Shown here: positions 1 to 64,000 of the stretch, in pieces
Position numbering within the stretch: the stretch's first letter is position 1
Layout: each line of letters begins with the position of its first letter
NCBI RefSeq assembly: GCF_018398335.1
Contig: NZ_JAHBRX010000005.1
Span: 1 to 64,000 of the forward strand
Length of the DNA: 64,000 nucleotides
Direction: 5' to 3'
DNA from: Chelatococcus sp. HY11
GTDB lineage: Bacteria > Pseudomonadota > Alphaproteobacteria > Rhizobiales > Beijerinckiaceae
Program-made: the position numbers and the translations under genes
The notes under the pieces: model-generated
What the model saw: the letters and a program-made list of their open reading frames with translations, nothing else
Told to the model about the DNA's origin: nothing
The model's database searches: none

Positions 1-2
1 AA

Positions 3-1571
3 CTCGTCTCAGCCGTTGATGCACGTTCTGCGGCAGATCTGCTGGCGATGAGCACCAGATCGGTCTACACGCTTGTCGCCCGGTTTCGGGCCTCAGGTGG
101 ATTGATGAGTTCGCTGGCTCCTGGAAAGCCATCCGGCGGCCGAGGCCGATCCAGAATGCCGGCGCGGGTGGACGACATTGTCACCGCCGCAATCTACGAC
201 ACCTACCTGACGAGGCAAAAGCGTCGGATTGTCCGTCTCGTCGAGGAAGTTCAACTCCGATGCAAAAAGGCCGGATTGCCGGCTCCTTCGGCGAAAACGA
301 TCCGCCGTCGTCTGGAGACGATTCGGGCTGAAGAGGTAGCGCGGCGTCGTGACGGCCCGCGCAGCAGCGCAGCAAGGCGGCTGACGTCGGCCGCGGGCCA
401 TGGGCCTGTCGCGACGGGACCGCTCGACATCGTCCAGATCGATCACACGCCGGTCGATATCATTCTGGTGGACGAAATCAGCCGCCTCCCGGTCGGGCGG
501 CCGTGGCTGACGGTAGCGATCGACGTCTACAGCCGTTGCATCACCGGCTTTCTGGTGTCGTTCGAGGCGCCGTCCGCAACGAGTGTCGGTTTGTGCCTCG
601 CCCACTCTGGCGTTGAGAAGAGGGCCTATCTCGACGGCCTCGGCCTCGATACGGAGTGGCCGATCGCAGGTGTTCCGCGTCTCCTGCATCTTGACAATGC
701 TGCGGAGTTTCATGGCGAAGCTCTCGCTCGTGGCTGTCAGCAGCATGGGATCGGCCTCGAATATCGCCCGAAGGGCCAACCTCATTTCGGCGGGGTCATC
801 GAGCGTCTGATCGGCACATTGATGGGCCTTATCCATGATCTGCCCGGCACGACGTTCTCAAATCCGACCGAACGGGGAACCTATGACAGCGATGCAACTG
901 CGGTTCTAACGTTGTCCGAGCTGGAGCATTGGCTGGCTCTGGCGATCAGCGGACGCTACCATCACGAGGTCCACGAAGGGATCATGGAGCCGCCGCTCGC
1001 GCGGTGGAAGCGTGGAATTGCCGAGCATGGCGACCCGCGACCAGTTGCCAATAGCCGCGAATACCTGGTCGATTTCCTGCCTGTCGTGCGCCGGACGATC
1101 CAGCGCGATGGCTTCACGCTCGACCACATCACTTACTATTCAGATGTTTTGCGCCCGTGGATAGCGAATAGGGATCGTTGCCGGTCCTTCCTGATCCGTC
1201 GCGATCCTCGCGATCTATCGCAGATATTTGTACTCGAGCCGGACGGCCGCAGCTACGTGACGGTGCCTTGCCGGCGTCTGGAAAGGCCGGGAATCTCGCT
1301 TTTTGAGCATCGGCAGGCCGTCCAGATGATCAAAGCTGGCGGTCGGGCTCAGGTCGATGAAGAGGGTATCTTCAGGACGGTCGAACAGCAGCGTGGGCTG
1401 GTGAAGACCGCAGCAAAGAAATCCAGAGCGGCCCGGCGCCAGTTGGCGCGACAGACGCCGGTGCCAGAATCGTCGGTGGATCGCGTGGCTGTCATGCCGG
1501 CGATCGAAACCGAGCTCGCCGGCGATGATCAGGCTGCCGACTTGGTGCCATTTCCGATGGAAAGATGGTGA
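3..1571 (+). CDS. tniA: TniA-type DDE transposase, 5' end outside the window
   Basis: Catalytic subunit of a Tn5053/Tn402-like transposition system (Mu/retroviral-integrase fold) that cuts and joins transposon ends. The frame is open to the left edge, so the true start is outside the window; the first internal ATG is at 48. Counting from there, the DDE residues fit D132 (QIDHTPVD), D216 (HLDNAAEF) and E252 (GGVIERLIGT), followed by a Mu C-terminal-like region. The 508 visible codons are close to the usual 550-560 aa, so only some of the N-terminal DNA-binding region is missing. It overlaps tniB by a few bases, which indicates translational coupling. The family is clear; which transposon it belongs to is not. 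Confidence 0.93.
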   Translation, partial: LVSAVDARSAADLLAMSTRSVYTLVARFRASGGLMSSLAPGKPSGGRGRSRMPARVDDIVTAAIYDTYLTRQKRRIVRLVEEVQLRCKKAGLPAPSAKTIRRRLETIRAEEVARRRDGPRSSAARRLTSAAGHGPVATGPLDIVQIDHTPVDIILVDEISRLPVGRPWLTVAIDVYSRCITGFLVSFEAPSATSVGLCLAHSGVEKRAYLDGLGLDTEWPIAGVPRLLHLDNAAEFHGEALARGCQQHGIGLEYRPKGQPHFGGVIERLIGTLMGLIHDLPGTTFSNPTERGTYDSDATAVLTLSELEHWLALAISGRYHHEVHEGIMEPPLARWKRGIAEHGDPRPVANSREYLVDFLPVVRRTIQRDGFTLDHITYYSDVLRPWIANRDRCRSFLIRRDPRDLSQIFVLEPDGRSYVTVPCRRLERPGISLFEHRQAVQMIKAGGRAQVDEEGIFRTVEQQRGLVKTAAKKSRAARRQLARQTPVPESSVDRVAVMPAIETELAGDDQAADLVPFPMERW

Positions 1572-2473
1572 TGAGCGATCTCAGCCACCTTTCTCGCGAT
1601 CTGCGAGAGATTGCCGCCGCAGACGACGCGCAACGAATTGCCTTCATCCGTGGCCAATGGTGGATCGGCTACCCGCAGGCACAGGCTGCGCTCGATCTGC
1701 TCAGTGCCGCGATTGAAAACGAACCAGGCCGCGTTCGGCCTCAGTGCTTTCTCCTGCTGGGGCCAACAAACAACGGCAAGTCGATGATCATCGAAAAATT
1801 CCGACGCGATCATACGCCGCCTGCCTTGCCCGGCCGTGATGAGGAAAACATCCCTGTTGTCGTGGTGCAGATGCTTACCGATCCGGGGGTTGCGCGCTTC
1901 TACCAGCATCTCCTGGAGGTTTTGGGAGCGCCGGTTCGAAGGACGGCCCGCAAGCATGATCTTGAAGCGCTGGCGTTGTCGATCCTTAAGAGGGTTGGCG
2001 CACAAATCCTCATCATCGACGAACTGCACAATCTTCTGGCGGGTACCGCACCGGCACAGCGGGAATTTCTCAACCTGTTGCGGTTTCTCGGCAACGAACT
2101 GAGAATTCCGATTATCGGGGCAGGGACGAGGGACGCCTATCTCGCCATCCGGACCGATCCGCAGCTTGAAAACCGGTTTCATCCGATCATCCTGCCGGCG
2201 TGGGACGAGGGAGACGAACTCAACCGGCTGATCCAGAGCTTCGTGGCGACGTTCCCGCTTCGTAAGCCGTCATTTCTCAACTCGGCCGATCTGCAGAGCT
2301 GGATTTTGGCCCGCACAGGCGGGACCATAGGGGAAATAGCTGCTCTGTTGCGTTCGGCTGCGGTTGCCGCGGTCGAAGGCGGGGAGGAGGCGATCAATCA
2401 GCGGTCGCTCCGCCAGATGAAATACCAAGGTCCGGCAGACCGCCGACGTCTCACCGAGAAGCTTCTGGTCTGA
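1565..2473 (+). CDS. tniB: TniB AAA+ ATPase, transposition regulator
   Basis: ATP-dependent partner of TniA, equivalent to TnsC or MuB, that marks target DNA and activates the transposase. Walker A is GPTNNGKS (residues 66-73) and Walker B is the hydrophobic run ILIIDELHNLL, where D-E are the Mg-binding and catalytic acids. The length of 302 aa is normal for the family. The start overlaps the end of tniA; an in-frame ATG at 1571 in an ATGA overlap is equally possible. tniQ follows two bases after the stop, so tniABQ is one operon. No frame damage is seen. Confidence 0.93.
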   Translation: MVMSDLSHLSRDLREIAAADDAQRIAFIRGQWWIGYPQAQAALDLLSAAIENEPGRVRPQCFLLLGPTNNGKSMIIEKFRRDHTPPALPGRDEENIPVVVVQMLTDPGVARFYQHLLEVLGAPVRRTARKHDLEALALSILKRVGAQILIIDELHNLLAGTAPAQREFLNLLRFLGNELRIPIIGAGTRDAYLAIRTDPQLENRFHPIILPAWDEGDELNRLIQSFVATFPLRKPSFLNSADLQSWILARTGGTIGEIAALLRSAAVAAVEGGEEAINQRSLRQMKYQGPADRRRLTEKLLV

Positions 2474-2475
2474 GG

Positions 2476-3639
2476 ATGGCGACAAGGCTGCCGATTCATC
2501 CTCAGCCATTGCCGCAAGAAGCTTTGTCTTCATGGCTGTGGCGGCTCGCTGATGCTTATGACATGGGCGTCGGCGAATTCGCTGAAGCAGCCCTGGGGAT
2601 CAACAGGCCGGATATCGAATTGGCGGATTTCTGGCCATCGGCTCTTTTGATCCAGAAGCTGGCGGAACGCACAGGTGTTGCTATTGGTCGGATCCGGGCC
2701 ATGACGATGGCGGCCTATGTGCCCTATCTGTTGGACAGTCTGTCGCCGCGAGGCGACATCTTTCGAGCCTATTGCTGTCAGTTTGGTATCTTTGAGAATC
2801 CGGCGTTGCGAGTGCGCCCGGCGCGGGCTGCTTGGTGGCTCCCTTGGATCTCGGACGATCTCGCCGACGGCAAGATGATCGGGTGCATTGAATGCCTGCG
2901 GGGCGATCGGCAGCGTTTCGGCCGGCTACATTGGCGAGCGAACTGGATGGCGAGTTGCCCGAAGCACGGCGTCCTGCTGCACGCTGCCAGTCCCGCCGAA
3001 CAATCCGAGTATCCAGTTTCCAAGGAAACCGCCACAGAACTCGCGGCGCTCGACGGGTTGACCCTGCAGGCCGTTACGAAGGGCAGGGTACAGTTGCCCG
3101 GTGGCCGCCTTGTTCACGGAGGCCTTTGGCTTCGTGTTCTGCGTGGCGTTATCGACGAGATCTGCCGCCCGCGCCGCATGAAGGATGTGGCACGTCCGAT
3201 AATTGAGGCTGCGTGGGAAGCAGCAGGCCTGCCCTATCGCCATGCCCTGGGGCGCTGGGGTATTTACGAGAAGTTGGGTCGTTTGGAGCGGGCGAACGTG
3301 CTGAAAGTCGCTGCCTTGGCCATGCGGCCGCTGATCAGGGCGGGCTTCCAGCCTTTGAAAGCATCCACGCGCCCATTGGAGGCTGAAGCGTCACGGGCCG
3401 TCTCGCCTGCCGTTCTCGTGCGGGATTTCCAACTGATGCCCATCGAAATCGAGAACATCACCATGCTGGCCCGTGAAAACGACGACGTTGCGATCGATCT
3501 GCGCCGAATGCTCAATCATCAGCCGCGCAGTGCACGGTTCGTGGCTCAGACTGACGAAACCCTCAAAAGCTTGGGAATTCCGGTGTTGGCGCCGCTTCTC
3601 GTCGCCCGGACGCCTGATCTCGCCGGTGACCCCTACTGA
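2476..3639 (+). CDS. tniQ: TniQ family target-selection protein
   Basis: Third component of the tni module, related to TnsD/TniQ and needed with TniA and TniB for transposition. The N-terminal signature LPQEALSSWLWRLADAY is typical of TniQ. A zinc-binding set is visible as C137-x2-C140 and C161-x2-H164. The 387 aa length matches stand-alone TniQ proteins. There is no downstream CRISPR-Cas module, so this is not a CRISPR-associated transposon. The usual next gene, a tniR resolvase, is absent here; a TniR-like gene lies 5.3 kb further on, beyond an IS insertion. Confidence 0.9.
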   Translation: MATRLPIHPQPLPQEALSSWLWRLADAYDMGVGEFAEAALGINRPDIELADFWPSALLIQKLAERTGVAIGRIRAMTMAAYVPYLLDSLSPRGDIFRAYCCQFGIFENPALRVRPARAAWWLPWISDDLADGKMIGCIECLRGDRQRFGRLHWRANWMASCPKHGVLLHAASPAEQSEYPVSKETATELAALDGLTLQAVTKGRVQLPGGRLVHGGLWLRVLRGVIDEICRPRRMKDVARPIIEAAWEAAGLPYRHALGRWGIYEKLGRLERANVLKVAALAMRPLIRAGFQPLKASTRPLEAEASRAVSPAVLVRDFQLMPIEIENITMLARENDDVAIDLRRMLNHQPRSARFVAQTDETLKSLGIPVLAPLLVARTPDLAGDPY

Positions 3640-4123
3640 AGTCAGCTTTGTCCCGCCAGTGCAGTCCACTGTGACAAATGACATCCAGAACCGATTCGAG
3701 GCCCTTTGTACAATTTCATCAGACAAGAGAAAACGGTCCTTTGCAGGCGTGTATGATATATCGCTTCCGCGATGCAAGGAGGTAGCTCGCGTTGGTAAGG
3801 CGGCCCTTACGCCGGTCGGTCTGGCGTGCCTCTGACGAGCCTGTGTTAACATTCCTAGGTTTTAGCGGCTTGAGCCGACGCGTCGCGCTTCTGCCCCGAC
3901 CGTTCAGCACACGACGTAGCAAGGGCTCGCCGTGGGAGCTCACCACGCACCAGTTGGTCATATCGGGGGGGGATCTCACGCGACAAAATCGCTATTCCTG
4001 TTGCGGAAATTAACAGACGTATTGCTACCGCTTCGATATTTGTATCAATATTATCAACTAATTAGGGAGTTAGGGCGCGTAGCTTCTCGCCATCGGTCCC
4101 TGCCCGAGTTTGCCCGCTGCCGC
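3640..4123. other. Region after tniQ with no recognised gene
   Basis: Several overlapping frames are open on both strands, but none has a convincing start, ribosome binding site or recognisable protein. The AT-rich stretch around 4005-4070 could hold regulatory DNA or a decayed transposon end. No terminal repeat could be proved. Confidence 0.4.
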
Positions 4124-4420
4124 TTAGCTTGCGGCCGCGCTCACCGCAATGGTCGTCGGCAGCACGAGCGGACGGACATCTCTATCCGCGACGAACTCGG
4201 GTGGGAGCAGACCGTCTGCCGCGGTGGATTGGAAACCCGTCATACGGTGGCGATTCAGAAGTGCATCAGTGCTGTCGGGAAGACCGGACTGCGCCATATA
4301 GTCCGGTGAAGCCAGAGTTACCTCTGCCGGCATCGCGACGTGGCGCACCATACTGGGCTCTCCTACAGCACACCAACGCGAAGCACACGGTCAATGCCTC
4401 GTCCAAAGACATGAGCTGCT
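4124..4420 (-). pseudogene. LysR-type regulator fragment, frameshifted
   Basis: Translation gives part of a LysR substrate-binding domain. One frame reads GRGIDRVLRVG, then after a one-base shift another continues GEPSMVRHVAMP, VTLASPDYMAQ and a stretch ending VLPTTIAVSAAAS. These match the usual order (G-I-D-x-x-x-R-x-G-E, then x-A-S-P-x-Y-L) of that domain. The helix-turn-helix and the C-terminal half are missing, and both ends stop at TGA or TAA. I read it as a dead remnant left by rearrangement near the tni module and the IS. The frameshift could be a sequencing error, but the truncation could not. Confidence 0.5.
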
Positions 4421-4988
4421 AGGTTGATCGGCCTCGATTCGTCCTTCGGCACCTAGCCTCCGGCGGGACGCCGCATCAGCCATAGATGTAATCTACGCTC
4501 CGCTGCGTCTGCTTCAGCGACTGGCCTGCCCCTATGAGGTGGTCCGGTTTCAGTCTTAATGCATGATGGGCTTATCGGCCAGCGGCAGAGCCGATGATGG
4601 TGCCGCTTTGCCGGGTTTCGACGGCCATATGAGGGCCTCCGGCGCCGGCGGTTTGTATCCCAGCGATGAGTGCGGCCGCTCGGTGTTGTAGTAGCGTCGC
4701 CATTGCTCGATGATGATCCGGGCCTCGGCGAGGCTGTAGAAGGTCTCGCCATTGAGCAGTTCATCGCGAAGCTTCGAGTTGAAGCTCTCGCAGTAGCCGT
4801 TCTCCCAAGGACTTCCCGGTTCGATGAAGGCGGTCTTTGCGCCGACAGCGGCAATCCAATCCCGCACGGCTTTGGCGATGAACTCCGGACCATAGCACAT
4901 TGGGAAGAGGCTCGACCGTTGGCTGACGGCGCGCGAAGCCTTGCGTAGCGCAGCGCGCCGTCACGGCGGTCATGACCGGCCAGCAGGT

Positions 4989-5025
4989 CTCTAAAGTGAG
5001 GTTGTCGAGACAACACTTTGGAGAG
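4989..5025 (+). ncRNA. Hairpin in the leader of IS110 transposase (copy 1)
   Basis: The inner stem GTTGTC/GACAAC is extended by CTCT-AAAGTG pairing with CACTTT-GG-AGAG, and the structure ends about nine bases before the transposase ATG at 5035. IS110-family elements are known to encode bridge RNAs in non-coding ends. This could be part of one, or a structure that limits read-through translation. The same hairpin exists in the second copy. Confidence 0.3.
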
Positions 5026-5034
5026 AGGCCGACC

Positions 5035-6306
5035 ATGACCAAGCGCTTTTCTACTCCCACCGGCGCCGTGCTGGTAGCGATCGACATGTCCAAGCATCGT
5101 CAGGAGGTCCTGATCGAACGACCTGAGGGTGGTCGACGCCGGCGGATGACCTTGATGGCGACCAAGCAGGACTACGAGCGCCTGGCTGTTGAGCTTTCTG
5201 CGATCGGACGACCGATCCTCGTCGGCTTCGAGGCGACCGGCAACTACCATCGCACGCTCGCCCACCGACTGCTGACGGCAGGCTTCGAGCTGCGGCTAAT
5301 CTCCTCGGTCGCGCTCGCCCGGACTCGAGAGGCTCTGCACAACGGCTGGGACAAGAACGATCCCAAGGATGCCCAGGTGATCCTGCACATGTTGCGGATC
5401 GGCGCCACGCAGGCCTATGTCGATCCGCTGGCCGCCGGCATCAACGACCTGCAGGAGCTGTCGAAGACGCACGAGACGATCTCGAAGGCCAAGACGCAGA
5501 CCTGGCACCGCATCCTGACGCATTATCTGCCGCTGTATTTTCCGGAGATAGCCCGCTTCGCCGGCAACAGCCGCTCGGATTGGTTCCTGGCGCTGATCGA
5601 GCGTTTCCCGACGCCCGGCAGCATCACCACATTGGAGCGGGAAGCGTTCGTGGCCGAGGCTTGGCCTCTGGTCGGCCGCAAGGTCTCCAAGGCTCGGCTG
5701 ATCAACGATATCTACGAGACGGCCTGCTCATCGATCGCGTTGCCGGTGTTGGAGGAGAGTGCGGCGATCACGATGTTCCGCATGATCGTCGCCCAAGCGC
5801 GAGGCCTGATCCGGGAGCGCAACCGGATCGAGGAGATCGCACAGGCCACGCTGGCCGATCATCATGATTACCGGCTGCTGCGGCAGATCCCGGGAATCGG
5901 ACCGATCAACGCTCTGACGATCCTGGCCGAGGCTGGAGACCTGCGCAGGTTCGGCCATCACCGGCAGTTCCTGAAGTTCTGCGGCCTCGACCTCGCGACC
6001 TGCCAATCCGGCACCTTCCGCGGCCGGACCAAGCTGTCGAAGTACGGCAATGCCCGCCTGCGCCGAACGTTCTGGATGGCAGCGCAGGTCGCCGCGCGCC
6101 AGCGCGATAACAGCTTCCGCGACAAGCTCGGCCGCTATGTTGCCGGCCACGCGGACGATGCCGATCGCCGTCGCAAGGCGATGACCGCACTTACCGCCAA
6201 GATGGCGCGGGTGGCGCATGCCGTCGTCAAGACGGGGACAGAATACCGGCCGTTCCTGGAGCGGTCGGATGCCAGGTGGAAGGACCCCTCTCTGCAAGTG
6301 CCGTGA
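5035..6306 (+). CDS. IS110-family DEDD transposase, copy 1
   Basis: Site-specific recombinase with an N-terminal RuvC-like DEDD domain (IDMSKH near residue 17, GFEATGNYH, KNDPKDAQ) and a C-terminal transposase_20 domain (LLRQIPGIGPINALTILAE, then KFCGLDLATCQSG holding the candidate nucleophilic Ser). The ATG at 5035 is preferred because GGAGAGAGG lies just upstream; an in-frame ATG at 4972 has no such site and would run through the leader hairpin. The length of 423 aa is normal. It is transcribed opposite to the IS3 element it sits in. It appears intact and could act on both copies. Confidence 0.92.
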   Translation: MTKRFSTPTGAVLVAIDMSKHRQEVLIERPEGGRRRRMTLMATKQDYERLAVELSAIGRPILVGFEATGNYHRTLAHRLLTAGFELRLISSVALARTREALHNGWDKNDPKDAQVILHMLRIGATQAYVDPLAAGINDLQELSKTHETISKAKTQTWHRILTHYLPLYFPEIARFAGNSRSDWFLALIERFPTPGSITTLEREAFVAEAWPLVGRKVSKARLINDIYETACSSIALPVLEESAAITMFRMIVAQARGLIRERNRIEEIAQATLADHHDYRLLRQIPGIGPINALTILAEAGDLRRFGHHRQFLKFCGLDLATCQSGTFRGRTKLSKYGNARLRRTFWMAAQVAARQRDNSFRDKLGRYVAGHADDADRRRKAMTALTAKMARVAHAVVKTGTEYRPFLERSDARWKDPSLQVP

Positions 6307-6477
6307 GGGCGCCGAAGGCGACCCTGTAGATAATGTTCGGGCCTTCCACCTGGGTGCGTATCTCGTCTTGAGGACGGTGAGGACCACGGCCGCGTCAGTG
6401 CCGCTGGATCCTGTGTTTGCTATGGCTGGGAGCGATCCCGTTGACGGTGGAAACCATCTGGATCAGCTTATTACCGA

Positions 6478-6496
6478 CGTCGGCGCATCGCCGACG
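6478..6496 (+). ncRNA. Hairpin in the IS110 3' non-coding end (copy 1)
   Basis: An eight-base perfect stem, CGTCGGCG with CGCCGACG, encloses the loop CAT, 170 bases after the transposase stop. Because IS110/IS1111 elements carry a guide (bridge) RNA in one non-coding end, and this end is the longer one, it is a candidate location. The RNA itself cannot be shown from sequence alone. Confidence 0.25.
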
Positions 6497-7098
6497 CGAT
6501 GAGACCTGCTGGCCAAGGCCCAAAGCTGCTTCCCGACATAGGACGTTGTCGGAACGAACATGGCCAGGCACGCCGTGCAGGATGAACAGGTCCGACAGAA
6601 CGTCGATGACGTCGGTCGAGTTGAGCTTGCGATCGATGCGGATCGCCAGACATGCCCGGGTAAACTCATCGATGATGTTGAGCATGCGGAACTTCCTGCC
6701 ATTGTGGGTCCGGCCCTCGACAAAATCGTAGGACCAGACATGGTTGGGGTGCTCGGGTCGAAGCCGGACGCACGATCCGTCATTCATCCAGAGGCGGCCT
6801 CTCTTCGGTTGCTTCTGCGGAACCTTCAGCCCCTCCCGCCGCCAGATGCGCTCGACACGCTTGGCGTTCACCGTCCAGCCCTCAAAGCGCAGCATCGCGG
6901 TGATCCGGCGATAGCCATAGCGGCCATACCGAGAAGCCAGCCGGATGATATCGGCCGTCAGTGCCTCTTCATCCGCCCGGCCTTTCAGCTTCTTGCGCTG
7001 GGTCGAGCGATGCTGGTCCAGGACCTTGCAGGCAAAGCGCTCCGACACCGAGAACTTCGCCATGACATGGTCGACGCAGCGACGGCGGCGGGCGGGGC

Positions 7099-7377
7099 TC
7101 AGAAGTTTCCCGAGGCAGCCTCTTTCAGGATCAGCTTTTCCAGCGTCAGGTCCGACACCGCCTTGCGCAGCCGGTCGTTCTCTTTCTCGAGCTCTTTCAG
7201 GCGCTTCACCTGGTCGCCCTTCAGGCCACCGAACTCCTTGCGCCAGCGGTAATAGGTGAACTGCGTCACACCGATTGAGCGAACCGCTTCGCCAACCGAT
7301 CGGCCTTGTGACAACAAAACATCAACCTGGCGCAGCTTCGCGACGATCTCTTCGGGCTTGTGCTTCTTCTGGGGCAT
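7099..7377 (-). CDS. IS3-family OrfA (HTH_Tnp_1), copy 1
   Basis: DNA-binding first reading frame of the IS3 element, 92 aa. It begins MPQKKHKPEEIVAKLRQVDV, contains an HTH (VRSIGVTQFTYYRWRKEFGG) and ends in a leucine-zipper-like coiled coil (LKELEKENDRLRKAVSDLTL), the usual OrfA architecture. The ATG is 67 bases inside the element end. It is intact, but without a complete OrfB it cannot support transposition by itself. Confidence 0.92.
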   Translation of the reverse strand: MPQKKHKPEEIVAKLRQVDVLLSQGRSVGEAVRSIGVTQFTYYRWRKEFGGLKGDQVKRLKELEKENDRLRKAVSDLTLEKLILKEAASGNF

Positions 7378-7714
7378 TCCAATGTCCTCTCCAACGGCTC
7401 AAGAGCCTACTTCAGGGAGGACCACTTTTCAGGGGGCAGACCACAGGATGGTTCAAATTATTTCGTTTGTTCTAAATATTTGTAGCCAAGGAAGTAGCAT
7501 TTATGGGCCCGTCGTTGCCTCTGGATGACGCAGCCTGTGCCGTTACCGTAAGCTCCGATCAGGCGGTCGTCGAAGCCACCGCGCCAGCCTTCCCAAAAGC
7601 GGTTTGTCAAAATGGTTAACATTCGCTAGAACCTGACCATTCTGACACAGAAGCGTCATGTTTCACAGGGGGTACGCTCGGCGTACGTCGATCCATGAAA
7701 AGGGGGAGGGGACT

Positions 7715-8020
7715 ATGGGAGACTTTCCGCTTGTGCGTGCTGAGGGCGCCAATATCGAAATCGAGCTTGAAAAGGGCTTGAGACTTGTTGCTTATATCGG
7801 TGATCCCGACGTTGCGATGCGGCTTGCCGAACTGTGGAGCCTCAAGGATAGCATGGCGGTTCGGATCGCTCGCTTGGAGGCGCGATTGCGCGAATTAGGT
7901 CCGCTCGATTGCGGACATGACGACGTCCGACCCCTATTGGCCAGTCTGCGACGGCAGATTGACGATTTCGAAACTCAATCCAGACTGATTGATAGTGCAA
8001 GGCGGTCATTGAGCCATTAG
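7715..8020 (+). CDS. Small conserved accessory protein, paralogue of the gene at 44173-44463
   Basis: A 101-aa protein of unknown function. The start is set by AGGGGGAGGGG immediately upstream of ATG 7715. It shares with the protein encoded at 44173-44463 the pattern MGxF, IEIxLExGxxLVAxxGD, a W-containing middle, and HDxRxxxAxLRRQID near the end, so the two form a small family. The second half has heptad-like spacing (IARLEARLRELG; LLASLRRQIDDFE) that suggests a coiled coil. There are no transmembrane segments or catalytic motifs. It stands alone, about 270 bp downstream of the IS3 end. I do not recognise the family. Confidence 0.7.
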   Translation: MGDFPLVRAEGANIEIELEKGLRLVAYIGDPDVAMRLAELWSLKDSMAVRIARLEARLRELGPLDCGHDDVRPLLASLRRQIDDFETQSRLIDSARRSLSH

Positions 8021-8483
8021 GTTGGCTTTTGGGCTAGTGGGCATTCGCGGCAATCACCGCCAAGATCACACCGTTCCCCTTAAACCACTCTACCTCGCCG
8101 GTCGCAATCACCAGGACTCCAGGAACAGTGGTGGAGCTCTTTGCATTCCTTTGCGCGACGACCGGCAAAGGCGGAAGATAACCCGGCGAAAAATGTATTC
8201 ACAAACACCACTATCCGTACAATATCCGTATGGGTGTCTGTTGCATTATATTGTACGGGAGGTGGTATAATTCAGCGTGAGTTAAAAATTATTCTGTATA
8301 TGATCTTAACCTGAATTCCAAGGTGATTTATTTTATATTCGTTCTCAATACTCCCCTATCGAACGTGCATTCTCGGGGCAAAATTATCGATTTGTGAGAG
8401 GCTCACAAGCAAGATACCAGTCGCTATCAGACCATCTCACTATCAGAAACCATGGTTTCGTTGTGAGAAACACTGTTGACGTC
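8021..8483. other. AT-rich spacer with an 11-bp inverted repeat and a promoter-like site
   Basis: No supported gene. It contains the inverted repeat annotated separately and then an AT-rich stretch up to 8480. Confidence 0.45.
8215..8271 (+). promoter_or_regulatory. Perfect 11-bp inverted repeat next to a TATAAT box
   Basis: CCGTACAATAT (8215-8225) is exactly repeated in reverse complement at 8248-8258 with a 22-nt spacer. Inside the spacer TTGCAT (8241) could be a -35 box, with TATAAT (8266-8271) as -10 at 19-bp spacing. The layout resembles an operator over a promoter. No convincing gene lies directly downstream on this strand, so its target is unknown. Confidence 0.35.
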
Positions 8484-8792
8484 TCATTTGAGAAATAAGT
8501 CGATATCGAGATCGCGGAAATGATCGTCTCTCAACTTGATCAATAATACTTTGACACGTTCTGATGCTCCGGATTTTCCATAAGAAATCGTCTTCCCGTT
8601 AGACTTGTTCCTAGATGCGTTCTCGACATCACTATCCTTGCAAGGAATTCCACAATCGGTGAGGATTCCGGAAAATTCCTTGTGCGTATATGTGGATCTC
8701 GTTCTGATTTCCGCGAAATTGCCGTCCCGCCGGACAAAGGCCGCGCATAGCTCGGGCTTGATCCTTTTGAGATCCCCATTGATCCGCTTCAA
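8484..8792 (-). CDS. Hypothetical protein, TTG start, weak support
   Basis: The 102-aa frame starts at TTG (there is no ATG in frame) and reads a lysine/arginine-rich, rather hydrophilic protein with no motif I can name. No clear ribosome binding site precedes it. It is divergent from the resolvase gene, with the res site between them. Codon use is AT-richer than in the flanking IS genes. It may be real or chance. Confidence 0.3.
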   Translation of the reverse strand: MKRINGDLKRIKPELCAAFVRRDGNFAEIRTRSTYTHKEFSGILTDCGIPCKDSDVENASRNKSNGKTISYGKSGASERVKVLLIKLRDDHFRDLDIDLFLK

Positions 8793-8853
8793 TCAGCGGG
8801 TCAATCCTGTTTTGTGATCGGTTCAGATTGTTAGTGTTCCGTTGTCCAAGCCC

Positions 8854-8943
8854 TGTCCGAAAAGGAAGGGTTTTGGACAAGGTCTCCATGAATGTCCATA
8901 AAGTAGCTTGACCGGTCGATGGACAGGTTGCATATTTCGGACA
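8854..8943 (+). promoter_or_regulatory. Probable res site upstream of the TniR-like resolvase
   Basis: A cluster of TGTCC/GGACA repeats. Subsite-like palindromes are TGTCCGAAAA...TTTTGGACA (8854-8879), TGTCCAT...ATGGACA (8893-8925) and a further TCGGACA at 8937-8943. Three dyads directly upstream of a serine resolvase gene is the standard arrangement of res. The AAGGA ribosome site for the resolvase follows at 8950. Confidence 0.65.
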
Positions 8944-8959
8944 GCCTATAAGGACATTC

Positions 8960-9538
8960 ATGACACGGATTTTTGCCTACGCACGCGTTTCAACGACAGG
9001 ACAGACGACGGAGAACCAGATTCGCGAGATCGAAGCGGCTGGTTTTCGAATAGAAGCCCACCGGGTCATTGCTGAGACCGTCTCAGGAAGTGTCGCTATT
9101 GCAAGACGGGATGGCTTCAGCCGGCTCCTTGATCGGATGGAGAAGGGGGACGTGTTGATCGTCACGAAACTGGACCGGCTGGGACGTGATGCCATCGATG
9201 TCAGTTCTACGGTCTCGAAGTTGAGCGCTATGGGGGTGAAGGTCCATTGCCTGGCGTTGGGGGGTGTCGATCTGACAAGCTCCGCGGGGACCATGACCAT
9301 GAATGTTCTCAATGCCGTGGCGCAATTCGAACGCGACCTTCTGATTGAGCGAACCCAATCGGGTCTCAAGCGCGCGAGATTACAGGGCAAGACCCTCGGC
9401 CGGCCATCGCTTCTGACCTCGCAACAGAGAGAAGCGGCTCGTTCGGATCTGAACGCAGGCATGAGCATTTCGGGGGCTGCGCGGAAATATGGGGTCAGCC
9501 GGCAGACCCTCATGCGGGTGCGAGATCAGGCCTCGTGA
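8960..9538 (+). CDS. tniR: Serine resolvase, TniR-like
   Basis: A 192-aa site-specific recombinase that resolves transposition cointegrates at res. The N-terminal catalytic domain has the nucleophile S11 in YARVST and the arginines of LDRLGRDAIDV; then comes AQFERDLLIERTQ, and a C-terminal Hin-type HTH (SISGAARKYGVSRQTLMRVR). AAGGA sits six bases before the ATG. The sequence style (YARVSTTGQTTENQ, LALGGVDLTSSAG) is that of Tn5053/Tn402-type TniR rather than Tn3 TnpR, so it may be the missing fourth gene of the tniABQ module, now separated by the nested IS. That link is inference. Confidence 0.85.
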   Translation: MTRIFAYARVSTTGQTTENQIREIEAAGFRIEAHRVIAETVSGSVAIARRDGFSRLLDRMEKGDVLIVTKLDRLGRDAIDVSSTVSKLSAMGVKVHCLALGGVDLTSSAGTMTMNVLNAVAQFERDLLIERTQSGLKRARLQGKTLGRPSLLTSQQREAARSDLNAGMSISGAARKYGVSRQTLMRVRDQAS

Positions 9539-9768
9539 GGCCCAGCCAATATGGGTGGTCGGCCTGTCGCTCGCCATTCGCTGGCTTGCGAGTGGTGCGC
9601 CGAGCTGTGGTATTTTCAGGCGTTGTCCTGGTCGCCAGAATTGGCTGAGGCGAGATCGGCGACGCACCCTTATCCGCCACGAAATTAGCACAACGCCATC
9701 TTAGCTGGAAGGTTATATCAATCGCCTAAGCAGATTCTAAAAAAGAACTTTAGAGTATTACCTAGCTA

Positions 9769-9797
9769 TTGACATCTAACAATGCCTAGATTATGTA
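9769..9797 (+). promoter_or_regulatory. Sigma-70-like promoter
   Basis: TTGACA (9769-9774) and TATGTA (9792-9797) are separated by exactly 17 bases. This predicts transcription from about 9804. An ATG at 9793 falls within the -10 box, so the downstream gene must start later, at 9820. Confidence 0.55.
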
Positions 9798-9819
9798 TTC
9801 TGCCTACAGGGAGAAGGGT

Positions 9820-10275
9820 ATGCAGGGTGCATCGGCAGAGACAATAATGAACGAGGAAATCCAGGCCCATTATGACAACGATCTGGCGTTCCGCAGTATA
9901 ATCGATTGGTTGGCCGGCCTTGGGAAAAAGGAACGAGAAATCTCTGTCGACCAGGCGACGGCGGGAGCGGGGCTGCTCCAAGCCGAAGTGTTCAGGTGCT
10001 TTCGGATTCTCGACCAGCTGGGATATGGGCGCCTTATGCTCGGCCGTCGTGGCCATCACTCTCGGTTCATCGGGCACGGCGATCTGAGCAAGATTGGGGG
10101 GATGGCAAGGATTGGGCAGGAGAAAGGCGGGGCGGTTAACCCAGGCCCATTGCCGACGGGGTCTCTTACGATTGTTCCGGGGCCGGGTTGCCTGACTATA
10201 GGACAAGCCAAGGAGCTGTTGGCGGCTTCCCTTGGTGTGCCAGAGAATGCAATTGAGATCATCATCCGCGGATGA
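9820..10275 (+). CDS. Hypothetical protein with winged-helix-like segment
   Basis: A 151-aa protein beginning MQGASAETIMNEE. The start is chosen because AGGGAGAAGG precedes it and a promoter lies immediately upstream; a later ATG at 9847 is also possible. The middle (LLQAEVFRCFRILDQLGYG, then a short basic turn GRRGHHSRF) looks like a winged-helix DNA-binding unit. The C-terminus (LTIGQAKELLAASLGVPENAIEIIIRG) forms a separate small segment that I have the impression recurs in bacterial accessory proteins, but I cannot name it. It could be a regulator for the following cluster; this is inferred from position only. Confidence 0.6.
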   Translation: MQGASAETIMNEEIQAHYDNDLAFRSIIDWLAGLGKKEREISVDQATAGAGLLQAEVFRCFRILDQLGYGRLMLGRRGHHSRFIGHGDLSKIGGMARIGQEKGGAVNPGPLPTGSLTIVPGPGCLTIGQAKELLAASLGVPENAIEIIIRG

Positions 10276-10510
10276 TGACTATTCTTGTTCATGGGGTCAA
10301 AATGGTCCCGCTAAAGAAATTTTGAAAAAATTCGATACTGAGCTCAGCAACATCAGCCGAGCGCCGTAAATATAAAGTTATTGGTATTCATCGCGACGGC
10401 AAGCCTCCGATCTGGATCCATAAACCTCATCCTTGTCCACGCATGTTCGGCAAAACGTCGAACAGGCGGATTTATACCTATGTCATTTTGACAACGAAAA
10501 ATATTTGAAG

Positions 10511-11257
10511 ATGGAGAATTTATTTATGGACAAATCAATTATAGATTCATGTGAATCACTAACACAAGCTAACGTTGGAACTAAGGTCGTCCCTGGCGTC
10601 GTCTTTCAATCCTTTTCCAAGCCTAGCAAACAAAAATCACGGATCACACATCTCCGACAGCGCCACCCATCTCTTGCCTGTCATGAGGCTCTCACCGCGC
10701 ATTTTGTGGATCTTCTCACAGCTTCATACGGAGACGAGACAGCCGCATGCTTCCTTTTTGTGACAGTGACGTTCTCAGTCCGTAACCTTGTAAAAGATCT
10801 GTCGCGCAACCGTCTGAACACATTTGGCGTTCTCTACAACCAAACTTGCCGATTGGCTTTAGGCAAGAACCACCATCGCCAATCTGAAGCTGTTCCCAGG
10901 GTTGTGGCCTTGATTGATGCTGAGGGATCAAGATATGCCGATCGTCTGGTATCTCCCGTGAACATTCACATTCACTCTGTATGGGCAGTGAGGGATGACC
11001 AACGGGCGCTCATTGAGAAGCACATACCCGAGGCTGCGAGATGCAGATACTGCCTTGAAAGAGGTGTTGAGACCATCGACATCCGGTCTGTTGAAAGAAA
11101 AGAACTCTATAAGGTCATAGCCTACGCGAGGAAGCTTGGCTTCTATAACAACGAATCGCCTGGCTATGAGCAGGACTTCGAGGTCTATCCGAGGGGGAGG
11201 CGTCGCCATCATACAATCTGGACCGTAGCATCTGCCGAGAACAGACACCCTGATTAA
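10511..11257 (+). CDS. Unknown protein with HUH-like motifs (cluster paralogue A)
   Basis: About 248 aa. The start is uncertain: ATG 10511, ATG 10526 with GGAG upstream, or TTG 10433. Three segments fit, in order, the motifs of HUH Rep/relaxase enzymes: FLFVTVTFS (motif 1, U-T-x-T-F), VNIHIHSVW (motif 2, H-x-H) and VIAYARKLGFY (motif 3, with Tyr and Lys). Between motifs 1 and 2 it has NRLNTFGVLYNQTCRLALG and PRVVALID, shared with genes B and C of this cluster; the tail DFEVYPRGRRR is also shared. The resemblance is by eye only, and the spacing from motif 1 to 2 is long. Rolling-circle replication or nicking is a hypothesis. Confidence 0.6.
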   Translation: MENLFMDKSIIDSCESLTQANVGTKVVPGVVFQSFSKPSKQKSRITHLRQRHPSLACHEALTAHFVDLLTASYGDETAACFLFVTVTFSVRNLVKDLSRNRLNTFGVLYNQTCRLALGKNHHRQSEAVPRVVALIDAEGSRYADRLVSPVNIHIHSVWAVRDDQRALIEKHIPEAARCRYCLERGVETIDIRSVERKELYKVIAYARKLGFYNNESPGYEQDFEVYPRGRRRHHTIWTVASAENRHPD

Positions 11258-11585
11258 GGCGGTTGCATCGGATGGTAGAAGGCAATTCGTAGGTATAGAA
11301 CGGGCATTTACTTCCGATAGATGTCATTCTTCCTCGATCGACTAGGTTAGTGATAGAAAACAACAATAATATATCAATTTACAATTTGCCGAATGCCGAA
11401 TCAAGAAGCATAATAAGGTTGTTCGTGAGTTAGTATAGGCCAATCAGCTAGGGGCTCGGGCGGATCGGCCATAGAGTGTTGTTGGAGGCATATTTCAGAA
11501 AGAATTCCGATTATTTGTATTTCAGTTCAATTGGGCTTGACAATATTGGAAGGCGCGATGTATAATTGCATATTAGAGGTTATTA
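11258..11585. other. AT-rich intergenic region between paralogues A and B
   Basis: No gene supported. Low G+C, especially 11340-11420 and 11540-11585. Probably contains the promoter for paralogue B; no clear -35/-10 pair could be chosen. Confidence 0.4.
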
Positions 11586-12224
11586 ATGGATACAGTAACA
11601 AAATTTTCTGATAAGTATCAGTCGCAAGATGATATTATAGAGTTCTTCGCCGGCCCGCATTTCGATGCCGGATCCCATAAAGACAGCCGATTCGTTGAGG
11701 TCAGGATCTTCTTTGAAGGAGGGCCACGCTCCGGGGATGCGTCCGTCGCTCGTATGGATGCCGGAGGGGCATTTTTCGATCGCGTATGCAGGGCGATTCT
11801 GGGCCGAAAGTCGTCTGTCGCCCTTGATCATATGAGGCCTCGGGCATGCTTTGTGATCGACGCTGGCAGGTCCGATTGGCTCGCCAGAAGAGATGTCGGT
11901 GCCCAGCATGTCCACATCCGCTCGTTGTGGGTCGTGAGTGCGGGGTATGTCGATCGATTTTCCCGCATCGTGAATAAATTAGCCGGATCTGTGGGCTGTA
12001 GGAGACGGGGAATTCGCCAAGTCGAGGTGTCTCCCATCGCCGATAACGCCATTGCAGACGTGGCTCAGTCAATCCTGGAAGACCTGTACCACACGCGCAC
12101 GACATGCGACTTCGCACGGACCTGCGTAATCTACCCCCGGCCCAAGTCTCAAGGCAGAAAGAAGAGCAAGAGGAAACTGGACCGCTCCGTCACATATCAG
12201 ATGCAGGCTGCGAACACGCCGTAA
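11586..12224 (+). CDS. Unknown protein (cluster paralogue B)
   Basis: A 212-aa protein starting MDTVTKFSDKYQSQ with GAGG just upstream of ATG. It aligns by eye with A: FVEVRIFFEGG for motif 1, FFDRVCRAILGRK for the Y-x-x-x-C-R-x-x-L-G segment, PRACFVIDAG, HVHIRSLWVV for motif 2 (H-x-H kept), and TCVIYPRPKSQGRKK for the basic tail. No Tyr in good context for a motif 3 is obvious, except perhaps LEDLYHTR. It may therefore be an inactive or divergent relative of A. No membrane segments. Low G+C at the 5' end points to foreign origin. Confidence 0.55.
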   Translation: MDTVTKFSDKYQSQDDIIEFFAGPHFDAGSHKDSRFVEVRIFFEGGPRSGDASVARMDAGGAFFDRVCRAILGRKSSVALDHMRPRACFVIDAGRSDWLARRDVGAQHVHIRSLWVVSAGYVDRFSRIVNKLAGSVGCRRRGIRQVEVSPIADNAIADVAQSILEDLYHTRTTCDFARTCVIYPRPKSQGRKKSKRKLDRSVTYQMQAANTP

Positions 12225-12440
12225 ATGGCGCGTTGCTTGATTATCATCGTCGATGAGCCTCCGTTTGGGGCTCTGCCGACGTGGCCTCACCCATCTTAGG
12301 TCGCGGGCGGCTCTGCGATGAGAACAAGGAAACAGGAGGATCAGATGAGCTGACGAGATATCACCACATGTTTTTGACGGAGGTGGGCTGGCAATCCACC
12401 GCCAAGCGATCACGCCGAAACCAAACCGATGGGGACTCTG

Positions 12441-12644
12441 ATGATGGAAATATCAAAAATACTGAGAGAGTTTTTTATGACAAAAGTAATAGAGAAATGT
12501 CGAAAAATACACAAAGAACGCAAGAAATCGATCGATTATTATCCCAAGCATCTGCTTGGGCCTGCCTCCTTGTCGTGGGAAGCGGTCGAACAACAGGCGT
12601 TCACGCGCCGAAAATACCTTAATTATTACAATGGCCAGCAGTAA
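12441..12644 (+). CDS. Small basic protein, first gene of a two-gene unit
   Basis: A 67-aa protein, MMEISKILREFF at the start (GGGGA before ATG 12441); an alternative ATG at 12477 with AGAGAG upstream gives 55 aa. It is rich in Lys/Arg/Tyr (KCRKIHKERKKS, then RRKYLNYYNGQQ). The stop lies ten bases before the next ATG, and the AGAGG ribosome site of that gene overlaps the gap, so the two are probably co-translated. Function unknown. Clearly AT-richer than the flanking mobile elements. Confidence 0.5.
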   Translation: MMEISKILREFFMTKVIEKCRKIHKERKKSIDYYPKHLLGPASLSWEAVEQQAFTRRKYLNYYNGQQ

Positions 12645-12654
12645 GAGGATAAAC

Positions 12655-12960
12655 ATGGCTACAGAAATCGTTAAAAATTCAAATTCTACGGATCGAGGCA
12701 CCCCATCCGATCCGCCTTCGGCTCAAGAGGCCCAGCGTCGCTTCTCATTGAAGCTGCAAGGCTACTACCATCGCCTGACTGAAGAATGCAACCGCTCGGG
12801 CGAGATCCAGGCATTGAGTGTGCAGGTTCGCCGTGCTGGAGGGCTTGTCCTCCTGCGGCGCCTGGAAATGTCGATATGGACGACGATGTGCAACACGTCG
12901 TTTTTCCGTCGGAATCGGGGTCTGAAAATCGGCCCGATTTTGGTGCAGATAACTTCTTGA
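12655..12960 (+). CDS. Hypothetical protein, possibly 5' part of a frameshifted gene
   Basis: Reads MATEIVKNSNSTDRGTPSD with AAGAGG upstream and stops after 101 codons. Two other frames then give protein-like sequence in succession: VDMDDDVQHVVFPSESGS up to 12974, and LTAKSQRGEIARRVLIAR through GDRASVKIRDAPEEAAVFP up to about 13130. The natural-looking composition of these tails suggests that one longer gene has been broken by small indels. Alternatively only the first frame is real. The family is not recognised. Confidence 0.45.
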   Translation: MATEIVKNSNSTDRGTPSDPPSAQEAQRRFSLKLQGYYHRLTEECNRSGEIQALSVQVRRAGGLVLLRRLEMSIWTTMCNTSFFRRNRGLKIGPILVQITS

Positions 12961-13130
12961 ACGGCAGTTTCTAACGGCAAAATCTCAGCGCGGCGAAATT
13001 GCTCGTCGTGTTTTGATTGCCAGAACGATCATCGGGGACCGTGCCAGCGTCAAAATCCGTGACGCACCGGAAGAAGCAGCTGTATTTCCGGAAAATCGGG
13101 TTTATTTCCAAGGAAAATCCTCCGCCTTAT

Positions 13131-13534
13131 GAGAAGCGAAAATTATTTTTGGAGACGTGCGGCGGATTGTCGTGGAAGATTGCCCGGAGATCACTGGATT
13201 TGAGCCAATCTGTCCATCCGGATCAAGGAAATAAAATCTGGTTGGCGGAAATACCCAAGAAATTGCCGGAAATAAAATATGTGTTTTTGCTCATACGCGA
13301 TTTTCCGACCATTGAGCTTTTCGTTGGTAATGTAGTGCGAGGCATATCACCGCGCGTAGATGTATAGGGTAGGGAGAGGTTAACATGACATAGCCGTTCA
13401 GGGACGCAGCCCATACTGCGACAGTACTATCCCGAATTATCCATTCTCGATTCGCATCGATGCATTTGTAAAACAAACGTATATGAATAAATAATTCGAT
13501 TCACAAATTTTGGATTTAATCATTGGAGAAGAAA
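13131..13534. other. Intergenic region, no supported gene
   Basis: A 116-codon frame (13017-13367) starts at TTG and reads low-complexity, basic sequence. I do not accept it. Repeated TTTCCGGAAAAT-like and GGAAATAAAAT-like words occur between 13085 and 13285. The last 70 bases are AT-rich and precede the next gene. Confidence 0.4.
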
Positions 13535-14152
13535 ATGAAGCTATATGAAAATAAGAAAATTAGTTTTAACACCTCACATTCATCCGTAGAATCTCTGCAG
13601 GAGAGGCTGATTTGCAAATATCACAGCCTGGCTGCAGAGTACCCGGAGTCGATCACCAAACAGATAATCTTTGGAGTTGGCGCGCAGGAGCTGCGCTATT
13701 TTATCGGTCCCTGCAATTCACCGGGAGAAAGGGCCGCGATCGTCAGGGCTGAGGGTCCAGCTTTGCTCGACAATGTCGCATTGTGGTTTCATTTGGAGCT
13801 TGTGAAGCGATGGCTCATGGCTTCAGGAGCAACCCCTGGGGCTGCACGACCTGTCATGGACGTTTTTATCGTGGACAGGACGGATGAAGGGTGGGGCATC
13901 AGGATGGAAGGTATCTTTTGGCTACCCTCCCATTGGGATGCGATCGACGACGAGTGGGGTAGGACATCGGCATGGCACGTTCTTTGGTCCGAGAACCCGC
14001 TTGCGGAGTTTGCCTTCATCCTGGACCTTGATGATGTTGATCGGGAGGTCGCGGATATAACCGGTGCCGCCGCCAGAATGTCTGGAGAATGCGCCTGGTC
14101 GCAGCTCTACCGGTCGCTGGAAGGCGATCTTATGGGAGACCGGCTGTCCTGA
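13535..14152 (+). CDS. Unknown protein (cluster paralogue D, most divergent)
   Basis: A 205-aa protein starting MKLYENKKISFN with GGAGAAG directly upstream; the in-frame TTG at 13523 overlaps that site and is less likely. The middle fits the pattern of its neighbours: LWFHLELVKRWLMASGA, then RPVMDVFIVDRTDE, then IRMEGIFWLPSHWD where the others carry H-x-H-x-x-W. The histidines are absent, so any HUH activity would be lost. The rest (AWHVLWSENPLAEFAFILDL) has no motif known to me. Membership in the family is tentative. Confidence 0.5.
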   Translation: MKLYENKKISFNTSHSSVESLQERLICKYHSLAAEYPESITKQIIFGVGAQELRYFIGPCNSPGERAAIVRAEGPALLDNVALWFHLELVKRWLMASGATPGAARPVMDVFIVDRTDEGWGIRMEGIFWLPSHWDAIDDEWGRTSAWHVLWSENPLAEFAFILDLDDVDREVADITGAAARMSGECAWSQLYRSLEGDLMGDRLS

Positions 14153-14486
14153 GCCGCGATGTATCGTCCCTGTGCAGCAGCCGTTTCTGCCGGCACACCT
14201 TCTCAAAAGACGCTAGCCTTTGCTACAGACGAGCCCCGCTCGCCCTTGGGGGAGGGGGCCGGATATGGCGGGACTATAAAGTCGGTAGCGATCGGGCCCC
14301 TAAAAAATGCCTGAGTGGGAAGAAGGCAATATACCTTTGGTATTTGCAGTGCGAGATGGTCGTTATGTCCATCCCGCGGCAAAAAAAGATAGTAAGTGAT
14401 GATGATAAAAATAATATCGATATGTTCTCGTCTAACGACGAAAGTTGCACTAAATAAATTTGTAGATCATCAGCAAAGGAAGACGT
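14153..14486. other. Intergenic region, no supported gene
   Basis: No gene recognised. It becomes AT-rich toward 14400-14465 and probably holds the promoter of the 14487 gene. Confidence 0.4.
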
Positions 14487-14708
14487 ATGATCGTTCATAA
14501 ACACGCAAGACCAGAACAACACAGATACATGAAGAAAACGTGGATCAAGAAACTCGGGGTTTCCGCTAACAAATGGGTGGGGGTCACCAGCCTTGATAGC
14601 AGCGATCATGGTGTAGTCCGAATCTTTACAGCCGAGGAACGCGAAGAGTGGGCGGGTCAGAACGCTCGCTTCCTGCAGAAGAGAGACTCGCATGGGAAGA
14701 ACCACTAG
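14487..14708 (+). CDS. Small hypothetical protein upstream of paralogue C
   Basis: A 73-aa protein, MIVHKHARPEQHRYMKKTW at the start, with AAGGAAG upstream of the ATG. It is charged and has Trp-rich patches (KKLGVSANKWVGV; EEREEWAGQNARFLQKRD). It ends 29 bases before paralogue C and is likely co-transcribed with it. Like the 67-aa gene at 12441, it is a small charged gene placed beside a larger family member. No similarity that I can name. Confidence 0.5.
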   Translation: MIVHKHARPEQHRYMKKTWIKKLGVSANKWVGVTSLDSSDHGVVRIFTAEEREEWAGQNARFLQKRDSHGKNH

Positions 14709-14737
14709 ATCAGAGAACAGGAGAAGGACATTGCAAT

Positions 14738-15430
14738 ATGACAGTTGAGTTCGTCGGCGGGGTTCCAGTGGTGCGGCGGTCGGCCGCTCCTCCGTCCCGT
14801 GCAACTCTTGGAGGTCGTCGTCGTAGCACAGGCCAAGCCGATCCAGATGCGCATCTGTTGCTCCGATGCGGCATCGACAATCTGCTGAGGCTTTTGGAGA
14901 GCCCTGCGCAAGCGGAAGATGAGAAGGAACTCTTCTGTGTGATTATCTCATTCGAAGATATCTGCTGGACCGAACCGATTGCGCGTTCACGCATGAGAGC
15001 ATTCAACGCGTTCTACCGCGAGGTCTGCACCAGGCTCTTTGGTAACGATTCAGTTCCAGCCTCGCGCCTGCCGAAGGTGGCAGCCTTCATCGACTTTGCC
15101 ACCCCTTTTCCCGAGAAACGAAAGGTCCACGGCACACGCCTGTTCATTTCGTCCTTCTGGTTGGTCGGGAAGGATCAGGCGTCCATGTTGCCGTCGGTGC
15201 TGCCCCGTTATATCGAGGTCAAGCATCGCGGAAAGATGCGCACAGGCTCGATCAATTGCCGGACTGTCGTGTCCGGCTCAAACACACCGCCTCTCGGGGA
15301 ATATGCCGCGAAGCAAGCCTCATATGCGCGGCAGGTGGCGAGGGTTGAGGATTGCTTCGTGATTCAGCCCGGGGCGTTCAAACAGCGCCTGGAGAGGGCG
15401 AGACGGAGGACGCAGGAATCGGCGGACTGA
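14738..15430 (+). CDS. Unknown protein (cluster paralogue C)
   Basis: A 230-aa protein, MTVEFVGGVPVVRR at the start, with AGAAGGAC upstream. It aligns with A: FCVIISFED (motif 1 position), SRMRAFNAFYREVCTRLFG, PKVAAFID, then RLFISSFWLV at the motif 2 position with no histidine, and a Tyr-rich stretch YAAKQASYARQVARVED before a basic tail. The central Phe/Tyr/Cys/Leu-Gly segment and the V-x-x-F-I-D strand support homology. Loss of H-x-H suggests a non-catalytic copy. G+C is higher than for A, B and D. Confidence 0.55.
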   Translation: MTVEFVGGVPVVRRSAAPPSRATLGGRRRSTGQADPDAHLLLRCGIDNLLRLLESPAQAEDEKELFCVIISFEDICWTEPIARSRMRAFNAFYREVCTRLFGNDSVPASRLPKVAAFIDFATPFPEKRKVHGTRLFISSFWLVGKDQASMLPSVLPRYIEVKHRGKMRTGSINCRTVVSGSNTPPLGEYAAKQASYARQVARVEDCFVIQPGAFKQRLERARRRTQESAD

Positions 15431-15553
15431 AGAAGGTCCTGGTGGTGTCGAATAGGATGTCGCTGCCGCAACACCCGGTGCTGCACGGGCGAACCCGATG
15501 ATTAGATCGGGCTTGAGCAGCTTTCCGGTCTTCGGCCTAGCGGGACGGGAGCG

Positions 15554-15820
15554 TCAAGCTGGCCTCTTCGAGGCTCCGGTTAGCCTATAAGAACGCCGCA
15601 GCTTCCGCTTGAGCCATGTCTGCAAGGCCTCTGTCGCGCCGGCTTGCGTTTCGTGAAATTCCACGCGATGTCCGCCCGCTCGCCCGATCCGGCCCCATCG
15701 GCGCACAAGGGCCATCTCGGCGAAGAGCGTCGGCTCAAGAGACAGGACATAGTAACGGGCGATGTTGTGCGCCGCGTCCGTCCTCTCCAGGACAAGATAT
15801 TGGATAGACGGTTCCGGCAT
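15554..15820 (-). CDS. WGR domain protein
   Basis: An 88-aa single-domain protein. It has the hallmark VRRWGRIGRAGGHRVEFH and the preceding ARYYVLSLEPTLFAEMALV; the tail is ALQTWLKRKLRRSYRL. WGR domains bind nucleic acid in PARPs and in some MolR-like regulators, and small stand-alone versions are common on rhizobial plasmids and islands. The start is taken at the ATG giving MPEPSIQYLVLER; a longer in-frame extension to 15895 lacks support. No partner gene is adjacent. Confidence 0.85.
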   Translation of the reverse strand: MPEPSIQYLVLERTDAAHNIARYYVLSLEPTLFAEMALVRRWGRIGRAGGHRVEFHETQAGATEALQTWLKRKLRRSYRLTGASKRPA

Positions 15821-16044
15821 GGCAAAATCCACGGCTGAAGACGGTCCCAATCTCCCACCGCAGATCTCCATCGTCCAATTCAAATCCGGAATCAAAGACC
15901 GCGCATCGATTCATAGTCGTGATCAGCGCGAACTCCGGTGGTGAGGGTGACGCATATGTGCGGCAACTCAAAGACAGTCCGGTGTTGTGACGAAATTCCG
16001 ACGATCTTGCCGCGGATGCTGGAATGTAAACTAGGCTATAGCGG

Positions 16045-16318
16045 CTATCCGGAACTCGGCTGTTGGCCGTGCAGCGTTTGTTTCTTCGGAGAAAGCTTGT
16101 ATGCCGGATCAGCGACCGCGTGACCTTGGATCAAGTGCGCGTTGATGATGCGATCAAGCGTCTGTTCATAGACACCGTAATAACGTTCCTGCGGGGATAG
16201 ACCTGCACCACGGGCGCCGGATTGCAGGGGCCGAGGCAGATCGTCTTAGCGCTCATGGTTCCACCCGCGACATTGCGTAGGTCAAGCCGCACTTCATCCT
16301 CTAATCTCATTCAGTATG
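16045..16318 (-). pseudogene. Thioredoxin-like [2Fe-2S] ferredoxin, C-terminal remnant
   Basis: One frame reads DLRNVAGGTMSAKTICLGPC then NPAPVVQVYP. After a one-base shift it continues EERYYGVYEQTLDRIINAHL to a TAG at 16045. The C-L-G-P-C motif and the R-I-I-x-x-H-L segment are the usual second half of such ferredoxins (NuoE-like fold). The N-terminal half with the first cysteine pair is missing, and homology ends about ten bases from the IS30 element. Gene death by IS30-linked deletion plus a frameshift is the simplest reading. Confidence 0.55.
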
Positions 16319-16327
16319 AGTTCTCGC

Positions 16328-17419
16328 TGAAGCGCGACTTGCGGGTGTCCGATCCTATCGGCCCGTCCGCATCTGGGCGAGGAGCTTCTGTCGGAAGACT
16401 TCGGCCGGCGTTTTGTAGCCAAGGCACTTTCGCGGCGTTGTGTTCAAGCGTTCGCAAATGTCCTTCAGCTCCTGGTCGGTGATAGAGAGAGGATCGACGT
16501 CTCTCGCGAGCCATTTCCTGGCCCGGCCGTTCGTGTTCTCGACGGTGCCTTTCTGCCAGGGCGACTGCGGGTCGCAGAACCAGGTCTGAGAGCCGATCCC
16601 GGCCTGGAGATAGGGCCAGTCGGTGAATTCCGTTCCGCGGTCGAAGGTGATCGAGCGGCGCGCGCGATGGGGCAGGGCCCGCAGGACGCTGATGAGCCGC
16701 TCCATGATTGGCCGCGACTGCCGGTCATTATTGCGCAGGAGAACGGCGAACCGGCTGACCCGCTCGACCAGCGACGTCACATTCGCCTTGCCGAACTTCT
16801 GACGGAACTGGATGAGATCGCACTCCCAGTGTCCGAACTGCTTTCGCTCGGCGACAATGTCCGGGCGGCGCAGGATGTTCAACTCTGGGCTGAAGCGCTG
16901 GCCATGGCGGCGCCTCGCATGCCGTGGACGGCGTCGCGCGCGGTGTTCCGGCAGATGCCGCCAGAGCTTAATGGCCTGACCGTCCACCGAATAGGCAAAC
17001 TTGTAGATCGTCTCGTGGCTGACCGAGATCGGATGACGCTCGAGCCTCATCCGGCCAGCAATCTGTTCTGGCGACCAGCCATGCTGAATCCGTTCGATGA
17101 CCGACTGGCGCATATGGGAGAAGCGCGCGAGCTTCCGGAGCCTGACGCGCCGCTCGCGGGCCATGTCATGCGCTGTCACGCAATGGTAGCCGTCGAGCTC
17201 CGGCCAGTCCTTGTCGCTGAAGGCGTTGCGTCGGAGTTCCCGGAAAATCGTCGAGCGATGCCGGCCGAGCTTCTCCGCGATGACATCGACGCTCAATCCA
17301 ACGCCACGCCATTGGGCGATCTTGCGCCGATCGTTCAGGTCAATGTGAGAGTAGGTGCGTTTCATTGCGCTGTCCTTGCGACCGATAACCCTTTGGCATC
17401 ACTCGCAAGTCGCACTTCA
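16328..17419 (-). mobile_element. IS30-family insertion sequence
   Basis: A 1092-bp element with 20-bp imperfect terminal inverted repeats: TGAAGCGCGACTTGCGGGTG at the left end (16328-16347) and TGAAGTGCGACTTGCGAGTG reading inward from 17419. One complete transposase fills it. No 2-3 bp target duplication is visible (left flank CGC, right flank AAC). Both neighbours, the ferredoxin gene and the ABC operon, are incomplete. Confidence 0.85.
16355..17365 (-). CDS. IS30-family transposase
   Basis: A 336-aa DDE transposase. The N-terminal HTH (YSHIDLNDRRKIAQWRGVGL, then IAEKLGRHRSTIFRELRRN) is characteristic of IS30. The catalytic triad fits D in FGHWECDLI, D in SITFDRGTEFTDW and E in KGTVENTNGRARKW. 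Length is normal and the frame is intact, so it is probably functional. It is encoded away from the ABC transporter and reads toward the ferredoxin remnant. Confidence 0.95.
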   Translation of the reverse strand: MKRTYSHIDLNDRRKIAQWRGVGLSVDVIAEKLGRHRSTIFRELRRNAFSDKDWPELDGYHCVTAHDMARERRVRLRKLARFSHMRQSVIERIQHGWSPEQIAGRMRLERHPISVSHETIYKFAYSVDGQAIKLWRHLPEHRARRRPRHARRRHGQRFSPELNILRRPDIVAERKQFGHWECDLIQFRQKFGKANVTSLVERVSRFAVLLRNNDRQSRPIMERLISVLRALPHRARRSITFDRGTEFTDWPYLQAGIGSQTWFCDPQSPWQKGTVENTNGRARKWLARDVDPLSITDQELKDICERLNTTPRKCLGYKTPAEVFRQKLLAQMRTGR

Positions 17420-17526
17420 AACTTGAACCCACCCAGCTGCGGGAGAGAATCCGATAAGGGCGCATTATGGAATGCGAATCGCGCCTGATTGATAGTCGGG
17501 GTCCTACCCGTGCAAAGCGCTAACCG

Positions 17527-18474
17527 TTAGAAGCCGACCAGGCGGCTCATCCCACGGGCCTCGCGCAGATGCGGATTGAGCGCATCATTCAGGCCATCGC
17601 CAATCAGATTCAGCGAAAGAACGGTGAGCGCGACAAAGCCGCCGGGAATGGCGGTCAAATACCAATGCGTCCGCAAAAGCTCCCGCCCCGACCCGATCAT
17701 CGATCCCCAGGAGATCACGTTGGGATCTCCAAGCCCCATGAAAGACAAGGCGGATTCGTTGAGGATCGCCGAAGCGACCATGATCGATGCCGTCACCATC
17801 AGCGGAGGCAGCGCATTGGGGAATATCTCGCGCAGCATGATGTGGCGATGTCGGAAGCCCGCACCAATAGCGGCAGCCACGAAGTCCTTCTCCCGCAAGC
17901 TCCTGAATTCGGAGCGGGCAAGCCGTGCGATGGTATCCCATGACACAAGCGCGATCCCGATGATGACTGTCGTGATCGAGGGTTGCGCGATCGCGACAAG
18001 CACCACAAGCAAAACAAAACCTGGGATCGTCTGGAAGATCTCGATGAAGCGCACGATGAGATCATCGACCCATCGCCCGTAGAAGCCGGCAATCGCGCCG
18101 ATGGCTATTCCACCCATGATACCGAGGGCGGTGGAGGCAAGACCGACGAGCAGCGAGACGCGGGCGCCGTGGATGACGCCGGAAAGAACATCCCGCCCAA
18201 GCGCATCCGTGCCGAGGGGAAAGGCGGCGTTCTCGCCCGGCCACAGACGCGGCGGGCCGACGATCCCTAGCGGATCACCCGGAGCGATGATGGGCGCCAG
18301 CAAGGCCATCGCGATGATGACGGCGAGCAGAGCGATCCCGAGAACCGCCGCCGGATTGCGCAGGATGGCGCGCAGAACGGTCCGGCGACGGATGTCGCGC
18401 CCGGAGGACGGTGCCGCCAGATCCGCTATCGCGGGCTGCCCACCCATCTCGGCCGAGACATTCGCGAGACTCAT
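17527..18474 (-). CDS. Dipeptide/nickel-type ABC transporter permease (DppC-like)
   Basis: Inner-membrane subunit of a peptide/opine/nickel-family importer, 315 aa. It has an N-terminal OppC_N segment with one membrane helix (NPAAVLGIALLAVIIAMALL), the DPLG...GTDALGRDVLSGVIHGAR signature, five further helices, and the EAA-like loop (AAAIGAGFRHRHIMLREIFP) that contacts the ATPase. The start codon overlaps the stop of the DppB-like gene. The next genes should encode the two ATPases, but the IS30 element lies about 110 bp downstream and none is present, so the transporter would need ATPases from elsewhere. Confidence 0.93.
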   Translation of the reverse strand: MSLANVSAEMGGQPAIADLAAPSSGRDIRRRTVLRAILRNPAAVLGIALLAVIIAMALLAPIIAPGDPLGIVGPPRLWPGENAAFPLGTDALGRDVLSGVIHGARVSLLVGLASTALGIMGGIAIGAIAGFYGRWVDDLIVRFIEIFQTIPGFVLLVVLVAIAQPSITTVIIGIALVSWDTIARLARSEFRSLREKDFVAAAIGAGFRHRHIMLREIFPNALPPLMVTASIMVASAILNESALSFMGLGDPNVISWGSMIGSGRELLRTHWYLTAIPGGFVALTVLSLNLIGDGLNDALNPHLREARGMSRLVGF

Positions 18475-19460
18475 CAGCGGACCTCCACACGTGGATCGAG
18501 CAACGACTGGATGATGTCGAACAGCGCATTCACGGCGATCACCATGAGCGAGCTCATCAACATGATGCCGAGCAGCAGCGTGTATTCCCGCGACAGGATC
18601 GCCTCATAGGCAAGCCGCCCCATACCTGGCCAGCTGAAGACCGTTTCGACGACAACCGCCCCGCCGAGAATGCCAGCGACATGCATGCCGGCGACGGTCG
18701 TGACAGGCGTAAGGGCGTTGCGCAGGATATGCCGGCGCACCACTCGCCCGATCGGCATGCCCTTCGCAATCGCTGTGCGTACATGATCCTGTGTGCTGAC
18801 CTCCAGCACAGAGGCGCGCGTCAGGCGGGCATAAATCGCCACGTAGTAGAGTGCGAGCGACAGGCCCGGCAGAACGAGGAAGCGAGCGCGGTCGGCCAGC
18901 CAATCCCACCCCGCCAGGCTCGGTCCGATGCTGCGTGCGCCGCCGCTTGGCAACCAGCCGAGCTTGACGGAAAAAAGGATGATGAGCATCAGGCCGATCC
19001 AGAATGAGGGGATCGAATAAAACAGCAGTGACAGCACAGACAGCACGCGATCAGGCAACCGCCCGGCGGTGAGAGCCATGATCGTTCCAGTCAGAAGTCC
19101 CAGTAAAAGCGCGACGACGATGGCTATTCCCATCAACAACAGCGTACCCGGCAAGCGCTGCATGATCATGTCGGCAACGGGCATGCCATAGCGCGGTGAA
19201 ATGCCCAAGCTGAAATGAGCAAGACTTCCGTAGTAATTAATGAGCTGTGTCAACAGTGGCAGGTCGAGGCCGAAGGTTCGACGGATCTGAGCGAGTCCTT
19301 CACTTGTCGCAGCCCCCGATTCCGCGGCGATATAGTCCGCCGCGTCGCCCGGCGCAAGCTGCAGCAGGAAGAACCCCAGAGTTACGATGACGAAGATCGT
19401 CGGTATGGCTTGCAGCGCGTTCCGCAACAGGCTCTTTCCAACGCGATCCAACCCGTTCAT
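18474..19460 (-). CDS. Dipeptide-type ABC transporter permease (DppB-like)
   Basis: A 328-aa inner-membrane permease. The N-terminal helix (TIFVIVTLGFFLLQLAPGDA) carries the APGD motif of the DppB/OppB family. Then come GLDLPLLTQLINYY, several helices, and the EAA loop (RTAIAKGMPIGRVVRRHILR). It lies between the binding-protein gene (58-bp gap) and the DppC-like gene (overlap). Substrate cannot be read from sequence; the adjacent flavin monooxygenases suggest a sulfur- or nitrogen-containing organic compound, which is inference. Confidence 0.93.
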   Translation of the reverse strand: MNGLDRVGKSLLRNALQAIPTIFVIVTLGFFLLQLAPGDAADYIAAESGAATSEGLAQIRRTFGLDLPLLTQLINYYGSLAHFSLGISPRYGMPVADMIMQRLPGTLLLMGIAIVVALLLGLLTGTIMALTAGRLPDRVLSVLSLLFYSIPSFWIGLMLIILFSVKLGWLPSGGARSIGPSLAGWDWLADRARFLVLPGLSLALYYVAIYARLTRASVLEVSTQDHVRTAIAKGMPIGRVVRRHILRNALTPVTTVAGMHVAGILGGAVVVETVFSWPGMGRLAYEAILSREYTLLLGIMLMSSLMVIAVNALFDIIQSLLDPRVEVR

Positions 19461-19518
19461 GCCGAAATGCCTCGAAACAGCGGTCGTACCCGGCCGCTGT
19501 CTTCAGAATCTATGGTGC

Positions 19519-21108
19519 TCAACTTTCGACATAGACGTCGGCGAAACTCGCACGCAGTCCATCAGCCGTCGTAATCAGGTTTTTGTAACGCTTGTCGAAT
19601 ATGGATGGCACGTTGACAATCAGAATGCCGAGATCCGGCAGATCGGTGTGGATGATCTGCTGCAACTTGTGGAATTGCTCGATTCTCTTTTCCGTATCGA
19701 CTTCGACAGCGGCCGCCTCCAGCAATGCGTCAACCTCCGGGTTGCTGTAATGTGCCCCATTGGAGAAGGGAACGCCCGGCTTGAAATTCTTGGACCAGAA
19801 CAGGCGCTGGACGCCGACCGAGGGATCGAACGTCGTGCTCATGAAACCGTAGGTGAGATCGAAATCGCGATCTGTATAAACCCGCCGCGTGTAGGTGGCA
19901 AAATCCTGGGCGCGGATGGTGACAGCTATGCCGACCGCGCCGAGTGCCTGCTTGATATACTCTGCGGCAGTCTTGAAGGCTTCGGCCGTCGGCATGTAGT
20001 CATGCGTGATGCGAAAGCGGACGCCATCAGCCTGACGCGGGAAGCCCGCCTCGTCCAGCAGCGCCTCCGCCTTCTTCGGATCGAAGGCATAGGGAACGAG
20101 GGTCTTGTCATAATAACGGCTGAGCAATGGGCTCAGCGGCCCCTGGCTCAATTCACCGTAACCGTACCACGCGTTCTTGAGAATGAATTCGCGATCGACG
20201 GCGTGGGCAACCGCGCGGCGGACGCGAACATCCTTGAAGTGCGGTCGATCCAGATTGAAGATGAAATGCGTGATGCTGTTGTCATATTGGTTGCCGTTAT
20301 CGTCCGCGGCGAGCGCTGTATTCTTCTGGAGACGCGCCACGTCGTTCAGAACCAGCAGGGAGCCCTGCGACGCCTGCGCCTCGCCCGTCTCGAGCGCGAT
20401 CGTCCTGGCGGCAGCATCCGCGATGACACGGATGATAACCCGGTCGAGATAGGGTTTTGGCGCATCCCAATAGTTGGGGTTACGCTCGAAAACGATGTGG
20501 CTGCCGCGCTCCCACTCCCTGAAGATGAAGGGTCCGGTGCCAATCGGCGCATTGTTGTTCGGGCTCTTGTCGATCGGCCCATCCTTGTAGACATGCTTCG
20601 GAAGAATGGGCGTCTCATGGGACGCCAAAGCCGAGATAATGTAAGGCGAAGGCTTGGAAAGGACGATTTCGGCAGTCAAGGCGTCGGGCGTTCGCACTTC
20701 CACTACGTTGGCGAAGGTCGCCGCGCCGCGGGGATGGTACTTCTTCGCGGCTTCGATGGAAAAAGCGACGTCCGCAGATGTGAAATCCGCGCCGTCATGC
20801 CACTTCACCTGTGGACGCAAGGAGAAGCTATAGACCAGCCCATCCGGGCTAAGCGACCACTTGATCGCCAGTTCCGGCTTTGGCGTCAAATCAAATTCAT
20901 ATCGCAACAGACCTTCCGTAACCTTGCCGCTGACATAAGACGCCGCGCCTGTATTCAACAACGACAGGATCACCGGAGGATCTGACGTCAGAAGCGTCAA
21001 GGTGCCACCATGACGCGGCCCGGCGGCGTGGAGACCGCGCGGCGCGGCCAACGCACCCGCGGCCGCGACAGTGCCGAGCAGGAAGCTCCGGCGATTGTGA
21101 GTGAACAT
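19519..21108 (-). CDS. ABC transporter substrate-binding protein, family 5, Tat signal
   Basis: A 529-aa periplasmic binding protein (SBP_bac_5) for a dipeptide-like importer. The N-terminus MFTHNRRSFLLGTVAAAGAL is a twin-arginine signal, with likely cleavage near LHAAG. Family features include the start GGTLTLLTSDPP, PYIISALASHETPILPKH, GTGPFIFREWERGSHIVFER NPNYWD and RRAVAHAVDREFI. First gene of the importer operon, divergent from the monooxygenase gene across a 232-bp spacer that probably holds both promoters. No frame damage. Confidence 0.93.
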   Translation of the reverse strand: MFTHNRRSFLLGTVAAAGALAAPRGLHAAGPRHGGTLTLLTSDPPVILSLLNTGAASYVSGKVTEGLLRYEFDLTPKPELAIKWSLSPDGLVYSFSLRPQVKWHDGADFTSADVAFSIEAAKKYHPRGAATFANVVEVRTPDALTAEIVLSKPSPYIISALASHETPILPKHVYKDGPIDKSPNNNAPIGTGPFIFREWERGSHIVFERNPNYWDAPKPYLDRVIIRVIADAAARTIALETGEAQASQGSLLVLNDVARLQKNTALAADDNGNQYDNSITHFIFNLDRPHFKDVRVRRAVAHAVDREFILKNAWYGYGELSQGPLSPLLSRYYDKTLVPYAFDPKKAEALLDEAGFPRQADGVRFRITHDYMPTAEAFKTAAEYIKQALGAVGIAVTIRAQDFATYTRRVYTDRDFDLTYGFMSTTFDPSVGVQRLFWSKNFKPGVPFSNGAHYSNPEVDALLEAAAVEVDTEKRIEQFHKLQQIIHTDLPDLGILIVNVPSIFDKRYKNLITTADGLRASFADVYVES

Positions 21109-21340
21109 CGTCCTTTTCCATACCTCGCGGATGGCGGCATGCGCAGCCGCATCAAAATCACATCACCGGCAGGGTGATCTAAATTATTGACAAAGTCCAT
21201 AGAGATTATAATGATAATAGCGGAAATGGTATGGATTTTACTATGTCATTGATATTTATGAGCTTATCTCGCTTTTTCCATCGCATAAGCGCTATGCCAC
21301 GCTTGGCCAAAGCGACAGCCAGCCGTTGGAGATCCGCTCT

Positions 21341-22645
21341 ATGAGTGGTCACAACGGACTTGTTCTCGGCCTGTCCTTCTTCGTCATCAGCGGGCATCGC
21401 GAAGGCTGGCGGCTCAGCGAGACAGACAACGATCGCGAGAAGCTCGACTACTACCGCGCCCTGGCGCGCCAGAGCGAGGACGCGCATCTGCACTTCATGT
21501 TTCTCGGGGATTCCCTCGATGGCGCGGCCCGGATCGATCGCGGCTGGACCCCCTCCCTCGACCCGCAGGTGCTCGCAGCCGCCCTCGCCGCGGAAACGCG
21601 TAGCCTCGGTTTCATTCCCAGTACGTCAAGCCTCTATCAGGATCCCTTCACGCTCGCGCGCTCGCTGGCGTCTCTCGACCATATCAGCGAGGGACGCATG
21701 GGCTGGAACATCCTGACTTCATTTTACCAGAACACCGCGCGGAATAACTACACGACTGGTCGAAGCTTCGCCTATGAGGATCGTTACAAGATCTCTCAGG
21801 ACTTTCTCGATACGGTGAATGAACTCTGGGGCGCCTGGGATGAGGGCGCCGTCATCCGCGATCGGGCCTCCGGTCATTATGTCGATGCGGCCAAGATACA
21901 CCCCATCGCTCATGATGGACCCTATTTCTCCGTGCGCGGCGCTCTGAACGTATCACGCACATCACAGGAGCGACCCGTCTTCTTCGTCCCTGTCGTATCG
22001 GATGGCGGGAAGGAATTCGCCGCCCGCAATGCCGATGTGGTCTTCACGCGCCAGAACAATCTCGAAGACGCAAAGTCCTTCTATCATTCCGTGAAGGAAC
22101 AGGTCAGGTCGGTAGGGCGGCGCGCCGAGGATGTCCTGGTGACGCCGGGGGCCATCATCGTCATCGGTGAAACGGAAGAAGCCGCCTGGGCCGATTTCGC
22201 GCGCCTGCGTCCTTACATCGATAGCGACGAGGCCATCCGCGACCTCGAGAAGACCTTGGGCTGGGAGGCCGGCCAAGTGGATCGAACAGCCACGCCGGCG
22301 AGCTGGCCGGCTGTCGCCGCAGACAGCGGTCGTGCTCGTGCTCTGCTGGAACGCGCTCGTCGGGACAATCTCAGCATCGCGGATCTTGCGGTGGAGGCAT
22401 CCGCATCGCGCGGCTTCCTGCTGCTGGTGGGGACCGCGACGAGCGTGGCAGACCAACTCGAAGCCTGGTACCGGCAAGGCGGTGCTGACGGTTTTGTCGT
22501 CGGGCCCATCGTGGCCCCGGATGGTGTCCGCGACATAACCGAGAAGCTTGTCCCCGAGCTTCAGCGTCGCGGCGTGTTCCGCGAGGCGGCATCACTGGGG
22601 CAGACGCTGCGACAAAGTCTTGGCTTGCCGGCGGTGACGAGGTGA
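21341..22645 (+). CDS. NtaA/SnaA/DszA-type FMN-dependent monooxygenase
   Basis: A 434-aa TIM-barrel flavin monooxygenase of the bacterial luciferase-like class, which uses reduced FMN from a separate reductase to oxidise C-S, C-N or chelate substrates. Typical segments are GLSFFVISGHREGWR, FMFLGDSL, DPFTLARSLASLDHISEGR, GWNILTSF and RNNYTTGRSFAYEDRY. ATG 21341 is preferred because GGAGAT lies at the right distance; the TTG at 21326 overlaps that site. Its divergence from the peptide-type importer suggests a joint uptake-and-oxidation unit. No flavin reductase is seen nearby. Confidence 0.88.
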   Translation: MSGHNGLVLGLSFFVISGHREGWRLSETDNDREKLDYYRALARQSEDAHLHFMFLGDSLDGAARIDRGWTPSLDPQVLAAALAAETRSLGFIPSTSSLYQDPFTLARSLASLDHISEGRMGWNILTSFYQNTARNNYTTGRSFAYEDRYKISQDFLDTVNELWGAWDEGAVIRDRASGHYVDAAKIHPIAHDGPYFSVRGALNVSRTSQERPVFFVPVVSDGGKEFAARNADVVFTRQNNLEDAKSFYHSVKEQVRSVGRRAEDVLVTPGAIIVIGETEEAAWADFARLRPYIDSDEAIRDLEKTLGWEAGQVDRTATPASWPAVAADSGRARALLERARRDNLSIADLAVEASASRGFLLLVGTATSVADQLEAWYRQGGADGFVVGPIVAPDGVRDITEKLVPELQRRGVFREAASLGQTLRQSLGLPAVTR

Positions 22646-22676
22646 GCGCCGCAACGCGCAAGAGCACGACGCAATC

Positions 22677-22799
22677 ATGAGCAAGAAATCCCTCATACTC
22701 AATCTCGTCATCCGCGCCCAAGGCAGCCACGCCGGGGGCTGGCGCTATACCCGCTCCCAACCGCGGGACGTCATGAGCCTCGACTACTATCTTCAGATT
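22677..22799 (+). pseudogene. Second luciferase-like monooxygenase, cut off by Tn3 transposon
   Basis: Starts normally 31 bp after the previous gene: MSKKSLILNLVIRAQGSHAG, then GWRYTRSQPRD and DYYLQI, the N-terminal strand and loop of the same monooxygenase class. Homology ends at about codon 41, exactly where the Tn3 terminal repeat begins. The remaining ~400 codons are not in this window. The frame reads on into the transposon for 36 codons and stops at 22910. Confidence 0.8.
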
Positions 22800-22847
22800 G
22801 GCGTCACGACACGAAAGTATCGAATCTGTCCGACATTTGAGAACGTA
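22800..22847 (+). repeat. Left terminal inverted repeat of the Tn3-family element
   Basis: Begins GGCGTCACGACACGAAAG and ends GAGAACGTA; about 42 of 48 positions match the right end. Three more bases outside it (ATT) also match. Confidence 0.85.
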
Positions 22848-22861
22848 CCCGGAACTTCGGC

Positions 22862-23437
22862 TTATTTGATAGTGGACGCGGCAGATTTTTCGGCTTTGAG
22901 CGCTTCGTAGAGCGCGGTCTTGCCGATTTTCACGCGAGCGGCGGCTTCGCGAACATTGAGGCCGGCAGCCAGATGCTGGCGGGCCTTGGCGAGCTTCTCC
23001 GGGGTGACGACAGCTTGCCGGCCACCGCGTCGACCTCGCTCCCCTGCGGCCTGGAGGCCGGCGCAGGTTCTCTCCCGGATCAGATCACGCTCGAACTGCG
23101 CCAGTGCGCCAAACAAATGAAAGACCAGGCGGCCGCCGGATGTCGTGGTGTCGATGTTTTCGGTGACCGATCGGAACCCGACGCCCTTGGTGTCCAACTC
23201 CGTGATGAGCTCGATCAGGTGTTTCATTGATCGGCCGAGACGATCAAGTTTCCACACTGTAAGTGTGTCGCCCTCCCGAAGGTAGCGGATCGCCTCGGTT
23301 AGTCCGGGTCGATCGGTTTTCACGCCGGATGCCCGGTCTTCAAAAGTCTTCTCGCACCCTGCTTTTCGCAGTGCGTCGAGTTGCAGCGCGGTGTGCTGGT
23401 CGCCGGTAGATACCCTTGCATAGCCGATGGTGGTCAT
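22862..23437 (-). CDS. tnpR: TnpR serine resolvase of the Tn3-family transposon
   Basis: A 191-aa resolvase: catalytic S10 in IGYARVSTGDQ, LDRLGRSMKHLIELI, LFGALAQFERDLIRERT, and a C-terminal HTH (LNVREAAARVKIGKTALYEAL). The ATG giving MTTIGYARVS is taken as the start; a longer frame reaches TTG at 23476 but would run into the res repeats. Divergent from tnpA, as in the Tn3 subgroup, so resolvase bound at res probably represses both genes. Confidence 0.93.
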   Translation of the reverse strand: MTTIGYARVSTGDQHTALQLDALRKAGCEKTFEDRASGVKTDRPGLTEAIRYLREGDTLTVWKLDRLGRSMKHLIELITELDTKGVGFRSVTENIDTTTSGGRLVFHLFGALAQFERDLIRERTCAGLQAAGERGRRGGRQAVVTPEKLAKARQHLAAGLNVREAAARVKIGKTALYEALKAEKSAASTIK

Positions 23438-23449
23438 GGTGCGAGATAC

Positions 23450-23551
23450 GTCCGCTTTCCCGTTGTAGGCGGACAATGTCCGATTTGCCGTTGCATGGCA
23501 AGGTTAGCGGACAAAATCTGTGGAAGCCGTGAAACGGTCGTTTGCCGGACA
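23450..23551. promoter_or_regulatory. Probable res site of the Tn3-family transposon
   Basis: Lies between divergent tnpR and tnpA. Dyads of GTCCG/CGGAC occur at 23450-23474 (GTCCGC...GCGGAC), 23477-23513 (TGTCCG...CGGACA) and again near 23545-23551. The three-part layout fits a resolvase-binding res region. Exact subsite I cannot be assigned. Confidence 0.6.
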
Positions 23552-23600
23552 TGCATTTTCGATTTCGCTGCAACCTCCGCGACGGGATGGATGGTGATGA

Positions 23601-26567
23601 ATGACGCGAAGAGCACTGCTGAGCGAAGCATGGTGGAGCCAGGCAACAGCGATTCCGGATGACGAAAGGGAGATCGCCAAGCACTACACGCTGGACCAGT
23701 CGGATCTCGATCTGATCATGCGGCAGAACCGTCCATCGAACCGACTGGGTCTGGCCTGCGTTCTGGCGATGCTGCGATTTCCAGGTCGACCGCTCGCGGA
23801 TGGTGAAGTCCTACCGCCAAGCGTCTTGCGGTTCCTGGCACGGCAAATCGGCGTTGATCATCGCGAGATCGATCGATATTTCGAGCGCCCACAGACACGC
23901 CGCGAGCACCTCGCCCTGCTTTTCGACAGAATGAAGATGCGCCCATTTGCGCCTTCGGACGTGCGGGCGCTGACAGGCTGGCTGACGCCTGCTGCGCAAA
24001 CCCTGCGCCAAGCCGATACATTGGCGGACATGGTTTTGGAGGAATTGCGTCGCCGGCGAATTCTCCTGCCGGCGCGCGGCGCGCTCGAAGCCATCATCCA
24101 CGTCGCGATCCGACGCGGCATCCGGATCGCTCACCGGGCCCTGGCTGGCGGACTTTCGGAACACCAGAAGCTCGATCTGGACAAGCTTCTCGATCCGCGT
24201 GCGGGGACGAGCGTGACCATTCTCGCCTGGGCGAGAACACCGGCACTGTCGCCCACCGCCGTCAACCTCGACAGGATAGCCGAACGCGTTCAGTTTCTTC
24301 GGTCTCTGAACCTGCCAATGGAACTGATGGAGCGCATTCCGGCCAAGGTTTTTGATGAACTCGCCGCGGAAGGGATGCGGATGAGCGCGCAGCACCTACG
24401 CGACCTCAACCCCGAACGCCGGCACGCCGTGCTCGCGGCGACCGTCCTGCATCTGTCCCGCCATTTGACCGACTGCGCGATCGACGTGTTCAAGAAACTG
24501 ATCGGCGCCTTGACACGGCGGGCCGGCAATCAGGCGACAGCCCGTATCACCCGTTCCGTCCGGGAGGTTCAAAAGCCGCTCAAAGACGTTTCGAAAGTTT
24601 GTCACGCAATCATCGAGGCCAGGGAGAAAGGCGAGGATATCGGCAGGGCGCTCGAACGGGTCATTCAATGGCCAGCCTTCACAACGAGTGTTCAGGCGGT
24701 CGACACGCTGATCGCCCCGGACAGCATCGACGGGAAAATCGAAATGCTCCAGCGCTATCCGACAATCCGGAAAATGGCGCCGGAATTCCTGTCAACGTTC
24801 GTGTTTCGTGGTCACGCCGTGGCGGCGAATCTCCTGCGGGCGCTGTCCACGGTCGCCGATCTGTACCGCAAAGGGAAAAGAGCGATACCAGATAGGGCTC
24901 CCATATCCTTTGCGCCGAAAGGCTGGATGCCTCTCATCCTGCAGGATGGCAAGATCGATCGCAGGGCCTATGAGCTCTGCCTGTTCAGCGAATTGAAACG
25001 CCGGCTCGATGCGGGCGATGTTTGGGTTGAGGGAGCCAAGCGCTTCCAGTCCTTTGAGAGCTTCCTCATCCCGGCGCCGACGTTCGAGTTGATGCGCGAG
25101 GAAGGTCCGCTTCCGGTCGCCGTCGATACCGATGTGGAAACCTATCTGAAGCAACAGCGTCAGACCTTGAACGACGGGCTGAGCGACCTTTCCCGTCTGG
25201 CGGAAGCCGGCGAACTCGGCGACGTCGAATTGACCGGCGCGGGTTTCACCGTCACGCCGCACAAGGCCATGTTTCCGGACATCGCGAAGGCGCTGAAGCC
25301 GAAGGTGGAAGGCCGCCTACCAGCAATCCGCATCACCGACCTTTTGCTTGAAGTGGACGCCCGCACGGGATTTTCCAACACCTTCACACATCTGCGCTCA
25401 GGGCGAACGACCGACAACAAGCTTGCGCTTCTTACCGCCGTTCTGGCGGACGGCATCAACCTCGGCCTCACCAGGATGGCGGATGTTTCTCCCGGACTGA
25501 CGATGCGCCAGCTCGCCTGGGCACACGACTGGCATATACGGGAGGAAGGGTACACCGCCGCACATGCCATCCTCGTCAACGCCCAGAGGCAATTGCCTCT
25601 GGCAGGGTTGTGGGGCGACGGAACCACCTCGTCCTCGGATGGGCAGTATTTTCCGGCGGGGGGGCACGCCGAGGCGATCGGTGACCTCAACGCCCGCTAC
25701 GGTCCCAATCCCGGCGCCAAATTCTACCGCTTCACCTCCGACCAGTATGGCGCGTTCCACATCATCGCCATGAATGCCAACGCGAGCGAAGCCATCTACG
25801 TGCTCGACGGTCTGCTCTATCATGGCAGCGATCTCGCCATCGAAACCCATTATGTCGATACCGGCGGGGTCAGCGACATGAGTTTTGCCCTCTGCCACCT
25901 CGTCGGTTTCCAGCTTGTGCCTCGCCTGCGCGGTCTCAAGGATCGCAAGCTCCATCTCTTCCCCGGCGACGCGCCACCTGAAAAGCTGGCACCGCTCGTC
26001 GGCGAGCCCATCAACGTCGAGCGGATCAAGGCAAACTGGAATGACATCCTGCGCCTGGTCACGACGATCCGTTCCGGCCAGGTCCGGCCTTCGACCTTGC
26101 TGGCGAAGTTGTCCGCCTTCCCACGTCAAAACGGACTGGCGCTCGCGCTGCGCGACATCGGACGCATCAATAGGTCCATCTTCCTACCCCAATGGTGGCA
26201 GAACCCCGAAATGCGCAGGAACGCCACCGCCGGGCTCAACAAGAGCGAGGCCCAAAATACCCTGGCTCGCGCGCTGTTCTTCAATCGGCTCGGAGAGTTG
26301 CGGGACAGAACCTTCGAGAGCCAGTTCTATCGGGCTTCCGGACTGAACCTGCTGATCAACGCCATCGTCTACTGGAACACGCTCTATCTCGAACCGGCTT
26401 TCGCCGAACTCAACCGGGAAGGCGTCGCCACGCCGCCCGACGTGATCAAACACATCACCCCGCTCGGATGGCAGCACATCAGCCTGACCGGCGATTACAT
26501 CTGGACCCCGACTGACAGCCTCGACCTCAGGCCACTTCGGAGCGAAACATCTATGCTGGCAGCCTGA
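23601..26567 (+). CDS. tnpA: Tn3-family transposase TnpA
   Basis: A 988-aa replicative transposase, full length for the family. The N-terminal DUF4158-like region starts LLSEAWWSQATAIPDDEREI. The catalytic DDE_Tnp_Tn3 domain includes RITDLLLEVDARTGFSNTF, GLWGDGTTSSSDGQYFP, THYVDTGGVSDMSF and, near the end, NTLARALFFNRLGELRDRTF with the likely catalytic Glu in RLGEL. The frame is intact, so the element may still transpose. The stop is seven bases before the right terminal repeat. Confidence 0.96.
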   Translation: MTRRALLSEAWWSQATAIPDDEREIAKHYTLDQSDLDLIMRQNRPSNRLGLACVLAMLRFPGRPLADGEVLPPSVLRFLARQIGVDHREIDRYFERPQTRREHLALLFDRMKMRPFAPSDVRALTGWLTPAAQTLRQADTLADMVLEELRRRRILLPARGALEAIIHVAIRRGIRIAHRALAGGLSEHQKLDLDKLLDPRAGTSVTILAWARTPALSPTAVNLDRIAERVQFLRSLNLPMELMERIPAKVFDELAAEGMRMSAQHLRDLNPERRHAVLAATVLHLSRHLTDCAIDVFKKLIGALTRRAGNQATARITRSVREVQKPLKDVSKVCHAIIEAREKGEDIGRALERVIQWPAFTTSVQAVDTLIAPDSIDGKIEMLQRYPTIRKMAPEFLSTFVFRGHAVAANLLRALSTVADLYRKGKRAIPDRAPISFAPKGWMPLILQDGKIDRRAYELCLFSELKRRLDAGDVWVEGAKRFQSFESFLIPAPTFELMREEGPLPVAVDTDVETYLKQQRQTLNDGLSDLSRLAEAGELGDVELTGAGFTVTPHKAMFPDIAKALKPKVEGRLPAIRITDLLLEVDARTGFSNTFTHLRSGRTTDNKLALLTAVLADGINLGLTRMADVSPGLTMRQLAWAHDWHIREEGYTAAHAILVNAQRQLPLAGLWGDGTTSSSDGQYFPAGGHAEAIGDLNARYGPNPGAKFYRFTSDQYGAFHIIAMNANASEAIYVLDGLLYHGSDLAIETHYVDTGGVSDMSFALCHLVGFQLVPRLRGLKDRKLHLFPGDAPPEKLAPLVGEPINVERIKANWNDILRLVTTIRSGQVRPSTLLAKLSAFPRQNGLALALRDIGRINRSIFLPQWWQNPEMRRNATAGLNKSEAQNTLARALFFNRLGELRDRTFESQFYRASGLNLLINAIVYWNTLYLEPAFAELNREGVATPPDVIKHITPLGWQHISLTGDYIWTPTDSLDLRPLRSETSMLAA

Positions 26568-26573
26568 TCACCC

Positions 26574-26621
26574 TATGTTCTCAAAAGTCGGACAGATTCA
26601 TCCCTTTCGTGTCGTGACGCC
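26574..26621 (-). repeat. Right terminal inverted repeat of the Tn3-family element
   Basis: Reading inward from 26621: GGCGTCACGACACGAAAG, then a four-base divergent patch, then GAATCTGTCCGAC. An ATG at 26575 inside it opens a fortuitous start into the truncated DUF1403 gene. Confidence 0.85.
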
Positions 26622-27327
26622 AATGCGCGACGCCTGGTTGCTGCGCCAGCCCGGCGACGCGCCGGGGCCGGCCGGCAATGTGCTCGCCGCGTGGCGGCTC
26701 CTCGCCAGTCGTTCGCTGCCGCCCACCATCCAGGAGTTGCGGACGGTTACCGCCTTGCTCGGCGTCGGCTGGTCGGACGGCTTTGGCGGCCTGATCGACG
26801 TCGTACGGGATGAAGTGCGCGCCGGCGCGCCGGCGCCGGTGGTCGCGGCGCGCATCGCCGCCGCTGTTATGCGGGAAGACCCAAAAGCCGAACTCCTGGC
26901 CTGGTGGCTGGCCGACGGCGCCCTGTCCTGGCGCATGGGCTGGCGCCATGCCGTGCTGATCCTTGCCCCCCAAATCCATGCGCCACTGCTACGGTTGGGA
27001 CCGGACAGCCGGCGCGCGCGACCGGGCAGCGAAGTGTTCGAGCAGGCCGTCTTTGTCGCCGCGACCCTTGGAGCGGCGGAGGCCTGCCGGCTCGCTACAG
27101 ACATAGCGGCGCAGGCCGGGCGCTTGCGCGCCGCCGTCCCAAAACTGCGATCCAAGGCGGCCGGCGACGTCATCGACCGGCTGCTCGGCGACGATGCGGT
27201 GTCAGGAGCGTTGACCACCGAGAGTCTGTCACGTTGGGCCAGCCGGCGCCTGTTCGATCGACTGGTCGAGCTCGGCTCTGTGCGCGAGCTCAGCGGCCGC
27301 ACGACCTTCCGCATCTACGGGATATGA
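26622..27327 (+). pseudogene. DUF1403 family protein, N-terminus removed by Tn3 insertion
   Basis: Native sequence begins at about MRDAWLLRQPGDAPGPAG and continues to the normal DUF1403 end, SRWASRRLFDRLVELGSVRE then LSGRTTFRIYG. From memory of the family, roughly the first 90-100 residues are missing. A hybrid frame from ATG 26575 in the transposon end could express a 250-aa fusion. Function of DUF1403 is unknown. It overlaps scpB by an ATGA, the usual rhizobial gene pair. Confidence 0.8.
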
Positions 27328-28010
27328 CGATGGCGGAGGCGGCGCGTGCGAAACGGGCGAAAGGGCGACCATCCGACAGTCTGCTGGACCGCGAACTGGA
27401 TCACCTGCCGGCGGAGGCGCGGTGGCGGGAGTGGATGAACCGGGTGGAGGCAACGATCTTTGCGGCCAGCGAGCCGGTCGACCGCGAGACGCTGGCGCGG
27501 ATCGTGGGAAAAAGTTGCAGCATCGATCTCCTGATCGACGATATCCGCGAGGAGCTGCGCGGCCGTCCTTATGATCTGGTCGCGGTCGCCGGCGGCTGGA
27601 AGCACTTGACCCGGCCCGCCTATGCCGACGCCATCCGCAGTGCATTTGGCACAGCCGTCGGCGGAAGCGAACGTAACCTGTCGCGGTCCGAGGTGCTGGT
27701 GCTGATGTGCATCGCCTATTTCCAACCGATCACCCGTGCCGAGCTTTCGTCCTTCTTCGGCAAGGAAATCAGCCGCGACCTGATCGGCAACCTGCGTTCA
27801 TTCGGGTTCATCGCTTCCGGCCCGCGCGCGCCGCAGCCGGGTGCGCCCTACACCTATGTCACCACACCCGCGTTCCTGCTCGAGTTCGGGCTCGAAACCC
27901 TTCGTGATCTCCCCGACTTCGAGGCACTCGAGGATGCGGGATTGCTCAGCAAGGCAGAGCTGCTGACGGGTGAACTGGCAACGGTGGTCAACGAAGCCAT
28001 ACGCGACTAG
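27324..28010 (+). CDS. scpB: ScpB-like segregation/condensation protein
   Basis: A 228-aa winged-helix protein of the SMC-ScpAB accessory family; chromosomal ScpB supports condensin loading, while this plasmid-type form has an unknown role. The first winged helix includes RVEATIFAASEPVDRETLAR, and GGWKHLTRPAYADAI is the typical ScpB strand-turn. The second begins LSRSEVLVLMCIAYFQPITRA. The start ATG overlaps the DUF1403 stop. No smc or scpA is nearby. With its upstream partner decapitated, expression may depend on read-through from the transposon. Confidence 0.85.
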   Translation: MTMAEAARAKRAKGRPSDSLLDRELDHLPAEARWREWMNRVEATIFAASEPVDRETLARIVGKSCSIDLLIDDIREELRGRPYDLVAVAGGWKHLTRPAYADAIRSAFGTAVGGSERNLSRSEVLVLMCIAYFQPITRAELSSFFGKEISRDLIGNLRSFGFIASGPRAPQPGAPYTYVTTPAFLLEFGLETLRDLPDFEALEDAGLLSKAELLTGELATVVNEAIRD

Positions 28011-28429
28011 AATGGGCCGCCCAGAGGTGGTTCTCAGGTCGAATCCCTGGTTCTTAGATTTGCTGGCGTGCTCGCGGCAATGGCTGACTCCGACGGTCCG
28101 CGGAATTTCCCTCAGTTGTTGAGCCGACCGCCCGCGAACTCAGTGAAGTCATTGCGTGTCCTGATCTCCCATCTTTGATCTTGCCGAGCGATCCTCAGCT
28201 CCGGAGACTTCAGCTAGGGCAATAGGGCCGAGCCATGGCGTCTTTGCGGACGACCTCCCAGGAACATCAAAAAGGGAGACGACCAGCAAAAACATGCATC
28301 CGTTCAACAACCGCTTCTCGAGTCGATCCCATGCGTCGTAATGTCGCGCTCTGGAATTGTTAAAACATATTTGTAAATACAAATTATACGTTACGTTCAC
28401 GCCGAGCCAGCTACAGAAAGGGATCGGGA
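28011..28429. other. Intergenic region upstream of the hyu operon
   Basis: No gene supported; an 83-codon minus-strand frame is not protein-like. The last 80 bases are AT-rich and hold a 16-bp palindrome, so this should be the promoter region of the following operon. Confidence 0.5.
28369..28384. promoter_or_regulatory. Palindromic operator candidate for the hyu operon
   Basis: ATTTGTA-AA-TACAAAT, a perfect palindrome with 7-bp arms around a two-base centre, 45 bp upstream of the first gene. The GT...AC core resembles sites of HutC-subfamily GntR regulators, and such a regulator is the last gene of this operon. No second copy was found before the regulator gene itself. Confidence 0.5.
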
Positions 28430-28972
28430 ATGACGTGGCGGGAAGTTGAGGCCTACATTAGGCAAAGGACAGAAGCGATCTGGCTTGATGAGCCAGCCGA
28501 TTTGATCAAGATCAGGCATGGCGTGATCGATTCCGGCGCGGGCACATACGGACAGGTTTTTACGACTTTGCTGTTCGGACAGAGCGAACTGCGGGGAGTT
28601 GCATTTTACGCGACGACGGCCGTGCTGAAGCTAGCGCACGATCCGGACTTCAACGTGGAACAGCTCAAGAAGATGGCGCAGGCTCACTTTGCCTATCGCG
28701 CTGGTTTCTTGAATTATGTGGGCCTCCATGAGCTTGGCGACCTGTTCCTGCGCTATTTTTCGGTGTTCGACCAGATCTCGACCAGGGAAGACTTCCTGAG
28801 CCTGACCGAAGCGATTCACACTTACGGTGCCCGTCTACATCTTTGGACGGAGCAGGTGTTCCCGTGGCACCTCGGTATGCATATGCACCAGCGTAGCAAG
28901 GATGAGGCGCAGGATATACTCTCTTATGCTTCCGCTGAGCCGTGGACACGCGTCCCTTATCAAACCAAGTGA
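28430..28972 (+). CDS. Cucumopine-synthase-related protein (C-terminal helical-bundle domain)
   Basis: A 180-aa, largely alpha-helical protein. The run MTWREVEAYIRQRTEAIWLD, GVIDSGAGTYGQVFTTLLFG, ELRGVAFYATTAVLKLAHD and HLWTEQVFPWHLGMHMHQRS is what I associate with stand-alone relatives of the cucumopine synthase C-terminal domain. In the Agrobacterium opine synthase this domain is fused to a cyclophilin-like domain; here the second half is the next gene (21-bp gap), so the two may form one enzyme. Conserved His and Glu residues (the HLGMHMH segment) may be functional. Role in making or cleaving an opine-like compound is inference. Confidence 0.75.
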   Translation: MTWREVEAYIRQRTEAIWLDEPADLIKIRHGVIDSGAGTYGQVFTTLLFGQSELRGVAFYATTAVLKLAHDPDFNVEQLKKMAQAHFAYRAGFLNYVGLHELGDLFLRYFSVFDQISTREDFLSLTEAIHTYGARLHLWTEQVFPWHLGMHMHQRSKDEAQDILSYASAEPWTRVPYQTK

Positions 28973-28993
28973 TTGTCGAGGACGAAGAATATT

Positions 28994-29443
28994 ATGTCGA
29001 AGAAAACACTTAAGATGTCATGGCCGGCATTCGATGCGAGCATTCGGATCGAGGTCTATGATGACAAGGCGCCCACGGTTGCCGGCAAGATCTGGGACGC
29101 ACTGCCATTCAAGACCATTCAGTCTCACGCGCTGATTACCGGCCCGATGTTGCTCGCGACTGCGCCGGTGCTCACGCTCGCCCGCGAAAACCTCAAGCTC
29201 TATACCGACGTTCAGCCGGGCGAATGCCTTTATGGGGCGGGATCCCAGAACCTCATTATCTGCTACGGCGGACTGACCGAACCCGAAGGCGCGGGTATCT
29301 GGGGCAAGGTCTATCCTGAAGACCTGGATACGCTGGTCAAGGTCGGCCACAAGGCCTGGGCGAACCTCATCGCTCCCTACGGCAACGATGAGCTTAATCC
29401 GCTATCGAAGCGCAATATTCTCGTGGTGTGCGAGCGGGCTTGA
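28994..29443 (+). CDS. DUF3830 cyclophilin-like protein
   Basis: A 149-aa protein with a cyclophilin-like beta-barrel fold of the DUF3830/cucumopine synthase N-domain type: IRIEVYDDKAPTVAGKIWDA, LPFKTIQSHALITGPMLLA, LYGAGSQNLIICYGGLTEPE and a closing NILVVCER strand. ATG 28994 has GAGGACGAAG upstream. It sits ten bases before hyuB. Together with the preceding gene it reconstructs a split cucumopine-synthase-like protein. DUF3830 genes often accompany hydantoinase genes. Biochemical activity is unknown to me. Confidence 0.8.
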   Translation: MSKKTLKMSWPAFDASIRIEVYDDKAPTVAGKIWDALPFKTIQSHALITGPMLLATAPVLTLARENLKLYTDVQPGECLYGAGSQNLIICYGGLTEPEGAGIWGKVYPEDLDTLVKVGHKAWANLIAPYGNDELNPLSKRNILVVCERA

Positions 29444-29452
29444 GGCAATAAC

Positions 29453-31057
29453 ATGGGTGGTTCGACGTCAGCGGCTATGCATGAACTCGATCCGGTGACG
29501 CTCGAGCTCATCCGCAACAGTCTGCTTTCAGTAAGCGAGGAGATGTCTCAGGCGTTGGTGCGCTCCTCGCATTCCCCGAGCATCAAGGAGCGCAAGGACT
29601 GCTCCTGCGGAATATACACCGCCGACGGCGAAATGGCCGTTCAGGCGGAGCACATACCGATACATCTCGGCGTCATGCCGTTTGCGATGCGTGCCATCCT
29701 GGCCCGGTATCCTCGCGATGAGATGCGACCAGGAGACACCTTCCTGGTCAATGATCCGTATCACGGAGCCAATCACCTTCCCGATTTCATTCTCGCGGGG
29801 CCCCTGTTCATCGAGGGGGAACTCGTCGGATTTGCCGCAAGTCTTGCCCACCACAATGATGTGGGTGGCATGGCGGCGCGATCCATGCCGGCGGCCGCGC
29901 GCGAAATCTTTCAGGAGGGGTTGCGGATTCCACCGGTAAGGCTGACCCGCGACTGGCAGCCAGACGAAGCGATGACGCGACTGATCGTGAGCAATTCGCG
30001 CACGCCGGACGAGAGGCTGGCAGACCTTCGCGCGCAGATCGCTGTGGCCAAGCTCGCCCAGCAGAGATTGATCGAGATCGGTCAGCGTTATGGACGTGCG
30101 ACTATCCTGCGAGCGCTGAAAGAGCTTCTGGATCGTTCGGAAGCCGCCTTCAGCAAAACCCTCAAGAGTCTTCACGGTCATGTGTCTTATGGACAGACGG
30201 AGGCCGATTTTGGCGGGCAAATGGTCCCTATCAAGGTCAAGCTGGAGGTTCAGGAAGATCGGCTTGTCGTCGACTTTGCGGGTACCGCCCGGCAGACCGA
30301 CAGCCCCTTCAATTCCTGCCTGTCAAACACGTGTGCGTGCGTGTTCATGGCTCTGCGCGTGACGCTGGCGGGCGATATTCCCCCCAATGCAGGCCTTTAT
30401 CGCTTGGTCGACGTGCGCGCACCGGAGGGCAGCATAGTCAACCCAAAATATCCGGCGGCCATTTCTGCAGCCACCCAGGTGTCATACCACACGTTCGACG
30501 CGCTGATGGAGGCATTCGAACCGTTGGCCCCACACGCAATTTACGCGGAATCCGGAGGTGGCGGTGTGTTTTCGTTCGGAGGTCTGAACCCTCGGACAGA
30601 CCAGTTGTTCGCCTATGGCGAAGCGCTGGGCGGTGGCTCAGGTGCCAGCCCGGACAGTGAGGGGCAATGTGCGGTGATGCCGCCCGTCTCCAATCTCAGC
30701 GATACGCCGGCGGAAGCTGTCGAACTGAGCATGCCTGTGCGGATCGAGCGCTACGAACTGGTCAGAACGTCGGGCGGCAAGGGATTCCGCAAAGGCGGGC
30801 TGGGATTCCGACGGGTGTTCCGGATGTTGGCGCCGGTGCGTGCGTCGTTCCAGATCAGCATGGGGCATCGCGCACCGCGCGGCCGTGACGGTGGCGGCAA
30901 TGGAGCGACGACAAGCATTCGCATCGTGCGAGAATCGGGACAGGTGGATGTGATCGACAGCTACGTCGAAGCTGATATTGCGGCGGGTGACGTCGTTTGG
31001 ATCGAGACGGCGGGCGGCGGCGGATACGGCCAGCCGGTGCCGGAGGCCTCGTCATGA
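29453..31057 (+). CDS. hyuB: Hydantoinase B/oxoprolinase family protein
   Basis: A 534-aa HyuB subunit that with HyuA performs ATP-dependent hydrolysis of cyclic amides such as hydantoins, N-methylhydantoin or 5-oxoproline. Characteristic segments are LDPVTLELIRNSLLSVSEEM, SPSIKERKDCSCGIYTADGE, MRPGDTFLVNDPYHGANHLP and the C-terminal GGKGFRKGGLGFRRVFRML. GAGG lies eight bases before ATG 29453. The stop overlaps the hyuA start (ATGA). Substrate specificity cannot be read. Confidence 0.93.
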   Translation: MGGSTSAAMHELDPVTLELIRNSLLSVSEEMSQALVRSSHSPSIKERKDCSCGIYTADGEMAVQAEHIPIHLGVMPFAMRAILARYPRDEMRPGDTFLVNDPYHGANHLPDFILAGPLFIEGELVGFAASLAHHNDVGGMAARSMPAAAREIFQEGLRIPPVRLTRDWQPDEAMTRLIVSNSRTPDERLADLRAQIAVAKLAQQRLIEIGQRYGRATILRALKELLDRSEAAFSKTLKSLHGHVSYGQTEADFGGQMVPIKVKLEVQEDRLVVDFAGTARQTDSPFNSCLSNTCACVFMALRVTLAGDIPPNAGLYRLVDVRAPEGSIVNPKYPAAISAATQVSYHTFDALMEAFEPLAPHAIYAESGGGGVFSFGGLNPRTDQLFAYGEALGGGSGASPDSEGQCAVMPPVSNLSDTPAEAVELSMPVRIERYELVRTSGGKGFRKGGLGFRRVFRMLAPVRASFQISMGHRAPRGRDGGGNGATTSIRIVRESGQVDVIDSYVEADIAAGDVVWIETAGGGGYGQPVPEASS

Positions 31058-33105
31058 GCCGCGACTTCCACGCTGCGATCGATGTCGGCGGAACGTTCAT
31101 AGACGTGCTCATCGCCGACCGGGCGACGGCGGCCAGCCGGATATCGAAGGTCCTCCATCGTCCTGGCCACCAGGGCGAGGATATCATGACATCGCTTGCC
31201 GACCTTGCCGAGCGGTTTGGTGGCAGCATTGCCGATATCGGCACGCTGGTCGTTGGCACGACCGTTGTCACCAATGCGCTGCTTGAGCATAAGCTTGCCC
31301 GCACGGCGCTCATCACCACCGAAGGGTTTGCGGACGTCATCGAAATTGCGCGTATGCGCCGCCCGTCGTCCTACGACATTGGTCTTTCGCGGCCGGTGCC
31401 AGTAGTCCCCAGAGATCTCCGCTTTGAGGTTCCCGAGCGCATCGGTGTTGACGGTAGTGTGCTCACGCGGCTCGACGAAAGCCTTCTTCCTGACCTTGTC
31501 TCAAAGCTGCGTGCGGCGGAGGTCGAGGCAATTGCGATCTGCTTCCTCTTTTCGTTTGTGGATCCTTCGCATGAGCAAAGAGTGCGCAACTATCTTGCCC
31601 ACGAGTTCAATGTTCCGATTTCTATTTCTTCGGAAGTGCTGGCGACTTTCCGTGAATATGAACGCATCAGCACCACTGCCATTAACGCGGCCGCAAGCCC
31701 GGTGATGGCGCGCTTTCTGGACACGCTGGAACGCGCGGTCGAGGGCAAGGGAATGCGCCTGAGCATCATGGGATCCGATGGCGGTTGCATGACGCTACCT
31801 GAGGCGCGTCGTTTTCCCGCGCGGTGCATGCTTTCGGGACCCGCCGGTGGCGTGCTCGGTTCTCAAACGCTGGCGAGCCAGCTTGATCTGGGCGATGTAC
31901 TTACGCTCGACATAGGCGGCACCAGTTCGGACGTCGCCCTGCTGCGTGCGGATCAGACCGCGCTAACGCAGGACCGAACCATCTCCGGCTACTCAGTCGC
32001 ATTGCCTTCGGTCGAGGTTGAGACGGTGGGGGCAGGTGGCGGATCGATTGCCTATATCGACAGCACCGGTCTTGTGCGGGTGGGACCGCGCAGCGCCGGC
32101 GGCAAGCCTGGGCCTGCCTGCTACGGACTTGGCGGCGAGGAGCCTACCGTCACCGACGCTCATGTGGCGCTGGGGCGCCTTGGTACCGGATCGATGCTGG
32201 GCGGCAAATTCTCGATAAGCAGGCAGGCGGCTCTTGAGGCGATCGAGACGCGGATCGCCAAGCCAACCGGCATGAGCACGATGCGGGCGGCAAGCGGCAT
32301 CCTCGATATCGCAATCGACAACATTTGCAGGGCGGTCCGCTCGATTTCGATCGAGCGGGGACACGATCCGCGGGAGATGACCTTACTGCCGTTTGGCGGC
32401 GCCGGTCCGATGCACGCTCTCGAGGTTGCGCGCGTGCTGCAAATCCCGCGGGTTGTGATCCCGCTTTATCCGGGCGTGTGGTCGGCCTTTGGCATATTAT
32501 CGGCGGACCTCACCTATTCAGCTCATCGAACGCTGATGCTGACGGTCGATGCGAACGCTGCGAAATCCCTGCGGATCGCGTTGCACACGCTTGCCGATGG
32601 GTTGCTCGCGCGCGCCGAGGCGGATGGTCTGGACCCGAAAGGAATGTCGATCAATCGCAGCGCCGACTTCCGCTATCGCGGTCAGTCGCACAGCCTGACT
32701 GTGTCGCTGGCCGGGGAGACCGAGACAGACCTCGATGCCGCCGTAGCAGCGTTCCACGTCCTTCATGAGCAACGGTTCGGACATGGCGACACGGCCGCAT
32801 CTATCGAGCTTGTTAATGTCGGGGTCTCGGTCCGCCAGCCAAACCCGGGGATTGTGATCGATTTCCATTCAACGAGCGGCAATCCCGCTCCGCGAAGTCA
32901 TCGAGATGTTTGGTTTGGCGACCAAGATCCGGTGAATTGTCCGGTCTTCGAGCGCGGTGATCTCCCGGTCGGGCACCGCATCGAGGGACCGGCTGTCGTC
33001 GAGCAGTACGACTCCAACCTGGTGTTGATGCCGGGCGACAAGGTCGTGGTCGCGGAAGGCGGCGCACTCATAATAGAAATCAATCAAAAGCCACAGAGGG
33101 TCTAA
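31054..33105 (+). CDS. hyuA: Hydantoinase A/oxoprolinase family protein
   Basis: A 683-aa HyuA subunit. The N-terminal phosphate-binding motif AAIDVGGTFIDVLIAD, a second ASKHA-type motif LTLDIGGTSSDVALL and the downstream GAGGGSIAYIDSTGLVRVGP are standard; the phosphorylation step on the lactam or hydantoin carbonyl is assigned to this subunit. The ATG overlapping the hyuB stop is chosen over an open extension to 30997. The C-terminal half (GPAVVEQYDSNLVLMPGDKV) is complete. The stop is two bases before the binding-protein gene, so uptake and hydrolysis are co-expressed. Confidence 0.93.
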   Translation: MSRDFHAAIDVGGTFIDVLIADRATAASRISKVLHRPGHQGEDIMTSLADLAERFGGSIADIGTLVVGTTVVTNALLEHKLARTALITTEGFADVIEIARMRRPSSYDIGLSRPVPVVPRDLRFEVPERIGVDGSVLTRLDESLLPDLVSKLRAAEVEAIAICFLFSFVDPSHEQRVRNYLAHEFNVPISISSEVLATFREYERISTTAINAAASPVMARFLDTLERAVEGKGMRLSIMGSDGGCMTLPEARRFPARCMLSGPAGGVLGSQTLASQLDLGDVLTLDIGGTSSDVALLRADQTALTQDRTISGYSVALPSVEVETVGAGGGSIAYIDSTGLVRVGPRSAGGKPGPACYGLGGEEPTVTDAHVALGRLGTGSMLGGKFSISRQAALEAIETRIAKPTGMSTMRAASGILDIAIDNICRAVRSISIERGHDPREMTLLPFGGAGPMHALEVARVLQIPRVVIPLYPGVWSAFGILSADLTYSAHRTLMLTVDANAAKSLRIALHTLADGLLARAEADGLDPKGMSINRSADFRYRGQSHSLTVSLAGETETDLDAAVAAFHVLHEQRFGHGDTAASIELVNVGVSVRQPNPGIVIDFHSTSGNPAPRSHRDVWFGDQDPVNCPVFERGDLPVGHRIEGPAVVEQYDSNLVLMPGDKVVVAEGGALIIEINQKPQRV

Positions 33106-33107
33106 AA

Positions 33108-33863
33108 ATGAGAATTTCTGCTTTCATTCAGTCTATCGTGCTGGCGTTTGCTCTCGCCGGCTCAGCCTCAATCGCGACTGCGCAGGACTTCCGCGTCGCA
33201 GGAGATCCCAATTACCGTCCGTTCGGCTTTACCGACGAAAACGGAAACGAAGTGGGCTATGACATGGATTTCGCAGCCGCGCTGGGTGAAAAGATCGGCC
33301 GTAAGACGGCTTATGAAGGCATGGCCTTCGATGGCGTCGTTCCCGCACTTATGTCTAAGCGTATCGACGCCATCACCAGTCTGGCGGTGACGAACGCCCG
33401 CAAGGAACAGGTACTGTTCTCTCAGCCTGTACTCGTTCAAGACATCGTCGCGATCCTGCCTGTCGGCAAACCCGTGCCGTCGCTGGAAGAATTGAAGGCG
33501 CTCCGTATCGGCGTGCAGGTCAACAGTTCGGCAGCCGCGCAGGTTGAAGCGCTAGGCATGAAGGCGGCGAGCTACAATTCCCTACCGGACGAACTAAATG
33601 ATCTCGTACTGGGACGTTTGGACGCGGTCGTTGTGGAGAGCATCGGCGGCGCATACACTGTTGCGGCTACATTCCACGATAAGTTGGTCGTTTCTTCTTT
33701 GAAGCTCTCCAGTGAACCGCGCGTCATTTCGGTGGCCGTGCATAAGGACAATGGCGATCTCCTGGCCCAAATCGACCAGGCGATCACGACGATGAAGACT
33801 GACGGCACCATGAAGGCTATCGCCACCAAGTGGTTCGGCGAGACCAATGTGGTTGCGGAATGA
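33108..33863 (+). CDS. Polar amino-acid ABC transporter substrate-binding protein
   Basis: A 251-aa periplasmic binding protein, SBP_bac_3 family. The Sec signal peptide MRISAFIQSIVLAFALAGSA is followed by likely cleavage after ATAQ. The ligand-domain opening DPNYRPFGFTDENGNEVGYD and the MSKRIDAITSLAVTNARKEQ segment are typical; FSQPVLVQDIVAILPVG follows. AGAGGG precedes the ATG. First gene of a complete importer inside the hyu operon, so its ligand is presumably the substrate of HyuAB and the DUF3830 pair. Confidence 0.92.
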   Translation: MRISAFIQSIVLAFALAGSASIATAQDFRVAGDPNYRPFGFTDENGNEVGYDMDFAAALGEKIGRKTAYEGMAFDGVVPALMSKRIDAITSLAVTNARKEQVLFSQPVLVQDIVAILPVGKPVPSLEELKALRIGVQVNSSAAAQVEALGMKAASYNSLPDELNDLVLGRLDAVVVESIGGAYTVAATFHDKLVVSSLKLSSEPRVISVAVHKDNGDLLAQIDQAITTMKTDGTMKAIATKWFGETNVVAE

Positions 33864-33875
33864 AGGCAAGGTCTT

Positions 33876-34661
33876 ATGTACGGTACGATGACCGCACCCG
33901 ATAATCCGCTACTTGTGGTTGAGAATGTAGGGAAGCGCTTCAGTGCGAGCTTCGCTATCGAAGATGTGTCATTTAAGCTGAATCGCGGAGAAACCGTCGC
34001 GATTCTAGGACCGAGCGGTTCCGGCAAAACCACCATGTTGCGGTGTATCAACTTCCTGACGCCCTATGACAGCGGTACGATCCGGGTCGGCGGGCGTCTG
34101 GTCGGATATCGCGAGGAGGGTGGCCGGTGCCTTCGGGAGAAAGAGGCGAACATTGCCGATATCCGCAAGCGGATCGGCTTCGTTTTTCAGCGCTTCAATC
34201 TGTTCCCCCATCGGACCGTCATCCAGAACCTGACGGAAGGCCCGGTCTATGTGCTGGGCCTATCCGTCGACGCAGCCATCGAGCGCGCGCGGCGCGCGCT
34301 CGATCTCGTAGGCCTGCGGTATAAGGAGAATGAGTGGCCGGATCAACTCTCCGGCGGTCAGCAGCAACGAGTGGGAATAGCGCGGGCCTTGTGCATGGAG
34401 CCGGACATGATCCTGTTCGATGAGGCGACGTCGTCGCTCGATCCTGAACTTGTTGGTGAAGTGCTCGCCGTCATTCGTGATCTCGCGCTCAGCGGGATGA
34501 CCATGCTGTTGGTGACCCATGAGATCGCCTTTGCGCGCGAAGTCGCCGATCGGATCCTATTTATGGAAAATGGTCGCCTTCTTGCGGATCAACCGGCGGA
34601 GGTTTTTTTTGCTGCGCCGCCGTCTGCGCGCATAGCGCAGTTTCTCGCGAGGAGCATGTGA
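33876..34661 (+). CDS. Amino-acid ABC transporter ATP-binding protein
   Basis: A 261-aa ATPase of the GlnQ/HisP class. Walker A GPSGSGKTT, Q-loop FVFQRFNLFPHRTV, signature LSGGQQQRVGIARALCME, Walker B MILFDEATSSLDPE and the H-loop LLVTHEIAFA are all intact. AAGGCAAGG lies before ATG 33876. A slightly long Q-loop region (YREEGGRCLREKEANIADI) is usual for GlnQ-type proteins. It separates the binding-protein and permease genes with 12-bp and 1-bp gaps. Confidence 0.95.
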   Translation: MYGTMTAPDNPLLVVENVGKRFSASFAIEDVSFKLNRGETVAILGPSGSGKTTMLRCINFLTPYDSGTIRVGGRLVGYREEGGRCLREKEANIADIRKRIGFVFQRFNLFPHRTVIQNLTEGPVYVLGLSVDAAIERARRALDLVGLRYKENEWPDQLSGGQQQRVGIARALCMEPDMILFDEATSSLDPELVGEVLAVIRDLALSGMTMLLVTHEIAFAREVADRILFMENGRLLADQPAEVFFAAPPSARIAQFLARSM

Positions 34662-34662
34662 A

Positions 34663-35358
34663 ATGCTTGAGTTCGCGCTTAAGTATTTCCCGCTTTATTT
34701 CCAAGGCGCGTTTATCAGTGTCGGTTTGACAATATTGGCCATGAGCGGCGCGCTTGTAATCGGACTGGTCGTCGCACTGGGGCGCGTTTCAGGCAACACG
34801 GCCGTGCGTTACGCCTCTTCGGCTTATGTGGCATTGTTCCGAGGCGTGCCGCCATTAGTGATGATCTACATCGTCTATTTCGGGTTGCCGGCCTGGGCGG
34901 CAAGTTCGGGTGTGGAATGGCTCAGGGCGGCCATGCACCCTCTGGATAACCGTGTTGTATCGGCGACATTGGCGCTTTCGGTGATCAGTGGTGCATATGC
35001 CGCGGAGATATTGCGGGCAAGCATACAGGCTGTTCCGCCAGAGCAGAGGGAAGCGGCAAGATCGATCGGCATGTCGCATTTTCTCACGCTGCGTCGCATC
35101 ATTCTCCCTCAGGCCTTTAGAATTGCTTTTCCGCCGCTGGGAAGCGAGTTCATCATCATTTTGAAAGGAACGTCGCTCGTGTCCGTTATCGGTGTGAGCG
35201 AGCTGATGCGTACCGCACAACTGGCGGCTTCGTCGACGTTCCAGAGTCTGACAGCCTACTCGTTCGCGGCGGTGTTCTACATTGCGATGGTGATTTTGAT
35301 ACAAACCGTTGTCTACCTGCTCGAGCGGTGGATGCGGAGCAACAGGGTGCACGCATAG
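34663..35358 (+). CDS. Amino-acid ABC transporter permease
   Basis: A 231-aa inner-membrane protein of the HisM/GlnP type. The N-terminal helix region LPLYFQ/GAFISVGLTILAMSG leads to LFRGVPPLVMIYIVYFG. The EAA loop is EQREAARSIGMSHFLTLRRI, and ILPQAFRIAFPPLGSEFIII follows. Only one permease gene is present, so it probably works as a homodimer. ATG is one base after the ATPase stop. It closes the transport part of the operon, 115 bp before the regulator gene. Confidence 0.92.
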   Translation: MLEFALKYFPLYFQGAFISVGLTILAMSGALVIGLVVALGRVSGNTAVRYASSAYVALFRGVPPLVMIYIVYFGLPAWAASSGVEWLRAAMHPLDNRVVSATLALSVISGAYAAEILRASIQAVPPEQREAARSIGMSHFLTLRRIILPQAFRIAFPPLGSEFIIILKGTSLVSVIGVSELMRTAQLAASSTFQSLTAYSFAAVFYIAMVILIQTVVYLLERWMRSNRVHA

Positions 35359-35473
35359 GCAACTGTTTGAATCTAACCATGAAAGGCTCCGGCATTCCGA
35401 CGCCTTGGCGGACGGTATATAAGCGGCGCGAGCGTTGTGGGCGGCAGCTCATGACGTGGGATGAGGTATGAGA

Positions 35474-36244
35474 ATGAAAAGTTCTGAAGGCACTGCCCGC
35501 GCCCAGCCGATCTATCTGGCGCTTGCGGGAGAGTTGGAGGCATCGGCGAGAGCCCTGTCGCCCAATGTTCTCTTCCCCACAGAAGACCAGCTAGCGCAAC
35601 GGTATGGAGTAAGCCGTCCGACAGTTCGCAGGGCGCTATCGCTCATCGAGGCCAAGGGCTTGGTGCGGCGCGAGCAGGGTCGTGGCACGATTGTATGTCC
35701 CCCGAAATTCGAGCGAAGGCTCGTTCCGCCCCGCTCCATCATCAAGGATTTCAGGGATCAGGGCTATCATCTTGACACCCGGACCGTTTCGCTGGACGAA
35801 AACTTCCAGGCAGATCCTAGCTTGCATCGGCAACTAGCCGGCAAGGGAAAGGGCGGTGTTGCGTGTTTGCGGATCGTCCGTTCAGTTGCCGACGAGGCGC
35901 TGGTTTATGAAACGCATATTTTTCAGAGCGGGTTGTTACGCAAGATTGATCTGGCTCGGATCGAATCCGAGTCCCTTTCCAAGCTTCTGGTGGAGGGCAG
36001 CGGTCTGGAGATCGTCAATTCACGGACAATCGCAGAGATTGAGCCGTGTAACGCTGAAGTTGCGTTTCATCTTTCGGTGGCGGTCGGCACGCAAGTCGTT
36101 ATCCAGCGATTTCAAGACCAGCTGGCATCTGGCCGACTGCTTCAGGCCGGTGAGATGCATTACCGGACGGACCGTATCAGGTTCAGCATTGTACAAAACG
36201 GCTCACCGTATGCCGATGGCGAGGCTGATCTTCTGTTTCCCTGA
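35474..36244 (+). CDS. GntR family (HutC/UTRA) transcriptional regulator
   Basis: A 256-aa regulator. The N-terminal GntR winged helix is LFPTEDQLAQRYGVSRPTVR then RALSLIEAKGLVRREQGRGT. The C-terminal UTRA ligand domain has VACLRIVRSVADEALVYETH and QRFQDQLASGRLLQAGEMHY. ATG 35474 is preferred, because GAGG is seven bases upstream; ATG 35468 sits on top of that site. It probably represses the operon until a pathway compound binds. The 28369 palindrome is a likely target. Confidence 0.9.
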   Translation: MKSSEGTARAQPIYLALAGELEASARALSPNVLFPTEDQLAQRYGVSRPTVRRALSLIEAKGLVRREQGRGTIVCPPKFERRLVPPRSIIKDFRDQGYHLDTRTVSLDENFQADPSLHRQLAGKGKGGVACLRIVRSVADEALVYETHIFQSGLLRKIDLARIESESLSKLLVEGSGLEIVNSRTIAEIEPCNAEVAFHLSVAVGTQVVIQRFQDQLASGRLLQAGEMHYRTDRIRFSIVQNGSPYADGEADLLFP

Positions 36245-36372
36245 GGCACGCGATTGCTAGAGAAGGCTCATGATTCTGCGCGAAGGCAAGGAGAAGAGGT
36301 GTTGACTGGTCTGCCCCCTGAAAAGTGGTCCTCCCTGAAGTAGGCTCTTGAGCCGTTGGAGAGGACATTGGA

Positions 36373-36651
36373 ATGCCCCAGAAGAAGCACAAGCCCGAAG
36401 AGATCGTCGCGAAGCTGCGCCAGGTTGATGTTTTGTTGTCACAAGGCCGATCGGTTGGCGAAGCGGTTCGCTCAATCGGTGTGACGCAGTTCACCTATTA
36501 CCGCTGGCGCAAGGAGTTCGGTGGCCTGAAGGGCGACCAGGTGAAGCGCCTGAAAGAGCTCGAGAAAGAGAACGACCGGCTGCGCAAGGCGGTGTCGGAC
36601 CTGACGCTGGAAAAGCTGATCCTGAAAGAGGCTGCCTCGGGAAACTTCTGA
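36373..36651 (+). CDS. IS3-family OrfA (HTH_Tnp_1), copy 2
   Basis: Same 92-aa protein as copy 1: basic N-terminus, HTH (VRSIGVTQFTYYRWRKEFGG) and a leucine-rich coiled coil. The stop TGA is followed within the same region by the orfB frame, so OrfAB would be made by programmed frameshifting in an intact element. Intact here. Confidence 0.92.
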   Translation: MPQKKHKPEEIVAKLRQVDVLLSQGRSVGEAVRSIGVTQFTYYRWRKEFGGLKGDQVKRLKELEKENDRLRKAVSDLTLEKLILKEAASGNF

Positions 36652-37205
36652 GCCCCGCCCGCCGCCGTCGCTGCGTCGACCATGTCATGGCGAAGTTCTC
36701 GGTGTCGGAGCGCTTTGCCTGCAAGGTCCTGGACCAGCATCGCTCGACCCAGCGCAAGAAGCTGAAAGGCCGGGCGGATGAAGAGGCACTGACGGCCGAT
36801 ATCATCCGGCTGGCTTCTCGGTATGGCCGCTATGGCTATCGCCGGATCACCGCGATGCTGCGCTTTGAGGGCTGGACGGTGAACGCCAAGCGTGTCGAGC
36901 GCATCTGGCGGCGGGAGGGGCTGAAGGTTCCGCAGAAGCAACCGAAGAGAGGCCGCCTCTGGATGAATGACGGATCGTGCGTCCGGCTTCGACCCGAGCA
37001 CCCCAACCATGTCTGGTCCTACGATTTTGTCGAGGGCCGGACCCACAATGGCAGGAAGTTCCGCATGCTCAACATCATCGATGAGTTTACCCGGGCATGT
37101 CTGGCGATCCGCATCGATCGCAAGCTCAACTCGACCGACGTCATCGACGTTCTGTCGGACCTGTTCATCCTGCACGGCGTGCCTGGCCATGTTCGTTCCG
37201 ACAAC

Positions 37206-38858
37206 GTCCTATGTCGGGAAGCAGCTTTGGGCCTTGGCCAGCAGGTCTCATCGCGTCGGCGATGCGCCGACGTCGGTAATAAGCTGATCCAGATGGTTTC
37301 CACCGTCAACGGGATCGCTCCCAGCCATAGCAAACACAGGATCCAGCGGCACTGACGCGGCCGTGGTCCTCACCGTCCTCAAGACGAGATACGCACCCAG
37401 GTGGAAGGCCCGAACATTATCTACAGGGTCGCCTTCGGCGCCCTCACGGCACTTGCAGAGAGGGGTCCTTCCACCTGGCATCCGACCGCTCCAGGAACGG
37501 CCGGTATTCTGTCCCCGTCTTGACGACGGCATGCGCCACCCGCGCCATCTTGGCGGTAAGTGCGGTCATCGCCTTGCGACGGCGATCGGCATCGTCCGCG
37601 TGGCCGGCAACATAGCGGCCGAGCTTGTCGCGGAAGCTGTTATCGCGCTGGCGCGCGGCGACCTGCGCTGCCATCCAGAACGTTCGGCGCAGGCGGGCAT
37701 TGCCGTACTTCGACAGCTTGGTCCGGCCGCGGAAGGTGCCGGATTGGCAGGTCGCGAGGTCGAGGCCGCAGAACTTCAGGAACTGCCGGTGATGGCCGAA
37801 CCTGCGCAGGTCTCCAGCCTCGGCCAGGATCGTCAGAGCGTTGATCGGTCCGATTCCCGGGATCTGCCGCAGCAGCCGGTAATCATGATGATCGGCCAGC
37901 GTGGCCTGTGCGATCTCCTCGATCCGGTTGCGCTCCCGGATCAGGCCTCGCGCTTGGGCGACGATCATGCGGAACATCGTGATCGCCGCACTCTCCTCCA
38001 ACACCGGCAACGCGATCGATGAGCAGGCCGTCTCGTAGATATCGTTGATCAGCCGAGCCTTGGAGACCTTGCGGCCGACCAGAGGCCAAGCCTCGGCCAC
38101 GAACGCTTCCCGCTCCAATGTGGTGATGCTGCCGGGCGTCGGGAAACGCTCGATCAGCGCCAGGAACCAATCCGAGCGGCTGTTGCCGGCGAAGCGGGCT
38201 ATCTCCGGAAAATACAGCGGCAGATAATGCGTCAGGATGCGGTGCCAGGTCTGCGTCTTGGCCTTCGAGATCGTCTCGTGCGTCTTCGACAGCTCCTGCA
38301 GGTCGTTGATGCCGGCGGCCAGCGGATCGACATAGGCCTGCGTGGCGCCGATCCGCAACATGTGCAGGATCACCTGGGCATCCTTGGGATCGTTCTTGTC
38401 CCAGCCGTTGTGCAGAGCCTCTCGAGTCCGGGCGAGCGCGACCGAGGAGATTAGCCGCAGCTCGAAGCCTGCCGTCAGCAGTCGGTGGGCGAGCGTGCGA
38501 TGGTAGTTGCCGGTCGCCTCGAAGCCGACGAGGATCGGTCGTCCGATCGCAGAAAGCTCAACAGCCAGGCGCTCGTAGTCCTGCTTGGTCGCCATCAAGG
38601 TCATCCGCCGGCGTCGACCACCCTCAGGTCGTTCGATCAGGACCTCCTGACGATGCTTGGACATGTCGATCGCTACCAGCACGGCGCCGGTGGGAGTAGA
38701 AAAGCGCTTGGTCATGGTCGGCCTCTCTCCAAAGTGTTGTCTCGACAACCTCACTTTAGAGACCTGCTGGCCGGTCATGACCGCCGTGACGGCGCGCTGC
38801 GCTACGCAAGGCTTCGCGCGCCGTCAGCCAACGGTCGAGCCTCTTCCCAATGTGCTAT
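37206..38858 (-). mobile_element. IS110-family element inside the IS3 element, copy 2
   Basis: Mirror image of 4892-6544, with the same junctions in orfB. The leader hairpin lies at 38725-38761 and the 3' hairpin at 37254-37272 by correspondence. Confidence 0.8.
37444..38715 (-). CDS. IS110-family DEDD transposase, copy 2
   Basis: Identical in translation to copy 1 (423 aa from the ATG preceded by GGAGAGAGG). The RuvC-like residues and the C-terminal Ser motif are intact. Two active copies in inverted orientation could promote inversion or deletion around either IS. Confidence 0.92.
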   Translation of the reverse strand: MTKRFSTPTGAVLVAIDMSKHRQEVLIERPEGGRRRRMTLMATKQDYERLAVELSAIGRPILVGFEATGNYHRTLAHRLLTAGFELRLISSVALARTREALHNGWDKNDPKDAQVILHMLRIGATQAYVDPLAAGINDLQELSKTHETISKAKTQTWHRILTHYLPLYFPEIARFAGNSRSDWFLALIERFPTPGSITTLEREAFVAEAWPLVGRKVSKARLINDIYETACSSIALPVLEESAAITMFRMIVAQARGLIRERNRIEEIAQATLADHHDYRLLRQIPGIGPINALTILAEAGDLRRFGHHRQFLKFCGLDLATCQSGTFRGRTKLSKYGNARLRRTFWMAAQVAARQRDNSFRDKLGRYVAGHADDADRRRKAMTALTAKMARVAHAVVKTGTEYRPFLERSDARWKDPSLQVP

Positions 38859-39393
38859 GGTCCGGAGTTCATCGCCAAAGCCGTGCGGGATTGGATTGCC
38901 GCTGTCGGCGCAAAGACCGCCTTCATCGAACCGGGAAGTCCTTGGGAGAACGGCTACTGCGAGAGCTTCAACTCGAAGCTTCGCGATGAACTGCTCAATG
39001 GCGAGACCTTCTACAGCCTCGCCGAGGCCCGGATCATCATCGAGCAATGGCGACGCTACTACAACACCGAGCGGCCGCACTCATCGCTGGGATACAAACC
39101 GCCGGCGCCGGAGGCCCTCATATGGCCGTCGAAACCCGGCAAAGCGGCACCATCATCGGCTCTGCCGCTGGCCGATAAGCCCATCATGCATTAAGACTGA
39201 AACCGGACCACCTCATAGGGGCAGGCCACCGTCATCTGGAGACCTGGAGTGTTCGTTTGACAGGGGCGGATAGGCACGGCCCGAACACTCGAACTGATTC
39301 CTAAGGTTTCCTTAAAATGGTTCTACAGAATTATTCAAGCCTAGACTATGGAGCATACCCGGCCTGACAGTCCTAGACGCCCAGAACCTATGG

Positions 39394-40407
39394 CTATGCC
39401 AAAGCCTCGACCAACGCTCGTGTCTGTGCCGATGGAAGGCCATAACTCACTAGCCGCACGTCCAGATCGAAGTTGGCGATTTTGGTCACGGCCCGTCGAA
39501 TGGCATTGTGGATCCACATCTCATCGTTACCAAATGCGCCTCCGCCGAGCCGCGTCAGGAGAACGATGTTCGACATGCCTCGCCGCGCGTTGAGGACCCC
39601 TGCCAAAAGGGTTGCCTCGTAGGCAGCATCCAGCACGAGCTGCGCGAAGGAGCCCCAGGAGGACTGCGGAACCGCTCCGTAAGAAACAGGAAGCGCGGAG
39701 CAAAATGCCTGGCTGACGAACGGACCCGGCTGCCGCTCAGCGTCCGTTACCTCAACATCCATATGGAGGCCAATGCGGAGCCTGCCTGCGAGAGCCTCCA
39801 CAGCGTCAGAAGTCATTCCGTCAAGGAGTTGGATGATCCTTTCTAGGGAGCCTTGGCTTGGCAGTGCATAGCCGTTGCGCATGTCCCAGAGGTCATCGCC
39901 AGCGCAACAGAGGAGGCGACTTAGCTCCTCCCCAACGCCGGCGAGACCATCAAGTTGGCGAAAGGCCGTTTGGCCGACCTGGTCGCCAACAGGCACGAAA
40001 TAATTGCGATAGATTGTGGCCGCTCCGGCAGCGATGGCGCAGGCTGGTCCTTGCGTGGGGTCGTAGGCGTATCCCGAAACCCCATGTTCTGGCGTGACGT
40101 CGGGGTGGATCATTTCCAGGGCGTTGAACTGAGATGCAACCTGAAACAGGGCCCCAGCATATTCTGACGCCTGATGCATCTCACGCACATCGCCCTGTAC
40201 CAGGCTGAGGCGGGGTCTGGATGAGATGCTGCGACCTGCTGCGACCTTCTTCCTCAGATCGTTGAGCGAGGTCATCGAGAAGGTGCCAACCTCGGAGGCA
40301 CGCCCATTGATCTTCGATCGAAGTCGAGAGTTGTTGAGTTCAAGCAGTGTGCGGGTTTCGTGATAGCCGAGTTCGGAAAAGCCTGTCAGAGATTTGAACC
40401 AGTCCAT
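39394..40407 (-). CDS. Macrodomain-like protein (putative ADP-ribose binding/hydrolysis)
   Basis: A 337-aa cytoplasmic protein. The N-terminal third is variable; from LSLVQGDVREMHQASEYAGA on there is a macrodomain-like core with FQVASQFNALE, GPACAIAAGAATIYRNYFVP and, near the end, LLTRLGGGAFGNDEMWIHNA followed by DVRLVSYG. The Gly-rich GGGAFGN loop and the Asn in SQFNALE are where macrodomains hold ADP-ribose. AAGGAT precedes the ATG. It is a single gene directly beyond the IS copy. Possible roles are reversal of ADP-ribosylation or NAD-metabolite sensing in stress or defence; the assignment is from pattern only. Confidence 0.55.
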   Translation of the reverse strand: MDWFKSLTGFSELGYHETRTLLELNNSRLRSKINGRASEVGTFSMTSLNDLRKKVAAGRSISSRPRLSLVQGDVREMHQASEYAGALFQVASQFNALEMIHPDVTPEHGVSGYAYDPTQGPACAIAAGAATIYRNYFVPVGDQVGQTAFRQLDGLAGVGEELSRLLCCAGDDLWDMRNGYALPSQGSLERIIQLLDGMTSDAVEALAGRLRIGLHMDVEVTDAERQPGPFVSQAFCSALPVSYGAVPQSSWGSFAQLVLDAAYEATLLAGVLNARRGMSNIVLLTRLGGGAFGNDEMWIHNAIRRAVTKIANFDLDVRLVSYGLPSAQTRALVEALA

Positions 40408-40598
40408 ACGTTATCCTTCTTGGACAGCGTATATATCACAGCGCGAGACAAAAACCGTCACATTAGTCGCAGAGCGAGGCATACAGAAAGCGGCCAATAG
40501 AAATCCCGCCTCGAATCACCGGGTGTTGATCTGCCGCAACTGGGTAAGTGCGACTTTCTTCAAAATCCGACCGGACCACGTCCTGGTTCCTGGTGCCA

Positions 40599-40870
40599 TT
40601 ATCGTGCTTTCCGTTCAAGGGCCGACTTCTCGAACCAAGCCAGCATGGCGATCAGGCGACCGCGATCCATCGTCCGCATGCCTTGTTGGCGCTCTTCATG
40701 GTCGAGCTGCCCGAAGGCTGTCAGCATCTGTGCTGCGCGAGCTGTGAAGCGAGAGCAACTCATGCAACAGTGCTAGACGGTGCTCGCCGTCGCGGATATG
40801 GCGCTCAGCCAATGCGAATTGCTCGCGAATGGTGGTCCCGGAGCATGCAATCTCGCCATCGCAAGGACTT
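40599..40870 (-). pseudogene. Small hypothetical gene remnant with frameshift
   Basis: One frame reads TTIREQFALAERHIRDGEHR and LALLHELLS. After a one-base shift another continues FTARAAQMLTAFGQLDHEER to LIAMLAWFEKSALERKAR and a TAA. Both halves resemble the helical A-L-A-E-x-H-I-x-x-G-E type small proteins frequent in rhizobia. No start codon in good context. The remaining DNA from 40408 to 41183 shows no other gene. Confidence 0.35.
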
Positions 40871-41183
40871 CAGATGAGGGTATCATAGCGGAGAATATCC
40901 GAGTGGCCAAGTTCACGGTCGGGTCGGAGCCTCACAGATCGGACTTGCGGGCTCGACAATGCCTCCCGATTCTTGCCTTGCGGCAGCCGAGGGAGCGGCA
41001 AATCGGGAGGCTGCTCACGGGGGAGCGTGAACCCACAGAACCAAGCATGATTTTTGGTGAGCCGCAAACGAAACTAAGGTGGACATGGCGACCGTTCCTA
41101 GCCGCCCGCGACCCACCACTGGGTAATCTAAGTCATCGGCTGGTGGTATGGACGGCCAGCTCCCATGTCCCGTCGCTGGTTGG

Positions 41184-41516
41184 TCAGCGACGCTTTGTCA
41201 ATGCCCGAAGCTGCTCGAGCGCCACCGCGAGATCGTTATCTGGCAATGAATCAAGAAGCAGGCGTGCTTCAACATCCATCTGTAGGCGTTGATCCGACTT
41301 CTGTGCGTCAGGGACATCGAAGAATGTCCGGACGGGGACCTCCAGCGCCTCGCTTATCTGGACAAGGGTCTTCAATGTTGGCCAGTTAATAGCACGTTCC
41401 CATTGAGAGACAGCATCCACCGAGCGCCCGGCCTTATGGGCGAGTTCCTCCTGCGTCAGGCCTTTCTGGCGACGAATCTCTCTCAGAATCAGACCGAACT
41501 TGGCGACAGCGACCAT
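41184..41516 (-). CDS. XRE-family HTH regulator
   Basis: A 110-aa protein with a Cro/CI-type HTH at residues ~8-62: ILREIRRQKGLTQEELAHKA, SVDAVSQWERAINWP, then TLKTLVQISEALEVPVRTFF. The C-terminal 45 residues are a helical tail without a ligand or peptidase domain. The ribosome site before ATG is weak. It is divergent from the zinc-ribbon gene and could regulate it. No adjacent toxin gene. Confidence 0.85.
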   Translation of the reverse strand: MVAVAKFGLILREIRRQKGLTQEELAHKAGRSVDAVSQWERAINWPTLKTLVQISEALEVPVRTFFDVPDAQKSDQRLQMDVEARLLLDSLPDNDLAVALEQLRALTKRR

Positions 41517-41658
41517 TGCGCAGTTTTGCGCTGGCCAGGCGCGGCGTTGAACAGATTGAACTACGTACAGATGTTATTTATCCGTAGAGTACTACGGATT
41601 TTTGTTGAAATTGCGATTGGGTTCCGCTATCCCTCAGGCACCAATTGAGAGGCTATGA

Positions 41659-41991
41659 ATGGAAGCCACCACCCCACAAATGAGGAGCTGCCCATACTGT
41701 TCGGAAACGATCAATGCGCAGTCCAAGAAATGCAGGCATTGCGGGGAGATCCTTGATCCGCAGATGCGCGAGCTCGAGATGCTGAAGAAGCAGCAAGGCG
41801 GATCGCAGGTCTTCATGAATGCCGGAGGTGGCGGCGCCGCGGCGGCTGCCTCAGCCGTCGTCGGTTACGCCGGACCCATCAAGCGGTTCCCCCACTGGTT
41901 ACATATCATCCTGTCGATCCTGACCGGTGGGTTGTGGCTGCCGGTCTATCTTCTGCTGTATGTGTTCCGTAACAAACGTTATTACTTTTGA
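41659..41991 (+). CDS. Zinc-ribbon membrane protein
   Basis: A 110-aa protein: an N-terminal zinc ribbon with C11-x2-C14 and C25-x2-C28 (SCPYCSETINAQSKKCRHCG), a charged linker, a Gly/Ala-rich stretch (GGGGAAAAASAVVG), then a hydrophobic C-terminus (WLHIILSILTGGLWLPVYLL) that can span the membrane once or twice, ending in basic residues. Such ribbon-plus-membrane proteins are often annotated only as hypothetical. It precedes a secreted protein gene by ten bases, so the two may be co-transcribed. Confidence 0.7.
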   Translation: MEATTPQMRSCPYCSETINAQSKKCRHCGEILDPQMRELEMLKKQQGGSQVFMNAGGGGAAAAASAVVGYAGPIKRFPHWLHIILSILTGGLWLPVYLLLYVFRNKRYYF

Positions 41992-42001
41992 GGCGGCCGC
42001 C

Positions 42002-42613
42002 ATGGGGATCCGATGGATTGCCAGGGCTTCGCTGCCCTTGATCGTTCTCACAGCGTTTGTCCATCCCGTCATTGCCGATGACCGGGTGCCGCTGCGCGAT
42101 GGGGTGTATACTGAGACGGCACGACGATGCGCGGAATTCAGACGGGGCAAGCTCGACTTTGCGCCCTATGAAGTCGACAAGGGTGGAAAGCAGTTTCAGG
42201 GACCGGAGACCGCCTGTGTGGTGGCCACGATAAAAATGGTCCGGCCGCCGCATCGCTATCTTGTCGAGACTACCTGCCGGGAGGTTGATGAGACCTTCAC
42301 GCAGTCATTCATCCTCGATGTCCCGACGCGGGAGCGGTTCAGCCTCGAGGGCGAGGACTATCAGTGGTGTACAACCCTTGCGACCACCGCGCAGAAAGCG
42401 CCCGCGACGCCCCCCTCGCGCGGAATGGCAAACAAGGCGCTGATCGACTATTGGGCGGATCAGAACGACGCTTGCCGGGGAGGCTCTGGCGACGACCCTG
42501 CGACCGAAAAGGCTTGCGGTCGCCGCGCGAAGGCGGTTGATGAGCTCAAGAAGCGCGGGCTTTGCTACAGATCCGTCAAAGGCGGTCAGGATTGGGTCCG
42601 GTGTCGGCGGTAA
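42002..42613 (+). CDS. Secreted hypothetical protein, Cys-rich
   Basis: A 203-aa protein with Sec signal peptide (MGIRWIARASLPLIVLTAFV, likely cleaved after VIAD). The mature part has paired cysteines (RRCAEF, ETACVV, TTCREVD, QWCTT) that could form disulfides. The C-terminal 55 residues form a second module: YWADQNDACRGGSGDDPATE, KACGRR and RGLCY, a motif I have seen appended to several periplasmic proteins. Start chosen at the ATG opening the signal peptide; upstream codons of the same frame lie in the previous gene. Function unknown. Confidence 0.7.
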   Translation: MGIRWIARASLPLIVLTAFVHPVIADDRVPLRDGVYTETARRCAEFRRGKLDFAPYEVDKGGKQFQGPETACVVATIKMVRPPHRYLVETTCREVDETFTQSFILDVPTRERFSLEGEDYQWCTTLATTAQKAPATPPSRGMANKALIDYWADQNDACRGGSGDDPATEKACGRRAKAVDELKKRGLCYRSVKGGQDWVRCRR

Positions 42614-42645
42614 AGGTATCAAGGCAGCGTCACGCAGGTCGGGGA

Positions 42646-42978
42646 ATGGCGGGCGGGGCTGTCACCCAGTCAGCGAGAGGATGCGCAGACGAAACTCTGG
42701 AGAGGCAAGTTCGGGCCTTCCATGCCCGGCTGTTTCCTGAAGAGTATGACGAGATTTACGACGACACTGTGGATGCTGCACTGCGGAGACGAGGCATCAA
42801 TCCGATGAGCGCCGACTCTATCGCACGCGTCGATGCTCGCCGGACGGAACTCGGGTTTTCCCCCTACACTGTCACAGGAACCACGGACCGCCTGGCAACG
42901 CTCGATTGGACGCGTGCCATGGTACGGCAGGGCAGGCAGGCTGAGGTCGAACGTCTGTGTGCCCATTACGGTCTTTGA
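42646..42978 (+). CDS. Hypothetical protein
   Basis: A 110-aa protein, MAGGAVTQSARGCADETLER at the start; the frame is open back to 42562 and the start is uncertain. Composition is natural (AFHARLFPEEYDEIYDDTVD, then SADSIARVDARRTELGFSPY) and the frame continues to a normal stop. It overlaps the following gene, suggesting coupling. No recognised domain. Confidence 0.5.
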   Translation: MAGGAVTQSARGCADETLERQVRAFHARLFPEEYDEIYDDTVDAALRRRGINPMSADSIARVDARRTELGFSPYTVTGTTDRLATLDWTRAMVRQGRQAEVERLCAHYGL

Positions 42979-43558
42979 CCTGGCGACCCGGCTGGCAATT
43001 CGTGATCAGCAAGAAGTCATCATCGAAGGACAACCAGGAACGAATTTGAACACAGGAACCGTTGATTCAACCATCCTGCCGATCCTTGGGGCATGGAGCA
43101 ACCTTGACCACCAGGCCTGGTCCATTGGCTTTGCCACGGTCGGTGTTGCAGATTGGCAGATCAAGGATCGGCTCTCTCGTATCTTTGGGGCCGGACCGGG
43201 CGTATTCTGGCTTTCGGTCAGGCGCGCGTCGCTGGCCCACATCCTCGATCACTTTGTCAGCCATCGCCATCCTGGCTATCGCTATCCGCAGCTCGCGCCA
43301 TTGCCTGTCAATGGAAGCACCTTGTATGTCGGCCAGACTTCCAACCTTGAGGCCCGGTTGCTCGAGCATCTGACCCATTCGGATGCGCAGAGGGAAGCTC
43401 TGCATCTCGATACCTGGGCACAGGGTGTTCATGGGATCCTGTGCGTGGATGCTGTCAGGTGCGATCAGGCGGAAGAAGCTGACCGAATCGTAGTTAATGC
43501 TCACCTGAAGCAGGCCTTGCGACCTTTGTGGTGCGGAGACGCGTCGTCCGATGCGTGA
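42959..43558 (+). CDS. GIY-YIG-like domain protein
   Basis: A 199-aa protein starting at GTG within the end of the previous gene, with GAGG about 12 bases upstream. The middle segment GSTLYVGQTSNLEARLLEHL matches the second half of a GIY-YIG nuclease motif (Y-V-G, then the conserved Arg and His). A clear GIY half is not visible, although GPGVFWLSVRR may replace it. The N-terminal half (VIIEGQPGTNLNTGTVDSTI) is unrelated. Could be a nuclease in mobile DNA or an inactive relative. Confidence 0.45.
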   Translation: MPITVFDLATRLAIRDQQEVIIEGQPGTNLNTGTVDSTILPILGAWSNLDHQAWSIGFATVGVADWQIKDRLSRIFGAGPGVFWLSVRRASLAHILDHFVSHRHPGYRYPQLAPLPVNGSTLYVGQTSNLEARLLEHLTHSDAQREALHLDTWAQGVHGILCVDAVRCDQAEEADRIVVNAHLKQALRPLWCGDASSDA

Positions 43559-43727
43559 TCGCCTCGCTCAGGTCGCTGCCTATTGCGCTACGATTTGGGG
43601 AACTACCGCGGCCAAGGCGGCCTTGAGCTTACCCGTTTCCGTGCTTCGCATTTCACGAGTTAGCCAACTTTCGCAATCATCGCGCTTGTTGTTCTTCAAA
43701 TGTTTTGCAGCCAAGGCCTTTTTAAGG

Positions 43728-44075
43728 TCAAAAAGCTTGAGGAGCTCCGCCGAACATCATAGAGCTTTCACCGATGGTTTCGGACGAGAGGCCGGCGTTC
43801 ATTCGGTCGCGCGCCGGGTTCTCCGTCAAATTGTCGTTCGCCTCCGCCACGTGGGCGCGCCAGAGCGCCCTACGGAACGGCACGGGAAGGTCCATTAAGA
43901 GATCCAATTCCATCGACTGCCAGACGATCGGCCGAATGAACCCCGTCGCGATCTTGGCATCGTAGCGCATGTGGTCGATGTCCTCCGGTCGGCTCATCCG
44001 GTGAACGTGGCGGACTACTTCATCAATCCATGAAATGTGGCGGCGTCGGCCTTTTGCCGCAGCCGGTTTCCCCAA
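43728..44075 (-). CDS. Hypothetical protein, possibly frameshifted near its end
   Basis: Reads RRRHISWIDEVVRHVHRMSR, then FIRPIVWQSMELDLLMDLPV and PFRRALWRAHVAEANDN, natural-looking but unknown. The start is unclear (TTG 44075 or ATG 43997). Just after its stop another frame gives AELLKLFDLKKALAAKHLKN and CESWLTREMRS to a TAG at 43580. So the gene may once have been about 50 codons longer, or a second tiny gene follows. No motif recognised. Confidence 0.4.
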   Translation of the reverse strand: MGKPAAAKGRRRHISWIDEVVRHVHRMSRPEDIDHMRYDAKIATGFIRPIVWQSMELDLLMDLPVPFRRALWRAHVAEANDNLTENPARDRMNAGLSSETIGESSMMFGGAPQAF

Positions 44076-44172
44076 CCGCAGACATGAGGCCGCACCCCAC
44101 TATTGGAGTAGCGGACCAGTAACTATCGAATTGCCGAAACTCGATCTGGATCAAGCCATTGCAAGCGCTTCT

Positions 44173-44463
44173 TCAAAAGCATTTGCAGGACAGTTCGAGC
44201 TCATCGATCTGGCGGCGCAATGCTGCGATAATGGCGCGAAGATCGTGATCACTTTTTGAGATCGAATCTGCCTTTGAGAGGTGCAAGGATAGAAGCGCGA
44301 TATGCGCAGCCAAATTGTGACGTTTGGCCCACACGTCTTCCAGCTCGGTCGCGACGGCCGCATCACCGACATCAGCGACGAGTGTGATTCCCTGCTCGAG
44401 CGCAATCTCTATACTCGCCCCGGCGGCGCGCACATCCGGATAACCAAGCATGAAACTCCCCAT
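44173..44463 (-). CDS. Small conserved accessory protein, paralogue of the gene at 7715-8020
   Basis: A 96-aa protein starting MGSFMLGYPDVRAAGASIEI. The ATG is chosen to match the relative at 7715 (both start MG-x-F); the frame is open to 44496. Shared with that protein are IEIALEQGITLVADVGD, a central Trp, HDLRAIIAALRRQID and the helical second half. The pair are far apart and on opposite strands. Function unknown; possibly a DNA- or protein-binding coiled-coil factor carried on mobile DNA. Confidence 0.65.
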   Translation of the reverse strand: MGSFMLGYPDVRAAGASIEIALEQGITLVADVGDAAVATELEDVWAKRHNLAAHIALLSLHLSKADSISKSDHDLRAIIAALRRQIDELELSCKCF

Positions 44464-44820
44464 GAGACATCGCAACCCTGCGGTGGTCACCACCATTTGC
44501 GAAGAAAGCCACTAGCAATGGCTCACGTCCGCCCAATGACTACGCTGCATATGCATCGTGGCCATCCCACTCCGCGCTTACGATCGGGCAGAGCTTAGGC
44601 TCGAGACGTGGCTAAGCAGCACAGGTAGCCCATCCTGTTCGGCAGCCGGCCGGCACCTTTTCCTGAGGGACCCTCGGCAAATGATGCTGCCCGCCCGATA
44701 TCATAGACAGCACCAAGGTTCCTACTCCAAATGGGTTATGGCCCGCCGCGTGGAGCACGCTATCGTTCACTTGGCAGGAGTGATGGGGACACCGAGCTGC
44801 ATTTTCGCACACAGGCGCAT

Positions 44821-45499
44821 GACAGGGGAGGAGGGCGTGGATGAAACGGGGTCTGTCTCTAGGCCTGTTGGTGGGGCCGCGGTCGAGACAGCGGCGAATG
44901 CTGCCATGCGGCTGGTAGCTGCCTTGCTGGAGCTGCTGGCTGATCCCGCATTTGTGGTCGACGGAGGCGGCATCGTCAAAGTCCACAACAGCGCCGGCAC
45001 GGGATTGATCGAGGATAGCCGTGTCGGGCTGTCTTCCACAGGCCAGCTGGTTTTGCGAGGCACGCGCGCAGCACGCCATCTTTCCAGCCAGATCTCAGTC
45101 TGCTGCGCGTCAGGTCGGTCACAGCTTGACGGCTTTAAAGTTGAAGGCCCTGACTCACGTGAGCTGTCGGTTGCTATTTTCCCCCTGATGTCGGAGGCAT
45201 CGGGCGATATCGCGGCAAAACAGGGAAGGAATATCTGCGACGCTCTCGTGGTGTTTTCAGTGGAGCGGACAATCAATAGCCTGCGAGCGCCGCCTCAGAG
45301 CGTCAGAGGTAAGTTTACGCCCACCGAGCGCCGTGTCGCGGACAAGCTGAAGGACGGCTGTGACCTGAAGTCGGCCGCCGCCGAGCTCGGCATCAGCTAT
45401 CAAACCGCCCGGACCCATCTGCGATCACTGTTTGCCAAGATGGATGTACACCGACAAAGCGATTTGGTTCGGCGGCTCCTGACGGAGGACAAGTCATAG
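44821..45499 (+). CDS. LuxR-type HTH transcriptional regulator
   Basis: A 225-aa protein from ATG 44821; an earlier ATG (44737) would add 28 residues and neither has a good ribosome site. The N-terminal part (LLADPAFVVDGGGIVKVHNS, then GLSSTGQLVLRG) resembles the PAS-like sensory region of rhizobial LuxR regulators. The C-terminal HTH is FTPTERRVADKLKDGCDLKS, AAAELGISYQTARTHLRSLF and AKMDVHRQSDLVRRLL. It sits alone, next to the IS6 element. Its targets are unknown. Confidence 0.75.
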
Positions 45500-45537
45500 T
45501 CGCGCTGCATACTGCGGGCACCGCCACGAGGTGTTTA

Positions 45538-46354
45538 GGCGATGTCACCTTAACTTACGTTCTGGCGCGCCGAATGGGTTGAGCATCGCGGATTGATTTC
45601 AGGCCATGGTTCCCGTCACAGCTTTCCACGCCGCGATCGCCTGAAGGCGGTGCAGGTAAACCTCGACTGCGGATCGTTGGGAACGGGGTGGGACGAAGAG
45701 ATTTCGGACAGCGGAGAAGATCGAGACGAAGCGTTGCAGGCTTCCGGGTGATCGAAACCCCTGCATCATTCGCTCCCGCTTTCGTAATGGTACGTGCGAA
45801 TTCTCGGCGCGGTTGTTAAGGCCCTTGTGTGATCGATGATCGACATTTGGCATGATCTGGCGATGCGCCGCACCATAGGAGCGCAGCTTGTCGGTAATCA
45901 TCCGCTTCGGCGCGATGCCCTGCTTCTTCAAAAGTCGAGCCAGCAATCGCTTGGCCGCCTTGGTATTGCGGCGGGCCTGGACGATCTCGTCAAGCACATA
46001 GCCATCCTGATCAACAGCGCGCCACAACCAGTGTTTCCTGCCGGCAATGGTGATGACCACCTCGTCGAGATGCCACACGTCATTCCGGCTGGGCTTCTTG
46101 CGATGAAGGCGACGTGCATAGTCTGGGCCGAACTTCTTTACCCAGCGGCGGATCGTTTCATAGGAGACGACAATGCCACGCTCCAGCAGCATTTCTTCGA
46201 CAAGACGCAGGCTCAGCGGAAATCGGAAGTAGAGCCACACTGCGTGTGCGATGACCTGGGGAGGGAAACGATGGCGCTTGTAGCTGATGGATGAGGTGTT
46301 CATCCAGGTGCGTATATCACAATGCTACTCACAAGCCGTTACCGTGACATCGCC
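45538..46354 (-). mobile_element. IS6-family insertion sequence
   Basis: An 817-bp element with short inverted ends GGCGATGTCACC (45538) and GGCGATGTCACG (reading inward from 46354). It is filled by one transposase gene. The eight bases on each side (GGTGTTTA and GGTGCGGG) share only the first four, so no 8-bp target duplication is seen; this would fit IS6-mediated deletion. Confidence 0.85.
45599..46303 (-). CDS. IS6-family transposase
   Basis: A 234-aa DDE transposase: HTH region YETIRRWVKKFGPDYARRLH, D80 in VWHLDEVVITIAGRKHWLWR, D138 in RMITDKLRSYG and the Glu in NRAENSHVPLRKRERMMQGF. Length and order are typical (IS26-like fold without extra domains). Intact. IS6 elements move replicatively and form cointegrates, so this copy could have driven joining of the accessory genes on its left with the catabolic genes on its right. 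Confidence 0.95.
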   Translation of the reverse strand: MNTSSISYKRHRFPPQVIAHAVWLYFRFPLSLRLVEEMLLERGIVVSYETIRRWVKKFGPDYARRLHRKKPSRNDVWHLDEVVITIAGRKHWLWRAVDQDGYVLDEIVQARRNTKAAKRLLARLLKKQGIAPKRMITDKLRSYGAAHRQIMPNVDHRSHKGLNNRAENSHVPLRKRERMMQGFRSPGSLQRFVSIFSAVRNLFVPPRSQRSAVEVYLHRLQAIAAWKAVTGTMA

Positions 46355-46506
46355 GGTGCGGGGCCAAGTCAATGGCCTAACGCGCAAAAGAAGTCGTAAA
46401 TTGGGCATCATGGACGTCCTTGAATATACGTTGCATCTCGATCGGAATGACGGGACACGTGCATGCACTATAACGAATACATGGATTTTGCCGCGGGGAC
46501 ATGACA

Positions 46507-46932
46507 ATGCCGCTTGAAGTTGGTACGACTCTGCCACTGCGTAGGATCGACTTTGTAAATCCCGATACGATGCGGGTTTGGGCGCCAATACTCGCAGACC
46601 CGAACCCAATCCACCTCGACCGTGATGCTGTACGGGCGAAGGGTCTCGGAGACCGACGGGTCAACCAGGGCGTCATAAGCGCCGCCTATGTTATGGATAT
46701 GCTGCAGGCGTCGTTCGCAGAAGGTTTTATCGTGTCATTCTCCAGCCGCTTCATTGACAATGTGTATGAAGGCGAGACGGTAGAGGCTAGCGCTAAAGTT
46801 ACCGCGATCGAACAGATAGGTATTATGGTTAATATCACCTGCGACTTTGTACTAACCTCGATTGAACGAGGGTCGGTGCTGATCGGGAATGCAGTCGTCT
46901 CGCTTCCCTCATCCGCTTTCTCGACGAACTAA
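46507..46932 (+). CDS. MaoC-like hot-dog dehydratase
   Basis: A 141-aa single-hot-dog protein of the R-specific enoyl-CoA hydratase type. Catalytic D31 and H36 lie in LADPNPIHLD, followed by RVNQGVISAAYVMDMLQASF and a closing strand SVLIGNAVVSL. ATG 46507 is favoured by spacing from GGGGAC; ATG 46501 is also in frame. It faces away from the CaiB gene and is the leftmost acyl-CoA gene of the region. It probably hydrates an enoyl-CoA made by one of the local dehydrogenases. Confidence 0.85.
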   Translation: MPLEVGTTLPLRRIDFVNPDTMRVWAPILADPNPIHLDRDAVRAKGLGDRRVNQGVISAAYVMDMLQASFAEGFIVSFSSRFIDNVYEGETVEASAKVTAIEQIGIMVNITCDFVLTSIERGSVLIGNAVVSLPSSAFSTN

Positions 46933-47166
46933 GTTTGCTAATCTCAATTTTGTTCTATGCTATGCAGAATCCGGCTGACAGGAATTTTTGTGTTAGGTTG
47001 CTACAGAATCACCAAACCAGATTCTCATTGGAGTGGGCCAGCCTTCAATTCGGCTGACAGTCTGAGTCAGCTTCGCACCGATTTGAGACTTCCTTACGGT
47101 TCAAGGACGTTGGATGCAGTTCTCAGCCGAGTATTAACTCAGTTTATGGCCTCACATTTTTCTAAG
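46933..47166. other. Intergenic region between convergent MaoC and CaiB genes
   Basis: No supported gene. A 75-codon frame here is Cys- and Ser-rich without ribosome site and is rejected. No clear terminator stem was found. Confidence 0.4.
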
Positions 47167-48255
47167 CTAATTTGCCTCCGCTGACCATCGTGCCAGCACG
47201 TCCTCGAAGGTACAAGATGTGGCGGTCCCGATTACGCTCTGCGTTCGGCTGAAGCGTGGCGCAGGAGCAGGCTGTATGATACCGGCATGTTCGACAAAGG
47301 TCTTACGCGAGCGATTGTGCCGGTACTCAACCGCCTCGGACATGCTGAGGACTGGATAGACGCAGGCATCGCGGTCTTCGAAAAGAGCAGTCCACTCGTC
47401 GCGGCTTCGCGTCAAGAATCTGTCTGCGAAAGCGTCTGCCATCGCCTCATGGCCGGAAACGTCGTTTTGAGGGTAATCTGCGGGATCAAGGCCTAGCCCA
47501 GCGAGCAGTTCTGCGAAGAACTGCGGCTCAAGCGCACCCACCGACATATAACCGCCGTCAGAGCAGGCATAGCAACGATAAAAAGGGACGCCACCGTCTA
47601 GCATGTTCGACTGACGCTGCTCGTTCCAGCCGCCATTCTGCCGCAGTGCATGGAAAAGAGCCATAAGCAGCGGGGTGCCGTCGGACATCGCGGCATCAAC
47701 GACCTGTCCAATTCCGCTGCGGCGAGCCTCAGTCAATGCTGCCAGAACTCCGACAGCAAGCATCATAGCGCCGGCGCCATAATCGCCTACAAGATTGAGC
47801 GGCGGAATGGGCGTACGGCCCCTTTCGCCAATGGCGGCAAGCGCGCCCGCCACGGCGATATAGTTGATATCGTGTCCTGCACGTGAGGAGAGCGTACCGT
47901 CTTGTCCCCATCCGGTCATGCGGCCATAAACCAGCGTGGGCTGTCGTCCGAGGCACACGTCGGGTCCCAATCCTAGCCTTTCCATCACACCAGGCCGAAG
48001 TCCCTCGATCAGCACTTCTGCCTTCTCGATCAGCGCCAAAGCCGCGTCGCGACCGGCCGGTTCCTTTAGGTTGAGTACGATGTCGGTGCGGCTGCGATGA
48101 AGGATAGATCCTCCGACATCGTCATAGGAAACTTGTCCGCCGGCCCGCGCAATGCGAACAATGTCTGCACCCATGTCTGCAAGTAGCATCGCACACATCG
48201 GCACCGGCCCGATTGCATCCAACTCTACGATCCGCAGCCCCGCTAAAGGTCCCAC
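47167..48255 (-). CDS. CaiB/BaiF family CoA-transferase or acyl-CoA racemase
   Basis: A 362-aa class III CoA-transferase-fold protein, close to alpha-methylacyl-CoA racemases: MGPLAGLRIVELDAIGPVPM, LLADMGADIVRIARAG, LVYGRMTGWGQDG and GHDINYIAVAGALAAIG, where the His and Asp are in the position of the racemase catalytic pair. Length fits a racemase (~360 aa) better than CaiB (~405). The last gene of the minus-strand operon, 18 bp after the acyl-CoA ligase. It may epimerise a 2-methyl-branched acyl-CoA so that the dehydrogenase can use it, or transfer CoA. Confidence 0.9.
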   Translation of the reverse strand: MGPLAGLRIVELDAIGPVPMCAMLLADMGADIVRIARAGGQVSYDDVGGSILHRSRTDIVLNLKEPAGRDAALALIEKAEVLIEGLRPGVMERLGLGPDVCLGRQPTLVYGRMTGWGQDGTLSSRAGHDINYIAVAGALAAIGERGRTPIPPLNLVGDYGAGAMMLAVGVLAALTEARRSGIGQVVDAAMSDGTPLLMALFHALRQNGGWNEQRQSNMLDGGVPFYRCYACSDGGYMSVGALEPQFFAELLAGLGLDPADYPQNDVSGHEAMADAFADRFLTRSRDEWTALFEDRDACVYPVLSMSEAVEYRHNRSRKTFVEHAGIIQPAPAPRFSRTQSVIGTATSCTFEDVLARWSAEAN

Positions 48256-48273
48256 TCCTTGTCTCCGATATCG

Positions 48274-49953
48274 TTACTGTAAGGTGCTGGACGATCTGCC
48301 GAGAAAGCGCGCGATGTCGATCTTACCGGTCGGCACGAAGGTTTCGACCAACTTATACTTCTGGATCTTGGTTGTGCTCATCGGCCATTCGGTCACGAAC
48401 CGAATATATCGAGGTATCTTGTAACTGGCGATGCGACCCACGCAGTATTCGACGAGCTCGCCCTCAGTCACCGCTTCACCCGACTTCATCTCGACAAATG
48501 CAGCGGCCACCTCTACGAGGTGGTCGTCTGGCACCGAAATGACCTGGGCCATCTTTACTTTTGGATGCCTTGTCAGGAAGCTCTCGATCTCGACGGCAGC
48601 AACATTCTCCCCACCGATTTTGAGCATATCCTTGATGCGACCGGCATAGGCCAGAAGTCCTTCTTCATCTATCCAGCCAGCATCACCGCTCCGCAGCCAT
48701 CCGCTCGGCAACAACACCTTTGAAGTTTGATCCGGATCCTTGTAATATCCTGAAAAAATCGCTCCGCTAATTAGGATTTCACCGCGCGTGCCGGCGGGCA
48801 CGTCAGCAAGCGTTTCCGGATCAACGATGCGGATCCTGTGGACGCTCAGCGGACTTCCCACACGCGTCACACGCTGTTCGAGGGTCTCGGTCGGCTTTGA
48901 CATGGTGCTGACGCCGCCAGATTCAGTCAGGCCGAAACATCCTATCTGCGTTGCCTGTGGAATGGCAGCAGCGAACTTGCGCAACAACTCCGGGGCACCG
49001 ATATTGAGCATAAGCCGGAGTCGAGAGAGGTCTCGCCGACTGAAATCAGGGTGGTCTATGAGGGCCGCAGTCAGGGTTGGGAACGCTGGGTAGCAGATCG
49101 TCGCGCCCCACGTTTCCATCTCATTCAATGCTTGTCCGGCGTCGAAGTGTGTCTGGCAGAGATAGGCTGCCCCGATCTTCCGGCACGCATTCAAAGGTAG
49201 ATGTGACGACAAATGGTAGAAAGGAAGAGGATTCCAAAATACGTCGTTTTGTTCGAGAGCCAATCGATCTGCCATCGCATCGGCGACTTCGCTCACTGTA
49301 CGGTGGCTGATCATGCAGGCCTTGGGCTGCGCGGTAGTGCCGGAGGAAAAGATGACTAGAGCGGCGTCCTCAGATTGTACCGAGCTCACCCGCTGAGCAA
49401 GTGTTTCGTCAGATACGCTGGCTGAGCCGGCAATGAATTCACGCTCAGCTGGCCAGTTGACTTCGTCCGGCGCGTCGAAGTGAAATACGGCGCGTAGTTT
49501 CGGCGCCCCGGCAGCGGCCAACGGTTCGCCTTTGTACCAGGTTGCAAGTTCTGGAAACTGGCCGCAAAGCAGCGATTTGAGATCGAGATGCGGCTGACCT
49601 GAGCCGGTCGTGAACAATACGGCTATGTCCGCATGTTCTATGACGAAGCGCAGGTCCTCACCCCGATAGCGAGCGTTGAGGACCACCGCTGCTGCCCCGA
49701 TCATATTGGCGGCACCAACCAGAACAGCATAGTCCCAGTTGTTTGGCATCAGTATGCCGACATGCTCGCCGCGCTTAATTCCAAGCGCGAGCAGGGCACG
49801 GGCTGCGGCAATAGTCTGACGTGCGAACTCCGCATAGCTTGCATGTCGCTCCGAAAGGATGAATGCGGTGCGATCGGGCCAGCGTTGCGCAGCCTCCAGT
49901 ATGGAATTGCCGATGGTACCCGGTCTAGCGCGCAGAATCGTTTCTAAAGACAT
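48274..49953 (-). CDS. AMP-forming acyl-CoA synthetase/ligase
   Basis: A 559-aa ANL-family enzyme that activates a carboxylic acid to its CoA thioester using ATP. The P-loop-like motif is IFSSGTTAQPKACMISH; A5 is GCFGLTESGG; the hinge motif is YAGRIKDMLKIGGENV; the C-terminal catalytic Lys is in STTKIQKYKL. All are intact. It probably performs the entry step of the pathway encoded around it. The acid cannot be named from sequence; aromatic, alicyclic and branched fatty acids are all possible. Confidence 0.93.
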   Translation of the reverse strand: MSLETILRARPGTIGNSILEAAQRWPDRTAFILSERHASYAEFARQTIAAARALLALGIKRGEHVGILMPNNWDYAVLVGAANMIGAAAVVLNARYRGEDLRFVIEHADIAVLFTTGSGQPHLDLKSLLCGQFPELATWYKGEPLAAAGAPKLRAVFHFDAPDEVNWPAEREFIAGSASVSDETLAQRVSSVQSEDAALVIFSSGTTAQPKACMISHRTVSEVADAMADRLALEQNDVFWNPLPFYHLSSHLPLNACRKIGAAYLCQTHFDAGQALNEMETWGATICYPAFPTLTAALIDHPDFSRRDLSRLRLMLNIGAPELLRKFAAAIPQATQIGCFGLTESGGVSTMSKPTETLEQRVTRVGSPLSVHRIRIVDPETLADVPAGTRGEILISGAIFSGYYKDPDQTSKVLLPSGWLRSGDAGWIDEEGLLAYAGRIKDMLKIGGENVAAVEIESFLTRHPKVKMAQVISVPDDHLVEVAAAFVEMKSGEAVTEGELVEYCVGRIASYKIPRYIRFVTEWPMSTTKIQKYKLVETFVPTGKIDIARFLGRSSSTLQ

Positions 49954-49970
49954 GAGTGGATCGTTTTAAG

Positions 49971-50390
49971 TTAGATCTTGGCAGCAAAGATGGTGTCGCG
50001 GTAGGCAATCTTCCATTGCCCATCCTCGACTTTGAATTGGTCGACATACTTGGCGACGACATAGGGGTCTTCCAACTTGGGTAGACCATCAGCATTTTTG
50101 CCATAGCTGCGGAAGACCGTAACGTAGGACGTAGCCTCGCCGCTTTGTGGACCATCAATGTTGATGAGCATGTTACTGCAGACATGAATTAGCGGATCAG
50201 TTGTCAGCTTATCGAAGAACGCCGCTATGGCCGCCTGTCCTTTGAACTCACCATCCGGGCGCCTCAGCACGCCATCGCGCGAAAATAATGAGATCAGTTT
50301 CTTGAAATCGCGGGTATCGACGCACTCGCAATACTCGATCATCAGGCGTTCACATGCGCGCTCTGCCATCAACAATGCCAAATCAGTCAA
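49971..50390 (-). CDS. SnoaL/NTF2-like protein
   Basis: A 139-aa cone-shaped alpha+beta barrel protein: MAERACERLMIEYCECVDTR, FKKLISLFSRDGVLRRPDGE, FKGQAAIAAFFDKL and DQFKVEDGQWKIAYRD. TTG 50390 is taken as start because AAAAGGAGAG lies at ideal distance; the first ATG (50369) has nothing comparable. Members act as ketosteroid-isomerase-like isomerases, dehydratases or hydrolases on small substrates. In this operon it may isomerise or hydrate a cyclic intermediate. Confidence 0.82.
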   Translation of the reverse strand: MTDLALLMAERACERLMIEYCECVDTRDFKKLISLFSRDGVLRRPDGEFKGQAAIAAFFDKLTTDPLIHVCSNMLINIDGPQSGEATSYVTVFRSYGKNADGLPKLEDPYVVAKYVDQFKVEDGQWKIAYRDTIFAAKI

Positions 50391-50421
50391 TTTTCTCTCC
50401 TTTTCACATTGCAAACATGAG

Positions 50422-51180
50422 CTAAAGCGACAGACCGCCATCTACAATGATTGTCTGTCCGGTAATGAAGCCGGCTTCGCTGGAACATAGAAACGCCACA
50501 GCAGCAGCCACATCGGCACCGACTCCGAAGCGACGCAGCGGCGTGCGGCGCTTGGAGTTAGCCCAAACCTCCTCGGTATAGGTGGTCTGCATCAAGGCGC
50601 CCCCGATGCCTACCTCCATGATGCCTGGCGCTACGGTGTTGGCCCTTACCCCGAAGCGACCCTCCTCCTTTGCTATTGCCCTGCACAGCGTTTCCGTTCC
50701 CGCCTTTGAGATGGCGGAGAGGGCATCGCCTGGAACGAACCAGTGCGAAGCGACGGAACCGATATTCACGAGGCTGCCACGCGTCTCGCGCAGGACCGGA
50801 AGCACATGCCGAACCAATGCGATGAAGCCCATCAACTCGACCGTGACGACTTCCTGCCACTGTTGATGCGCTAGCTTAGACACGTATTCCTGAGGGATGT
50901 GGACGCCGGACGAGTAGATGACAGCACGCAAGCCACCATTGCTCCTGCGATGTGCGGCTTGAATCACGGCCGCGATCGCATTATCGTCGGAAATCTCGAG
51001 GGGGTGGGCTGCAATTGACGTAATCTCTTCGAGATCGCTAACAATCGCTCTCGCCTTCGCCGCGCTGCTGCGATACGTAAAGTCGACATACGGCCAGTTG
51101 ACTGCCAGACGCCTTACGATGGCGCTCCCCAGTCCCCCTGTCCCGCCAAGGACAAGCGCGCCTCCATCTTCGCGCATCAT
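50422..51180 (-). CDS. SDR family oxidoreductase with altered active site
   Basis: A 252-aa Rossmann-fold dehydrogenase: nucleotide motif GGTGGLGSAIVRRLA, catalytic Ser in LVNIGSVASHW and the C-terminal GFITGQTIIVDGG. The usual Y-x-x-x-K reads S-A-I-S-K (in DALSAISKAGTE): the catalytic Tyr is Ser (TCC, one base from TAC). Activity may be lost or changed. It overlaps the VOC gene upstream by ATGA and precedes the SnoaL gene by 31 bp. Its 3' third is duplicated, inverted, at 57428-57681. Confidence 0.88.
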   Translation of the reverse strand: MMREDGGALVLGGTGGLGSAIVRRLAVNWPYVDFTYRSSAAKARAIVSDLEEITSIAAHPLEISDDNAIAAVIQAAHRRSNGGLRAVIYSSGVHIPQEYVSKLAHQQWQEVVTVELMGFIALVRHVLPVLRETRGSLVNIGSVASHWFVPGDALSAISKAGTETLCRAIAKEEGRFGVRANTVAPGIMEVGIGGALMQTTYTEEVWANSKRRTPLRRFGVGADVAAAVAFLCSSEAGFITGQTIIVDGGLSL

Positions 51181-51668
51181 TTTCCGGCGCTCCCAACGGG
51201 ATGCCAGCGGCCATCGTTGTCGGATTTATATGGCGATGCGATCTCGATCAAAACACCATGTGCGCTCTTTGCAGATGCCCATCCCCACTTTTGCCATTCC
51301 TCTTCATCGCCGTAGAACAGTTCCTTCGTTGGGATCTTAATTCCCTTCGCCTCGAGTTGGTCCAAGGCCCCCGGGACGTTCTTGGTCGTGAAGCACAAAT
51401 GATGCACATGCTCACCCCGCTGCTGCAAGCGATCGTATAACGGAGTGTTTGGAGCCGGCTGCATCAACTGGATCTCGGTGCCGTGATCCGCTACAAAGCA
51501 TGCCCACCGCAGGCCGGCATCTTCGCCGCCACCGAAGGAGTCGTATTTCACGATTCGCTTCTTGAGCTGGTCAGGGTCTAGCACTTCGAGGATTTGAGTC
51601 CAATCATCGATCGCTTTATCGAGATCGTGGACAAGAAGGCAGACATGAGCAAACGGACCAGACGGCAT
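51177..51668 (-). CDS. VOC (glyoxalase) superfamily protein
   Basis: A 163-aa metal-dependent beta-alpha-beta3 protein, closest in style to methylmalonyl-CoA epimerase-type VOC members: GPFAHVCLLVHDLDKAIDDW, ACFVADHGTEIQLMQP, GEHVHHLCFTTKNVPGALDQ and HGVLIEIASPY. The His and Glu in FAHVC, TEIQL, HHLCF and LIEIA fit the four metal ligands. It could epimerise a branched acyl-CoA or cleave a ring by dioxygenation. Start ATG is 32 bp after the acyl-CoA dehydrogenase gene. Confidence 0.88.
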   Translation of the reverse strand: MPSGPFAHVCLLVHDLDKAIDDWTQILEVLDPDQLKKRIVKYDSFGGGEDAGLRWACFVADHGTEIQLMQPAPNTPLYDRLQQRGEHVHHLCFTTKNVPGALDQLEAKGIKIPTKELFYGDEEEWQKWGWASAKSAHGVLIEIASPYKSDNDGRWHPVGSAGK

Positions 51669-51699
51669 GAAAACCTCGTTATATTAAGGTGGTTGTTGA

Positions 51700-52863
51700 C
51701 TAGAAGGAACGCGGCAAGCCGAGGCTTTCCGCAATTGAGTTGCGCACCATCTCGTTGCTGATTGGCGAGATGCGCAGGATACGGTGGTCGCGCCAATAGC
51801 GTTGCATGTCAGTTTCCGCCGAATAGCCCATACCGCCGAGGATCTGGATGCCGAGATCGGCGGCGCGACCGACCGCTTCAGAAGCCATCATCTTCAGCAT
51901 ATTCGCCTGCTGCCCGCATGGCATGTCGTTTGACTGGAGCCAAGCCGTGTAGTGGAGCATCAGTTCGGTCTGCTGACGCCAGGTCGCGATATCAGCGATA
52001 TAGTGTTGGATCGCTTGGAACTGACCGATCGGCCGGCCGAACGCCTTGCGAGTCTTGGCGTAGTCGACGGCGTCCTCGAGAACGGCATCAATAGTGCCGA
52101 GGCACTGGGCCCCCACAAGGATGCGCTCATTGTTCAGCGTTGGCAGCAACATGTACCAGGCGTTGCCCGGCTCACCCAACACGAGATTATCTGGAACAAA
52201 GACATCCTGGAGTGTGACCGAGCACGATCCAACTGAGCGCATGCCCAGCTTGGGAATCATACTAGTGGTGACACCAGGACTCTTGGCCGGTAGGAAGAAC
52301 AGGGTCACTCCGTGATGACGCTTTTCAACATTCTTTTCAGTGCGCGCTAGTAGTAGAATGTAATCGGCGACATGTGCCGCTGTGCACCATGTTTTTTCGC
52401 CGTTTATAATCCATCCTCCCTCGGTTCGCTGCGCGAATGTCCTGAGTGCTCCGAGTACGTCGGTTCCGCCGCCCGGCTCAGTGAAGCCGATTGAGACACG
52501 GCATTCGCCAGTTGCTATCTTGGGAAGAAATCTCTGCTTCTGTTCCGGCGTTCCGTAGACACCGATTGATTTGGCACCCGCGAACGATGTAGGCATCCAG
52601 ACGAGCAGCAAACCTGCCAGCGACCGCGAAACCTCGCGGGCGAAGATGGCTTGCGTTAGTACGTCTCCGCCAAGGCCGCCGTATTCCTCGTCGATACCCA
52701 GACCATGGAATCCGGCCTGATTGAACTTCTCCCAAAGCTCAAACGGATAGTTCCCCTCGTCGCGCTCCAGCTCACGCGCCAGCGACTTGGGCATTTCAGC
52801 ATCCACCCAGCGGCGAACCGTGTCACGAAAAGCAGCGTGTTCTTGAGGAAGGTTGAAGTCCAT
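51700..52863 (-). CDS. Acyl-CoA dehydrogenase (first of two)
   Basis: A 387-aa FAD enzyme that introduces a 2,3-double bond into an acyl-CoA. Features: FHGLGIDEEYGGLGGDVLTQ, VSIGFTEPGGGTDVLGALRT (FAD/substrate loop), ILVGAQCLGTIDAVLEDAVD, RKAFGRPIGQFQAIQHYIAD and QILGGMGYSAETDMQRYWRD. The end reads RISPISNEMVRNSIAE, without a Glu in the place of the medium-chain-type catalytic base, so the base must come from elsewhere as in isovaleryl-type enzymes. About 105 bp separates it from the hydrolase gene, so a promoter there is possible. Confidence 0.93.
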   Translation of the reverse strand: MDFNLPQEHAAFRDTVRRWVDAEMPKSLARELERDEGNYPFELWEKFNQAGFHGLGIDEEYGGLGGDVLTQAIFAREVSRSLAGLLLVWMPTSFAGAKSIGVYGTPEQKQRFLPKIATGECRVSIGFTEPGGGTDVLGALRTFAQRTEGGWIINGEKTWCTAAHVADYILLLARTEKNVEKRHHGVTLFFLPAKSPGVTTSMIPKLGMRSVGSCSVTLQDVFVPDNLVLGEPGNAWYMLLPTLNNERILVGAQCLGTIDAVLEDAVDYAKTRKAFGRPIGQFQAIQHYIADIATWRQQTELMLHYTAWLQSNDMPCGQQANMLKMMASEAVGRAADLGIQILGGMGYSAETDMQRYWRDHRILRISPISNEMVRNSIAESLGLPRSF

Positions 52864-52969
52864 GTTGTTTACCAGTTGTCATCGTCTATGCTGGCCAGAT
52901 TAGGAAAGCGGCCATTAGGCTGCACCTATCTATCGATATGCGATGTGCGCAGCCGTTTGTTGCTTCGCT

Positions 52970-53920
52970 TCAGTACTCCGACGGGTCGGAGACGGGATGT
53001 CGGGTATGACGATGAACAAATTCCAGCGCCGCGTTACAAAAGAACTCCCAATTGCTGGACTTCATCAGATGGCCTTGGCCTTCTATGTTGACCACCTCGG
53101 CACTAGGGCAATCTCTAAGGAAATCGGACACGCAATCAGGTGTGACCAAATCGCTTTCGGTCCCACGCACCAGCAGCGTCGGCACTTCAAGCCGGCGCGC
53201 TGCTTGCCTCAGGTTCCTTTCGAGGTCGACAGGATCGAGATTTGCATCCAGTGCCGCTTGGGGATCCCAACGCCAGTAGAATCGACCGTTATTGTGCTTG
53301 ATGAGCGAGCGGCCGATATTGGACATAGGCTTGTCCAGCGGACGTTCAGCATAGAGGCTGAGGGCGGCGGCCGCCGCCGCCCTGTCGGCGAAGCCTTCCA
53401 CACTCTCACTGAGGAAGTTTCGGATTCGGTTTAGGCCAACGGCATTAAGCCTCGGCGTCAAATCTACAAGCACAAGGCAATTGATCACCTCACTGCCTAG
53501 TTTGGCTGCCGCCGCAAGCGCCACTCGCCCGCCTAACGACGCGCCGATGAGGATCGGCCGCCCGGGAGATGAACGCACGATGCTGATGAGATCGCTGACG
53601 TGGGCCTCTAGCGAATAGTCACCCTTCGCTGACCAGTCACTTTCGCCATGTCCTCGCAGATCGTAAGACACGACGGAAAAGCCACCCAAAGCAAATACCT
53701 CCAGCGCCCGGCGCCATGAGCGCCGACTCTGGGCGCCGCCATGCAGGAAGATGATGCGGGAGCGCCAGGGTTCTCCGGCGATGTCAGCAGAAAGATTGAG
53801 TCCGTCAGCTGTGGCGAACTCGGCCGGCGCGATTGATCCGTTCTGCCTCGGCCGACCTTCACCGGGTAGGAACGCCGCCATAATGTGGCCGCCTCGCAGG
53901 GCGCTGTTGTCGACACTCAT
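52970..53920 (-). CDS. Alpha/beta-fold hydrolase
   Basis: A 316-aa hydrolase: oxyanion region IIFLHGGAQSRRSWRRALEV, SVVSYDLRGHGESDWS, nucleophile Ser in LIGASLGGRVALAAAA, likely acid in LVRGTESDLVTP and catalytic His in IEGQGHLMKSS. The N-terminal ~35 residues are extra and variable; a second Met at residue 14 may be the true start. Likely hydrolyses an ester, lactone or C-C bond in a ring-cleavage product. First gene of the minus-strand operon that ends with the CaiB gene. Confidence 0.9.
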   Translation of the reverse strand: MSVDNSALRGGHIMAAFLPGEGRPRQNGSIAPAEFATADGLNLSADIAGEPWRSRIIFLHGGAQSRRSWRRALEVFALGGFSVVSYDLRGHGESDWSAKGDYSLEAHVSDLISIVRSSPGRPILIGASLGGRVALAAAAKLGSEVINCLVLVDLTPRLNAVGLNRIRNFLSESVEGFADRAAAAAALSLYAERPLDKPMSNIGRSLIKHNNGRFYWRWDPQAALDANLDPVDLERNLRQAARRLEVPTLLVRGTESDLVTPDCVSDFLRDCPSAEVVNIEGQGHLMKSSNWEFFCNAALEFVHRHTRHPVSDPSEY

Positions 53921-54187
53921 GAAAAGAACACCTTTATCTCAGGCGGCATGAAGCTGGAATCCTCGCCGCGATCTGTGAGGTTGGCCAATGGCTGTTGGAC
54001 GTTGATCCTGCGAGCGTGCCTCCCCGAACATAAAACGCGTAAAATAGTGGCTCCCATGGGAGCGCGTAGGCGATTGCGCTGCGCTAGATTGCGAGGCCGT
54101 CGCATAGGTGTGGTACGGAGCCTGCTCAGTGTGGAGAACGAAAAGGCGTTCGTCGCCACAACGACATGAACTGCGTTGACCATGCGC

Positions 54188-54294
54188 CTAGAGCAATGGC
54201 GGTTCTGATAGAGCCAGTGCATTGCCACTATCTCACTGTTTTAGCACCACTTTCCATGGCGAATCATACTCCGATGCCAAGCCCGTTGCTCTAG
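54188..54294. repeat. CTAGAGC-armed palindromic intergenic repeat 1 (RIME-like)
   Basis: Nine-base arms CTAGAGCAA (54188-54196) and TTGCTCTAG (54286-54294) bound a 107-bp unit. Similar CTAGAGC...GCTCTAG units are widespread in rhizobial intergenic DNA (RIME-like). Role unknown. Confidence 0.5.
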
Positions 54295-54580
54295 ACGCGA
54301 GTTTGAACGTGAACGGAAAACAGCGCCTCGGAAGCTCCAAGATCAACGAAGGCGGATAGCGGTGGCCACCTTTGGTCACGCTTGCCTGAGCGGCAACGGA
54401 TGTATATAATGTTACTTTTCAAGGTTGGCAGATCGGTTCGACTAATAGGCACTGCGCGCATATCCCATTTAGCTGAACTTACACCATCACCATTTATACT
54501 CTCGGCACTGAGCTTACATGGCACCTATCCAAGGACAGGCATTTACTTACTTTGGATATGAAATACAGTATGGGTCTGCC

Positions 54581-54677
54581 CTAGAGCATTTTTCGGCGAA
54601 GTGGATCCGGTTCGCCGTCAAGAAATGCGGCACAACAAAGAAGAGAGCCGATTCCATGCAAATGGAATCAGCTCTAG
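54581..54677. repeat. CTAGAGC-armed palindromic intergenic repeat 2 (RIME-like)
   Basis: Arms CTAGAGC (54581) and GCTCTAG (54671-54677). Its right half forms a strong hairpin: AGAGC-C-GATTCCAT pairs with ATGGAATC-A-GCTCT around loop GCAA (54644-54675). The GGCGAAGTGGATCCGGTTCG core is typical of these elements as I remember them. It ends four bases before the first in-frame ATG of the regulator frame. Confidence 0.6.
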
Positions 54678-54687
54678 CTTATGGGAG

Positions 54688-54725
54688 GAGCCACTGCATG
54701 CCAGCAGAGCCACTGCATGCCAGCA
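54688..54725 (+). repeat. 19-bp perfect tandem duplication at the regulator start
   Basis: The unit GAGCCACTGCATGCCAGCA occurs twice in direct succession. Each copy contains an ATG (54698 and 54717), and only the second is in frame with the regulator. GGGAGGAG sits 8 bp before the first ATG but 27 bp before the second. Confidence 0.9.
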
Positions 54726-57437
54726 TCAGCCATCAATTCGACTCCTGATGCACCATCTTATATCGGCAAACATGTCATCGACCGCCCTCGCTTGCGCGGG
54801 ATGGCGTCGGACCTATTGACGTTCCGCCTGACCCATATCGGCGCTCCGGCCGGTTTCGGCAAGACGACATTAATGCGACAATGGTACGAGACTCTAATGG
54901 ATTGCGGCCGGACCGCCATCTGGCTCAATGCGAGCCGCCACGAGCATGATATTGTGCATAGCTTGATCCAGGTGCTATCGCCAGCGATGCCGAATCTGCA
55001 TGATGTATTGGAGCGCGGTGATCACGTCGCCGGCTTCCGGACGACGGATCTGGAAGTCCGAGCCTTGCTGCGAGCGACCATGGATTGGGATCGCCCCCTG
55101 GCTGTCTTTATCGATGAGGCCGATCTCCTTTCAAAAGAGTCAGGCCACTCACTACTTCGCCTGATCGAGTGGCTGCCGCAGAACGTTTCCTTCATCTGCG
55201 CGTCGCGGGGTCGGCTGCCCTTTCCAACCGCCCGCCTGCTCTCATTGGGCGAGGTCAGGAGGATCGGCATCGAGGAGCTTCGGTTCACTCCGCAGGAAAT
55301 GCTGGAAGCCGCAAAAAGGACAGGTATCACGAATCTGCTTCCCGCCGAAGTCGAGAAACTTCACGCGCGCACGGAGGGATGGGCCACCGGGGTAAAGCTG
55401 GCATTGTTGGCTATGCGTGGCCAGACGGACCGGGCACGCCTGCTTGCCTCGTTTTCCGGGCACAAAAGCCTCGTTGCAGATTTCTTCTCGGAGACTGTAT
55501 TAGGCCAGCAGACCGAGGAAGTGCAGAATTTTTTGATGCGGACTGGCCTACTCGAGCAGTTCACCGCAGACATGTGCGATGCAGTATTGGGGTTTCCCGG
55601 GAGCCGCGAACTGTTGTCCCAGATCGAGAATGGGGGCCTATTCCTCATACCATTGGATGATGAGCGTAACCTCTACCGGTACCACGGCCTTTTTGCTTCA
55701 TTTCTTGAGCGCAGGCTCAACGATCTCGAGCCTGGAGTGGCTCACGAACTCCATCGTTCCGCCAGCCGCTGGCTGATGGAGGCTGGTCAGTACCGCGCTG
55801 CCATTGACCACGCGATCAAGGGCGGCGACGTGGCGTGGCTAGTCGAGATGCTGGATCACACTTGTGAACACCTGACCTATCGCGGGTCCATGACCTATCT
55901 CGAGGAGCTTGCAAACCAGCTGCCAGCCGAGATCGTGGCGAAATGGCCGCGCTTGCTAATGGTACTTGCGTGGGCCCAGATTCGGCGCATGCAAATAGAG
56001 AGCGCCGAGCGATTGCTCGATCTTGCACGTGCCCGCATCGAGGAGATGGAGGTTGAAGGGACCGACCCATCTGAAGTCGCGAAGCTACACTATACTCTGG
56101 GCCATCGCGAGATGCTCTTGGCAGCGGCGCTGGATAAGTTCTCAGAGGTGGAGACGCTGGTCAAACGTCTGCAGCAGCATGACGTTGACCCTCATCCCTA
56201 TATTGCCTGCACGCTGTTCGGCCAGAAAATTCGAGCGCTGCGGGAGCAGTTCAAAATGACCGACTTGGAGAAGTTGGAAGCAAAGGCGCGCGGCGTTCTG
56301 GAAAAATCAGGCTTCAAATTCGCTTATGTAGCACTGCAAGGGATTGTGGGATCGTCCCTTCATGCCATCGGCCGCACCGCAGCAGGCAAACAGGCGTTGG
56401 AGCACGGACTATCACAAGCCGTGAGTTTCAGCGGCGAAAATACGGGCCTCGGTGCTTTGCCTGCCCTGCCGCTCGCTGAACTGGCCTATGAATCCAACGA
56501 TCTGCAAACCGCCCGCTCTTTAATTTCTGGTTATCTCGGGAAGGCACGAGTCTATGGTTTTGCCGATGAACTAGCATGCGGCTACACGGTCGCAGCCCGC
56601 TTGTATGTCGTAGACGAAGATTTTGAGGCGGCATTCCGCATCCTGGACGAAGCAAGTTCAATTGCGCTTGAGTGCGGTATCGAACGTCTCCGCATGCGCG
56701 TGATAGCCGAAAGGGTCCACCTCTATCTTCGGCTCGGCTATATTGATCGGGTGTGGCAACTCACGCAATCCAACATACCTTCCGAGCCGGATTCCCTGTT
56801 GCCGAGTTCTGCAAGTACATCGATTGACGAGGCAGCCGCCACGATATTCGTGCGGTACGCGATGACGGCGGGCGAGCAAAAGAATGCATGGCATGTTGTT
56901 AACCGGTGGCGTCAATTCACGATTCACCGCGGCGCTGTCCGTTCGCAGTTGCACTGGAATTTGCTAGCTGCCCAATGCCATTATCTGATGGGCGATCGAC
57001 GGGCCGCGCAGCGAAATCTGCGCGAGGCTGTGATCTACGGAGCCGAAAATCGCCTGCTGAGGTCGTTCATCGATGAGGGCGCAATAATCCGCGAGCTCCT
57101 TGAGGAAGCCTATGGCGATAGCCATGGCGCGAAGCATCCGGCCGAACACTTTGCGCGTGAGCTCTTGCAGGAGTTTGGAGGGGGACGATCGGGGCCCGCT
57201 GCGCTCGAACCAGAATTCTCCGATGAACTAGGGTTTAGCGGCAAGATCACGGGCCGTGAGATCGAGATACTGAACTTCGTCGCCGCTGGCTTGAGGAACC
57301 GTGAGATTGGGTCGAGACTTGGGCTCACGGAAGGTTCCGTGAAATGGTATATGCAACAGATTTACGACAAGATTGGCACTAGGCGCCGCACGGTGGCGGT
57401 AGAACGCGCGCGACAGTTCGGGCTGTTAGGGCAATAG
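54717..57437 (+). CDS. Large LuxR-family (MalT-type) ATP-binding regulator
   Basis: A 906-aa regulator: N-terminal NTPase (Walker A GAPAGFGKTTLMRQW; Walker B LAVFIDEADLLSK), a long helical TPR-like middle (residues ~330-790) that senses a ligand, and a C-terminal LuxR HTH (GKITGREIEILNFVAAGLRN, REIGSRLGLTEGSVKWYMQQ). It lies between the two acyl-CoA operons, so it probably activates them in response to a pathway compound. The start is unclear because of the 19-bp duplication; ATG 54681 gives 918 aa. Its last two codons and stop come from the duplicated SDR fragment. Confidence 0.9.
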   Translation: MPASAINSTPDAPSYIGKHVIDRPRLRGMASDLLTFRLTHIGAPAGFGKTTLMRQWYETLMDCGRTAIWLNASRHEHDIVHSLIQVLSPAMPNLHDVLERGDHVAGFRTTDLEVRALLRATMDWDRPLAVFIDEADLLSKESGHSLLRLIEWLPQNVSFICASRGRLPFPTARLLSLGEVRRIGIEELRFTPQEMLEAAKRTGITNLLPAEVEKLHARTEGWATGVKLALLAMRGQTDRARLLASFSGHKSLVADFFSETVLGQQTEEVQNFLMRTGLLEQFTADMCDAVLGFPGSRELLSQIENGGLFLIPLDDERNLYRYHGLFASFLERRLNDLEPGVAHELHRSASRWLMEAGQYRAAIDHAIKGGDVAWLVEMLDHTCEHLTYRGSMTYLEELANQLPAEIVAKWPRLLMVLAWAQIRRMQIESAERLLDLARARIEEMEVEGTDPSEVAKLHYTLGHREMLLAAALDKFSEVETLVKRLQQHDVDPHPYIACTLFGQKIRALREQFKMTDLEKLEAKARGVLEKSGFKFAYVALQGIVGSSLHAIGRTAAGKQALEHGLSQAVSFSGENTGLGALPALPLAELAYESNDLQTARSLISGYLGKARVYGFADELACGYTVAARLYVVDEDFEAAFRILDEASSIALECGIERLRMRVIAERVHLYLRLGYIDRVWQLTQSNIPSEPDSLLPSSASTSIDEAAATIFVRYAMTAGEQKNAWHVVNRWRQFTIHRGAVRSQLHWNLLAAQCHYLMGDRRAAQRNLREAVIYGAENRLLRSFIDEGAIIRELLEEAYGDSHGAKHPAEHFARELLQEFGGGRSGPAALEPEFSDELGFSGKITGREIEILNFVAAGLRNREIGSRLGLTEGSVKWYMQQIYDKIGTRRRTVAVERARQFGLLGQ

Positions 57438-57681
57438 CAAAGGAGGAGGGTCGCTTCGGGGTAAGGGCCAACACCGTAGCGCCAGGCATCATGGAGGTAG
57501 GCATCGGGGGCGCCTTGATGCAGACCACCTATACCGAGGAGGTTTGGGCTAACTCCAAGCGCCGCACGCCGCTGCGTCGCTTCGGAGTCGGTGCCGATGT
57601 GGCTGCTGCTGTGGCGTTTCTATGTTCCAGCGAAGCCGGCTTCATTACCGGACAGACAATCATCGTAGATGGCGGTCTGTC
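57428..57681 (+). repeat. Inverted duplicate of the 3' third of the SDR gene
   Basis: 254 bp matching the reverse complement of 50429-50682 with one substitution noticed (ATCATC versus ATCATT). It encodes the SDR tail from IAKEEGRFG to VDGGLS but lacks a start and the upstream two thirds, so it is a non-functional gene fragment. It begins inside the last codons of the MalT-like regulator. Confidence 0.92.
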
Positions 57682-57697
57682 CGGTAATGAAGCCGGC
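57635..57697. repeat. Perfect 22-bp hairpin ending the SDR duplicate
   Basis: Left arm 57635-57656 (GCCGGCTTCATTACCGGACA...) and right arm 57676-57697 are exact reverse complements around a 19-nt loop. The right arm is not part of the SDR sequence; it repeats the left arm backwards, as if replication switched template at the short GACAGAC/GTCTGTC dyad. It could also act as a terminator for the regulator gene. Confidence 0.85.
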
Positions 57698-57745
57698 AAA
57701 CACTAGATCAGGCTCGCGCTGAAACAACCTGGTTAGAGTTCATAG

Positions 57746-58903
57746 CTAGACAAGCTTCCGCTCGTCCAAACCGAGCGAACGGCCGACAATTTCGCGCATA
57801 ATCTCCGATGTGCCAGCAAAGATACGGCTGACGCGGGCATCGGTGTACATCCGACAAATCCGATATTCATTCATGTAGCCTGCACCGCCATGCAGCTGAA
57901 CGCAGTCGTCCATCACTCTTCCTTCAAGTTCGCTCGTCAAAAGCTTGGCCGCCGACGCATCCTCCGCCGCCAGTTTTCCCTCGTTCAGCAGCAGCACGCA
58001 CTGGTCGACATACGTTTGCGCCATATCTAGTTCGGCGCGCATTGACGCCATCTTGAAGCGCGTATTCTGGAATGCGCCTATGGGCTTGCCGAACGCGCGC
58101 CGCTCCTTGACAAAGTCGAGCGTTAGGTCAAACGCCGTCTGGGCTGTTGCCATAAAGCCGATGGCGGCAACCAATCTTTCCTGCGCAAGAAAACGTGCGA
58201 GATAGGCGAAGCCCTTACTAGGATCCCCCAGGGCGTTTGCCTTTGGCACCTTCACGTCATTGAAAAAAAGCTCGGCCGTATCCTGCGCTTTCATACCCAT
58301 CTTGTCGAGCTTGCGACCTCGCTCGAATCCTTCCATACCGCGCTCGACGACAAACAGCCCAAGTCCGTGGTGGCTGGTAGGATCGGTACGGGCTGCCACG
58401 ACCACTAGGTCAGAGAGGATTCCGTTGGAAATGTAGGTCTTGGCACCATTAAGCAGCCAATGGTCGCCCATATCCTCGGCGCGTGTGCGCATGCCCGCAA
58501 GGTCGGAGCCGGTGGACGGCTCGGTCATCGCCACGGCAAGGATCTTCTCCCCATTGACGATGCCAGGCATCCAGCGATCCTTCTGCTCCTCGGTGCCCAG
58601 CTTGGCAATGTAGGGCGCCACCAGATCATTGTGGAGGTTAATGTAGAAACCTATGTCGCCATGGCGCATATTTTCTTCAATGATGATCTGCTCGAAGCGA
58701 AAGTCATCGATGCCAGCACCGCCATATTTCTCCTCGGCCCATGTGCAGAGCAGGCCCTGCGCTCCCGCCTTGAGGAACAGTTCCCGATCCACCATTCCTT
58801 GCGCGCGATAGTGCTCAGTATTGGGCGCAACCTCAGCCTGCATGAACTTGGTTACGCTGTCGCGGAACTGTTCATGCTCCTCGGAAAAGATCAGTCTTCT
58901 CAT
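57746..58903 (-). CDS. Acyl-CoA dehydrogenase (second)
   Basis: A 385-aa FAD enzyme: LLCTWAEEKYGGAGIDDFRF, LAVAMTEPSTGSDLAGMRTR, RRAFGKPIGAFQNTRFKMAS, VQLHGGAGYMNEYRICRMYT and RIFAGTSEIMREIVGRSLGL. The position before GTSEI is Ala rather than Glu, so the catalytic base is probably on another helix, as in long-chain and isovaleryl types. Third gene of the thiolase-fadB-dehydrogenase operon; its ATG overlaps the fadB stop. Dehydrogenation step of the beta-oxidation cycle. Confidence 0.94.
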   Translation of the reverse strand: MRRLIFSEEHEQFRDSVTKFMQAEVAPNTEHYRAQGMVDRELFLKAGAQGLLCTWAEEKYGGAGIDDFRFEQIIIEENMRHGDIGFYINLHNDLVAPYIAKLGTEEQKDRWMPGIVNGEKILAVAMTEPSTGSDLAGMRTRAEDMGDHWLLNGAKTYISNGILSDLVVVAARTDPTSHHGLGLFVVERGMEGFERGRKLDKMGMKAQDTAELFFNDVKVPKANALGDPSKGFAYLARFLAQERLVAAIGFMATAQTAFDLTLDFVKERRAFGKPIGAFQNTRFKMASMRAELDMAQTYVDQCVLLLNEGKLAAEDASAAKLLTSELEGRVMDDCVQLHGGAGYMNEYRICRMYTDARVSRIFAGTSEIMREIVGRSLGLDERKLV

Positions 58904-61056
58904 GCGGATTCACATAGCTTTGCGGGAGTGGATGCGGGATAGAAACTCTCTCCCTTGCGGGCCTTTGCGCGAAGCCATTGAGATGGCAGGAATCTCGGCC
59001 CGAATTTCTCGGCGAGCCGGTTAGCCTCGGCAACAAAGGTTGCGATACCGACCATCTCAATGTAGCTGATCGTGCCGCCTGTCCAGACCGGGAAACCCCA
59101 ACCAAAGACCGAACCTAGATCGGCATCCTGCGGCGTCTTGAGAACGCCTTCCTCGAGACAGCGTGCGGACTCTATCGCCTGCGCATAGAGGAAGCGCTCC
59201 TTCAGTTCGTCGATGTCGTAGTCCTGCCTTAGCGGGAAATGCTTGGACAACCCCTTCCAGAGATGTTTCTTGCCACCTTCCAGGTAGTCGTAGAACCCAC
59301 CGCCCGACCTGCGTCCAGACCGTCCGATTTGATCGCGCATCTTGCGCAAGATGGGCACACCTACAGGCGGCACATACTTGATACCATCTTCTGCAATGGC
59401 CTGGTCAACGATCTTCAGGGGCAGGTCAAAGCTAAGTTCGTCGAGCAGTGCAAGTGGGCCGGTCGGCATTCCGACCATCCTGGCCGCATTTTCGATGACG
59501 GCTGGCGGAATTCCTTCGCCCAGCATCGCCGCACCTTCATGGATCAGTGTCTGGAAGACCCGACTCGTGTAGAAGCCGCGGCTGTCATTGACGACGATCG
59601 GCGTTTTACGCAGTTGCGCAATGTAGTCGAGAGCCCTGGCCAGCGTCTCCTGCGACGTTTGCTTACCTGTGATAACTTCGACGAGTCCCATCCGGTCGAC
59701 CGGCGAGAAGAAATGGATGCCGATGAACTGGTCTGGCCGCTTGGATACCTGCGCCAGCCCGGTGATGGGAAGGGTGGACGTGTTGGTGGCGAAAACCGCG
59801 TTTTCTGGAATCACGGCCTCGGCCTTGCGCGTGGTATCGACCTTAATCGCCGTATCTTCGAACACGGCCTCGACTATCAGGTCGCAGTTTTCCAGGAACG
59901 CGAAATCGTCGGTGGGTGTGATACGCGACAGCACCTGATCCGCCGCATCTAGTGTGAGCTTGCCCTTTTCGACCAGCTTCGACTGCACTTCGATGGTATA
60001 GGACTTGCCCTTCTCGGCGGTCGCCATGTCGCGATCGAGCAGCACGACCTCGATTCCGGCATTGGCAGAGACATAGGCGATACCCGCCCCCATCATGCCG
60101 GCCCCCAACACGCCGACCTTTCTGACCTGCGACTTGGCTACGCCGGCTGGCCGACGCACACCCTTCTCTGCCTCCTGTTTGGATATGAACGTAGTGCGAA
60201 TTATGTTGCGCGCGACTTGGTGGCTCAGCAGCTTGGCGAAATATTTGCCTTCAACGGCAAGCGCCTTGTTGAAGGGAAGCTGAAGCCCTTCGAACACACA
60301 GGCAAGGATCGCCAGCGGTGCGGGCGCATTGTAGCCCTTCTGTGCGATGCGCGCCGCTGCCATGGAATAGGCGGCGCTATCCTCAGGCACGATCATACCC
60401 TTCTTCTGGGGGGGCACCCAGCCCTTCTTATCCCATGGCCGTACCGGATCGGGACCCGTGGCAAGCCAGTCACGCGCCCGGTTGATTGCTTCAGCCGCTG
60501 GCACCACTTCATCGACCATCCTCAGCTTGAGAGCCTCGGCGGGCGCAACCGACCGGCCTGACAGGAGCAGGTCGAGCGTGGTGTCCATTCCTACGAGGAT
60601 GCCAAGTCGCACGGTGCCGCCGGAGCCCGGCAGCAGGCCGAAATGTACCTCTGGTAGGCCGACCAGTGCCTTGGCGTCATCGACCAATATCCTGCGATGA
60701 CAAGCCAGCGCCAATTCGAATCCGCCGCCTAACGCGAGGCCATTGATCACGGCCACCCAAGGCTTTCCGGACTGTTCAATAGCCCGGTGCATATCGGTCG
60801 CGCGCTTCGAAAAGGCGTAGGCTTCATGCTTGCTGTAGCCACGCACGAGCTGCTTCAGATCGGCTCCAGCCATGAAAGTCCTCTTGGCCGAGGTCAGAAT
60901 CACACCCTTAACGTCCTCATCCTGCGCAAGAGCTTGGATGGCGTGTTCCATATCCGCGATGAATGCGTCACTCACGACGTTCATTGTTTCGTCGGCATTA
61001 TCGAGAAAAAGCGTTGCAAAGCCCTCGGCAGCCTTCTCGATCCTTAGATGTCGCAT
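58900..61056 (-). CDS. Bifunctional enoyl-CoA hydratase/3-hydroxyacyl-CoA dehydrogenase (FadB/FadJ-like)
   Basis: A 718-aa enzyme. N-terminal crotonase domain: FMAGADLKQL (oxyanion hole), GLALGGGFELALACHRRILV and VGLPEVHFGLLPGSGGT with both catalytic Glu. Central NAD-binding HAD domain: VGVLGAGMMGAGIAYVSAN, FATNTSTLPITGLA and the catalytic His in GIHFFSPVDRMGLVEVI. The C-terminal domain continues to residue ~700. Forms, with the thiolase encoded 23 bp upstream, the last part of beta-oxidation. Full length and intact. Confidence 0.95.
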   Translation of the reverse strand: MRHLRIEKAAEGFATLFLDNADETMNVVSDAFIADMEHAIQALAQDEDVKGVILTSAKRTFMAGADLKQLVRGYSKHEAYAFSKRATDMHRAIEQSGKPWVAVINGLALGGGFELALACHRRILVDDAKALVGLPEVHFGLLPGSGGTVRLGILVGMDTTLDLLLSGRSVAPAEALKLRMVDEVVPAAEAINRARDWLATGPDPVRPWDKKGWVPPQKKGMIVPEDSAAYSMAAARIAQKGYNAPAPLAILACVFEGLQLPFNKALAVEGKYFAKLLSHQVARNIIRTTFISKQEAEKGVRRPAGVAKSQVRKVGVLGAGMMGAGIAYVSANAGIEVVLLDRDMATAEKGKSYTIEVQSKLVEKGKLTLDAADQVLSRITPTDDFAFLENCDLIVEAVFEDTAIKVDTTRKAEAVIPENAVFATNTSTLPITGLAQVSKRPDQFIGIHFFSPVDRMGLVEVITGKQTSQETLARALDYIAQLRKTPIVVNDSRGFYTSRVFQTLIHEGAAMLGEGIPPAVIENAARMVGMPTGPLALLDELSFDLPLKIVDQAIAEDGIKYVPPVGVPILRKMRDQIGRSGRRSGGGFYDYLEGGKKHLWKGLSKHFPLRQDYDIDELKERFLYAQAIESARCLEEGVLKTPQDADLGSVFGWGFPVWTGGTISYIEMVGIATFVAEANRLAEKFGPRFLPSQWLRAKARKGESFYPASTPAKLCESA

Positions 61057-61079
61057 GGTACTTGCTTTCGGTATGGCGC

Positions 61080-62282
61080 TCAGACGCGCTCGATGATGCA
61101 GGCAGCGCCGAGCCCGTTGGCTGCACAGAGGGAGATGGCGGCGGTCTCGAGGTCGCGGCGTTCGAGCTCGTCCAGCACAGTGCCCACAAGCATCGCACCG
61201 GTCGCGCCGAGGGGATGACCCATCGCAATCGCGCCGCCGTTCACGTTGACTCGGTCATGAGGCAGCTCCATCTCGTTCATGAAGCGCAAAACGACACTGG
61301 CAAACGCCTCGTTGAGCTCCCAGAGGTCGACGTCGTTTTTACTCATTCCGGCGGATCTAAGCGCCTTCAGACAGACCGCGGCCGGCGCAGTGAGCATGAT
61401 TGTCGGCTCCGATCCGATATTAGCGTAAGCAACAATGCGGGCACGCGGTCTCATGCCCGCCTTCTCGCCGAACACTTTGGAGCCGAGGAGCACCAGACCT
61501 GCGCCATCTACGATGCCGGAGCTGTTGCCGCCGTGATGGACGTAGTTGATTGCCTCCAGCTGCGGATAGCGGTCCTTGGCTACAGCCTCAAACCCGGCCT
61601 TCCCGAATGCCTCGAATGAGGGCTTGAGCTTTGCAAGGGTCTCAAGCGTCGTGCCAGGACGCATATGCTCGTCATGGTCGAGCACCACGTCGCCAAGCAC
61701 ATCCTTGACCGGAACGATCGCACCCTTGAACCGGGCTTCCTGCCAAGCTTGCGCTGCTCGGTTCTGACTTTCGACCGCGAACGCATCCACGTCCTCTCGA
61801 GTGAAGCCATCCAGGGAAGCGATTAGGTCGGCACCGATACCCTGCGGTGCGTAGTGATTCCGGAAGGCGATGGTTGGGTCTGATGTCCAAGCACCGCTGT
61901 CATAGCCCATCACGGTGCGGCTCATTGATTCGACGCCGCCGCCAATGCCCGCCTCGATCATTCCGGAGTGAATCTGCGCCGACAGCAGGTTCACTGCGTC
62001 AAGGCCCGTAGCGCAGAACCGATGGACTTGCTGACCACCAACTGTCTGGGCATAGCCTGCCTGAAGCACGGCTGCTCGCGCCAGTACGCCGCCCTGCTCA
62101 CCGACCGGCTGCGCCATGCCGATGATGACATCGTCGAGTAACGACGTCTCGAGGTCGTTACGGTCACGCAAAGCTTCAAGCAATTGCGTGGCTAACTGAA
62201 CCGAGGTGATTTCGTGGAGAGCCCCATCGGGGCGTCCCTTGCCGCGAGGCGTGCGTACATGATCGTAGATATAGGCTTCCAT
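61080..62282 (-). CDS. Acetyl-CoA C-acyltransferase (thiolase)
   Basis: A 400-aa FadA-type thiolase. Nucleophile C90 in [15 protein letters not shown]; conserved [12 protein letters not shown]; catalytic His in [18 protein letters not shown]; the second Cys in [16 protein letters not shown], where the common C-x-G-G-G-x-G is C-A-A-N-G-L-G. First gene of the operon with fadB and the second acyl-CoA dehydrogenase. Cleaves 3-ketoacyl-CoA to acetyl- or propionyl-CoA. The loop variation may reflect a bulky substrate, but this is speculative. Confidence 0.94.
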
Positions 62283-62483
62283 TGAATTCGTCCCGCCGAA
62301 TGACTTTCCGCACAGGCGCCATCCCTCGAGTGGAGCGACGCGTCCTTGTCCGAATATCGGCGTTACATCCGGATCGCGCCTATCGAACGGAAGGTGGCCG
62401 TTGCCGTTGCATGAGCCTTGGCATCATGAGAATAGGCGGCTATCTAAGGGGCGTTCCGTTTTGACCTTTAAACTCCTTTGCTC

Positions 62484-62625
62484 CTAGTGCACTGACTCAT
62501 TCGGAAGGATCAGGCTGACGGTGACCTTGGCGAGAATGGCTTCGGCTGTTTTGGTCCATACGAAAGGACGCGGCTTGTCGTTGTGTTCAGCGATGTAGCG
62601 GTTGATGGCTAATTGGTCGGCCCTG
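62484..62625 (-). pseudogene. IS630-family transposase C-terminal remnant
   Basis: Translates as LAINRYIAEHNDKPRPFVWT then KTAEAILAKVTVSLI to a TAG at 62484, the usual last ~45 residues of IS630-type transposases. All upstream catalytic domains are absent; the homology ends near 62625, where the IS5-type fragment begins. A decayed IS end. Confidence 0.7.
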
Positions 62626-62658
62626 AATAATGCGGCGGCACGAGGCGGGCGCTGGATT

Positions 62659-63102
62659 TCAGGCGACCAGAGAAGTATCCGATTGCGCGAATGAACTGAT
62701 CAGGGCTGCCATGAGCCAGGCGATAAAAAGCCTGAGCCAGTTCAGGATCAGCCGTAGATTATGTCCGGCCACCACGAGGAGCGCGTTGATCGCATCCCCG
62801 GCCGCTCCGAGCAGGTGATTGCGTCCCAGCCGCCCGTCCGCCTTCATGTGCCCGATCATCGGCTCGATCGCGGACCGGCGTCTCAGCTCCCGTTTGATCG
62901 TCGGCGTGAGCCCTCGCCGCTGGCGGGCGATGAACACGCGCTCCTTGTGCGCATAGTCATGCCCACGATAGCCCAGGTCGACGTAAACGCGTGCGGGCTC
63001 CACGTCAGTCATGGCCACGACCTGGTCGATCGTGGTGTTGAGCGATGGCGGGGCTCCCGGATCGTCAAACAGCCCGCATGCGCCTCCGCGGCCCAGCACC
63101 AA
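62659..63102 (-). pseudogene. IS5-family transposase C-terminal fragment
   Basis: Reads NTTIDQVVAMTDVEPARVYV, DLGYRGHDYAHKERVFIAR, IKRELRRRSAIEPMIGHMKA and NHLLGAAGDAINALLVVAGH: the catalytic-domain end of an IS5-type (IS1478-like) transposase with the Asp of VDLGYRG and the Glu of SAIEPMIGHMK. The N-terminal ~200 residues with the first Asp are missing. Adjacent to an IS630 remnant, so this spot is an IS graveyard between the thiolase operon and the ferredoxin reductase gene. Confidence 0.8.
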
Positions 63103-63363
63103 ACCTATTCTGAATCAAACACTTGGATCGAGCAATAAAATTGCTCACCAGCCTCTAAAGCAGATGCGCGCTCGACGACCCGCTGACTGATTGCTCGTCC
63201 GCTCGCCGCATCTCAAGCGCTTTCCTCTTTCCTGAGAAGTGGTAGGTTGCGCCTGTGTCAACAGCAATTTCCCATCCAAATCTCGGGCGGACGACCTCCA
63301 TAGCAACGACAGCTAAGTCGCGAGAATGCCGAGCACCAGCGCGAAGAGGCTATCCAGAAAATC
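63103..63363. other. Spacer after IS remnants, no gene seen
   Basis: No recognisable coding sequence or RNA; probably decayed IS DNA and the 3' flank of the ferredoxin reductase gene. Confidence 0.4.
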
Positions 63364-64000
63364 CTACAGGTCGCTTAGCTCGACAGAGTTGTCTGCAAGC
63401 GCCATCGGATCTAACCTCGCGCCCTGAACTATCAGACGGCGGGCCAACATGTGATCGGCTGGCGAATTGACGGTTTCGGCGGCCTGAAGCCTGTCGTCAT
63501 CCAAGAGAAAGACTGAGAACCTGCCGCTGCCAATGTCTCCACGTACGACCTCAGTCAGGCCGGGCTTCGTTAGCCCGGCAATCTGCAGGCGCGCGGCTCC
63601 CTGAACCGACCAGAACCACGGTAGAGCGTCATAGGGCTGAAGTGTGCCGGTCAGGCGGGCGGCTAACGTCCGGGCGTGATCGCACGCGTTCTGGACAGAT
63701 TCAAGTCGTGTCGGGCCCGGCAAGTGGATGCTCGGATACACCGCGCAATCGCCAATTGCGGAGATCGCTGGGTCCGAGGTCGCAAGAAAATCATCAACGA
63801 CCACGCCGTTGTTGATTTCGAGTCCGGCGGCGGCCGCAAGTTCAACGTTCGGCATGACACCGGCAGCAAGAAGCACTGCATCGGCCTCTAAATGAACGCC
63901 GCCTGCCAACAGCACATTGACCCGGCCATCACAGTGCTCCACGGCTTCCACCTGACGCGACAGATGAACCCCGACGCCGCTGTCATGATGGAATTTCAGG
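63364..64000 (-). CDS. Ferredoxin reductase (FAD-dependent, CamA-like), C-terminal part
   Basis: The coding frame enters from the right edge (LKFHHDSGVGVHLSRQ) and ends at 63364. Visible are the end of the NAD domain, the FAD-binding LEADAVLLAAGVMPNVELAA, ATSDPAISAIGDCAVYPS, and the reductase C-terminal domain with LESVQNACDHARTLA, LPWFWSVQGAARLQIAGL and FSVFLLDDDRLQAAETVN. It passes electrons from NADH to a [2Fe-2S] ferredoxin serving a P450 or Rieske oxygenase. The oxygenase should be encoded beyond the window. Partial gene, family clear. Confidence 0.92.
   Translation of the reverse strand, partial: LKFHHDSGVGVHLSRQVEAVEHCDGRVNVLLAGGVHLEADAVLLAAGVMPNVELAAAAGLEINNGVVVDDFLATSDPAISAIGDCAVYPSIHLPGPTRLESVQNACDHARTLAARLTGTLQPYDALPWFWSVQGAARLQIAGLTKPGLTEVVRGDIGSGRFSVFLLDDDRLQAAETVNSPADHMLARRLIVQGARLDPMALADNSVELSDL

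Follow-up and report, generated by a model that had tools for sequence, protein, structure and literature searches.

Split Pictet-Spenglerase-type genes in a plasmid-borne import operon of Chelatococcus sp. HY11: a candidate catabolic route for a cyclic, cucumopine-like adduct

What might the two domains of an opine synthase do as separate genes among those for a hydantoinase/oxoprolinase and an amino-acid importer? The question is raised by an operon lying in a 64,000-nucleotide stretch of the soil bacterium Chelatococcus sp. HY11 (the whole stretch analysed, hereafter the window). The operon is plasmid-borne and contains the following features:

28370–28383, no strand: operator-like inverted repeat TTTGTA-AA-TACAAA, 46 bases 5′ of the first start codon
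28430–28972, plus strand: helical-bundle half of the predicted Pictet-Spenglerase, 180 aa (PF18631, E 4.9e-33; McbB 3x27, E 1.2e-21)
28994–29443, plus strand: cyclophilin-like, catalytic half of the predicted Pictet-Spenglerase, 149 aa, with the YGxxTE glutamate (KslB 9ns6, E 1.2e-12; McbB, 9.9e-9)
29453–31057, plus strand: HyuB, hydantoinase B/oxoprolinase (PF02538, E 7.6e-163)
31054–33105, plus strand: HyuA, hydantoinase A/oxoprolinase (PF05378, PF01968, PF19278)
33108–33863, plus strand: periplasmic binding protein of the polar amino acid/opine type (PF00497, E 1.2e-32)
33876–34661, plus strand: importer ATPase (PF00005, E 8.4e-34)
34663–35358, plus strand: single importer permease (PF00528, E 1.5e-24; TIGR01726, 67 bits against a cut-off of 42)
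35468–36244, plus strand: GntR/UTRA regulator (PF00392, 6.6e-14; PF07702, 1.9e-14)

The intergenic spacings between the first gene and the permease are, in order, 21, 9, −4, 2, 12 and 1 bases, followed by a gap of 109 bases between the permease and the regulator. For the cyclophilin-like gene the most probable start codon is the ATG at 28994, the TTG at 28973 being the opening of the open reading frame; for HyuA it is the ATG at 31054, which overlaps the HyuB stop. Window ORFs scored above the Pfam cut-offs for HyuB, HyuA, SBP_bac_3, ABC ATPase, permease, GntR and UTRA. A preliminary description of this DNA had placed HyuA, HyuB, a complete importer and a GntR regulator in one operon; all of these genes were found where it put them, but the importer has a single permease only. 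The operon encodes neither an exporter nor an outer-membrane receptor, and it contains no precursor gene and no hut or other amino-acid-degrading gene. Allowing up to one mismatch, the inverted repeat has one match in the window, 0.03 being expected, and is a putative site for the GntR regulator.

Judged from sequence and predicted fold, the first two genes each encode one domain of a Pictet-Spenglerase of the McbB/KslB/cucumopine-synthase type. The helical half scored 114.7 bits against PF18631 (Cucumopine_C; cut-off 27), and the cyclophilin-like half 21.2 bits against Pfam DUF3830, which is under the cut-off of 26. Foldseek searches with AF2 models returned McbB as the top match of the helical half (pLDDT 82.5; 3.1e-7) and KslB as that of the cyclophilin-like half (pLDDT 78.8; 1.3e-10, TM 0.83 by query length). 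Of the solved structures, those of KslB are closest to the catalytic half, and one of them, 9nst, contains, by its title, the product formed from L-Trp and alpha-ketoglutarate. The structural similarity to the enzyme suggested for the two genes was therefore borne out at the level of predicted fold, and the reading of them as separate adjacent domains agrees with sequence, predicted fold and a conserved glutamate. This residue, in a YGxxTE motif, is kept in 62 of 64 aligned pairs, that of the window among them; we take it to be the catalytic glutamate, Glu97 of McbB, which was mapped to the motif in this analysis. An alignment column occupied by arginine in 10/10 aligned relatives, presumably the active-site Arg72 of McbB, holds tyrosine in the window, the surrounding columns being gap-ridden in the 64-pair alignment.

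The window pair forms a lone long branch in the tree (placement support 48/91), with mean identities to four groups of relatives of 25–30% for the helical half and 22–27% for the cyclophilin-like half. Its two domains are not in one chain, and 39 of the 64 surveyed pairs, which are not independent, are likewise split; a single-chain build thus does not define the wider family. The pairing script left 3 of 67 helical domains without a partner (L062, L065 and a T-DNA remnant in L046), although that of L062 does have an adjoining cyclophilin-like ORF. Cucumopine_C genes are rare: they occur in 6/298 genomes of the family, 13/397 of the order, 3/289 of the class (one under the cut-off) and 1/398 of the phylum sample, the organism's own genome being included in each count. 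No relative of the cyclophilin-like protein emerged when viral contigs were scanned with it.

Gene neighbourhoods were surveyed at 46 loci carrying such genes (window included), which are not independent and several of which are sources of reference proteins, and at 20 controls hand-picked at round-number positions in 13 genomes. Four near copies (L017, L018, L021 and L045) were left out of the 46, as were L052, L054 and L055, which coincide with L113, L112 and L110. Eight of the 46 loci are shorter than 15 kb, and three plasmid stretches measure 24–30 kb compared with 19 kb for the controls, with their HyuA and HutH lying within 9.5 kb of the gene. HyuA was found at 13 loci and in none of the controls (Fisher 0.005), accompanied by HyuB at 10 loci, and an aromatic ammonia-lyase at 19 loci and again in no control (Fisher 0.0002). 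The hutU/I/G/F genes (8/46 loci, 1/20 controls) showed no significant difference (Fisher 0.17), and ABC ATPases were common in the controls too (38/46 and 11/20). The co-occurrence survey that had been proposed thus found the gene set to recur, including on mikimopine and cucumopine Ri plasmids. This recurrence at other loci, together with the tight spacing of the genes as far as the permease, indicates that the association is not due to chance.

On the mikimopine plasmid pRi1724, a split pair adjoins RolB-family genes, and the opposite strand carries the importer, HyuB, HyuA and then GntR; no hut genes are found among the annotations of this stretch. The cucumopine plasmid pRi2659 carries a fused homologue, hutH, hutC, HyuA, HyuB, an importer and further hut genes, and the same set is present on the like-built pRiO132 and on the Ti plasmid pTi_CFBP2407. 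A plasmid of Sodalis praecaptivus has a split pair, hutH, an importer, HyuA and HyuB, while on a Paraburkholderia symbiotic plasmid a fused relative adjoins hisG, hisZ, hisC and an MFS transporter. The genome of strain HY11 itself contains, on a 4.6 Mb contig, a cucumopine-type set with hutH and hutC that is 85–93% identical to the pRi2659/pTi genes, and a mikimopine-type split pair 83–85% identical to that of pRi1724. The organism is therefore probably geared to cucumopine and mikimopine already. The kind of route had been called uncharacterised, which proved too strong: Hooykaas et al. 2022 (as cited in passages of PMC10745273) have already published on a cucumopine-catabolic region of pAtAg67, and passages of PMC6733357 and PMC8554961 already propose HyuAB as an opener of opine lactams.

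For the window HyuA and HyuB, lactam opening, as first suggested for them, is supported as the likely role. Caprolactamase was the top named NCBIfam model for both proteins, with acetophenone carboxylase lower; the scores of 485 bits (HyuA against CapA) and 218 bits (HyuB against CapB) did not reach the curated cut-off of 1000. In the HyuA tree, the window, mikimopine/Sodalis-type and cucumopine-type proteins fell in three separate places, so the link with HyuA must have arisen or been renewed more than once. The window HyuA joins neither opine-linked lineage, and its orthology to opine-linked HyuA was rejected: identity was 32–39% to opine-linked HyuA versus 31–38% to seven unlinked HyuA of its own genome, and the best plasmid matches (40–41%) were ordinary HyuA as judged apart from their gene neighbours. 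HyuA is abundant in this genome: its 21 matches correspond to about 20 genes, two of them apparently representing a single gene broken at contig ends. Finding a HyuA no more than 10 kb away from some gene or other is therefore not unusual. At the five places in this genome with Cucumopine_C genes, HyuA lies within 10 kb at only two (the window and L013).

The solved relatives of the binding protein, 55 in number, were headed by AncQR (6.9e-38), then LAO, HisJ, OccJ and NocT. The amine-locking Ser72/Asp161 of LAO and HisJ are Ala/Glu in the window protein. At the lock positions, Ala or Gly is paired with Ser in the seven binding proteins of the mikimopine/Sodalis type, and the cucumopine-type ones keep the Asp lock; for NocT, a passage of PMC4192606 gives Gly with Ser. 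However, of the 43 SBP_bac_3 proteins that were used for comparison and have the carboxylate arginine, 12 also lack both amine locks; the 43 include L157, L168 and L193, each about 10 kb or less from a Cucumopine_C gene. Two of these three, L157 and L168, count among the 12, the former sharing Ala/Glu with the window protein. These residues therefore say little about the ligand, and the argument from them for an opine ligand was mostly dropped. NocT, a member of the same binding-protein class, is reported in a passage of PMC4192606 to bind the opine lactam pyronopaline.

With a probability of roughly 0.58, the operon serves the catabolism of a cyclic, cucumopine-kind adduct of an amino acid and a keto acid, whether in the free state or in gamma-lactam form, by the following steps. 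The binding protein and the ABC importer would take up the adduct, and HyuA/HyuB would open its lactam, an N-substituted pyroglutamate, with ATP. The two-subunit Pictet-Spenglerase would then work in reverse: a ring carbon would be protonated, the ring opened to an iminium, and this hydrolysed to an aromatic amino acid and alpha-ketoglutarate, which would enter general metabolism. The GntR/UTRA protein may act as a repressor until the ligand is present. The substrate is most likely a Pictet-Spengler product with alpha-ketoglutarate as the keto acid. An import, opening and cleavage route had been put forward in the preliminary description; its catabolic setting is matched by the mikimopine and cucumopine plasmid clusters, whereas the reverse operation is something we only infer.

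The substrate of the same machinery might be none other than cucumopine or mikimopine, made up of histidine and alpha-ketoglutarate, or a lactam of either, with the histidine passed to hut genes elsewhere in the genome. The cucumopine-type set and mikimopine-type pair on the 4.6 Mb contig fit such a diet, but on this reading the organism would possess, in the window operon, yet another set for one compound, a highly divergent one without hut genes and with a pair on average only 22–30% identical to its relatives; we hold this to be quite improbable. Cucumopine itself is no more than a candidate substrate, given that the pair branches alone and far from its relatives, that no hut genes accompany it and that its HyuA falls in neither opine-linked lineage. 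Alternatively, the compound degraded could be a cyclic amide such as a hydantoin or lactam, with the split enzyme performing a non-Pictet-Spengler reaction, for example ring opening or isomerisation. The breadth of the HyuAB family, with its many members in this genome, would accommodate this, and the long branch and the missing, otherwise conserved arginine suggest a changed function; however, the glutamate and both domains have been retained, and on opine plasmids the association of such pairs with HyuAB is seen again, involving different HyuA lineages, so this reading seems unlikely.

Forward synthesis of an opine-like compound, for instance a metal chelator that the importer takes back, has the precedent of McbB and KslB, which are makers of compounds, and of the Paraburkholderia relative beside his genes and a transporter. 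It would leave HyuAB without an evident role in an operon lacking an exporter, a precursor gene and an outer-membrane receptor, and ammonia-lyase genes adjoin many relatives of the pair; we regard it as very improbable. Overall, the window operon most probably represents a divergent form of opine catabolism, directed at an amino-acid/keto-acid adduct.

To our knowledge, the characterised members of the family (McbB, KslB and the T-DNA synthases) all make the ring, and enzymes dedicated to opening Pictet-Spengler rings have hardly been described. Among the matches listed in the literature searched, no bacterial retro-Pictet-Spengler enzyme is named; a putative fungal step of this kind is mentioned in part of a review (PMC7024544). 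Tentatively, and at somewhat less than even odds, the pair may belong to a broad, mostly split catabolic family of two-subunit 'retro-Pictet-Spenglerases' that cleave several different amino-acid/keto-acid ring adducts once these have been imported and their lactams opened; from this bacterial family the plant-expressed cucumopine and mikimopine T-DNA synthases would each have been recruited separately, makers being a derived minority. Were this true, there would be a testable enzyme for each step in the breakdown of cucumopine-type opines, the origin of two T-DNA opine synthases would be explained, and soil bacteria outside Agrobacterium might be living on such compounds. Hairy-root plasmids named for cucumopine-type opines carry related gene sets.

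Compared with known systems, the window HyuA and HyuB have all Pfam domains of both subunits of the HyuAB/5-oxoprolinase/caprolactamase family, but score under the NCBIfam cut-offs for caprolactamase CapAB. The cucumopine-type region of pRi2659, pRiO132 and Ti plasmids shares with the window a synthase homologue, HyuA, HyuB and an importer; it differs in its fused enzyme and in its hutH, hutC and further hut genes, of which the window has none, and the pRi2659 cluster has two permeases rather than one. pRi1724 resembles the window in that the helical and cyclophilin-like domains are encoded separately and occur with HyuA, HyuB, GntR and an importer that includes a binding protein, although its pair is in the order cyclophilin-helical, it has two permeases, and its importer and HyuAB are on the other strand; its pair is 30% and 24% identical to that of the window, and the HyuA is of another lineage. 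Kinship of the window to these Ri/Ti catabolic loci is thus not close in either enzyme (lone branch) or HyuA (32–39%). KslB and McbB (PDB 9ns6/9nst/9k0a and 3x27) are single chains that make ring compounds from Trp, unlike the two genes of the window's import operon, in which the arginine of the aligned relatives is missing. They share with the window both domains, by sequence and predicted fold, and the conserved glutamate, and the domain order of KslB, helical then cyclophilin-like, is the gene order of the window.

The operon occupies the following position in the window:

28430-36244, plus strand: eight genes on one strand, in the order helical-bundle, cyclophilin-like, hyuB, hyuA, binding protein, ATPase, single permease and GntR/UTRA regulator.

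Successive genes up to the permease were spaced by 21, 9, -4, 2, 12 and 1 bases (-4 being an ATGA overlap), and 109 bases separated the permease from the regulator gene. A TTTGTA-AA-TACAAA repeat, the sole such site in the window at up to one mismatch, lay 46 bases upstream of the first start codon. The first gene was assigned to Cucumopine_C (PF18631; 114.7 bits against a Pfam cut-off of 27). When compared by sequence with solved Pictet-Spenglerase chains, the helical protein matched McbB (1.2e-21), 9uwa (5.5e-14; a chain identified by its domain name only) and KslB (3.7e-10), and the cyclophilin-like protein matched KslB (1.2e-12), 9uwa (1.2e-10) and McbB (9.9e-9). The best PDB matches of their AlphaFold2 models (pLDDT 82.5 and 78.8) were McbB and KslB, respectively. 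Sequence and predicted fold thus bear out the preliminary description of a split synthase-like pair in an operon with HyuAB, an importer and a GntR regulator. KslB, which according to the PDB titles was solved with the L-Trp/alpha-ketoglutarate product, starts with its helical domain and so matches the gene order of the window, while McbB ends with it. The catalytic residues of McbB are Glu97, Arg72 and His87. With all three placed on the printed McbB chain by residue spacing (offset 21), Glu97 corresponds to the glutamate of the YGxxTE motif.

The loci collected around Cucumopine_C genes yielded 64 helical/cyclophilin-like pairs, not mutually independent. Of these, 39 were split, the cyclophilin-like gene leading in 32 and the helical gene in seven; in the 25 fused forms the helical domain led in 16 and the cyclophilin domain in nine. 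The YGxxTE glutamate was retained in 62 of the 64. In an alignment with 10 relatives, the arginine mapped to Arg72 of McbB was present in all 10 and absent in the window; the surrounding columns of the 64-pair alignment were rich in gaps. Mean identity of the window pair to four groups of relatives was 25-30% (helical) and 22-27% (cyclophilin-like), and its tree position had a support of 48/91. Loci L096-L102 formed a deep clade of split pairs, helical gene first in most, with importer genes (typed by reading) mostly adjoining and hut-type genes at two loci; no HyuA was found in the stretches of these loci examined. At L105 (5705-18167) and L106, a split pair was accompanied by an aromatic ammonia-lyase and ABC importer genes (branched-chain type by reading), and at L105 also by a UbiD decarboxylase (Pfam); these sets are perhaps a route for the adduct of another aromatic amino acid. 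In a locus from candidate division NC10 (L047, 2878-4448), two consecutive cyclophilin-like genes preceded one helical gene; the locus also contained an aromatic ammonia-lyase and an importer of the spermidine type. On the symbiotic plasmid pSYMBR3459 of Paraburkholderia phenoliruptrix (L020, 4658-10969), a fused relative lay directly downstream of hisZ-like and hisG genes and close to hisC and an MFS transporter, in what looks like a histidine-fed biosynthetic set.

The presence of repA-, repB- and repC-type genes on the 93.9-kb contig makes it a probable plasmid, although a search for circular overlap gave none. As read from the ORFs, the operon appears to be flanked by a Tn3-type transposase (23601-26567) and by IS elements from 36373 onward. 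Three 444-aa ORFs shared identical first 60 residues (window 4972-6306 and 37444-38778; collected stretch L010, 117-1451) and are presumably IS110-type transposases; one seems to break up an element, taken to be IS3-type, just past the operon. All four Chelatococcus genomes examined held seven Cucumopine_C genes each, and the other three had no close copy of the window pair (best match 33-35%). Two of the three ammonia-lyase genes of the HY11 genome lay within ~10 kb of a Cucumopine_C gene. Its 4.6 Mb contig carried a cucumopine-type set (L014 6234-13820; G000:C1:911000-930000) that comprised hutC, hutH, two fused genes (one cyclophilin-helical, the other divergent and helical-cyclophilin) and a spermidine-type ABC ATPase; identity to pRi2659/pTi genes was 85-93%. 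The same genome held a mikimopine-type split pair, 83-85% identical to that of pRi1724, with an RpiR regulator and a spermidine-type ABC importer (L012 3957-9806).

Cucumopine and mikimopine are C-4 diastereomers derived from histidine (PMC9103826), and pRi2659 and pRi1724 are plasmids of the cucumopine and mikimopine types, respectively (PMC8554961). In pRi1724 the split pair adjoins RolB-family genes and another gene, a fused homologue in its own right, with importer, HyuB and HyuA genes on the opposite strand, followed by a GntR gene. In pRi2659, pRiO132 and pTi_CFBP2407 a fused homologue occurs with hutH, hutC, HyuA, HyuB, an importer and more hut genes. Since these opines derive from histidine, histidine-degrading genes beside a synthase homologue point to opine splitting. 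When neighbours were counted at 46 loci (window included) and in 20 control stretches from 13 genomes, HyuA was found at 13/46 loci versus 0/20 controls and HutH-family ammonia-lyase at 19/46 versus 0/20; other hut genes were not significantly enriched (8/46 versus 1/20). Two Sinorhizobium medicae plasmids (L017, L021) carried a pRi1724-like split pair next to group II intron parts and a GntR gene; no HyuAB annotation was found in the stretches examined, whose plasmid gene tables are incomplete.

The HyuA proteins of the window, the mikimopine/Sodalis type and the cucumopine type formed separate branches amid unlinked HyuA (FastTree, support values not printed), and the HyuA-synthase association was therefore not inherited from one ancestor alone. 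The HY11 genome has ~20 HyuA genes, and HyuA lay within 10 kb at two of five places holding Cucumopine_C genes. The window binding protein lacked both LAO amine locks (Ser72 and Asp161; PMC4192606), as did 12 of 43 comparison proteins. A binding-protein gene ~7 kb from the genome's mikimopine-type pair (L012 1256-2194, comparison protein L157) had Ala/Glu at the two lock positions, the same as in the window.

Homologues on T-DNA, taken as synthases from their adjacency to RolB-family genes and from PMC5606197, were located as follows:

L018 11900-12862, L045 15866-16915 and L015 9635-10561: T-DNA cucumopine- and mikimopine-synthase homologues.

The two cucumopine-synthase homologues compared (pRiO132 and pTiAg57, both fused, helical first) showed 89-94% per-domain identity to fused genes in the same plasmid's catabolic cluster and 83-89% to a gene on the 4.6 Mb contig of the HY11 genome. 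The mikimopine-synthase homologue, fused with the cyclophilin domain first, had split pairs as its nearest relatives, at 35-39% identity for the helical and 47-52% for the cyclophilin-like part, and fell, on a long branch, inside a clade of pRi1724/Chelatococcus/S. medicae split pairs (support 96.6/100). Because T-DNA homologues occur in two lineages with opposite domain orders, their sequences suggest that the T-DNA synthases were recruited twice, separately, from bacterial members.

An adduct of an amino-acid amine with alpha-ketoglutarate would have the propionate arm that gamma-lactam formation needs, and its gamma-lactam would be an N-substituted 5-oxoproline, with the type of bond that 5-oxoprolinase/HyuAB enzymes open with ATP. 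Cucumopine is understood to form a lactam, of which no account was found in the portions of the literature examined. Earlier work has proposed that HyuAB opens the lactams of rideopine and of succinamopine-type opines (PMC6733357, PMC8554961), and a cucumopine-catabolic region of pAtAg67 is in print (Hooykaas et al. 2022, Plasmid 121:102629, as cited in PMC10745273). Among the matches listed by a literature search covering few subscription papers, none dealt with opine catabolism by a Pictet-Spenglerase working in reverse. The proposal that the operon imports a cyclic opine-like compound, opens it and splits it by the reverse synthase reaction gains from the opine-plasmid loci and neighbour counts, which argue for a catabolic setting, and is weakened by the absence of hut genes and the divergence of the pair. 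The operon probably represents a plasmid-borne, divergent form of cucumopine-type opine catabolism, acting on a putative adduct and, unlike the clusters of pRi2659, pRiO132 and pTi_CFBP2407, built without a hut gene.
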